Assembly (NCBI GenBank): GCA_903834465.1
Contig: CAILJB010000134.1
Location: 1 to 37,183, forward strand
Direction of reading: 5' to 3'
DNA length: 37,183 nt
Source: an uncultured Pseudomonadota bacterium
Lineage (GTDB): Bacteria > Pseudomonadota > Gammaproteobacteria > Methylococcales > Methylomonadaceae
Positions 1 to 37,183 of the stretch are shown here, in pieces (the first letter of the stretch is position 1; each line of letters opens with the position of its first letter). The notes beneath the pieces are model-generated. The model saw nothing but the letters and a program-made list of their open reading frames with translations, made no database searches and had not been told where the DNA came from. Made by a program: the position numbers and the translations under genes.

Positions 1-123
1 GATAACATTTCTGTTAAAGTGAAATTGATTTCATCTATTGCTATGGAAGAAGGGTTGCGTTTCGCAATTCGTGAAGGCGGGCGCACAGTAGGTGCCGGCG
101 TTGTTGCATCGATTATTGAGTAA
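1..123 (+). CDS. tuf: Elongation factor Tu, C-terminal end (partial)
   Basis: This is the last 40 codons of EF-Tu, the GTPase that delivers aminoacyl-tRNA to the ribosome. The reading frame is open from base 1 and stops at 121-123. It ends with the family's typical tail, including [13 protein letters not shown] and a final ASIIE. The 5' part lies outside the window. rpsJ starts 5 bases after the stop, so the str operon (fusA-tuf) apparently runs straight into the S10 genes. Whether this copy is tufA or tufB cannot be told from the fragment, but the position before rpsJ is that of tufA. Confidence 0.95.
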
Positions 124-128
124 AAATT

Positions 129-440
129 ATGTCTAATCAAACTATCAGAATCCGTTTGAAATCATTTGATCACAAATTGATTGATCAATCGGCTAGTGAG
201 ATAGTAGAAACAGCAAGAAGAACAGGGGCTCAAGTTAAAGGTCCTATTCCATTGCCTACTAAAAAAGAACGTTTTACTGTATTGATTTCACCGCACGTTG
301 ATAAAGATGCGCGTGACCAATACGAATTAAGAACATACAAAAGACTGCTTGATATTGTTGAGCCTACTGATAAAACAGTAGATGCCTTAATGAAATTGGA
401 TCTTGCAGCTGGTGTTGATGTTCAGATTAAGTTGAATTAA
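129..440 (+). CDS. rpsJ: 30S ribosomal protein S10
   Basis: S10 (uS10) sits in the 30S head and also serves as the NusE antitermination factor. The 103 residues equal the E. coli length. The [14 protein letters not shown] start and the [19 protein letters not shown] block are family signatures. Only 5 bases separate it from tuf, with no promoter and no long leader, so it is probably translated from a tuf read-through message. The Shine-Dalgarno is weak, with only GAG overlapping the end of tuf, which suggests translational coupling. It opens the S10 gene set. Confidence 0.98.
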
Positions 441-458
441 GAATAGAGGAATTGGCAA

Positions 459-1109
459 ATGTCAATAGGTCTTATTGGTCGTAAATGTGGTATGACCAGA
501 GTTTTTTGCGAGGACGGCTCATCGGTTCCGGTGACTGTATTGCAAATAGATTCAAACAGAGTAACGCAAGTTAAAAGTATCGAAGTTGATGGTTATCGCG
601 CAATTCAAGTTGCAGCAGGCGAGAAGAAAGCCTCTAAAGTAAACAAAGCGATGGCGGGGCATTATGCCGCTGCTAACGTGACCGCAGGTCGTGGACTTTG
701 GGAATTTAGACTTGAAGACGGCGAAGGTTCTGAGTTTTCGTTGGGTGCAGAGTTACCGTTAAGTATTTTTTCTGAAGGTCAAGTAATTGATGTACAAGGA
801 AAAAGCATTGGTAAAGGCTTTGCTGGTGGTATAAAAAGACACCATTTTAGTATGCAAGATGCAACACATGGTAACTCATTGTCACATCGTGTATTGGGTT
901 CTATCGGTATGTGTCAAACGCCTGGTCGCGTTTTCAAGGGTAAGAAAATGGCGGGGCATTTAGGTGCTGCTAAAACTACCATTCAAAACTTGACTATTCA
1001 TGCTATTGATGCTGAAAGAAACTTGATTTTGGTTAAAGGTGCCGTACCTGGTGCCAAAGGTGGCGATGTCGTTATTACGCCAGCTACTAAAGCACGGAAT
1101 AAAGGTTAA
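459..1109 (+). CDS. rplC: 50S ribosomal protein L3
   Basis: L3 (uL3) is an early-assembly protein of the large subunit whose extended loop reaches the peptidyl-transferase centre. The protein has 216 residues (E. coli 209). It opens with [11 protein letters not shown] and carries [17 protein letters not shown] and [17 protein letters not shown]. The Gln of QTPG corresponds to the residue that PrmB methylates in E. coli. An AGAGGA Shine-Dalgarno precedes the ATG by about 9 bases. It lies between rpsJ and rplD as in the standard S10 order. Confidence 0.98.
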
Positions 1110-1112
1110 GTC

Positions 1113-1724
1113 ATGGGATTGCAAATACCTGTTTTAAACGAAAAAGGCGACGTTAAAGTCAGCGAAGCTGTTTTTGGTCAAGTGTTTAATGAAACACTTG
1201 TACATCAGTTAGTTACTCGTTATTTAGCTGGAGCGCGTGCTGGTACGAAAGCACAGAAAACTCGCTCTGACGTTAGTGGTGGCGGTACTAAACCATGGCG
1301 TCAAAAAGGGACTGGTCGTGCAAGATCGGGAACAACGCGCAGTCCATTATGGCGTACTGGTGGTGTGACTTTCGCGGCTAGACCGCGTAATTATGATCAA
1401 AAATTGAATAAAAAAATGTTCCGTGTGGGCATCCGTTCAATTCTATCAGAATTATTACGTCAGGATCGCTTAGTTATTGGCAGTGAAACAATGGTAACAA
1501 CACCTAAAACGAAAGCGTTGAGCGCACAATTGGATGCAATTGACTCTAAACGTACGTTAATTGTTGTTCAAAGCGTAGATAAAAATTTAGCATTGGCTTC
1601 CAGAAACATTCCTTATGTTCAGGTTGTTGAAGCGGCTAATTTGAATCCTGTATTGTTGGTGGCAGCGGATAAAGTTATCGTTACGCCGAGTGCATTACAG
1701 CAGTTAGAGGAGCGTTTAGCATGA
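1113..1724 (+). CDS. rplD: 50S ribosomal protein L4
   Basis: L4 (uL4) binds 23S rRNA and lines the exit tunnel; in E. coli it also represses the S10 operon through the operon leader. The 203 residues include the tunnel-loop signature [18 protein letters not shown], and the C-terminal globular half is complete. It starts 3 bases after the rplC stop, and its own stop overlaps the rplW start (ATGA). The S10 leader that L4 would target is absent upstream of rpsJ here, so any autoregulation must work at another site. Confidence 0.98.
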
Positions 1725-2020
1725 GTACGAATTTATATCAGTTAACGCGCGTCTTAGAGGCTCCCGTTATTTCTGAAAAAAGTACAGTTGCGGCTGAAAA
1801 AGATAAGCAAATTGTTTTTAAAGTGCAACGTAATGCAACTAAAAAACAAGTTAAAAGTGCCGTCGAAGCGATGTTTAATGTCGAAGTTGATGCCGTTCGC
1901 GTATTGAACGTTAAAGGTAAACAAAAACGATTCGGACGTTCGTTGGGACAACGATCAGATTGGAAAAAAGCCTATGTTAAGCTAAAAGCCGGTCATGATA
2001 TTGAATTCGCAACGGCTTAA
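1721..2020 (+). CDS. rplW: 50S ribosomal protein L23
   Basis: L23 (uL23) lies at the tunnel exit and is the docking point for trigger factor and SRP. The 99 residues match the E. coli length (100). The APVISEKST motif near the N-terminus and the [23 protein letters not shown] stretch are typical; the Glu of VISEKS corresponds to the trigger-factor contact residue in E. coli L23. The start overlaps the rplD stop by 4 bases (ATGA), which implies translational coupling. Confidence 0.97.
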
Positions 2021-2049
2021 TTGAGATAGTAAAGGAAACGGTAAAAAAC

Positions 2050-2871
2050 ATGGCGATTATAAAGTCAAAACCGACCTCCCCTGGATCACGGTTTGTAGTA
2101 CGAGTCAAAAATGACGCATTGCACAAAGGTAAGCCTTTTGCTGCGTTGTTGGAGAAAAAAAGTAAAACAGGTGGTCGTAATAACAACGGTCGTATCACTA
2201 CCCGTCACGTTGGTGGTGGTCATAAGCAGCATTATCGTCTTATTGATTTTAAAAGAAATAAGACTGACATTCCTGCTGTTGTTGAACGTTTAGAGTATGA
2301 TCCGAACAGAACTGCAAACATCGCTTTGATTTTATTCAAAGATGGTGAACGTCGATATGTCATCGCACCGAAAGGTTTAGAAGCAGGTCAGGAAATTATT
2401 TCCGCTGAAATTGCACCAGTGAAAGCAGGTAACTGCATGCCATTGCGTAACATTCCAGTAGGTACAACTGTACATTGCGTGGAATTAAAAGCAGGGAAAG
2501 GCGCACAAGTCGCTAGAAGTGCTGGAACATCAGTGCAATTAGTTGCGCGTGATGGTGTTCATGCTACATTGCGTTTACGCTCAGGCGAAATGCGTAAAGT
2601 GTTAGCAGATTGCCGTGCGGTTATCGGTGAGGTTTCAAATTCTGAACACAGCTTGGCATCTTTAGGTAAGGCTGGTGCATCGAGATGGCGTGGTGTTAGA
2701 CCAACTGTTCGTGGTGTTGTTATGAACCCAGTAGATCACCCACATGGTGGTGGTGAAGGTCGTACATCAGGTGGTAGACATCCTGTGTCACCTTGGGGTA
2801 TGCCGACTAAAGGCTACAAAACAAGAAAGAACAAACGGACTGATAATATGATTATTAGACGTCGTAAGTAA
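2050..2871 (+). CDS. rplB: 50S ribosomal protein L2
   Basis: L2 (uL2) is one of the most conserved large-subunit proteins and is needed for subunit association and peptidyl-transferase assembly. It has 273 residues, identical in length to E. coli L2. The C-terminal [13 protein letters not shown] block at about residues 226-238 contains the conserved His once linked to peptidyl transfer. [10 protein letters not shown] and the basic C-terminus are also present. The gap to rplW is 29 bases and includes an AAAGGAAA ribosome-binding site. Confidence 0.98.
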
Positions 2872-2888
2872 AATAGAGAGGAATCAGC

Positions 2889-3161
2889 GTGCCGCGTTCA
2901 ATTAAAAAAGGTCCTTTTATTGATCATCATCTCTTTAAAAAAGTTGAAGATGCCGTAAAAAGCAGTAGTAGGAAACCGATTAAAACCTGGTCTAGACGAT
3001 CAATGATTATTCCTGATATGTTGGGCTTGACCATTGCAGTGCATAATGGCAAGTTACACATCCCCGTTCTCGTTACTGAGAACATGGTGGGTCATAAATT
3101 AGGCGAATTTGCTCCCACCAGAACCTATAAAGGTCATGTGGCTGACAAGAAATCTAAGTAG
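2889..3161 (+). CDS. rpsS: 30S ribosomal protein S19
   Basis: S19 (uS19) is in the head of the small subunit, pairs with S13, and contacts L5 across the subunit bridge. It has 90 residues (E. coli 92). The [15 protein letters not shown] start and the [16 protein letters not shown] segment are diagnostic. The start codon is GTG at 2889 with GAGAGGAA upstream. It lies between rplB and rplV with short gaps. Confidence 0.97.
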
Positions 3162-3169
3162 GATGAACG

Positions 3170-3505
3170 ATGGAAATTTCAGCAAAATTAAGTAATGCGC
3201 CTTTATCTGCTCAGAAAGCTCGGTTGGTTTGCGATCAAATTCGCGGTCTCCCTGTTGAAAAAGCATTGAATGTTCTGAAGTTCAGTTCAAAAAAAGCGGC
3301 ATTTATTGTAAAAAAAGTTTTAGAGTCAGCAATCGCTAATGCAGAGCACAATGAAAGTGCCGACATTGATGAGTTGAAAGTGTCTACGGTTTATGTAAAT
3401 GAAGCCCCAACACTAAAAAGATTTAAGGCAAGAGCTAAAGGTCGTGCGAACCATATCCTTAAAAGAACCTGCCATATCACCATTAAAGTTGCAGAAAGCG
3501 AGTAG
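3170..3505 (+). CDS. rplV: 50S ribosomal protein L22
   Basis: L22 (uL22) extends a beta hairpin into the exit tunnel, where macrolide-resistance changes and SecM-type stalling contacts occur. The protein has 111 residues (E. coli 110). The [20 protein letters not shown] motif and the C-terminal hairpin [20 protein letters not shown] are both clear. It starts 8 bases after rpsS with GGATGA as ribosome-binding site. Confidence 0.97.
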
Positions 3506-3513
3506 GGGATAAC

Positions 3514-4185
3514 ATGGGTCAAAAAGTACATCCAACTGGCATACGCCTTGGTATTGTTAAAGATTGGAATTCGCGCTGGTATGCAAGCAGCAAAGATTAT
3601 TCAACTTTCTTATATCAAGATTTGAAAGTCAGAGAATTTTTAAGAAAAAAATTAGCACACGCTTCAGTGAGTCGTATTCAAATTAACCGACCAGCTAATA
3701 ACGCGCAGATTACGATTTTTACGGCACGTCCAGGAATTGTAATTGGCAAAAAAGGCGAGGACATCGAAGTTTTAAAGCAAGAAATTGCAAAAATGATTGG
3801 TGTACCCGTACAGCTTAATGTTGAAGAAATCAGAAAACCTGAGCTGGATGCGTATTTAGTTGCTGAAGGGGTTGCTCAACAGCTTGAAAAGCGTATCATG
3901 TACCGTCGTGCAATGAAACGTGCCGTGACTAACACTATGCGTTTAGGTGCTGAAGGCATCAAAATAAACGTAGGTGGTCGTTTGAATGGTGCTGAAATTG
4001 CGCGTAGCGAATGGTATAGAGAAGGGCGAGTTCCTTTGCATACTTTACGCGCGGATATTGATTATGCAACAGCAGAGGCGCACACGACCTATGGAATTAT
4101 CGGCATCAAGGTGTGGATATTCAAGGGCGAAGTGTTTGATATAGATGCACACAAAGCATCTGTTAATTCAGAATCTAAAAAATAG
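3514..4185 (+). CDS. rpsC: 30S ribosomal protein S3
   Basis: S3 (uS3) lies at the mRNA entry channel and takes part in ribosomal helicase activity. The 223 residues compare with 233 in E. coli. The [14 protein letters not shown] start, the KH domain with [18 protein letters not shown] at about residues 70-88, and the C-terminal [18 protein letters not shown] are all present. A GGGGATA ribosome-binding site precedes it. The C-terminal tail is slightly short but not truncated in any domain. Confidence 0.98.
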
Positions 4186-4201
4186 TTGAAGGAACAAAGA
4201 G

Positions 4202-4615
4202 ATGCTTCAACCTAAAAGAACAAAATTTCGTAAGCAGCACAAAGGTAAGAATAACGGTATCGCTGTTCGTGGCTCATCCGTGAGCTTTGGCGAATTCGGT
4301 CTGAAATCAGTCAGTCGCGGTCGTTTGACTGCTCGTCAGATTGAGTCAGCACGTCGTACTATTTCGCGTCACGTTAAACGTGGTGGAAAAATTTGGATTC
4401 GTGTGTTTCCCGATAAACCGATTACAGAAAAACCTTTAGCGGTTCGTATGGGTAAAGGTAAAGGCAACGTCGAGTATTGGGTTGCTCAGATTCGCCCAGG
4501 TACCATGTTATATGAAATTCAAGGGGTTTCCGAAGAGTTAGCGCGTGAAGCGTTCACATTGGCATCGGCTAAGTTACCTTTGAAAACACTATTTACTGTA
4601 CGGACGATAATGTAA
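4202..4615 (+). CDS. rplP: 50S ribosomal protein L16
   Basis: L16 (uL16) contacts the A- and P-site tRNA elbows and is a late-assembly protein. It has 137 residues (E. coli 136). [15 protein letters not shown] and [22 protein letters not shown] are typical. Arg82, in AVRMGKG, corresponds to the arginine hydroxylated by YcfD in E. coli. The stop overlaps the rpmC start by one base (TAATG). Confidence 0.98.
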
Positions 4616-4806
4616 TGAAAGCAAGTGAATTACGTCAAAAATCACGCGACGAATTGTCAACTTTGTTAATTGAGTTGGCTCGCGAACGTTTTACCCTGCA
4701 AATGCAAAAGGGTACAGGTCAGCTGTCTAAAACAGCACAAGTGAAAAAGGTACGACGTGACGTAGCTCGCGTTCAAACTGTGTTAAACGAGATGGTGAGA
4801 GCGTAG
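4615..4806 (+). CDS. rpmC: 50S ribosomal protein L29
   Basis: L29 (uL29) is a small helical-hairpin protein near the tunnel exit. Its 63 residues equal the E. coli length. It begins [14 protein letters not shown] and carries [18 protein letters not shown] followed by [16 protein letters not shown], the family pattern. The start overlaps the rplP stop by one base, and rpsQ follows 1 base after its stop. Confidence 0.96.
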
Positions 4807-4807
4807 T

Positions 4808-5071
4808 ATGAGCGAAGAAACGACTAAATTACGAACCATTACGGGGCGTGTTGTCAGCAATAAAATGGACAAAACAATTACTGTTTTGGTTGAACGTGTG
4901 GTAAAACACCCCGTCTATGGGAAGTATATCAAACGTTCTACTAAGATGATGGCGCATGATGAGGAAAACTCTTGTCAAGAAGGCGATGTCGTAGCGATTA
5001 CGTCTTGCCGGCCAATGTCTAAACACAAAACGTTTAAATTGGTGCAAGTGTTAGAACAAGCTAACAAATAA
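4808..5071 (+). CDS. rpsQ: 30S ribosomal protein S17
   Basis: S17 (uS17) is a primary 16S-binding protein with an OB fold. It has 87 residues (E. coli 84). [19 protein letters not shown] and [19 protein letters not shown] are the family motifs, and [14 protein letters not shown] closes it. It is the last gene of the S10 set. The 38 bases to rplN contain no terminator, so transcription probably continues into the spc set. The 13-base string AAACGTTTAAATT occurs near the end of this gene and again in the gap. Confidence 0.97.
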
Positions 5072-5109
5072 TCAGTTAAACGTTTAAATTTACATTTTAG
5101 GAAAAAATC

Positions 5110-5478
5110 ATGATTCAGATGCAAACTAACCTTGAGGTCGCCGATAATAGCGGTGCAAAAAAGGTCATGTGTATCAAAGTGCTTGGTGGTTCGCACAGGC
5201 GTTATGCCGGCATTGGCGATATTATTAAAGTCAGTGTGAAAGATGCGATTCCCCGTGGCAGAGTTAAAAAAGGCGAAGTTTACAACGCGTTAGTGGTTCG
5301 TACCCGTAAAGGTGTACGTCGCTCTGATGGTTCAGTTATTCGTTTTGATGGTAATGCAGCAGTTATTTTGAATAACAATTTGCAACCACTAGGCACACGT
5401 ATTTTTGGCCCGGTGACTCGTGAACTTAGAGGTGAAAAGTTTATGAAAATTATTTCATTAGCACCTGAAGTGTTATAG
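5110..5478 (+). CDS. rplN: 50S ribosomal protein L14
   Basis: L14 (uL14) forms part of the intersubunit bridge and binds the silencing factor RsfS. It has 122 residues (E. coli 123). It begins [19 protein letters not shown] and contains [17 protein letters not shown]-type sequence ([19 protein letters not shown]) and the ending [10 protein letters not shown]. It opens the spc set. An AGGAAAAAATC ribosome-binding region precedes it. Confidence 0.98.
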
Positions 5479-5494
5479 GGTCGAGGGCGAAATT

Positions 5495-5812
5495 ATGCAA
5501 AAAATCAAAAAAGGTGATGAAGTCATCGTCCGTATCGGAAAAGATAAAGGCAAAAGCGGTCGAGTGACACAAGTCCTAAAAGATAACAAAATTCTTGTTG
5601 AAGGTATCAATCAGGTTAGAAAAAGCCAAAAACCGAATCCTAATGCAGGTGTTCAGGGCGGTTTCGTGGCAAAAGATATGCCGATTGAAATTTCCAACGT
5701 AGGGTTATATAACCCTGTAACAAAAAAAGCGGATCGGGTAGGCTTTAGATTCTTAGACGATGGGAAAAAAGTCCGATACTTCAAATCAACCAACGAAGTT
5801 GTCGATGCGTAA
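5495..5812 (+). CDS. rplX: 50S ribosomal protein L24
   Basis: L24 (uL24) is an assembly-initiating protein near the tunnel exit, with a KOW motif. It has 105 residues (E. coli 104). The KOW segment [21 protein letters not shown] lies at residues 7-27, followed by the bacterial GIN and [14 protein letters not shown] region. It stands between rplN and rplE as in other proteobacteria; rplE starts 8 bases downstream. Confidence 0.97.
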
Positions 5813-5820
5813 GGTGAATC

Positions 5821-6360
5821 ATGGCTAGATTAGAATCGGTATATAAAGAAACTGTTCGTCCTGCTTTAATGGAGCAGTTCGGTTACAAATCAATAATGCA
5901 AGCACCTCGTATTACTAAAATCACTCTTAATATGGGTGTGAGTGGTGCTGTTGCAGATAAAAAAGTATTGCAATTTGCCGTCAGCGATATGGAAAAAATT
6001 GCAGGTCAAAAACCAGTAATTACGTTGGCAAGAAAATCAATTGCGGGTTTTAAAATTCGTGACGATATGCCTATTGGTTGTAAAGTGACGTTGCGTAGCG
6101 ACAAAATGTACGAATTTTTAGATCGTTTGATTAGCATTTCTATTCCACGAGTTCGCGACTTTAGAGGTTTAAACCCTAAAAGTTTTGATGGACGTGGCAA
6201 CTATTCGATGGGGGTAAAAGAGCAAATCATTTTCCCTGAAATTGATTATGACAAAATCGACATGTTGCGCGGTATGGACATCACCATTACGACGACAGCA
6301 CAAACCAATGAAGAAGGTTTGGCGTTGTTGAAGTTGTTTAATTTTCCATTTAAACAGTAA
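5821..6360 (+). CDS. rplE: 50S ribosomal protein L5
   Basis: L5 (uL5) binds 5S rRNA and forms the bridge to S13 in the head. The 179 residues are identical in length to E. coli L5. [45 protein letters not shown] and the C-terminal FPFKQ are diagnostic. In E. coli the rplX-rplE junction is where S8 represses the spc operon. I did not fold this junction, so that control remains untested here. Confidence 0.98.
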
Positions 6361-6373
6361 GGGGTGATTTGTC

Positions 6374-6679
6374 ATGGCAAATAAATCTATGATTGCGCGT
6401 GAAGAAAAAAGCAAAGAATTAGTTAAAAAGTACGATGTTAAACGTAAGTCTTTAAAAGAAATTATTAGAGACCCTAACACAACGTTCGAAGACAAAGAAT
6501 CTGCTCAATTGCAGCTTCAAAAATTACCCAGAGATTCCAGTCCATCACGAGTGCGTAACCGTTGTAATTTAACCGGTCGCCCACATGGTTATTACCGCAA
6601 ATTTGGTCTGAGTCGTAATAAATTACGCGAAGCAACAATGCGTGGTGACGTACCTGGTGTTGTTAAGGCGAGCTGGTAA
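6374..6679 (+). CDS. rpsN: 30S ribosomal protein S14 (long, zinc-free type)
   Basis: S14 (uS14) is in the 30S head near S10 and S19. This is the 101-residue form that lacks the CxxC zinc motif; only one cysteine is seen, in [26 protein letters not shown]. The zinc-independent S14 sits next to a zinc-binding L36 in the same operon. It lies between rplE and rpsH, as usual. Confidence 0.97.
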
Positions 6680-6713
6680 CACTTCTGTTGGATCAATTTT
6701 GGAGAATTAAGCG

Positions 6714-7109
6714 ATGAGTATGACAGATCCAGTAGCGGATATGCTGACACGCATTAGAAACGGTCAGTCTGCTGGTAAAAAATTTATAAAACAACCTTCT
6801 TCTAAACTTAAAGTATCGATTGCAAAAGTACTTAAAGAGGAAGGTTACATTACGGACTTTAGCACCGAAACTACTGGCTCTCACACTGAGATGACTGTTG
6901 AGTTGAAGTATTACAAAGGTGCGCCCGTTATTGAAAGTATTAAACGAATCAGTAGACCAGGTCTACGGATTTATAAATCGAAAGACGAATTGCCTAAAGT
7001 TCTCGGCGGATTGGGTGTCGCTATCGTATCAACCTCAAATGGGGTGATGACTGATAGAGCTGCTCGCGCGATTGGACATGGCGGCGAAGTCATTTGCACT
7101 GTTTGCTAA
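6714..7109 (+). CDS. rpsH: 30S ribosomal protein S8
   Basis: S8 (uS8) binds helix 21 of 16S rRNA and in E. coli represses the spc operon. It has 131 residues (E. coli 130). It begins [18 protein letters not shown] and contains [41 protein letters not shown], ending in GGEVICTVC. The start at 6714 follows a GGAGAA ribosome-binding site. It may alternatively start at the Met two codons downstream. Confidence 0.98.
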
Positions 7110-7122
7110 CATAGGCGTAGTT

Positions 7123-7656
7123 ATGTCAAGAATTGCTAAAGCTCCCGTTACTATTCCAAGTGGTGTGGATGTTAAAGTCAATGGCAACAATCTGACCGTA
7201 AAAGGTAGCAAAGGTCAGTTGTCGTTCGATTTTAATTCTTCAGTAGGTATGGAAATTACAGACAATGTGATTTCTATGCAATGGAATAAAGATGACAAAA
7301 ATGCAACCGCTCAAGCCGGTACAGCCAGAGCCGTTGTAAATAATATGGTGACTGGGGTATCAGTCGGTTTCGAAAAGAAATTAACGCTAGTTGGCGTGGG
7401 TTATAGAGCGCAAGCAAAAGAGAATATTCTCAGTTTGTCGCTTGGTTTTTCTCACCCCGTTGACTTTGAAGTTCCTGCGGGCGTTTCGGTTGAGACTCCA
7501 AGTCAAACCGAGATTATCCTTAAAGGTAGTGACAAACAACTTGTTGGACAAGTTGCTGCAAAAATCCGCGCTTATCGACCACCTGAGCCTTATAAAGGTA
7601 AAGGTGTACGTTATTCGGACGAGCATGTCGCTAGAAAAGAAGCTAAGAAAAAGTAG
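7123..7656 (+). CDS. rplF: 50S ribosomal protein L6
   Basis: L6 (uL6) lies near the GTPase-associated centre of the large subunit. I chose the ATG at 7123 because it gives [15 protein letters not shown], the family N-terminus, and 177 residues, the E. coli length. The same frame is open 17 codons further upstream, but that extension overlaps rpsH and has no family similarity. The C-terminus carries [19 protein letters not shown], the typical rRNA-contacting tail. Confidence 0.97.
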
Positions 7657-7665
7657 GGCAGCGTA

Positions 7666-8019
7666 ATGGATAAGAAACAAACTCGTATGAAACGCGCATT
7701 GAAATTGCGTAGTCAGATTAAAAAGTTGAATGCTACTCGATTGTCAATTCATAAGACATCGCAGCACATCTACGCACAAATTATTAGTGGCGACGGTACC
7801 GTGACGTTGGCAAGTGCTTCGACGAATCAGTCTGAGTTGAAAGCTGATTTGAAGGGAACGAGCAATATCACGGCAGCGATTGCCGTTGGTAAACGTATCG
7901 CTGAAAAAGCCCTTGCGGCAGGTGTCACGGAAGTTGCGTTTGATCGTTCAGGATTTAAATATCACGGTCGTGTGAAAGCATTGGCTGATGCCGCTCGCGA
8001 AGCTGGCTTGAAATTTTAG
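7666..8019 (+). CDS. rplR: 50S ribosomal protein L18
   Basis: L18 (uL18) binds 5S rRNA together with L5. The 117 residues match E. coli exactly. [15 protein letters not shown] in the N-terminal half and the C-terminal [26 protein letters not shown] are clear family segments. It starts 9 bases after rplF, and rpsE follows after 9 bases with an AGGAGAA ribosome-binding site. Confidence 0.98.
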
Positions 8020-8028
8020 GAGAATACA

Positions 8029-8535
8029 ATGGCTACAGCACCTACTCAAGGTTCGACTGACGGCTTACAAGAAAAATTGGTTAACGTTAGACGGGTCGCC
8101 AAAGTTGTTAAAGGTGGTCGTGTTTTCGGTTTTACTGCTTTAACTGTCGTTGGTGACGGTGAAGGTCGCGTCGGTTACGGTGTCAGTAAAGCTCGCGAAG
8201 TGCCTATTGCTATCCAAAAATCGTTAGAACAAGCGCGTAAAAATATGCGTAAAGTTGAATTGAAGGGCGATACCCTTCAATATGCTATTACGAATACAAC
8301 TGGCGCAGCGAAAGTTTACATGCAACCAGCATCAGAAGGTACAGGTATTATTGCTGGTGGTGCGATGCGTGCCGTTTTTGAAGTTGTTGGTGTACACAAC
8401 GTGTTAGCAAAATGTATTGGCACAAATAATCCAATCAACGTAGTTCGTGCAACGATTAACGGTTTAACTGGAATGCACAATGCTCACCAAATCGCTGCAA
8501 AACGCGGTTTATCTGTCGATAAAATCACGGGGTGA
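8029..8535 (+). CDS. rpsE: 30S ribosomal protein S5
   Basis: S5 (uS5) contributes to decoding fidelity and mRNA-channel helicase activity, and is the classic spectinomycin-resistance locus. It has 168 residues (E. coli 167). The N-terminal RNA-binding fold contains [26 protein letters not shown], the stretch where spectinomycin-resistance changes occur in E. coli. The C-terminal domain carries [21 protein letters not shown]. Confidence 0.98.
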
Positions 8536-8539
8536 TAAG

Positions 8540-8722
8540 ATGAGCAACAAGTTAAGTATTACGATGACGAAAAGTCGGTTTGGACGTTTACCCAATCATC
8601 AAGCTTGTTTGAAAGGCTTGGGATTGCGTAAAATCAATCAAACTGTTGAAGTGCTAAACACTCCCGAAAACAGAGGGATGATCAACAAAGTAGCTTATAT
8701 GCTCAAAGTTGAGGAGGTTTAA
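8540..8722 (+). CDS. rpmD: 50S ribosomal protein L30
   Basis: L30 (uL30) is a small large-subunit protein. The ATG at 8540 gives 60 residues (E. coli 59) beginning [31 protein letters not shown], the family sequence. The frame is open upstream into rpsE, but that part is not L30-like. The stop overlaps the rplO start by one base (TAATG). Confidence 0.96.
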
Positions 8723-9156
8723 TGTTTTTAAATACAATTAAAGCCAGTGATGGCGCACGCAAAAAATCCAGACGTGTTGGTCGTGGTATCGGCTGTACGA
8801 TGGGTAAAACCTGCGGTCGTGGTCATAAAGGTCAAAAAGCGCGTAGCGGTGGTTTCCATAAAGTAGGTTTTGAAGGTGGTCAAATGCCATTGCAACGCCG
8901 CTTACCTAAAATTGGTTTCACCTCTCATAAATCGAAATTTTCTTCTGAAGTGCGTTTGAGCGAACTAAATGGTTTGACGGCTGACGTGATTGATTTGAAA
9001 GCATTGATTGACGCGAACATTGTGCCAATTTTTACGAAAGTTGCTCGTGTTATTAAATCTGGTTCGTTAACCAAAGCAGTGACTGTTAAAGGTATTAAAG
9101 TTACAGTGGGTGCGAAGGAATCTATTGAAGCTGCTGGTGGCAAAGTAGAGGCTTAA
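8722..9156 (+). CDS. rplO: 50S ribosomal protein L15
   Basis: L15 (uL15) is a late-assembly protein with a long basic N-terminal extension. The 144 residues equal E. coli L15. The glycine- and arginine-rich [25 protein letters not shown] segment at about residues 21-45 and [18 protein letters not shown] are diagnostic. A GGAGG ribosome-binding site lies inside rpmD just upstream. The stop is immediately followed by the secY GTG. Confidence 0.97.
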
Positions 9157-10479
9157 GTGAGTGTATCAAGAGCGCAAATGGCAAGTAAAACGGGCGATTT
9201 TTCAGAATTAAAAGCACGTTTGCTTTTTGTTTTGGGAGCTTTCATTGTTTATCGCGTTGGAGCGCATATTCCGGTTCCCGGAATTGATCCCAAAGCGTTA
9301 GCCGCCATGTTTGAACAACAAAGTGGCTCCATCCTTGACATGTTTAATATGTTTTCGGGTGGTGCGTTAATGCGATTGAGTTTGTTTGCGCTGGGTATTA
9401 TGCCTTACATCTCCGCCTCTATTATTATGCAGTTAATGACGGTTGTTATTCCGTCAATGGAACAAATAAAGAAAGAAGGTGAGCTGGGACGACGTAAAAT
9501 TTCCCAGTTTACTCGCTATGGTACTGTCGTTTTAGCGACATTTCAGGCGATTGGTATTTCTTTAGCATTACAAAATCAAACAGCAGGTGGTTTATCTGTT
9601 GTATTGAGTCCTGGTTTTAGCTTTATTGCGATTACTACGATTACATTGGTCACAGGTACTATTTTCTTAATGTGGTTAGGCGAACAGGTGACTGAACGTG
9701 GCATTGGAAATGGTATTTCGATGATTATCTTTGCCGGTATTGTTTCTGGTTTGCCTAAAGCAATTGGTAGCACGTTTGAACTTGTCCGAACTGGTGAAAT
9801 GAGTAGTGCATTTATTGTATTGCTATTTTTGATTTCGATTTCTGTGACCATGCTCGTAGTGTTTGTCGAGCGCGGGCAACGTCGTATTTTGATTAACTAT
9901 CCTAAAAGACAGCAGGGACGTAAGCTCTATGCGGGTCAGAGTAGCTTTTTACCACTTAAGTTGAATATGGCAGGCGTTATTCCTCCCATCTTCGCGTCAA
10001 GTATCATTCTTTTTCCAGCAACAATTGCTGGATGGTTTGGTAAAAGTGAAGGATTTGGATGGTTACAAGATATTGCAACCTTGCTTTCGCCAGGTCAGCC
10101 GGTTTATGTTATCTTTTACGCACTGGCAATTGTTTTCTTCTGCTTCTTTTATACCGCTTTGGTGTTTAATTCTAAAGAAACAGCGGATAACCTGAAAAAA
10201 TCTGGGGCTTTTTTACCTGGTATTCGACCAGGCGCACAAACAAGTGTTTATATTGATAAAGTTATGACGCGATTGACCTTAATTGGCGCATTTTATATCA
10301 CGCTTGTTTGTTTGTTACCCGAATTTTTAATTGTTTATTGGAATGTTCCCTTTTATTTTGGTGGAACATCATTGTTAATTATTGTTGTTGTCGTGATGGA
10401 TTTTATTTCACAAATGCAAACGCATGTTATGTCGCAACAGTATGAAGGTTTAATGAAGAAGGCTAACCTTAAAAAGTAA
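9157..10479 (+). CDS. secY: Protein translocase subunit SecY
   Basis: SecY is the channel subunit of the SecYEG translocon in the inner membrane. The 440 residues (E. coli 443) contain about ten hydrophobic segments. Motifs include the plug-region [31 protein letters not shown] and the cytosolic loops [17 protein letters not shown] and FLPGIRPG. The start used is GTG at 9157, directly abutting the rplO stop. An ATG seven codons in (9178) would also give a plausible N-terminus, and the sequence does not decide between them. Confidence 0.97.
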
Positions 10480-10522
10480 TGGTTAGCACGTTTATTGATA
10501 TTTAAGGGTCTTGGAGATTCCT

Positions 10523-10636
10523 ATGAAAGTTCGCGCTTCTGTGAAACCAATTTGCAGAAAATGCAAAATTGTAAAAAGAAATGGTGTTGTGAGAGTTATT
10601 TGTGAAGATGGCAGACACAAACAACGCCAAGGGTAA
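10523..10636 (+). CDS. rpmJ: 50S ribosomal protein L36 (zinc-binding type)
   Basis: L36 (bL36) is the smallest large-subunit protein. The 37 codons begin [20 protein letters not shown] and end RHKQRQG. Cys11, Cys14, Cys27 and His33 form the zinc site, so this is the zinc-dependent form. It lies 43 bases after secY, preceded by TTGGAGATTCCT as ribosome-binding site. It closes the spc set; the next gene is rpsM, behind a promoter. Confidence 0.97.
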
Positions 10637-10642
10637 TTTTAA

Positions 10643-10670
10643 TTGCTCAATCATTGCAATATGTTATAAT
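10643..10670 (+). promoter_or_regulatory. Candidate promoter of the alpha (rpsM-rplQ) set
   Basis: TTGCTC at 10643-10648 and a perfect TATAAT at 10665-10670 are 16 bases apart, in the 76-base gap between rpmJ and rpsM. This is the only strong -10 box I see inside the ribosomal block. It would start transcription about 35-40 bases before rpsM. The -35 box matches consensus at only three positions. Confidence 0.6.
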
Positions 10671-10693
10671 CATATGCTTAACCTTAGAATCCG

Positions 10694-10707
10694 TACTCAG
10701 GGGAGTA
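10694..10707 (+). promoter_or_regulatory. Hairpin over the rpsM ribosome-binding site
   Basis: TACTC at 10694-10698 pairs with GAGTA at 10703-10707 around an AGGG loop. The AGGGGAG Shine-Dalgarno at 10699-10705 is held in this loop and stem, 7 bases before the rpsM ATG. In E. coli the alpha-operon leader is controlled by S4 binding at the rpsM start. This hairpin could be part of a similar but shorter control element; that role is inferred. Confidence 0.4.
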
Positions 10708-10712
10708 TTTAA

Positions 10713-11069
10713 ATGGCACGTATCGCCGGGATAAATGTACCAGACCACAAACATGCTGTTATCGCGTTGACTGCGATTTATGGTATCGGTCGTCAAACTG
10801 CAAGTGAAATTTGTAGCGAAGTAGGTGTGTTGCCTTCGGTAAAAATCAAAGATCTGGCTGAAGATAAATTAGAAGCTATTCGTAGCGTTATTGCAAAAAT
10901 GACGGTTGAAGGCGATCTTCGTCGTGAAGTTTCTATGAATATCAAACGTTTGATGGATCTTGGTTGTTATCGCGGAATAAGACACCGTAGAGGTTTACCA
11001 TTGAGAGGGCAACGCACTAGAACGAACGCGCGTACTCGCAAAGGACCTCGTAAACCAATTAAAAAATAA
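10713..11069 (+). CDS. rpsM: 30S ribosomal protein S13
   Basis: S13 (uS13) is in the head of the 30S subunit and contacts P-site tRNA and L5. It has 118 residues, as in E. coli. The [20 protein letters not shown] start and the C-terminal [24 protein letters not shown] tail are diagnostic. It is the first gene of the alpha set and has its own candidate promoter. A hairpin covers its ribosome-binding site. Confidence 0.98.
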
Positions 11070-11081
11070 GAGTCTGAACTA

Positions 11082-11468
11082 ATGGCTAGTCAAAATCGTT
11101 CAAGAAAACGTATTAAAAAAGAAGTTGCCGATGGTATCGCGCACGTCCATGCGTCGTTCAATAACACCATCGTCACCATTACCGATAGAAAAGGTAATGC
11201 ACTTTCTTGGGCCACTTCAGGTGGTTCAGGATTTCGCGGATCACGAAAAAGTACACCTTTTGCCGCACAGGTTGCCGCTGAAAAAGCGGGCGCAGTTGCA
11301 CAAGAATATGGCATGAAAAATCTTGATGTGTTAATTAAAGGTCCTGGACCTGGTCGTGAGTCTGCCGTGCGTTCTTTAAACAACTTGGGCTTTAAAATTA
11401 ACAATATTATTGATGTGACGCCAATTCCGCATAACGGTTGCCGTCCCCCTAAAAAACGCCGCGTGTAG
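11082..11468 (+). CDS. rpsK: 30S ribosomal protein S11
   Basis: S11 (uS11) lies on the platform of the 30S subunit near the E site. It has 128 residues (E. coli 129). Typical segments are [59 protein letters not shown] and the terminal [12 protein letters not shown]. It follows rpsM by 12 bases. The upstream sequence has no strong Shine-Dalgarno, which may mean coupling to rpsM. Confidence 0.98.
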
Positions 11469-11486
11469 AGAAACTGGAGTACTAAC

Positions 11487-12107
11487 ATGGCAAGATATCT
11501 AGGACCTACCTGTAAGTTAAGCCGCAGAGAAGGCACCGATTTATTTTTGAAAAGCAGAGGGAAATCTCTGGAAAACAAATGTAAATTGGATCAAAGACCA
11601 GGTCAACACGGCACGAAACGAGCTAGAAATTCGGATTACGCAACACAGTTGCGTGCAAAACAACGCTTGCGTCGAATTTATGGCGTGCTGGAAAAACAAT
11701 TTAGAAATTACTATAAATCAGCTGATATGAAAAAAGGCGCGACAGGTGAGAATCTGTTGAATCTTTTAGAATCAAGACTCGATAACGTAGTGTATCGCAT
11801 GGGTTTTGCAAGCACTCGTGCTGAAGCACGTCAACTTGTTTCTCACAAATCGATTCAAGTAAATGGTTCGCTTATCAACGTACCGTCTTATCAGGTTTCA
11901 CCTGGTGATGTGTTGACGATCAGAGAAAAAGCTAAAAAACAACAACGCATTATTGATGCGTTAGCCGTGACTGAACAATACGGTTTCCCGTCTTGGGTGT
12001 CAGTTAATTCTAAAGAGATGTCTGGGACTTTTACCAGTTTGCCTGATAGAGTTGATTTAGGTACTGACATCAATGAACAACTTGTTGTGGAACTTTACTC
12101 TAAATAA
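11487..12107 (+). CDS. rpsD: 30S ribosomal protein S4
   Basis: S4 (uS4) nucleates 30S assembly, affects decoding accuracy and in E. coli represses the alpha operon. It has 206 residues, as in E. coli. The S4 RNA-binding domain covers about residues 94-157, with [24 protein letters not shown] and the VNG turn. [23 protein letters not shown] is the family N-terminus. rpsD lies within the set it would regulate. Confidence 0.98.
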
Positions 12108-12128
12108 TTATAGTTCCGAGGAATACAA

Positions 12129-13142
12129 ATGCTTAGTTCTATCCCTAATTTGCTTAAACCTAAGTTGGTTGAGGTTGTAAGCGAGTCGCCAAATCACTCA
12201 AGGATCATCATAGAGCCTTTAGAGCGTGGCTTTGGGCATTCGTTGGGGAATGCGTTGAGACGTGTTCTTTTATCGACCATTCCAGGTTGTGCAGTTACCT
12301 CGGTGGAAATTGACGGCGTTTTACATGAATACACTACGATTGAAGGTGTGCATGAGGACGTTATTGATATTTTGCTAAATCTAAAGAAACTAGCAATTGT
12401 GGTTCATGCGAAAGATGAAGCAGAGTTGACGTTGTCTAAAAGCGGTGCTGGAGCAGTTACCGCCGCAGACATCAGCTTACCTTCTTTTGTAGAAATTTTA
12501 AATCCTGACTTAGTCATTGCTAATTTGACACAAGCAGGCGTGCTGAATATGAAAATTAGAGTGGGACGCGGACGCGGCTATGAGCCAGCGAGTGTTCGAA
12601 AATTGAATTCAGATGCTAATTTTCCAGTCGGTACGTTACAACTCGATGCTTCTTTTAGTCCTGTGATGCGTGTTGCTTATCAGGTGGAAAGTACGCGCGT
12701 TGAACAACGTACTAATTTAGATAAGTTGATTATTGACTTGGAAACGAACGGTACTGTTGACCCTGAGCAAACGATTAAGCTCGCGGCGACAATTATTCAC
12801 GATCAGCTTTCAGTGTTTGTCGATTTTGAGAAGGTGAGTGAACAACCTAGAGTTGAATATTCTTCACCGGATGAATCTATCGATCCTGTACTGTTACGTC
12901 CTGTGGATGATTTAGAATTGACAGTGCGTTCAGCGAACTGTTTGAAAGCTGAAAATATTTTTTATATCGGTGATTTAATTCAACGTACAGAGGTTGAGTT
13001 GTTGAAAACGCCTAATCTTGGTAGAAAATCGTTAACTGAAATTAAAGATATTCTAGCGTTGAAAGGGTTGTCATTGGGAATGCGCTTAGAAAATTGGCCA
13101 CCTGATAGTCTCGCCGAACATAATCAATCCATATCACATTAA
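12129..13142 (+). CDS. rpoA: RNA polymerase subunit alpha
   Basis: The alpha subunit dimerises to scaffold beta and beta-prime and binds UP elements and activators through its C-terminal domain. It has 337 residues (E. coli 329). The N-terminal domain includes [43 protein letters not shown] and GRGRGYEPA. The C-terminal domain starts near residue 255, with [23 protein letters not shown] and [16 protein letters not shown], the helix-hairpin-helix that binds DNA. It stands between rpsD and rplQ as usual. Confidence 0.98.
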
Positions 13143-13161
13143 ATTTTAGGTTATTCTTAAC

Positions 13162-13524
13162 ATGAGACATCGTAAATCCGGTAGACAACTCAATATGAAC
13201 AGCAGCCACCGTAAGGCGCTGTTTAGCAACATGGCAAACTCATTATTTAAACATGAGTTGATTAAAACTACATTGCCAAAAGCAAAAGAACTTAGAGGTT
13301 TTGCTGAACCTTTAATTACGTTGTCAAAAGAAGACAGCGTGGCTAAAAGACGTTTAGCATTTGCGCGTTTGCGTGATCGTGACATGGTAACTAAATTGTT
13401 TAACGAATTAGGTCCACGTTACAAAAATAGAGCCGGCGGTTATTTACGCATTATGAAATGCGGCTTTAGAGCAGGCGACAATGCGCCAATGGCGTATGTG
13501 GAACTTGTTGATAGAGAAGCATAA
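13162..13524 (+). CDS. rplQ: 50S ribosomal protein L17
   Basis: L17 (bL17) lies near the tunnel exit. It has 120 residues (E. coli 127). [28 protein letters not shown] is the family N-terminus and [35 protein letters not shown] the C-terminal core. It is the last gene of the ribosomal block and is followed by a strong terminator. Confidence 0.98.
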
Positions 13525-13547
13525 GCGTATCGAATTTCTGTTAAAAA

Positions 13548-13575
13548 AAACGCCTGTTAAACAGGCGTTTTTTTT
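13548..13575. terminator. Bidirectional terminator between rplQ and dapB
   Basis: CGCCTGT at 13551-13557 pairs with ACAGGCG at 13561-13567 around a TAA loop. The stem is flanked by eight A before and nine T after, so it works as an intrinsic terminator on both strands. It closes the rplQ-ended operon on the plus strand and the dnaJ-dapB operon on the minus strand. Confidence 0.93.
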
Positions 13576-13585
13576 TGCTTCATTT

Positions 13586-15542
<1,957 letters not shown>

Positions 15543-15594
15543 AGACCTTAGTGTTGATAATTGAAAATATTAAATTTAAAAGGGATGTGGCTAC

Positions 15595-15622
15595 ATTATA
15601 AGGGCAATGCGGATGTTTTAAA
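15595..15622 (-). promoter_or_regulatory. Candidate dnaJ-dapB promoter
   Basis: On the minus strand a perfect TATAAT (15600-15595) lies 16 bases after TTTAAA (15622-15617), about 55 bases before the dnaJ ATG. The -10 region reads CCCTTATAATG, which also resembles the heat-shock sigma-32 box CCCCATNT. Either reading is possible. rpoH, the heat-shock sigma gene, is also in this window. Confidence 0.45.
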
Positions 15623-15633
15623 CCGTTCCGCTT

Positions 15634-16935
15634 TCACGACATATTTTTAATGATGTGATGAATACGTTTAAAACCCAAGCCAATGCCGATTAAAATGAAT
15701 GGCACAGATGCACCTTCAATAATTTCTGGGCTGATGTGTAACCAGTTTAAAGCATGCAGGGCTTCTGCCATTGCCCGAATTAAACTCGCCGCGTAATACG
15801 TTATGGCAACAATCGAAATACCTTCGACCATTTGTTGCATTCGTAACTGCATTTTGGCGCGTAACGCCATTGAAGAGAGTAAACCTTGGTTTTGCCGTTC
15901 GATAATAATATCGACGCGCGTGCGTAATAATTGGCTGGCGTTTCCGACGCGTTCTGACAATGATTTAAAACGATTCGATGTGGAGCGACAGGTATTTACA
16001 GCAGGTTCAAGACGACGTTTGATAAATTCGCCGATGGTTTGAATACCTTGAATTCGCACTTCACGCAAATCAGTCAGGCGTTGCTCTACTAAATTGTAAT
16101 ACGCATTTGCCGCTTCAAAACGCAGGTGATTACTCGAAACGTGATTTTCAATTTCAGCCGCAAGCATAGTTAATTCATCGAGCAATTTTGCGTCATTGCC
16201 GGCGGATTGCGTCATCGCATTAGTAATCGTGTAAAGTTGCTGGTCGGCTTTCTTTAATTCGGGATAAAGTTTTCGCGCAATAGGAAACGCAAGCAAAGCG
16301 AGAACACGATAAACCTCTATTTCAAACAATCGGTGCAATAATCGTGCGCCTTGTTCAACACGCAAATCTTTATCCACAATTAAAAAACGACTAAACCCAT
16401 CGACATGAATACGAAAATCCGTAAACACACATGCTGCCCCACCTGTTACCGTCGAACCGACCAGTGGATTATTCGCAAAATACGGCGCAATTTCAGTTAA
16501 ACCAAGCATTGAATCATCGTTTTCGCTTGCAGAAATAATGGTTGCGTGTGTTGCTACAAGAATTGTTCCCGTCAATGCTGCTAACCAATCAACTGGTACT
16601 TTTTTTAACGCGGGGGAGGCGAATGGTTTTTCTTCTGCACCTTGCACATAAAAGGTATAGGTACTAAATTCGCCGTGCTGTTCCCAGCGAATTTGAAACG
16701 AATCAAATGTCGCACTGAAATGATCGGCATCGAGTGCCGGTGCGGCTACACCAAAACGTTCACAAAGCTGGCTTAAATGTTGCCGTTCGTGGATTTTTTC
16801 TTCGCCCGAACGCGATAAGGCTAAATGACTGGCACGCACAGGCAAGCCCAGAATTAACGACGAACGCGCATGAACTTCGTTGTGCAACACAAAACGTTGT
16901 GCGTGATTTTCAGGAATAGGATAAACAGTGGTCAC
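15634..16935 (-). CDS. DUF3422 family membrane protein
   Basis: This 433-residue protein resembles the DUF3422 family, which has no assigned function. The conserved N-terminal HNEVHARSSLILGLPVRASHL segment is the clearest match, followed by a middle part resembling a folded soluble domain. The last 70 residues hold two hydrophobic segments (about 372-392 and 408-425), so it probably anchors in the membrane by its C-terminus. It is the only gene between the DUF2892-type gene and dnaJ on this strand, 91 bases before dnaJ. No cofactor or catalytic motif is visible. The family call is from memory of the N-terminal motif. Confidence 0.75.
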   Translation of the reverse strand: MTTVYPIPENHAQRFVLHNEVHARSSLILGLPVRASHLALSRSGEEKIHERQHLSQLCERFGVAAPALDADHFSATFDSFQIRWEQHGEFSTYTFYVQGAEEKPFASPALKKVPVDWLAALTGTILVATHATIISASENDDSMLGLTEIAPYFANNPLVGSTVTGGAACVFTDFRIHVDGFSRFLIVDKDLRVEQGARLLHRLFEIEVYRVLALLAFPIARKLYPELKKADQQLYTITNAMTQSAGNDAKLLDELTMLAAEIENHVSSNHLRFEAANAYYNLVEQRLTDLREVRIQGIQTIGEFIKRRLEPAVNTCRSTSNRFKSLSERVGNASQLLRTRVDIIIERQNQGLLSSMALRAKMQLRMQQMVEGISIVAITYYAASLIRAMAEALHALNWLHISPEIIEGASVPFILIGIGLGFKRIHHIIKNMS

Positions 16936-16974
16936 AAAAAATAGATTAGATAGGTCAGTAAAAGTCAGACGTGA

Positions 16975-17002
16975 CGCATTATCACATCGATATGATAATG
17001 CG
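16975..17002. repeat. 10-bp inverted repeat upstream of the DUF3422 gene
   Basis: CGCATTATCA at 16975-16984 pairs with TGATAATGCG at 16993-17002 around an eight-base loop. It lies 40-67 bases upstream of the DUF3422 start and just after the stop of the next minus-strand gene. There is no T-run after it on either strand, so an operator or mRNA hairpin is more likely than an intrinsic terminator. Confidence 0.5.
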
Positions 17003-17022
17003 CTAACGTGAGCAAAATGCGA

Positions 17023-17223
17023 TTATTTTTGAACCGCAGAACAAAGTGGACACCAGCCAGAATAGCCGGATGCGGTGGCAATTAAACCGATTAACAATAA
17101 AGGTATGCTTGCTGTGAAGACAGATGCTACCAATGCAGCCACACCACCGTATAAACGGTATTTTTTTTGTTTGTCGTCTAAGTTCAATTCAAATTTAAAC
17201 AAACGTTTATAATCAAAACTCAT
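17023..17223 (-). CDS. Small DUF2892-like (YgaP-type) inner membrane protein
   Basis: The 66 residues start with a charged segment (about 1-24) followed by two hydrophobic helices (about 26-41 and 43-56) and a WCPLCSAV ending. The C-terminal C-P-x-C/Y-S pattern after a glycine-rich hairpin is what DUF2892 proteins show. No enzymatic domain is attached. It is transcribed away from uvrD. AAGG 8 bases before the ATG serves as ribosome-binding site. Function is unknown. Confidence 0.6.
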   Translation of the reverse strand: MSFDYKRLFKFELNLDDKQKKYRLYGGVAALVASVFTASIPLLLIGLIATASGYSGWCPLCSAVQK

Positions 17224-17261
17224 TTTAAAACCTTCTCTGTATAATATTGTTATTGAAAAAC

Positions 17262-17280
17262 AAACCGAAATAATCGGTTT
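17262..17280. repeat. Inverted repeat between the DUF2892-like gene and uvrD
   Basis: AAACCGA at 17262-17268 pairs with TCGGTTT at 17274-17280 around AATAA. It lies in the divergent promoter region, 50 bases before the uvrD ATG. It could be an operator or the base of a leader hairpin. There is no uridine tract on the uvrD side. Confidence 0.4.
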
Positions 17281-17330
17281 TGTCTGCCTTGAAACTATAC
17301 ACAGCTGCTAAAAATCTGCAATCAAAAATT

Positions 17331-19511
17331 ATGGATATAAACCCAATTATCGCTCCACTCAATGACGCACAACGCGAAGCGGTCACTGCGCCTTCACAAG
17401 CCATGCTGGTTTTAGCCGGTGCAGGCAGTGGAAAAACGCGCGTATTAGTACATCGCATTGTTTGGCAAATTCAAGTCAATGATGTATCACCGCAAAGCAT
17501 TCTCGCGGTGACGTTTACAAATAAAGCGGCTAATGAAATGCGCGGACGAATTGAAACGTTGGTGGAAAATAACGCGTCTGCCATGTGGATTGGCACGTTT
17601 CATGGTATTGCACACCGTTTGTTGCGCCGTCATGCCGAGCAAGCGGGTTTGCAAAAGAACTTTCAAGTTCTCGATTCCAATGACCAGCAACGTTTGATTA
17701 AGCGTTTGTTGACCGATTTGAATATCGATGAAAAAGAATTGCCTGTCAAAGAAATTCAATGGTTTATCAATGAACAAAAAGATGCCGGTTTGCGCTGCAA
17801 AGATTTATTAGAAACAACAGACAATAATACGCGCCGATTTCTGCAAATTTATCGAGAATACGAAATACGCTGCGAACGTTCGAGTTCCGTCGATTTTGCA
17901 GAACTATTATTGCGCGTTTATGAATTATTGCGCGATAACGAATCGTTGCGTACCCAATATCAAGAGCGATTCAGTCAAATTCATGTTGATGAGTTTCAAG
18001 ATACCAATCATATTCAATATGCGTGGCTGACGTTGCTTAGTCCGAATCGGGACAATATGTTTGTGGTTGGTGATGACGACCAAGCGATTTACGGTTGGCG
18101 TGGCGCGAAAATCGAAAATATTTACAAATTCCAACAGCATTATCCTAATCATAAAGTCATAAAATTAGAACAAAATTACCGTTCTACCAGCACGATTCTG
18201 AAAGCGGCAAACAAAATTATCGCTAACAATCAGGGACGAATCGGCAAATCGTTATGGACAGAGATGACGGAGGGCGAAAAGATTAGCGTTTATGCCGCCT
18301 ATGATGAAGTGGATGAAGCCAAATATGTGGTGGAACGCATTCGAAATTGGGTCGCAGCTGGTAATAAACGTAGCGACGTAGCGATTTTGTACCGTTCCAA
18401 CGCGCAATCGCGGCAATTTGAAGAACAGTTAATGCTCACTCAAACGCCGTATCGGGTTTATGGTGGCTTGCGATTTTTCGACCGAGCCGAAATTAAAAAT
18501 GCCTTAGCATATTTACGTTTACTCGAAACGCCTGATGACAATGTCTCGTTTGATCGCGTTATCAATACACCAACACGCGGCATTGGTTTGAAAACAATGG
18601 ACGAATTACGTCAATGTGCGGCAGAACAACAGGTTTCACTTTGGATGGCGGCGACGTTATTGCTTACGCAACAACGTTTGCCAAATCGTGCAGCGAATGC
18701 GTTAGTGAGTTTTTTGCATTTACTTGAGCAATTTGAACGTAAAACAGTCGGTTTATCTTTAAGTGAGAAAGTGCATTTTGTCATTGAACACAGCGGTTTG
18801 ATGGCATTTTATAATCAAGATAAAGTTGAAAAAAGTGCGGAAAAAGTCGAAAACTTAAAAGAATTGGTTAATGCGGCTGAATCATTCAAATACAGAGCAG
18901 ATGAAGAAGAAAATGCGTCAGAATTATCGGCATTTTTAAGTCGTGCCTCGTTGGAATCGGGCGAATCACAAGGTGATGAATTTGATGATTGCGTGCAATT
19001 GATGACGCTGCACACGGCGAAGGGTTTGGAATTTCGAGTCGTGTTTTTAGTCGGCATGGAAGAGGATTTATTCCCCGCGCAACAATCGAAAAGTAATGCA
19101 GGACGTTTAGAAGAAGAGCGGCGTTTATGCTACGTCGGTATTACGCGAGCGATGGAAAAATTGTATCTCTCACACGCGGAAAAACGTTTTTTGTATGGGC
19201 GAGAAACCTCGTCGAGTAAATCCCGTTTTTTAGGTGAACTACCTAAAGAATTATTAGAAGAAATTCGTCCGAAACGAGAAGTCTCGCGTCCCATTACCGC
19301 TAAATCCCCCACTTTTTCGACCTTTAAATTGCCGCCTGAAATTCAATCAGAGGGAAAATATAAAAAAGGTCAACATGTCAGCCACGAAATTTTTGGTAAA
19401 GGCATCATCGGAAATGTCGAAGGGGAAGGAAAAACGGAGCGAGTATTTGTTAAATTTCGAGAGGATTCACGGTGGTTATTGACGGCATATACGGAATTAA
19501 CCATATTGTAA
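17331..19511 (+). CDS. uvrD: DNA helicase II UvrD
   Basis: UvrD is the 3'-to-5' SF1 helicase of nucleotide excision repair and methyl-directed mismatch repair. I chose the ATG at 17331, which gives 726 residues (E. coli 720) and the E. coli-like start MDINPIIAPLNDAQREAV. A TTG 17 codons upstream would add an unrelated leader. Walker A AGAGSGKT is at 29-36 and Walker B DEFQDT at 220-225. VGDDDQAIYGWRG, QNYRST, QLMTLHTAKGLEF and EERRLCYVGITRA follow in SF1 order. The last 50 residues (GQHVSHEIFGKGIIGNVEG) form the Tudor-like UvrD C-terminus. No LexA box is visible upstream. Confidence 0.96.
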   Translation: MDINPIIAPLNDAQREAVTAPSQAMLVLAGAGSGKTRVLVHRIVWQIQVNDVSPQSILAVTFTNKAANEMRGRIETLVENNASAMWIGTFHGIAHRLLRRHAEQAGLQKNFQVLDSNDQQRLIKRLLTDLNIDEKELPVKEIQWFINEQKDAGLRCKDLLETTDNNTRRFLQIYREYEIRCERSSSVDFAELLLRVYELLRDNESLRTQYQERFSQIHVDEFQDTNHIQYAWLTLLSPNRDNMFVVGDDDQAIYGWRGAKIENIYKFQQHYPNHKVIKLEQNYRSTSTILKAANKIIANNQGRIGKSLWTEMTEGEKISVYAAYDEVDEAKYVVERIRNWVAAGNKRSDVAILYRSNAQSRQFEEQLMLTQTPYRVYGGLRFFDRAEIKNALAYLRLLETPDDNVSFDRVINTPTRGIGLKTMDELRQCAAEQQVSLWMAATLLLTQQRLPNRAANALVSFLHLLEQFERKTVGLSLSEKVHFVIEHSGLMAFYNQDKVEKSAEKVENLKELVNAAESFKYRADEEENASELSAFLSRASLESGESQGDEFDDCVQLMTLHTAKGLEFRVVFLVGMEEDLFPAQQSKSNAGRLEEERRLCYVGITRAMEKLYLSHAEKRFLYGRETSSSKSRFLGELPKELLEEIRPKREVSRPITAKSPTFSTFKLPPEIQSEGKYKKGQHVSHEIFGKGIIGNVEGEGKTERVFVKFREDSRWLLTAYTELTIL

Positions 19512-19513
19512 TT

Positions 19514-20248
19514 TCAATCAATACGATAGCAATATAACACCGTTTTGCGACGATCGTTCATCCGCAAAATACTTTCAGGTTGCCAATCTGGTGCGGGAAA
19601 TGAGGACGAAATAAATAACGTTCCTGAACGCATTTTACGTTTTATTTTTTCACTAACATCGGGCATGGCTAAAGGCGATAAAAACGCAAAAATCACGTCA
19701 TATTTTGCAAAATCCGCCGCAAAAAAGTTGCGGCGCGAAGCAGTGTAATTCAATAAACCTCGCCCGCGCCATGCACTGATTAACCACGGAAATGGCGCAC
19801 GTTCCCATGCTTCAACCTGTGTTTCAGGTAAATTTTTTGCGACGGGAATAGCCACTGAACCCACACCTGCACCCAAATCTGCAAATGTGAGAGCGTGTTC
19901 TTGTTGCAATAGGGTTATGACAGCTTGCGCGACTTCGGATGACGATAAGAAAAGCGGTACGTCACCACGAATTGTTCCCCAAAAAATCAGCGTCAACGTC
20001 ACCACAATGAACAAATACCACCACGCTGGTAAGGCGAGCGTAAAAAAAACAAACACGCTTGGCAAAAACAGCAAATGTATCGGAATCCACCACGTCGGTT
20101 GACGTAATAAAAGTGAACCGCCCACCGCTAAACCGCTTTGCGAAAATAGAAATACAATTGGATGATGAAAAATGGGAAGCCAATAAGCCAAACCAACGGT
20201 GAGCAACAGTGCCGGCATTTGACAGGCGAGGGCGCGTAATAGAATCAT
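19514..20248 (-). CDS. Membrane-anchored SAM-dependent methyltransferase-like protein
   Basis: The first 95 residues are four hydrophobic segments, including two Trp-rich ones (PTWWIPIHLLFLPSVFVFF and AWWYLFIVVTLTLIFWG). A soluble class I methyltransferase fold follows, with motif I ADLGAGVGSVAIPVA at about residues 120-134 and an acidic residue in VEAWERAPF that would bind the SAM ribose. The substrate is unknown. The ATG at 20248 is preferred over a TTG two codons earlier. It converges with uvrD, only 2 bases apart, and follows the XRE regulator by 14 bases, so the two are probably cotranscribed. Confidence 0.7.
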   Translation of the reverse strand: MILLRALACQMPALLLTVGLAYWLPIFHHPIVFLFSQSGLAVGGSLLLRQPTWWIPIHLLFLPSVFVFFTLALPAWWYLFIVVTLTLIFWGTIRGDVPLFLSSSEVAQAVITLLQQEHALTFADLGAGVGSVAIPVAKNLPETQVEAWERAPFPWLISAWRGRGLLNYTASRRNFFAADFAKYDVIFAFLSPLAMPDVSEKIKRKMRSGTLFISSSFPAPDWQPESILRMNDRRKTVLYCYRID

Positions 20249-20262
20249 AAACAATAGTCTGT

Positions 20263-20655
20263 TTAATTTACTTGCGCGTTTTTCATCAATTCGATGATTT
20301 CTTTGAGATACGCAATTTCTGAACGTTGTGCTTCGACGATGAGTTGGGATTTTTCGAATTCATTTTTGAAATCAATAGATGTGTTCGACGTATGTGTCAC
20401 CATACCAACGTTGTAAGTATGATTTTTACCGCCAGTTAAACAAACAACGCTTTTCTCACCAAGATTTAACAATTCTGTCAAGTCTGTTTCAAGTACCTCG
20501 GCAATTTCTTTAATTCTTTTTGAGATAGTAGCATCGGTCATACCACCTTCAATATTGACGTAACCATCCAAAGATAATCCAAGTTTTTCTGCCATTTCTT
20601 CTTGTGAAAACGATTTTAATTTCCGCATAATTCGAATTTTTTCGCAAACCTTCAT
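20263..20655 (-). CDS. XRE-family helix-turn-helix protein
   Basis: This 130-residue protein has an N-terminal Cro/C1-type helix-turn-helix at about residues 5-62 (IRIMRKLKSFSQEEMAEKLGLSLDGYVNIE), then a linker and a C-terminal segment at about 93-126 that looks helical and coiled-coil forming (FEKSQLIVEAQRSEIAYLKEIIELM). It would bind DNA as a dimer or higher oligomer. AGGAATTTACATTT precedes the ATG. It lies directly upstream of the methyltransferase-like gene. The target is unknown. Confidence 0.8.
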   Translation of the reverse strand: MKVCEKIRIMRKLKSFSQEEMAEKLGLSLDGYVNIEGGMTDATISKRIKEIAEVLETDLTELLNLGEKSVVCLTGGKNHTYNVGMVTHTSNTSIDFKNEFEKSQLIVEAQRSEIAYLKEIIELMKNAQVN

Positions 20656-20718
20656 AAATGTAAATTCCTAGTCAGTTGGTAGTTAATTATCGAGGCATCT
20701 TCGTTTGCATTCACGATG

Positions 20719-21138
20719 TTACTTGCCATCTTTACGGAATTCACCTTCCAAAACGTTGTCATTTTGATTTTGAGGCGTAACAAAATAATGTTGCATCAAA
20801 TAGGCAATAATTTTTTGGCGCAGCGATGGCAATAAACAAATTAAACCCACAGCATCGGTGATAAACCCTGGTGTGAGTAACAATGCGCCACCTAGCAAAA
20901 TTAAAAATCCTTCTACTAATTCATAAGCAGGAACTTCATGCCGTGCTAATGCTGTTTGAAAACGTTGCCACGTTGCCAGACCTTGTTGTTTGAGTAAATA
21001 TGAACCCAATGCCGCCGAAGCAATAATTAACAAAATGGTCGGCAACGCGCCCAATATGCTGCCGACGGCAATTAGTACATAAAGCTCTAAAAAAGAGACC
21101 ACAATGATAGCGATAAAAAAAGAGCGAAAAATATTCAT
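20719..21138 (-). CDS. fxsA: FxsA family membrane protein
   Basis: FxsA is a small inner-membrane protein; in E. coli its overproduction relieves exclusion of phage T7 by the F plasmid. The ATG at 21138 gives 139 residues. Segments FFIAIIVVSFLELYVLIAVGSILG, LPTILLIIASAALGSYLLKQQG and LVEGFLILLGGALLLTPGFITDAVGLICLLPSLR are the family core, and the C-terminus is polar. A TTG five codons upstream is possible, but the GGA of the ribosome-binding site lies inside that extension. It follows trhP by about 20 bases. Confidence 0.88.
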   Translation of the reverse strand: MNIFRSFFIAIIVVSFLELYVLIAVGSILGALPTILLIIASAALGSYLLKQQGLATWQRFQTALARHEVPAYELVEGFLILLGGALLLTPGFITDAVGLICLLPSLRQKIIAYLMQHYFVTPQNQNDNVLEGEFRKDGK

Positions 21139-21158
21139 GGTCGTCGATTCCAAGTTAG

Positions 21159-22505
21159 TTAGATATACCGCGCAATCAATCCGTAATTTCCATCCATTTC
21201 CGGCAAAGGAATTTTTACTTCATAACCGCCGCCAGAGGCTTCTTGCATTGCTTGTCCGTACATACCTTCCATGCGTTCGATGACAATATCTTTGTTGCCT
21301 TCTGGCAAAATCAGTTCGATTTTATCGCCGACCGAAAATTTATTTTTCGCATCAATGGTTGCTAAACCGGTTTCTTTGTCATAACTACGAATTTCACCGC
21401 AGAATTGTTGTTGATGACTTTTTGAATAACCGGTCAAATAATTTTGCTGTTCGTGCGTATGATGACGTTGATAAAAACCATCGGTGTAACCACGATTCGC
21501 TAGATTTTCCAAAACACCCAGTAATTGAGGATTAAATTCACGTCCAGCAAGCGCGTCATCAATGGCTTGGCGATACGTTTGCGCGGTGCGAGCAACGTAA
21601 TAATGCGATTTAGTACGACCTTCGATTTTCAAACTATCGACACCAATTTCAACAAGACGTTGGACGTGTTCGATGGCGCGTAAATCTTTGGAATTCATGA
21701 TGTAAGTGCCGTTCTCATCTTCCATCACAGGCAGCAATTCGCCTTTGCGACCTTCTTCTTCGAGGAAATAAATGCCATCGGCTAACGGATGTCGTTCTGC
21801 GCCACCACAACTGGCGTTACTAATATCATTCATCGATAAAATGTCGCTCGTTTCAGTTGGCAACCAATCGCCTTCGGCATTTTCTTGAGCAGGTTTTGTA
21901 TCGTATTTCCAACGACAAGAATTTGTACAAGTGCCTTGATTTGGGTCACGATGATTAAAATAGCCCGACAATAAACAACGTCCTGAATAAGCAATACATA
22001 ACGCGCCATGCACAAACACTTCGATTTCCATATCAGGGCATTGCTGGCGAATTTCAGCAATTTCGTCGAGCGACAATTCGCGTGACAAAATCACTCGTTC
22101 TACGCCCATACGTTGCCAGAATTTCACGCTAGCATAATTTACCGTGTTTGCTTGCACAGATAAATGAATGGGCATTTCAGGATAAGCGTCACGCATCATC
22201 ATAATCAAACCCGGATCAGCCATAATGAGCGCGTCAGGTTTCATCGCGACAACAGAGGCGATGTCTTTCATGAAGGTTTTTATTTTCGCGTTATGCGGAA
22301 TCACGTTGGCGGCAATAAAGAATTTTTTGCCGAGTTGATGCGCTTCGTTAATCCCAATTTGCAAATTGTCGTGCAAAAAATCGTTGTTTCGCACGCGCAG
22401 ACTATAACGTGGTTGTCCCGCATAAACGGCATCTGCGCCGAAGGCAAACGCATAACGCATATTTCTAATGGTTCCCGCAGGCGAGAGGAGTTCGATTTTT
22501 TTCAT
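21159..22505 (-). CDS. trhP: tRNA 5-hydroxyuridine modification protein TrhP (YegQ), peptidase U32 family
   Basis: TrhP, formerly YegQ, takes part in prephenate-dependent 5-hydroxylation of U34 in tRNA, the first step towards cmo5U. The 448 residues align along their length with E. coli YegQ: LLSPAGTIRNMRYAFAFGADAVYAGQPRYSLRVRN at the start, DALIMADPGLIM, LSVQANTVNYASVKFWQRMG and SLKIEGRTKSHYYVARTAQTYRQAIDDA. The U32 signature EVFVHGALCIAYSGRCLLSGY covers residues 162-182. Cys170, Cys177, Cys193 and Cys197 form the likely iron-sulfur set. It is cotranscribed with fxsA. Confidence 0.93.
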   Translation of the reverse strand: MKKIELLSPAGTIRNMRYAFAFGADAVYAGQPRYSLRVRNNDFLHDNLQIGINEAHQLGKKFFIAANVIPHNAKIKTFMKDIASVVAMKPDALIMADPGLIMMMRDAYPEMPIHLSVQANTVNYASVKFWQRMGVERVILSRELSLDEIAEIRQQCPDMEIEVFVHGALCIAYSGRCLLSGYFNHRDPNQGTCTNSCRWKYDTKPAQENAEGDWLPTETSDILSMNDISNASCGGAERHPLADGIYFLEEEGRKGELLPVMEDENGTYIMNSKDLRAIEHVQRLVEIGVDSLKIEGRTKSHYYVARTAQTYRQAIDDALAGREFNPQLLGVLENLANRGYTDGFYQRHHTHEQQNYLTGYSKSHQQQFCGEIRSYDKETGLATIDAKNKFSVGDKIELILPEGNKDIVIERMEGMYGQAMQEASGGGYEVKIPLPEMDGNYGLIARYI

Positions 22506-22519
22506 GAATATTTTTTAAT

Positions 22520-22600
22520 GTAGGGGCGACCATTATGGTTGCCCTGCTGCTTATCGATAGAATTTGTTTTGAAAGGGCAAGTACAAAACTTGCCCCCTAC
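22520..22600. repeat. Small double-hairpin repeat element with GTAGGGG ends
   Basis: The ends are inverted: GTAGGGGCG at 22520-22528 and GCCCCCTAC at 22592-22600. Inside are two hairpins: GGGCGACCA/TGGTTGCCC around TTA (about 22524-22544), and AGGGCAAGT/ACTTGCCCC around ACAAA (about 22574-22596). The element fills the gap between trhP and the next gene and has no coding capacity. It looks like a REP- or MITE-type dispersed repeat. Only one copy is in the window, so mobility cannot be shown. Confidence 0.6.
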
Positions 22601-22602
22601 GA

Positions 22603-23163
22603 TTATTTTTTTACAGGTGTATAAAGATTGTTGAACATACGCACGACAACAAATAGCATCGTTTTTGTTAAATCCAACATCGATTCGTGATAATCCTCAG
22701 CAGATTCTTTGGCGAAATCATCAATCGATTCGTTTAAAAATTGCACCAAACCAGTTTGGATAAATTCACCTTCTTTAGGTTTGAAAAAATCTTCGCGCAT
22801 TTTTTTTGCGATTTTTTCACTGACATGACTTGAATTCAACAGTGGCGCGAGTTCTTTATCAAGCAACATCGCCTGACTTTCCATCCACGAGGTGTTGTCT
22901 TCAAATTTAGGCATTTTGCCAAATGCTTTTTGATAAACACACAACACGTCAAAACATAAATCTGCAAAGAATTGGGCGAGATGTTGATATTTTTCTTCAC
23001 CACTTTGGTCGCCAATAATGGACGGGAAAATATTAAACAATGTTTGTGAAAACATCGGTTGGTCAATTTCAAATTGAATTAAAATGTGTTTTCCTTGCTC
23101 TTGATCAACGCTACGCGCATATTCCAAGGCTTCATATAATTCACGTTCAATAAGTTCGTGCAT
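22603..23163 (-). CDS. Hypothetical protein, mostly helical
   Basis: I do not recognise this 186-residue protein. It is soluble by inspection, acidic in its first half, and rich in predicted helix, for example ELIERELYEALEYARSVDQEQGKHI and HLAQFFADLCFDVLCVYQKAFGKM. There is no signal peptide, metal motif or nucleotide-binding motif. AGGA lies 6 bases before the ATG, so it is very likely translated. It is flanked by the double-hairpin repeat on one side and the isocitrate dehydrogenase gene on the other, 39 bases away. Confidence 0.75.
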   Translation of the reverse strand: MHELIERELYEALEYARSVDQEQGKHILIQFEIDQPMFSQTLFNIFPSIIGDQSGEEKYQHLAQFFADLCFDVLCVYQKAFGKMPKFEDNTSWMESQAMLLDKELAPLLNSSHVSEKIAKKMREDFFKPKEGEFIQTGLVQFLNESIDDFAKESAEDYHESMLDLTKTMLFVVVRMFNNLYTPVKK

Positions 23164-23202
23164 AACTTTCCTAAGTTAAAAATAATTATTAAGTGGCGCG
23201 AA

Positions 23203-24213
23203 TTACGCCATTGCAGCAACGATTGCGTCGCCCATTTCTTTTGTACCGGCTTTGGTATTTGGATTTAAATCAGGCGTAACATAAATTCCCTCATTCACCA
23301 CTTTTTCAACGGCAGTTTTAATTCTGTCAGCAGCTTCGTGTTCACCAATATGATGCAACATCATCACGCCTGCCATAATCACAGCGGTTGGATTGGCTTT
23401 ATTTTGCCCTGCAATATCAGGCGCACTACCGTGTACCGCTTCAAATAATGCCGCATCTTTTCCAATATTTGCGCCAGCAATTAAACCTAAACCACCCACT
23501 AAACCTGCGGTTAAGTCTGATAAAATGTCGCCAAACATATTAGTACAAACAATAACATCGAATTTTTGTGGATTCATGACCATGTGCATACATGCCGCAT
23601 CGATAATCACGTCTTCAAATTGAATGTCGGGATAACGCGCCGCTGTTTCTCTTGCGATGTCTAAAAACAAACCTTGCGTGTATTTTAAAATGTTTGCTTT
23701 ATGGCAGACGGTGACTTTTTTGCGATGGTTATCGCGTGCATATTGAAACGCATAATCGATGATGCGCTCAGAAGCTGAACGTGTAATGACGGCTAAACTT
23801 TCGGCAATGTCTTTTTTAGGCGTTAAATAATGTTCCAAGCCTGCATAAAGTCCTTCCGTATTTTCACGCACGATAACAATATCAACATTATCGTAGCGGG
23901 TTTTAACACCGTGCCAGCTTTTCGCCGGACGAACATTGGCATATAAATCGTATTTTTGACGTAACGCAACGTTTATACTTCTAAAACCAGCACCAATTGG
24001 TGTTGTTAATGGGCCTTTAAACGCCAAACGAGTGCGGTCAATGGATTCCATTGTTTCTTCGGGAATCGGTGTACCAAACACTTCAAACGCACCCAAACCG
24101 GCGTGTGTTTCTTCCCAGTTAATTTTCGCGCCGGAAGCATCAATAATTTTTACTGCTTCATCCATGATGGATGGCCCAATACCATCGCCTTTGATAAGAG
24201 TTACGTTGTGCAT
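23203..24213 (-). CDS. icd: NAD-dependent isocitrate dehydrogenase
   Basis: The enzyme oxidatively decarboxylates isocitrate to 2-oxoglutarate in the TCA cycle. The 336 residues match the short, NAD-type isocitrate/isopropylmalate dehydrogenase family. Substrate-binding pieces are PLTTPIGAGFRSINVALRQ, YANVRP and RENTEGLYAGLEH. The Lys of KANILK and the aspartates in NMFGDILSDLTAGLVGGLG complete the site. HGSAPDIAG carries Asp266-Ile267 where NADP enzymes have Lys-Tyr, which points to NAD. An AGGA lies 6 bases before the ATG. A homoisocitrate or isopropylmalate role is less likely given the S/N-containing RSINVALR. Confidence 0.88.
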   Translation of the reverse strand: MHNVTLIKGDGIGPSIMDEAVKIIDASGAKINWEETHAGLGAFEVFGTPIPEETMESIDRTRLAFKGPLTTPIGAGFRSINVALRQKYDLYANVRPAKSWHGVKTRYDNVDIVIVRENTEGLYAGLEHYLTPKKDIAESLAVITRSASERIIDYAFQYARDNHRKKVTVCHKANILKYTQGLFLDIARETAARYPDIQFEDVIIDAACMHMVMNPQKFDVIVCTNMFGDILSDLTAGLVGGLGLIAGANIGKDAALFEAVHGSAPDIAGQNKANPTAVIMAGVMMLHHIGEHEAADRIKTAVEKVVNEGIYVTPDLNPNTKAGTKEMGDAIVAAMA

Positions 24214-24285
24214 AAAATTCCTAATAATTTGAAATAGTGTTCGCCATTTTAACGCAACATGCTTCTTGGCGCATTGTTCACGTTT

Positions 24286-24762
24286 TTAATTTTGTGAATA
24301 AACTGCCCCACGTTGTTTAAAACAACGGCGACTAAATAACACTTGTTGGTTAAACAATTGCAACTGACAGGTTTCATTAAGTAACGTAAGTTGGTTCAAA
24401 ACTGTTTTTTTATCTTTGCCATGAATCATGCAATACAAGTTATATTGCCATTCAGGCAGGGCAGGGCGTTGATAACATAATGTGACAAAAGAGAACTGCA
24501 CTAATTGCTGAGCGATTTTATCAATTTGTGCTTCGGGAATTTGCCACACGCACATGGCATTCGCTTTATAACCAATCGAAGCGTGTTTTACAATTACGCC
24601 AAAGCGTTTGATGAGTCCGGTATTTTGCAATTGTTTTAAACGTTCAATTACTTCCGTTTCGTTGATATTTAAACGTTCACCAATTATCGCGTAAGGACGT
24701 GAACAAATCGGTAAACCTTCGGCTAATTCTGCCAGTAATTTTAAATTTAACGCATCAAGCAT
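24286..24762 (-). CDS. Siroheme decarboxylase subunit, NirL/NirH type
   Basis: These Lrp/AsnC-like proteins work in pairs to decarboxylate siroheme to didecarboxysiroheme on the way to heme d1. The 158 residues have a winged-helix N-terminus (LPICSRPYAIIGERLNINETEVIERLKQLQNTGLIKRFGVI) and then the NirL/NirH core GYKANAMCVWQIPEAQ with CYQRPALPEWQYNLYCMIHGK. The start overlaps the stop of the preceding subunit gene by 8 bases. NirL and NirH cannot be separated by eye, nor can AhbA/AhbB naming be excluded. Confidence 0.8.
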   Translation of the reverse strand: MLDALNLKLLAELAEGLPICSRPYAIIGERLNINETEVIERLKQLQNTGLIKRFGVIVKHASIGYKANAMCVWQIPEAQIDKIAQQLVQFSFVTLCYQRPALPEWQYNLYCMIHGKDKKTVLNQLTLLNETCQLQLFNQQVLFSRRCFKQRGAVYSQN

Positions 24763-25219
24763 TGGTCAAATCCAAATGAAAACTTAAATCGATAAAAAAT
24801 TCTTTTTCTAACGGAAAACGTAGCACGTCATAACCCGTTTTGACTTCAATCGATTGAATAATATTCTCCAAATGCGTGGTATCATTTGCAATTATTACAA
24901 ACCATAAATTCAACGTATTTTCACGTTCATAATTATGATTCACTTCGTTGAACTGATTGATTTGCGTGGCGACACGTTCTAATTCATTTTCAGGCACAGC
25001 CATTGCGGCTAATGTGCTGACACCGATTTGATTTGGGGGAATAATTGCACCAATTCGGCTGATAAATTGACGGGCATTTAATTCCTGCAACGCTTGCAAT
25101 ACATCTGCTTCTGTCACTCCCAATTGTGTGGCAATCTCTGCATACGGTTGCGGTGTGAGAGGAAAATTACGCTGAAAATCGTTGAGTAATTTTTTTTGTA
25201 AATCGGTGAGCTGCACCAT
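24755..25219 (-). CDS. Siroheme decarboxylase subunit, NirD/NirG type
   Basis: The 154-residue partner subunit has an Lrp-like winged helix (LTPQPYAEIATQLGVTEADVLQALQELNARQFISRIGAII) and the family core PPNQIGVSTLAAMAVPENELERVATQIN with HNYERENTLNLWFVI. The His-Asn-Tyr sequence contains residues linked to substrate decarboxylation in the family. The start overlaps the nirF stop by one base (TAATG). Together with the next gene it would form the heterodimeric decarboxylase. Confidence 0.8.
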   Translation of the reverse strand: MVQLTDLQKKLLNDFQRNFPLTPQPYAEIATQLGVTEADVLQALQELNARQFISRIGAIIPPNQIGVSTLAAMAVPENELERVATQINQFNEVNHNYERENTLNLWFVIIANDTTHLENIIQSIEVKTGYDVLRFPLEKEFFIDLSFHLDLTNA

Positions 25220-26385
25220 TACATTCCAATCCGATGCGCTCTGGCAGTAAAGAAAATGCCGTTGGGTTTTTCAGCAGGTAAGCGAGCGATTTCTTTTAAT
25301 GTATCCGTGTCATAAATAGCAACTTGATTGTCGTCACGCAAAGCAATCCAAACCTGTTCGCCGCGTGGTGTGAATTCAAAATGCAAGGCGGCTTTTCCTG
25401 CGCTAAACGTTTTGGCAATTTCTAATGTACTTGCGTCAATAACTTGAATTTGAGCGTTGTCTGGCATGGCGAAATTTACCCAAATTTGTCGCCCGTCAGG
25501 TCTTGCCATCACAAAAACTGGTTGACCGACAACAGGAATGGTTTTGACTAATTGCCAGTTGTGCTTATCGACGACTAAGACTTCGTGTCGTCCAATTGCC
25601 GGCACAAAGACATAATCGCTAGTCATTGCCCAGCCTTCAAAATGCGGCATTTTATAAACGGGTAATTGTTCATCATCTTTGCCGTAATTTGACAAAATGC
25701 GTTTTACGCCTAATTCAGGATGCCATAAATCAAGTAATGCTAAGCCTTTTTCACCAAACAGTCCGGCAATGTAATAACGTCCGTCAGCAGAAATTAACGC
25801 GTCATACGGTTGTTTCCCGATATTGGTAAATTTTTCAATGCGCGGTTGTTTGGGATTTTTAACATCAATTACCCAAATTTCACCGGCATCAAATAAACTT
25901 ACGACAAATTTTTGATTTGGCGCATCGACTAAACCAACCGTTTTAGACAATTGACCTTTCGCATCAATCGCGGGAATTTCAGCAATCAATTCCAATGTTT
26001 CTGCCGAAAATAATTTTACGCCAGCAGGTTGATAATTCGACACGCCAATAATTTTGCCGTCTTGAGAAATTGCACCACCAATACTGTTACCCCCTTGAAT
26101 TATTCGTTTATCGACCCCATCTAGGAGCAAATCTATTTTAGTCAAGCCCCCGTCGCGCCCAAAAACGTAAGCAAATCGTTCATCACGCGAAAATACGACC
26201 GAAGCGTGTGATAAATCGCCTAAATCTTCGATTTTAGCGAGTTGTCGAGGTTGAGAGGTGTTAATAATCAATGCAGAATGAGACTCTCGTTCGATAACTA
26301 ACCCCAAATCTCCCGTGGCGCGTAAGTCATCAGCTTGCACATTTAAGGTAAAGATTAAACTTAAAAAAGAAACAATTTTTTTCAT
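25219..26385 (-). CDS. nirF: Heme d1 biosynthesis protein NirF
   Basis: NirF is a beta-propeller protein needed in the late steps of heme d1 formation for cytochrome cd1 nitrite reductase. The 388 residues start with a signal peptide (MKKIVSFLSLIFTLNVQA, then DD). The family core is RATGDLGLVIERES, LGDLSHASVVFSRDERFAYVFGRDGGLTKIDLL and GGNSIGGAISQDGKIIGVSNYQPAGVKLF. The conserved His of LSHASVVFSRD corresponds to the heme-ligand candidate. It heads a nirF-nirD/G-nirL/H unit. nirS, nirJ, nirE and nirN are not in the window. Confidence 0.9.
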   Translation of the reverse strand: MKKIVSFLSLIFTLNVQADDLRATGDLGLVIERESHSALIINTSQPRQLAKIEDLGDLSHASVVFSRDERFAYVFGRDGGLTKIDLLLDGVDKRIIQGGNSIGGAISQDGKIIGVSNYQPAGVKLFSAETLELIAEIPAIDAKGQLSKTVGLVDAPNQKFVVSLFDAGEIWVIDVKNPKQPRIEKFTNIGKQPYDALISADGRYYIAGLFGEKGLALLDLWHPELGVKRILSNYGKDDEQLPVYKMPHFEGWAMTSDYVFVPAIGRHEVLVVDKHNWQLVKTIPVVGQPVFVMARPDGRQIWVNFAMPDNAQIQVIDASTLEIAKTFSAGKAALHFEFTPRGEQVWIALRDDNQVAIYDTDTLKEIARLPAEKPNGIFFTARAHRIGM

Positions 26386-26438
26386 GGAAGTAGCTAAAAA
26401 TAAACAAATTTATGTCAATCATAATAGCGAAAAAATGA

Positions 26439-26465
26439 TTGAAAAACGTTAAAAAATGTTAAAAT
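26439..26465 (+). promoter_or_regulatory. Candidate rpoH promoter
   Basis: TTGAAA at 26439-26444 and TAAAAT at 26460-26465 are 15 bases apart in the very AT-rich divergent gap between nirF and rpoH. Transcription would start about 30 bases before the rpoH ATG. The short spacing lowers confidence. Confidence 0.35.
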
Positions 26466-26502
26466 TTTTACAACCAGTTAATAACAGTGAGGTATTTTCA
26501 CT

Positions 26503-27360
26503 ATGACAAACGCTTTAGCTCTACCTATCAATTTATCTGTTGGAACGTTTGATGCGTATTTAAACGTTGTTCGTCAGATGCCCCAATTAACCAGCGAGCA
26601 AGAACGTGAACTTGCTTTGCGTTTTCGTGATGAGGGCGATTTAGATGCCGCTCGTCAATTAGTTATGACCAATTTGCGTTTTGTGGTGCATGTGGCGCGT
26701 GGTTACAGTGGTTATGGACTTTCGATGCCAGACATTATTCAAGAAGGTAATGTGGGTTTGATGAAAGCGGTAAAACGATTTAATCCTGATATGGGTGTTC
26801 GTTTAGTTTCATTTGCGGTGCATTGGATTAAAGCTGAAATTCATGAATATGTAATTAAAAATTGGGGCATCGTTAAAGTTGCTACCACAAAAGCACAACG
26901 AAAATTATTTTTTAATTTACGCAAACTGAAAAAAGATTTGAATTGGTTAACACATGATGACGCAACAGCGATAGCAGCAGATTTGAATGTCGATGTGACC
27001 GACGTTTATGAAATGGAAAAACGGCTAAGCAGTCACGATATGTCATTTGATATGTCAAATGATGACAGCGATGACGAAAATTACGCCGCGCCAGTTAATT
27101 ATTTACAACAATATCATGCTGACCCCGCAGAATTATTAGAAGCCTCTGATTGGGAAGGGCGCGAACATGATTTATTAACCGAAGCGATGAAAACATTGGA
27201 TGAACGCAGTTTGGACATTTTATCGAGTCGTTGGTTAGTTGAAAAGAAAGCGACGCTGCAAGAATTAGCAGAAAAATATAATGTCTCAGCCGAACGCATT
27301 CGACAACTCGAACAAAATGCGATGAAAAAGATTCGTAACGCTTCGGTTTTTGTGGCTTAG
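26503..27360 (+). CDS. rpoH: RNA polymerase sigma-32 factor RpoH
   Basis: RpoH directs RNA polymerase to heat-shock promoters. The 285 residues (E. coli 284) contain region 2 with [24 protein letters not shown] (about 75-98). The RpoH box QRKLFFNLR at 132-140 is the signature that separates it from other group 3 sigmas. Region 4 is [29 protein letters not shown]. In many gammaproteobacteria rpoH follows ftsX; here it stands alone between nirF and cas1. Confidence 0.97.
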
Positions 27361-27384
27361 ATGTTATTTTGAGCAAACCGAAAA

Positions 27385-27409
27385 AAACCGCCTTGATGGG
27401 CGGTTTTTT
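27385..27409 (+). terminator. rpoH terminator
   Basis: AAACCGCC at 27385-27392 pairs with GGCGGTTT at 27399-27406, followed by a T-run. It lies 25 bases after the rpoH stop and separates rpoH from cas1. A run of A on the other side allows some action on the minus strand too. Confidence 0.9.
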
Positions 27410-27452
27410 GTTTTAATGGTGGCTAAAAATTGATAATCGAGGCTATTGAAAA

Positions 27453-28400
27453 ATGGAACAACTCACCGATTTAAAAGCAATTCTTCACTCCAAACGCGCC
27501 AACATTTTTTATTTAGAAAAATGTCGTGTGAATGTCAAAGACGGTCGAGTGGTTTATTTGACCGAAGCGAAAAATGAGAAACAATACTGGAATATTCCCA
27601 TTGCAAATACGACCGTTATTTTACTGGGAATGGGAGCGTCGATTACACAAGCCGCCGTCCGAATGTTAGCATCCGCAGGGGTTCTCATCGGTTTTAGCGG
27701 AAGTGGTGGCACGCCGTTAATTGCGGCAACCGAAGTGGAATGGCTTTCGCCACAAAATGAATATCGTCCAACCGAATATTTGCAAGGTTGGATGTCTTTT
27801 TGGTTTGAAGAAGCAAAACGTCTAAACGTTGCCAAACAATTTCAACGTCTCCGTTTAGCCTACATTCGGCAAGTTTGGTCTAAAGATAGAGATTTACAAA
27901 ACGACGGTTTTTATATCGACGATATGGAAACTGAACGAGCAATGAATCGTTTTGCAAAAGACATCGAACTTAGTGAAAACGTCACAAAATTGATGACGGC
28001 TGAAGCCGTATTTACCAAACATCTCTACAAAATCGCAGCCAGTCACACAAAACTAATCGGTTTTGTGCGTAATCGAGACGGCGACGATGATGCAAACAAA
28101 TTTCTAAATCACGGTAATTATTTGGCGTATGGTTTAGGTGCAACGACGCTTTGGGTTTTGGGAATTCCACACGGTTTTGCAGTCATGCACGGAAAAACAC
28201 GACGTGGCGCATTGGTTTTTGATGTTGCCGATTTGATTAAAGATGCGATTGTTTTGCCGCAAGCGTTTATTTGCGCGAAAGAAGAAATGAAAGAACAAGA
28301 TTTTCGACAACAAGTTTTGCAAATGTTCACAAAACATAAAGCCTTGGATTTTATGTTTGATACCGTTAAAAAAATCAGTCGTGAAGGTGGTGCAATATGA
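27453..28400 (+). CDS. cas1: CRISPR-associated endonuclease Cas1, subtype I-F
   Basis: Cas1 is the integrase that inserts new spacers, with the Cas2 part of Cas2-3 as partner. The 315 residues are of the I-F type, starting MEQLTDLKAILHSKRANIFYLEKCRV. Likely metal-binding residues are Glu184 (TAEAVFTKHLY), His246 (AVMHGKT), and Asp257 and Asp260 (FDVADLIKD). Their spacing is like that of Pseudomonas I-F Cas1. The stop overlaps the cas2-3 start (ATGATG). The gene looks intact, so spacer acquisition may still be possible. Confidence 0.96.
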   Translation: MEQLTDLKAILHSKRANIFYLEKCRVNVKDGRVVYLTEAKNEKQYWNIPIANTTVILLGMGASITQAAVRMLASAGVLIGFSGSGGTPLIAATEVEWLSPQNEYRPTEYLQGWMSFWFEEAKRLNVAKQFQRLRLAYIRQVWSKDRDLQNDGFYIDDMETERAMNRFAKDIELSENVTKLMTAEAVFTKHLYKIAASHTKLIGFVRNRDGDDDANKFLNHGNYLAYGLGATTLWVLGIPHGFAVMHGKTRRGALVFDVADLIKDAIVLPQAFICAKEEMKEQDFRQQVLQMFTKHKALDFMFDTVKKISREGGAI

Positions 28401-31400
28401 TGGTCACGTTTGTGTCGCAATGCGAAAAAAATGCGCTAAATACAACACGTCGAGTGCTGGATAGTTTTGCGAATCGAATCGGCACAAATGTTTGGCAAAC
28501 CATTATTACTGACGAAGGTTTGCAAGTGGTTAAAAAATTATTGCGTAAAACGGCAACAAAAAATACGGCGGTTTCATGTCATTGGATGAGCGGTCGAACG
28601 CATAGTGAATTAGTTTGGATTGTTGGAAATCGCACTAAATTCAACGAACAAGGATTTGTTCCTGTAAATATAACGCACAGTGAAACTATCGATGACGCAT
28701 ACAAATATAATTGGAATTATTTGCCGCTGATTAAATGTTTAACGGCATTGGCGGCGTTATTTCATGATTGGGGCAAAGCCTCGGCGTGTTTTCAAAAAAA
28801 ATTAAAAAAGCCCAATTCAAAAATCAGTGACCCACTTCGCCATGAGTGGGTTTCTTGTTTATTGCTCCATGCGTTTGTGAATGGTGAAGAGGATTCACAA
28901 TGGTTAGCGCGTTTAGCCACGGGCGAAATTAACGAAAATCAATTTAAAAATTTATCTGAAATAAAAAAGCCACTGGATGAATTACCGCCGATTGCGAGTT
29001 TCGTCGTATGGTTAATTTTATCGCATCATCATTTGTCGTCATTAAAAAAAGAGAACAAACAACGACTACAAAAAGAAAAAGGTAAAACACTTAAAAATTT
29101 CAATACGCTTTTTCAAATGATTACGGCAGAGTTCGGTTATCAAAATGCTGGTGACATTGAAGAATGTTTAAATTTTCCAGATGGTTTGCCAAATCAATCG
29201 CCGCAGTGGCTTGAACAAGCGAAAAGATGGGCTGAAGAAACACAAACCAATGAAGCCTTAGCAAAATTTTCGCTTGAAAATGGCACATGGCGATTGATAT
29301 TGCATCATGCTCGACTAGCGTTGATGCTGGGTGATTATTCTTTTTCTTCAACAGAAAAGGTGAATGAGAAATGGCAAACGAAATATAAACCGATAGCAAA
29401 TACCTATAAAAAAACAGGTCAAACTAAACCAGAACCGAAACAAAAACTCGATGAACATTTAGTTGGTGTAACAAGAAATGCTTTGAAAGCTGCACGAATT
29501 CTGCCTTTTTTTGAAGAAAAATTGGAATATGCAAAAGATGTTCGTCGCCTCAAACGAAAAAGCCAAGATGGTTTTGAATGGCAAGATACCGCCGTTGCGA
29601 AACTAAAAGCGTGGCGCGAAACCGAAGCAACGCAAAATTTACAGCATTACGGTTTTTTTGCCGTGAACATGGCAAGTACAGGCTGTGGTAAAACGTTTGC
29701 GAATGCCAAAGTCATGCGAGCGTTATCACCTGATGCGGAGACTTTGCGGTATGTTTTGGCGTTAGGTTTACGAGCTTTGACGTTGCAAACAGGTGATGAA
29801 TATCGTCATCGAATCGGTTTGGATAGTTCGGAATTGGCGGTTTTAATCGGTTCAAATGCCATTATGGATTTGCATCACTTCAATAATGTACAACAAGCGC
29901 GTGACGACGATTCTGATAATCCAAACGGTTCTAATTCTGAGGACGCATTGTTAGAAAGTGAAATTGATTACGATGTCATTCCGACAGAAGGTTTCGTCAC
30001 AATTCTTAAACAAGAACGCGATAGACAATTTTTGTACGCACCTGTTTTGGCTTGCACGATTGACCATTTGATGGGCGCAACAGAAACAAAACGTGGCGGA
30101 AAATATATTTTGCCATCGCTGCGTTTAATGTCGTCAGATTTGGTTATTGATGAAATTGATGATTTTAATGGCAGCGATTTAGTGGCAATTGGTCGGCTGA
30201 TTCATTTGGCGGGAATGTTGGGACGAAAAGTGATGATTTCCTCGGCAACTATTCCACCTGATTTAGCCGAAGGCTATTTCAATGCGTATCAAGCGGGTTG
30301 GCAGATTTTCGCTACGTTTCGAGAAATCAAAAAAACAGTGGGTTGTGCGTGGATTGATGAATTTACCACGCACACCGAATCCATCATTGCCAAAGACGGT
30401 TGTTATCACGAATTTCAAAAACATCACGCCAAATTTATTACCAAACGTGTTCAAGAACTCACCAAAAAACGACCTCAACGAATCGGCGAAATTATCTCGC
30501 TCGACAATCTCAAAGCCTCAACCGATACCGACGAAAATAAGCAAAACGGCTATTTTGAAATTATCGCCCAATCGATTGTGCAACAGCATTTACGACATTT
30601 TGAAATCGACACGCTAACACAAAAACAAGTGTCGTTCGGTGTGGTGCGAATCGCAAACATTTCGCCGTGTGTCGAATTAACAAGATATTTGCTGCAACGT
30701 GAATGGCAAGATGATGTTGACGTGAGAATCATGGCATATCACAGTCAACAAATTTTGCTCATGCGTCATGAACAAGAAAAACATCTCGATGCAGTTTTGA
30801 AACGCGATAGCAAAAATCCTCACGCTATTTTTGAAAATCCCATTATTCGTAAACACTTAACAGAAAGTTCAGCTCAAAACGTTATTTTTATTGTTGTCGC
30901 AACGCCTGTTGAAGAAGTCGGACGTGATCATGATTTCGATTTTGCGATTGTTGAACCATCGTCTTATCGTTCGATTATTCAAATTGCGGGACGTGTGTTG
31001 CGTCATCGATTTGAAAAATTTCCCACAACACCGAACATTGGATTGCTGCAATACAATTTGAAAGGTTTATTCAGTTCAAAAGATGACGATCTTGTTTTTC
31101 ACAGACCTGGTTATGAATCAGAACATCATCGTTTAGATTCGCACGATTTAAAACAGCTCATTGATGAATCGGGCATTACGTATTCGATTAACGCAATTCC
31201 TCGTATTCAATGTGGCGTTAGTCTTGAACCGGAAACCAGTTTGATTGATTTAGAACATCACGTTACCCGCGAATTATTAACCGCTTACGACAAGAAAGGG
31301 GCTGAGAATTTGGAGGGCTGGTTAAGTTCTTGTTGGTTTTTAACGGCGTTGCCGCAAGCGTTTAATGAATTTCGTAAAGGTGAAGAGCAGGTTAAGTTAT

Positions 31401-31696
31401 ATCTCGTTCTTGATAATGAAGAATGGAAGTTTTCCGAAAAAGACAACAAAAGAAAATCCATTGATAGAGAAGCCATTTATCGTATTAAACGTGCTGATGA
31501 TTTAACCGAAACTGAACGAAATCGTTTATGGTTACATCGAGATTATGAAGAATTGATTGAAACGTTAGCATTGAAAAAAGCAATGACAACGCGAGATGCA
31601 GCGTTGCAGTACGGTGAAATTAGTTTGCCTGTTCGCGAGAATGGTTTTGTGTATTTTGAACAATTCGGAATGATTACAAAAAAACAGACAGAATAA
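28397..31696 (+). CDS. cas3: Cas2-3 fusion nuclease-helicase, subtype I-F
   Basis: In type I-F the Cas2 and Cas3 proteins are fused. The 1099-residue product has a Cas2-like N-terminus (MVTFVSQCEKNALNTTRRVLDSFANRIG) at about 1-95. The HD nuclease follows, with ALFHDWGKAS around His123-Asp124. The SF2 helicase has Walker A STGCGKT at about 427-433, DEID at about 585-588, SSATI, and motif VI QIAGRVLRHR. It degrades targets recruited by the Csy complex and assists Cas1 in adaptation. The start overlaps the cas1 stop; either of two adjacent ATGs can serve. An intrinsic terminator overlaps its stop, so it is a separate unit from csy1-csy4. Confidence 0.96.
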   Translation: MMVTFVSQCEKNALNTTRRVLDSFANRIGTNVWQTIITDEGLQVVKKLLRKTATKNTAVSCHWMSGRTHSELVWIVGNRTKFNEQGFVPVNITHSETIDDAYKYNWNYLPLIKCLTALAALFHDWGKASACFQKKLKKPNSKISDPLRHEWVSCLLLHAFVNGEEDSQWLARLATGEINENQFKNLSEIKKPLDELPPIASFVVWLILSHHHLSSLKKENKQRLQKEKGKTLKNFNTLFQMITAEFGYQNAGDIEECLNFPDGLPNQSPQWLEQAKRWAEETQTNEALAKFSLENGTWRLILHHARLALMLGDYSFSSTEKVNEKWQTKYKPIANTYKKTGQTKPEPKQKLDEHLVGVTRNALKAARILPFFEEKLEYAKDVRRLKRKSQDGFEWQDTAVAKLKAWRETEATQNLQHYGFFAVNMASTGCGKTFANAKVMRALSPDAETLRYVLALGLRALTLQTGDEYRHRIGLDSSELAVLIGSNAIMDLHHFNNVQQARDDDSDNPNGSNSEDALLESEIDYDVIPTEGFVTILKQERDRQFLYAPVLACTIDHLMGATETKRGGKYILPSLRLMSSDLVIDEIDDFNGSDLVAIGRLIHLAGMLGRKVMISSATIPPDLAEGYFNAYQAGWQIFATFREIKKTVGCAWIDEFTTHTESIIAKDGCYHEFQKHHAKFITKRVQELTKKRPQRIGEIISLDNLKASTDTDENKQNGYFEIIAQSIVQQHLRHFEIDTLTQKQVSFGVVRIANISPCVELTRYLLQREWQDDVDVRIMAYHSQQILLMRHEQEKHLDAVLKRDSKNPHAIFENPIIRKHLTESSAQNVIFIVVATPVEEVGRDHDFDFAIVEPSSYRSIIQIAGRVLRHRFEKFPTTPNIGLLQYNLKGLFSSKDDDLVFHRPGYESEHHRLDSHDLKQLIDESGITYSINAIPRIQCGVSLEPETSLIDLEHHVTRELLTAYDKKGAENLEGWLSSCWFLTALPQAFNEFRKGEEQVKLYLVLDNEEWKFSEKDNKRKSIDREAIYRIKRADDLTETERNRLWLHRDYEELIETLALKKAMTTRDAALQYGEISLPVRENGFVYFEQFGMITKKQTE

Positions 31697-31709
31697 CGGT
31701 CTGTTTTTT
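31679..31709. terminator. Bidirectional terminator at the end of cas3
   Basis: AAAAAACAGAC at 31679-31689 pairs with GTCTGTTTTTT at 31699-31709, an 11-bp stem around nine bases that include the cas3 stop. On the plus strand the stem ends in six T. On the minus strand it ends in seven T. It can therefore terminate both cas3 and any leftward RNA from the cas3-csy1 gap. Confidence 0.85.
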
Positions 31710-31712
31710 GTT

Positions 31713-31742
31713 TTTCTAAAAGCTGCCTATTCGGCAGAGAAC
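31713..31742 (-). repeat. Degenerate reverse-oriented CRISPR repeat (downstream copy)
   Basis: On the minus strand this reads GTTCTCTGCCGAATAGGCAG followed by CTTTTAGAAA. It equals the array repeat except for one substitution in the first six bases and two extra T in the 3' part. The stem CTGCC-GAATA-GGCAG is perfect. The GTTCTC beginning is shared with the second repeat of the array at 35755. The changed part is the section that Csy4 cleavage would remove. Confidence 0.88.
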
Positions 31743-31775
31743 AACTTAATACAAATGAGTTAATACATTTCTAAG
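31723..31775 (-). ncRNA. Predicted crRNA-like regulatory RNA (CreR type), processed form
   Basis: If transcribed leftward and cut by Csy4 at the normal sites, the two degenerate repeats would release a 53-nt RNA. It would carry an exact 5' handle CUUAGAAA (31775-31768), a 25-nt guide (31767-31743) and an exact 3' hairpin ending GGCAG (31723). A normal crRNA here would be 60 nt. The guide matches the csy1 promoter region at 16 of its first 17 positions next to a CC. Leftward transcription would end at the terminator at 31709-31679. The promoter is not identifiable in the AT-rich upstream DNA. Sequence supports the structure; expression and function are inferred. Confidence 0.72.
31743..31767 (-). 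other. Pseudo-spacer matching the csy1 promoter
   Basis: The 25 bases between the two degenerate repeats begin, on the minus strand, TGTATTAACTCATTTGT. The same strand upstream of csy1 (31868-31852) reads TGTATTAACTTATTTGT. The first ten bases are identical and only position 11 differs within 17. Over all 25 positions 21 match; the others that differ are 18, 21 and 23. Array spacers are 31-33 bases, so this one is clearly shorter. Confidence 0.85.
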
Positions 31776-31795
31776 CTACTTATTCAGCAGTTTTA
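31768..31795 (-). repeat. Degenerate reverse-oriented CRISPR repeat (upstream copy)
   Basis: On the minus strand it reads TAAAACTGCTGAATAAGTAG then CTTAGAAA. About eight of 28 bases differ from the array repeat. The last ten bases, including the whole 5' handle CTTAGAAA, are unchanged. The altered stem still pairs as CUGCU with AGUAG, using one G-U pair, around the same GAAUA loop. So it may still be a Csy4 substrate despite the divergence. Confidence 0.78.
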
Positions 31796-31843
31796 TAATT
31801 TTACTTTAAAACAAAATTTTATATTTAAAAATTGAGTTTTAAA

Positions 31844-31870
31844 AATTAAAAACAAATAAGTTAATACAGG
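31844..31870 (-). promoter_or_regulatory. Predicted target of the crRNA-like guide, with CC PAM
   Basis: On the minus strand the site reads CC (31870-31869) followed by TGTATTAACTTATTTGT (31868-31852). CC is the known type I-F PAM and is in the correct 5' position. The site ends where the csy1 promoter begins, about 22 bases upstream of the -10 box. Binding of the Csy complex here would be expected to block RNA polymerase. The site is also upstream of the predicted leftward RNA and could affect its expression too. Confidence 0.7.
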
Positions 31871-31898
31871 TTTATTTTTATTTTAATCGGTTTATACT
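31871..31898 (+). promoter_or_regulatory. Candidate csy1-csy4 operon promoter
   Basis: TATACT at 31893-31898 is a good -10 box (five of six). TTTATT at 31871-31876 is a weak -35 at 16 bases spacing. The start point would fall near 31905, about 30 bases before the csy1 ATG. The guide target and its PAM lie immediately upstream, touching the -35 region. The weak -35 leaves some doubt. Confidence 0.55.
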
Positions 31899-31935
31899 CC
31901 CGCAAAATTTCAGTAATTAACTAAAGGCGGCAAAA

Positions 31936-33144
31936 ATGTTAGACGAAGAAGCAATCGTAACGTTTTTATCAGAGCGTAAAAAAATTAAGTTGAAAGGCAT
32001 CAGCAATGAAGAACAAATCAAAAAAATCGAAGACTCTTTTAATCTTGAAAACTGGCTACCCGATGCAGCAAAACGTGCAGGGCAATTATCATTGGTTAGT
32101 CATCCAAGTAAATTTACTCACCCAAGTGCAAAAACGAGTTCTATTATTTTTCAAGGTAAATGTTTTACAGATGGTTTTTTACGTTCAGGCAATGTTGATT
32201 TGGAACTTGATGTTTTTGGCAACGCAGCAGCCATGGATGTTTATAAATTTCTATCACTTGTTTTAAGTGATGGCAAAACGGTTTTAACGCATTTAGAAGA
32301 AAACACCGATTTTATTCAACAGCAATTCAACTTTCCTTCTGTTCCGTTTGAAGAATTACGCGCCAATTTTTTAGCCATCAAACAAGATAAATTTTCAACA
32401 GTTCATACCAGCGGACAAATCAAACAAGTCTATTTTCCTGTCGCTGACGATTATCACCTGCTTTCTGTTTTAACACCGTCTGGATTGATGTTTAAGTTAA
32501 AAGAACGCCTCCACGCGATTCGACCAACGAAAGAAATTAGAGAAGCTGAAAAAAACAACCTATTCGATGAACACGGTTTTGATGAATTGCGTGATTTAAC
32601 GATTATTGGATTTGGTGGCACAAAACCCCAAAACATCAGCGTTCTAAACAGTAAAAATTACGGCGAAGCGTATTTATTACTCAGTGTTCCGCCTTCACTC
32701 AAACCCCGCGACATTCAACCGCCTACTTCCGATTTTTTCAAAAACAGCATTTATCCAAAATTGTATAAAGCGAGTTTTAACAGGTTTAATTATTTGGTTA
32801 ATCCTGAATTTAAATATGTGAAAAACAACATCGACAACCGTGATGAACGTGACGAAATTATTTGCGCGGTCATCGATGATGTCATTGTGCGTGCATGGGC
32901 ATTTCGACAACTTAATGTAAGTTGGTCAGACAAAACGAATCTGCCACATTATCAAAAAGTTTGGCTCGATAACGCATTCATCGAAGAGCGCGAAAACAGT
33001 GATGAATGGTCAGAGAAAATTGTTGATGAATTGGCGCGTTGGTTTATTAGTAGCTATGAAAAATTACACAATCAAAAATTGGCAAGTGAAGATTTAACAC
33101 GCATCAAATCAACCATTGAAGAAAACAGGGACAACTTGCTATGA
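31936..33144 (+). CDS. csy1: Csy1 (Cas8f), type I-F surveillance complex large subunit
   Basis: Csy1 recognises the PAM and, with Csy2, holds the crRNA 5' handle. The 402 residues (Pseudomonas about 434) contain the family stretches SHPSKFTHPSAKTSSII, GKCFTDGFLRSGNVDLELDVFGNAAAMDVYKFL, DDYHLLSVLTPSGLMF and LTIIGFGGTKPQNISVLNSKNYGEAYLLLSVPPSL. AGGCGG lies 8 bases before the ATG. It starts a four-gene effector operon with its own promoter and overlaps csy2 by four bases (ATGA). Confidence 0.95.
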   Translation: MLDEEAIVTFLSERKKIKLKGISNEEQIKKIEDSFNLENWLPDAAKRAGQLSLVSHPSKFTHPSAKTSSIIFQGKCFTDGFLRSGNVDLELDVFGNAAAMDVYKFLSLVLSDGKTVLTHLEENTDFIQQQFNFPSVPFEELRANFLAIKQDKFSTVHTSGQIKQVYFPVADDYHLLSVLTPSGLMFKLKERLHAIRPTKEIREAEKNNLFDEHGFDELRDLTIIGFGGTKPQNISVLNSKNYGEAYLLLSVPPSLKPRDIQPPTSDFFKNSIYPKLYKASFNRFNYLVNPEFKYVKNNIDNRDERDEIICAVIDDVIVRAWAFRQLNVSWSDKTNLPHYQKVWLDNAFIEERENSDEWSEKIVDELARWFISSYEKLHNQKLASEDLTRIKSTIEENRDNLL

Positions 33145-34046
33145 GTGATTTAAGAACCATTTTGTTAATTCCGCATTTAAAAATTCAAAATGCCAACGCG
33201 CTTTCAAGTCCTTACACCATCGGTTTTCCAGCGATGACCGCATGGCTCGGCGCAGTTCATGCGCTACAACGAAAACTCAATCAAGCAGGTTTTGAAAATC
33301 TAAAATTTAAAAGCGTCGGGGTCGCGTGCCACGATTTGAATCTGCAAACACACAAAGGTCGCGGTGATTATGTGCATTCAATTATCAGCACAGGCAATCC
33401 GCTTGATAAAGACGGTTCGCGTCCCGCTTTTATTGAAGAAGCACGTTGTCATTTGGATGTTTCGTTAATTGTTGAATGTGAAAATTTACCTTGCGATGAA
33501 TCTGAATTTTTACACGCTTTGCCAACGCATTTGCATCGATTAAAAATTGCGGGCGGCGATATTTTGGATTTTTCAGAAGTGGATATATTCAAAATTGATG
33601 ATGAAGCCACACGTCGCGCTTTGATGCGAAATTTAATGCCCAGTTATGTGATTATTGAGCGACGCGAATTGATGATTGAAGCACATCCCCCCCAGCCCCC
33701 CTTCGAAGGGGGGAGAAAAATCGATGCAATTGATATGTTGCTGGATTATTTGACGGTTAAGCATCGAAGCATTCAAACAGAATCGGGCGGCGAATGGTCG
33801 CAAAAACGTAAGACTTCGGGTTGGATTGTGCCAATTGCCACAGGTTTTCAGGGTATCAGTGCGTTGGGCAAAGCCGAAAATCAACGTGATTTAACTACAC
33901 CTCATCGTTTTGCCGAAAGTGTTGTGACACTGGGTGAATTTATTATGCCGCATCGCATTAAAACATTAGACCGAATGCTTTGGCAGTATCACGTCGATTT
34001 AGAAAATGATTTGTACCTCTGTAAAAACCTACCTATTTCAAAATAA
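33141..34046 (+). CDS. csy2: Csy2 (Cas5f), type I-F surveillance complex subunit
   Basis: Csy2 pairs with Csy1 at the tail of the complex and binds the crRNA 5' handle. The 301 residues begin with the family motif LLIPHLKIQNANALSSPYTIGFPAMTAWLGAVHAL, and include GWIVPIATGFQGISALG and the C-terminal ESVVTLGEFIMPHRI. A short foreign-looking insertion, HPPQPPFEGG, lies at about residues 182-191, encoded by a palindromic DNA element. It falls between RRELMIEA and IDAIDMLLDYL, probably in a surface loop. The frame is preserved on both sides, so the protein is likely functional. Confidence 0.94.
   Translation: MSDLRTILLIPHLKIQNANALSSPYTIGFPAMTAWLGAVHALQRKLNQAGFENLKFKSVGVACHDLNLQTHKGRGDYVHSIISTGNPLDKDGSRPAFIEEARCHLDVSLIVECENLPCDESEFLHALPTHLHRLKIAGGDILDFSEVDIFKIDDEATRRALMRNLMPSYVIIERRELMIEAHPPQPPFEGGRKIDAIDMLLDYLTVKHRSIQTESGGEWSQKRKTSGWIVPIATGFQGISALGKAENQRDLTTPHRFAESVVTLGEFIMPHRIKTLDRMLWQYHVDLENDLYLCKNLPISK
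33681..33715. repeat. Palindromic element inserted in frame in csy2
   Basis: A perfect 18-bp palindrome CCCCCCTTCGAAGGGGGG lies at 33696-33713, with GCACATCCCCCCCAG before it. It is far more GC-rich than the surrounding gene. In the csy2 frame it encodes AHPPQPPFEGG. Nearly the same sequence occurs in csy4 at 35201-35234. It resembles the palindromic elements that insert into reading frames in Rickettsia, but I cannot assign it to a named family. Confidence 0.85.
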
Positions 34047-34057
34047 GGAAAAATATC

Positions 34058-35074
34058 ATGGCTACGAAAAAAGATGATAAAGCGTCTGTTTTGGCGTTTG
34101 AAAAAAAGTTAGTTCCCTCAGACGGTTATTTGTATGGCACAACGTGGGATGAACGTTATACAAAAGCTGAACCACTCGAATTACGCGAAAAATCTGTGCG
34201 TGGCACGATTTCAAATCGCCAAAAAGGCGGGATTTTAAAAGATGCAGAAATTCAAAAACCTAACTTACAAACCGTTGATAGTTGTTCGTTATCGCCAGAA
34301 CACGATACGCTGAAATTGCATTTTACGTTGAAAGTGTTGAGTGGCGTTGAAACACCTTCGGCATGTAACAACGCGGCGTTTTATGAAAGTTATCAAACTG
34401 CTGTCAGAAACTATATTGAAAACGAAGGTTTTACGGAATTGGCTAAACGTTATGCCATTAACATCGCAAACGGACGTTTTTTGTGGCGCAACCGTGTTGG
34501 CGTTGAACAGCTTGAAGTTCATGTAAAAATATCTAATACAAAAACTGCGTGGACATTTGACGCACTAGACATTGGCATCAGCGATTTCGATTTAACGCAT
34601 CCTGATATTTTAGATTTAGCGACAAAAATCGCTGAGGCATTATCGGGGAAAACAGAATTTTTACTTTTAGAAATTGATGCTTATGCTCAAATTGGTCGCG
34701 CTCAAGATGTTTATCCAAGCGAAGAATTGGTGCTTGATAAAGGCAACAGTAAACCTAAAAAAAGCAAAATTTTGTATCACGTTAAAAATAATGCGGCGTT
34801 ACATTCTCAAAAAATTGGTAATGCACTTCGCACCATCGATACTTGGTATCCCGAATTTGCTGACCGCCGCAACCCAAAACCTATAGCGATTGAACCTTAT
34901 GGCGCGGTGACAAATTTAGGGCAAGCCTTTAGACATCCAAAAGATAAAGTCGATTTTTTTACGTTATTTGATAAATTTGCGCGTGGCGCAACGCTTGACG
35001 ACAAAGATTGTGAACATTATGTCATGGCGGTTTTAGTGCGTGGTGGCGTGTTTGGCGAAAGCGGCAAAGAGTAA
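34058..35074 (+). CDS. csy3: Csy3 (Cas7f), type I-F backbone subunit
   Basis: Csy3 forms the helical backbone along the crRNA spacer, normally in six copies. The 338 residues (Pseudomonas 342) start with ASVLAFEKKLVPSDGYLYGTTW and include CNNAAFYESYQTAVRNYI, ANGRFLWRNRVGVEQLEV, EIDAYAQIGRAQDVYPSEEL and PIAIEPYGAVTNLGQAFRHP. AAGGAAAAATATC provides the ribosome-binding site. It carries no palindromic insertion, unlike its neighbours csy2 and csy4. Confidence 0.96.
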   Translation: MATKKDDKASVLAFEKKLVPSDGYLYGTTWDERYTKAEPLELREKSVRGTISNRQKGGILKDAEIQKPNLQTVDSCSLSPEHDTLKLHFTLKVLSGVETPSACNNAAFYESYQTAVRNYIENEGFTELAKRYAINIANGRFLWRNRVGVEQLEVHVKISNTKTAWTFDALDIGISDFDLTHPDILDLATKIAEALSGKTEFLLLEIDAYAQIGRAQDVYPSEELVLDKGNSKPKKSKILYHVKNNAALHSQKIGNALRTIDTWYPEFADRRNPKPIAIEPYGAVTNLGQAFRHPKDKVDFFTLFDKFARGATLDDKDCEHYVMAVLVRGGVFGESGKE

Positions 35075-35079
35075 TCAAC

Positions 35080-35691
35080 ATGAAATTTTATGTAGAAATC
35101 ACTTTGTCGCCAGACATCGAGGCGAGCATTTCATTCAATTTTCTTTGGCAAAAAGTTTATCAACAATTGCATTTGAAATTTGTTGAAATGAAAGATGAAA
35201 GCACATCCCCCTCGCCCCCCTTCGAAGGGGGGAGTTTGCAACCCATTGGTGTTTCGTTTCCACATTATGATGCGAAGGCAAATACGCTCGGCGATAATAT
35301 TCGTTTGTTTGCTTCCGATTTTGAAATCCTTGAACGTTTTAATGCGAGACAAACGCTTAAAAAATTTATCGATTATGTTCACGTTACAAACATTCGTAAC
35401 GTGCCATCGAATGTGAAATATGGTTGTTTTCAACGCTTGCAACTCAAAACAAGTAATTTACGATTAGCGCGGCGCAAAGCAAAACGTGAAAATATCGATG
35501 TTGAAAGCGTACTTTCTAATTTTCAACGTGTTGAAGAATTAAAAATGCCACCTTTTGTGTGGATTCAAAGTGCGAGCAACGGCGAAAAATTCAAATTGTT
35601 TGTTGTTTATAACGAACTAGCAAACGATAATTGCGCGGCGGGTTTTGGAACGTATGGTTTGAGTGGTGAAAGTACCGTTCCGATTTTTTGA
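35080..35691 (+). CDS. csy4: Csy4 (Cas6f), crRNA-processing endoribonuclease
   Basis: Csy4 binds the repeat hairpin and cuts after its last G, leaving the 8-nt 5' handle. The 203 residues compare with 187 in Pseudomonas; most of the excess is an insertion TSPSPPFEGGSLQ at about 42-54. It lies between the first helix and PIGVSFPHYD. His31 in QQLHLKFVE aligns with the catalytic His29 of the Pseudomonas enzyme. The C-terminus GFGTYGLSGESTVPIF is complete and typical. The stop lies only 3 bases before the first CRISPR repeat, so csy4 and the array are probably transcribed together. Confidence 0.94.
   Translation: MKFYVEITLSPDIEASISFNFLWQKVYQQLHLKFVEMKDESTSPSPPFEGGSLQPIGVSFPHYDAKANTLGDNIRLFASDFEILERFNARQTLKKFIDYVHVTNIRNVPSNVKYGCFQRLQLKTSNLRLARRKAKRENIDVESVLSNFQRVEELKMPPFVWIQSASNGEKFKLFVVYNELANDNCAAGFGTYGLSGESTVPIF
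35201..35234. repeat. Palindromic element inserted in frame in csy4
   Basis: The same 18-bp palindrome CCCCCCTTCGAAGGGGGG lies at 35215-35232, preceded by GCACATCCCCCTCG. It is one base shorter than the csy2 copy in the left arm, so the left part is read in another frame (STSPS instead of AHPPQ), while the palindrome is read as PPFEGG in both. This shows the frame is kept by selection after insertion rather than by an identical reading of the whole element. Confidence 0.85.
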
Positions 35692-35694
35692 TTT

Positions 35695-37044
35695 ATTTTC
35701 TGCCGAATAGGCAGCTTAGAAAAAAGAAACGGCAGTATTTTTAGTTCTTCAACAGTTCTCTGCCGAATAGGCAGCTTAGAAAACCATCGATAGTAAGTAA
35801 ATCATTACCTACACGTTTTCTGCCGAATAGGCAGCTTAGAAAGAACCGCCTAAAATGGACATATCACCATCACCAGTTTTCTGCCGAATAGGCAGCTTAG
35901 AAAGTGTTGATGCAAAAGAAGTTGAATTTTTAAAGGTTTTCTGCCGAATAGGCAGCTTAGAAAAATCCGATATAAAGCCGACCCCCGAATTTTTAGTTTT
36001 CTGCCGAATAGGCAGCTTAGAAATTTTGATGTTTTTACAGCTTATGACAAGCAACGTTTTCTGCCGAATAGGCAGCTTAGAAATGATGAAATTCCGTTTT
36101 ATTCGGCTGGCGAATGTTTTCTGCCGAATAGGCAGCTTAGAAAGGATCAGCTAATCAAAATTCTTATGTTGACATGTTTTCTGCCGAATAGGCAGCTTAG
36201 AAACGTTCTAATGCTTGCAACACTTGTTGTTTATGTTTTCTGCCGAATAGGCAGCTTAGAAATGGTGGCGGAGGTGCGGACACGATAGATGGTGGTTTTC
36301 TGCCGAATAGGCAGCTTAGAAATACAGTTGATGCAGCAGGCGATATTACTTGTCGTTTTCTGCCGAATAGGCAGCTTAGAAATGTAATGCCTTAGCCAAC
36401 CACATTACGTCTTCGTTTTCTGCCGAATAGGCAGCTTAGAAAATAACCAATTTGCCAAAGCGTTTCATTTTGCGGTTTTCTGCCGAATAGGCAGCTTAGA
36501 AATTTCAAAAAAACAAAGGCGTGGTGTACGAGTGGTTTTCTGCCGAATAGGCAGCTTAGAAAAAACTGCGACAAAAAAATGGTAAAGCGTAACGGTTTTC
36601 TGCCGAATAGGCAGCTTAGAAAAAACAGAACTGTCGGTCTGGAGATTGGACAAAGTTTTCTGCCGAATAGGCAGCTTAGAAATTATAGCCATGGCAGTTT
36701 TTCAGTTACTCCGGGTTTTCTGCCGAATAGGCAGCTTAGAAATAAAAAAAAGGGCTATAAAAATACAACCCTTTGTTTTCTGCCGAATAGGCAGCTTAGA
36801 AATTTTTAAAGAAAACTTACGAAGGTTCTAGGTCGTTTTCTGCCGAATAGGCAGCTTAGAAAACTTGTAGAGCCACTGGAAGTGCTACCACTTGGTTTTC
36901 TGCCGAATAGGCAGCTTAGAAACATCATCGCCTTCGCCATAAGTGCCTTCGCAGTGTTTTCTGCCGAATAGGCAGCTTAGAAATCGCTTGGTAATCAAGT
37001 GGGGCTTTTTTATGTCGTTTTCTGCCGAATAGGCAGCTTAGAAA
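35695..37044 (+). CRISPR. Type I-F CRISPR array, 23 repeats and 22 spacers
   Basis: The 28-base repeat is GTTTTCTGCCGAATAGGCAG followed by CTTAGAAA, with the stem CTGCC/GGCAG. Spacers are 32 bases except three of 33 (35843, 36923, 36984) and one of 31 (36204). Repeats start at 35695, 35755, 35815, 35876, 35936 and so on to 37017. The first repeat begins with A instead of G, the second reads GTTCTC, and the others I checked are identical. By analogy with Pseudomonas I-F, the plus strand is the crRNA strand, so the 5' end is next to csy4. No leader separates it from csy4. By eye I found no spacer matching elsewhere in the window. Confidence 0.98.
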
Positions 37045-37059
37045 AGTAAAAGAATAGGG

Positions 37060-37088
37060 TTGACACATAGTATCCAATTCTTTAATGG
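37060..37088 (+). promoter_or_regulatory. Candidate rightward promoter after the array
   Basis: A perfect TTGACA at 37060-37065 and TAATGG at 37083-37088 are 17 bases apart, just past the last repeat. It points away from the array, so it would serve a gene beyond the window rather than crRNA production. The -10 is a partial match. Confidence 0.35.
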
Positions 37089-37108
37089 TTTCTAACATTT
37101 GTTAATAA

Positions 37109-37121
37109 TATCAATGCGTTG
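37109..37121 (+). promoter_or_regulatory. Consensus-matching IHF site beyond the array
   Basis: TATCAATGCGTTG matches WATCAANNNNTTR at every fixed position and lies 65 bases after the last repeat. IHF sites are a feature of CRISPR leaders in types I-E and I-F. Here the site is at the end opposite to where a leader is expected from repeat orientation. A chance match in AT-rich DNA is possible. Confidence 0.4.
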
Positions 37122-37127
37122 TTTTTA

Positions 37128-37183
37128 ATGAAAATTCATCGTACAATGCACTTGCTGGCACTGTATCTTATGGCGAGAACCAA
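37128..37183 (+). CDS. Possible start of a gene running off the window
   Basis: An ATG at 37128 opens a frame that stays open for the remaining 18 codons (MKIHRTMHLLALYLMART). No Shine-Dalgarno is visible before it. The candidate promoter at 37060-37088 points at it. The fragment is too short to identify and may not be a gene. Confidence 0.2.
   Translation, partial: MKIHRTMHLLALYLMART

Follow-up and report, generated by a model that had tools for sequence, protein, structure and literature searches.

The window, by which we mean the whole stretch of 37,183 nucleotides that was analysed (contig C134 within a 2.82-Mb assembly), carries a complete type I-F1 CRISPR-Cas system consisting of cas1f, cas3f, csy1 to csy4 and a matching array. 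All six genes exceeded their NCBIfam cut-offs. The genes and the features that accompany them are as follows.

27453-28400, plus strand: cas1f (NCBIfam TIGR03637, E 1.2e-141)
28397-31696, plus strand: cas3f (NCBIfam TIGR02562, E 5.9e-292), overlapping cas1f by 4 nt
31679-31709, no strand assigned: A/T-flanked hairpin over the cas3 stop, by its fold resembling a terminator on either strand
31923-31930, plus strand: csy1 ribosome-binding site, AAAGGCGG
31936-33144, plus strand: csy1 (cas8f; TIGR02564, E 3.3e-58), first gene of the presumed regulated operon
33141-34046, plus strand: csy2 (cas5f; TIGR02565)
34058-35074, plus strand: csy3 (cas7f; TIGR02566)
35080-35691, plus strand: csy4 (cas6f; TIGR02563), whose product would process the mini-array RNA
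35695-37044, plus strand (the strand of csy1-4): CRISPR array of 23 repeats

The cas3f and csy1 genes are separated by a gap of 239 nt. The hairpin over the cas3 stop gave fold z-scores of -3.7 on the plus strand and -4.6 on the minus strand, with 0 of 200 shuffles folding equally well; a consensus terminator scan did not flag it. Judging from its fold and position, it could terminate both the cas1-cas3 transcript and a leftward transcript from the gap. At the other end of the operon, the array holds 22 spacers of 31-33 nt and starts (35695) only 3 nt past the csy4 stop (35691) on the same strand, which leaves no room for a leader; a very similar csy4-array junction is seen in the relative L018. 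Because the array begins so close to csy4 and without a leader, a single csy1 promoter could drive both the effector and the crRNAs, and the main-array crRNAs may be supplied by read-through from that promoter.

Spacer 1 (35723-35754) matched the system's own csy4 (35560-35529) at 25 of 32 positions with a CC PAM; the best of 300 shuffles reached 23, and the other 21 spacers reached at most 21 against the cas genes. Read in frame, the spacer gives VEELKILPFL and csy4 gives VEELKMPPFV, as if the spacer had been acquired from the csy4 of another I-F system. A search of 237 family genomes at up to 3 mismatches returned the array itself only. The 20-base core of the spacer occurred in 8 viral contigs, but the full spacer matched there at just 22-23 of 32 positions, and the csy4 of L018 was no closer to it (20/32). 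We also observed a C-rich/G-rich near-repeat (D4) around CCCCCCTTCGAAGGGGG in csy2 (33667-33712) and csy4 (35187-35232), the two copies being 72% alike and both translating as ...PPFEGG....

Between cas3f and csy1 lies a two-repeat mini-array on the minus strand (31795-31715), as the initial annotation had described in reporting two degenerate reverse repeats around a 25-base pseudo-spacer. Its parts, in the order in which they would be transcribed, are listed below.

31798-31803, minus strand: predicted mini-array promoter -10 (TAAAAT), 13 nt ahead of the psiR1 stem
31768-31795, minus strand: psiR1, the upstream repeat, TAAAACTGCTGAATAAGTAGCTTAGAAA, identified by sequence and fold
31743-31767, minus strand: guide (pseudo-spacer) of 25 nt, TGTATTAACTCATTTGTATTAAGTT
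31715-31742, minus strand: psiR2, the downstream repeat, with a 20-nt hairpin part (31742-31723) and a degenerate tail
31723-31775, minus strand: predicted mature crRNA-like RNA of 53 nt (8 handle, 25 guide, 20 hairpin), placed by the expected Csy4 cut position

The upstream repeat, psiR1, agrees with the local repeat at 21 of 28 positions (two-consensus score), retains its 5-bp stem (31790-31776) with one wobble pair and keeps the 8-nt 5' handle CTTAGAAA exactly (31775-31768). The first 20 nt of psiR2 (GTTCTCTGCCGAATAGGCAG) differ from the array repeat at a single base, a change that is also present in the array's own repeat at 35755. Cutting by Csy4 after each repeat stem would yield the 53-nt RNA (31775-31723) proposed in the initial annotation, and psiR1 and psiR2 each retain exactly the half that would enter the mature RNA. 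With a 21/28 repeat and a guide of 25 nt, as against spacers of 31-33 nt, the element is not an ordinary CRISPR array. Its repeats are cognate to the local CRISPR, degenerate and ectopic, with stems and handle retained, which is a trait of CreR, the mini-CRISPR guide RNAs of cas autorepression considered below.

Guide match at the predicted csy1 promoter

We then compared the guide with the rest of the gap, where the following features lie immediately upstream of csy1.

31852-31868, minus strand: guide target, 16/17 matched
31869-31870, minus strand: PAM, 5'-CC
31871-31876, plus strand: predicted csy1 -35 (TTTATT, weak, 3/6 to consensus), directly beside the PAM
31893-31898, plus strand: predicted csy1 -10 (TATACT, good), 22 nt past the PAM

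The initial annotation had proposed that the guide matches 31868-31852 at 16 of its first 17 bases with the first ten perfect, that a CC PAM precedes the match on the same strand, and that the match adjoins the csy1 promoter. Each of these points held: the sole mismatch falls at position 11, away from the sixth-base positions, the PAM occupies 31870-31869, and it sits beside the predicted csy1 -35 with the -10 beyond. Past position 17, 5 of the 8 remaining guide bases match the target side. CC is the type I-F PAM according to passages of PMC7305327. The guide is thereby partly complementary to a predicted cas promoter next to a proper PAM (16/17, CC), a second trait of CreR. Of the 65 nt from PAM to csy1 start, most is promoter, leader and ribosome-binding site; the gap (31697-31935) holds no mini-ORF of at least 7 codons on the plus strand, and three short TTG-started ORFs on the minus strand.

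Chance similarity between guide and target was rejected on the basis of shuffles and of the comparison across loci presented below. Among 20,000 shuffles of the 17-nt guide, searched in the same region with CC required, the best score was 14 (4 shuffles), with no 15 or 16. A search of the window for PAM plus guide at up to 3 mismatches found only the target and the guide itself, against an expectation of 0.02. A relaxed pattern (up to 2 mismatches) had 3 matches in the 2.82-Mb assembly, namely the target (0 mismatches), a site on contig C112 (1) and the guide itself (2). No viral contig held an exact copy of handle plus guide with one base left open. A consensus promoter scan did not list the csy1 promoter in the window, and on the minus strand it returned one promoter-like match at 31843-31816, which differs from the mini-array -10 at 31803-31798.

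Co-change and mismatch periodicity among relatives

In order to follow the element in related genomes, we searched for Csy1 protein in 18 genomes of the genus, 237 of the family, 311 of the order and 369 of the class (overlapping sets), with matches in 9, 62, 71 and 31 genomes, respectively; a scan of genome contigs gave 4 loci, one of them seemingly G004. The locus set was compiled with 16 match rows of the order search and 1 of the class search (mostly distant or fragmentary) and locus L017 set aside. In it csy1 was placed in 93 loci, of which 80 had at least 60 nt that could be scanned by our first detection rule. The loci are not one per genome (L010 and L018, and likewise L069 and L090, are apparently the same DNA under two ids), and csy1 starts and cas3 ends were estimated, the distance of 129 nt in L068 probably being an artefact of a start placed too far downstream.

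By the first rule, 44 of the 80 loci had a candidate mini-array, which left 41 distinct candidates once identical guides were dropped. In 35 of these 41 a CC-flanked target matched the guide at 12 or more of 17 positions, and in 35 the best site of any kind was the CC site on the expected strand. When the guides were tried in the gaps of other loci, scores of at least 12 arose in 71 of 1640 trials, partly from mutually similar guides; the mean pairwise agreement of the 41 guides was 6.5/17. The first rule misplaced the guide start where the psiR1 loop was short, and six of the 41 candidates were target-less under it. Anchoring on the handle gave three of them (L054, L071 and L080) targets of 15-16/17, and the remaining three (L022, L063 and L065) had no target even with handle anchoring.

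A strict rule returned a psiR1 candidate in 36 of the 93 loci, 31 with a target and 5 without, and yielded 28 unique guides. It drops several loci found by the first rule (e.g. L032, L036, L041, L049 and L064), all of which are among the 37 distinct guide/target pairs obtained from csy1-upstream gaps within the same order and class. All 28 strict pairs, which were preselected for scores of at least 12, scored 13-17. In the corresponding controls, reversed guides reached at most 12, the wrong strand gave at most 10, and swapped guides reached 13 or more in 26 of 756 trials.

We asked, as the initial annotation had proposed, whether guide and promoter change together in relatives. Among the element-bearing loci they do (L012; 37 distinct pairs). 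In L012, the closest relative with the element (Csy1 66% identical), guide and target are altered jointly at positions 7, 8 and 10. Over 148 guide pairs that were at least 9/17 alike, with positions 6 and 12 omitted, guide and target had changed jointly with pairing kept in 643 position comparisons versus 222 one-sided changes; these comparisons are not independent, many of them reflecting kinship among loci. The pairing thus appears to be kept by selection, a further trait of CreR.

The placement of the target was also conserved. Along the plus strand, target, GG, -35, -10 and csy1 start follow one another in this order. A -35-like hexamer stood at offset 0 past the PAM in 12 of the 28 strict elements (at most 5/28 at the other offsets from 1 to 59), and a csy1 -10-like hexamer at offset 23 in 15 and at offset 22, as in the window, in 3 (elsewhere at most 5/28). 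Similarly, 15 of 28 had a mini-array -10-like hexamer 13 nt ahead of the psiR1 stem, with other offsets from 6 to 59 giving at most 5/28. Because these positions are conserved in relatives, both the csy1 promoter and the mini-array promoter are supported. The target was 62-75 nt from the csy1 start codon in 18 of 28 elements and 185-301 nt away in 7 (L019, L020, L069, L072, L080, L082 and L093). Several of the latter have a promoter-like stretch behind the PAM, and by eye structured-looking sequence or small ORFs follow (one of about 60 codons in L082; in L072 a short one behind AGGAGG). From their layout, these far-target loci are candidates for CreT- or CreP-like parts.

Presence of the element varied with the estimated cas3-csy1 gap. 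For gaps of 101-600 nt it was counted in 27 of 36 loci, for longer or unknown gaps in 13 of 30, and for gaps of 100 nt or less, which barely have room for it, in 0 of 27; L054, which regained a target by handle anchoring, is among the 9 loci with mid-size gaps that were scored as lacking the element. Of the nine same-genus genomes with a csy1 match, two have the element (G000 and G014), six do not (G004, G006, G008, G011, G013 and G016), and the fragment G015 stood outside the comparison. The closest relative (L018, apparently from G004; same genus, 86% Csy1 identity) has no psiR1 candidate in the 720 nt before csy1, and this is a loss of the element, not compensation. In this locus (about 9720-11840) the csy1-4/array block is inverted with respect to cas3, and the real array now ends with psiR2 as its final repeat, which has stayed next to the cas3 terminator; it looks as if the reversed mini-array and the array had recombined to produce an inversion. 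In a different locus, L021, two forward repeat-like copies occupy the cas3-csy1 gap, with no reverse match.

The mismatches within the 28 strict pairs were distributed unevenly along the guide. From position 1 to 25 the counts were 0, 0, 0, 0, 0, 20, 1, 1, 1, 2, 3, 15, 0, 4, 2, 6, 8, 20, 12, 16, 15, 16, 19, 20 and 16, such that positions 6 (20/28), 12 (15/28) and 18 (20/28) were about as free as the unpaired tail and the other positions from 1 to 13 were held. Positions 6 and 12 together were mismatched in 35 of 56 cases, versus 8 of 308 at the others of 1-13 (Fisher p 1.5e-26); restricting the comparison to 19 guides at most 11/17 alike gave 26 of 38 versus 6 of 209 (p 1.7e-20). Tests of the I-F complex, in the passages of PMC7305327 drawn on here, revealed a 5+1 pairing pattern in which mismatches at every sixth position were far less harmful. 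Judged from these alignments, the periodicity is the 5+1 footprint of a type I-F R-loop.

Pairing also faded past about position 17, even in longer guides, as would be expected for binding without cutting. In an I-B system a 24-bp spacer gave no interference or priming and kept repression, the same group having earlier seen very weak priming at 24 bp with another target (passages of PMC10989794). Guide lengths in 27 of the 28 elements were 14-15 (2 elements), 19-21 (10), 24-27 (12), 29, 31 and 32, so that 23 of 27 were no more than one base away from 14, 20, 26 or 32, the lengths reached by going down from 32 in steps of six, where chance would place half. Each Csy3 binds 6 nt according to part of PMC7305327, and the lengths look as if whole Csy3 subunits had been omitted.

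A probable CreR-type guide for the Csy complex and its alternatives

Taken together, we propose, with a probability of about 0.86, that the mini-array is a native CreR-type guide gene of the type I-F1 system, whose RNA would direct the Csy complex to bind without cutting and to repress csy1-4. A leftward promoter just before psiR1 would give a short RNA that Csy4 would cut after both stems, leaving the 53-nt crRNA-like species with its 25-nt guide. Loaded with this RNA, and presumably one Csy3 short of the usual number, a Csy complex would form an R-loop at 31868-31852 that spans about 17 positions and whose PAM end lies on the csy1 -35. Pairing over so short a stretch would not recruit Cas3 for cutting, and therefore the bound complex would only exclude RNA polymerase, lowering csy1-2-3-4 transcription. 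Once other crRNAs or inhibitors occupied or blocked the Csy complexes, repression would ease. It is by analogy with CreR that we propose both this repression and a response to crRNA load or inhibitors.

CreR autorepression is known for types I-B, I-E and V-A in the available text of PMC13131331; CreR itself (Liu et al. 2023, Cell Host Microbe) is cited in portions of PMC13131331, PMC12737573 and PMC12948488, one review extending it to type I and V-A generally. The window resembles CreR, as these excerpts present it, in having a mini-CRISPR within a cas locus, limited complementarity to a cas promoter and, by ORF scan, no toxin gene. It differs from the named types I-B, I-E and V-A in being type I-F, with its function here predicted. 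The initial annotation knew of no description of this instance and overrated its novelty, given these CreR types (PMC13131331) and an I-F CreTA in the same gap (PMC10097628), as both appear in the parts of the sources consulted. Titles and opening lines of abstracts among the matches listed, which did not cover the two key 2023 papers, described no I-F CreR. Many type I systems reportedly have mini-arrays partly matching cas8 promoters (Shmakov et al. 2023, NAR), and one such mini-array, of type I-F1, is said there to act as a regulatory guide. Since csy1 is cas8f, the window locus would belong to these regulatory mini-arrays. Cas9 autoregulation by a natural single guide, with the effector acting on its own promoter (Workman 2021), is reportedly a related case; it differs in having a class 2 effector and a guide said to derive from tracrRNA, the window having a type I-F Csy complex. 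The window locus is therefore a well-supported further example of a kind of guide already described.

The nearest alternative is a CreTA addiction module in which the mini-array serves as CreA, with a guide that would silence not csy1 but a small toxin gene or RNA within the gap. The I-F CreTA of Acinetobacter sp. WCHA45, as set out in passages of PMC10097628, likewise has psiR1 and psiR2 in the cas3-csy1 gap, with psiR1 the more variable, and a CC-flanked partial target; 17 of 20 guide bases are paired there, with mismatches at 6, 11 and 18. However, what that guide silences is a small toxic RNA, separate from csy1, which has a promoter of its own and a conserved mini-ORF of 33 bp, and the transcription start lies upstream of the target (same passages of PMC10097628), whereas in the window the target is just upstream of the csy1 -35 and no toxin ORF fits. 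The 65 nt from PAM to csy1 and the lack of a plus-strand mini-ORF of at least 7 codons in the gap speak against a toxin gene, with a slight probability left for a non-coding toxic RNA, and 18 of 28 strict elements share the 62-75-nt distance. The toxin-antitoxin reading is thus unfit for the window and unlikely overall; it may fit the relatives with targets 185-301 nt from csy1 (7/28), where extra sequence and in places small ORFs intervene.

Slightly less probable still is that a Csy-RNA complex at about -36 to -52 activates csy1 or merely buffers it. Activators often bind at about -36 to -52, and the target is immediately upstream of the -35, a position that leaves some doubt as to how strongly, and even in which direction, csy1 would be affected. 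On the other hand, the complex would lie over the -35 with its PAM side, the known natural cases repress, and we know of no contact between a Csy protein and RNA polymerase. We rejected as very improbable the possibility that guide and target are alike as copies of an operator bound by a protein regulator. Such copies could be seen in TTAATACA, of which the guide contains two and the target one (direct repeat D13), yet in relatives the shared sequence differs and still starts right behind the TTAGAAA handle in the guide and right behind CC at the target, and a protein site would neither keep this guide/PAM frame nor skip every sixth base. A dead remnant of an old array with an accidental likeness to the promoter, to which the degenerate repeats and their capacity to recombine with array repeats (psiR2 of L018 is fused to the real array) might point, is the least credible of all and was rejected in view of the co-change, periodicity and geometry across dozens of loci.

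Returning to the CreR-type guide gene, we advance only tentatively the broader proposal that I-F loci with their own csy1 promoter commonly carry a guide gene for shortened Csy repressors, and that in this locus one loop sets both the effector and the crRNAs. Since guides of this kind are already known, what is gained here is breadth, clean evidence and a simple rule by which more can be found. As far as sequence alone can tell, selection seems to have favoured natural type I-F guides that bind without cutting, and the sixth-base mismatches together with the fading of pairing past position 17 amount to an evolutionary readout of how Csy reads DNA. These observations suggest how a form of immunity that can harm its own host could stay low yet react to inhibitors.
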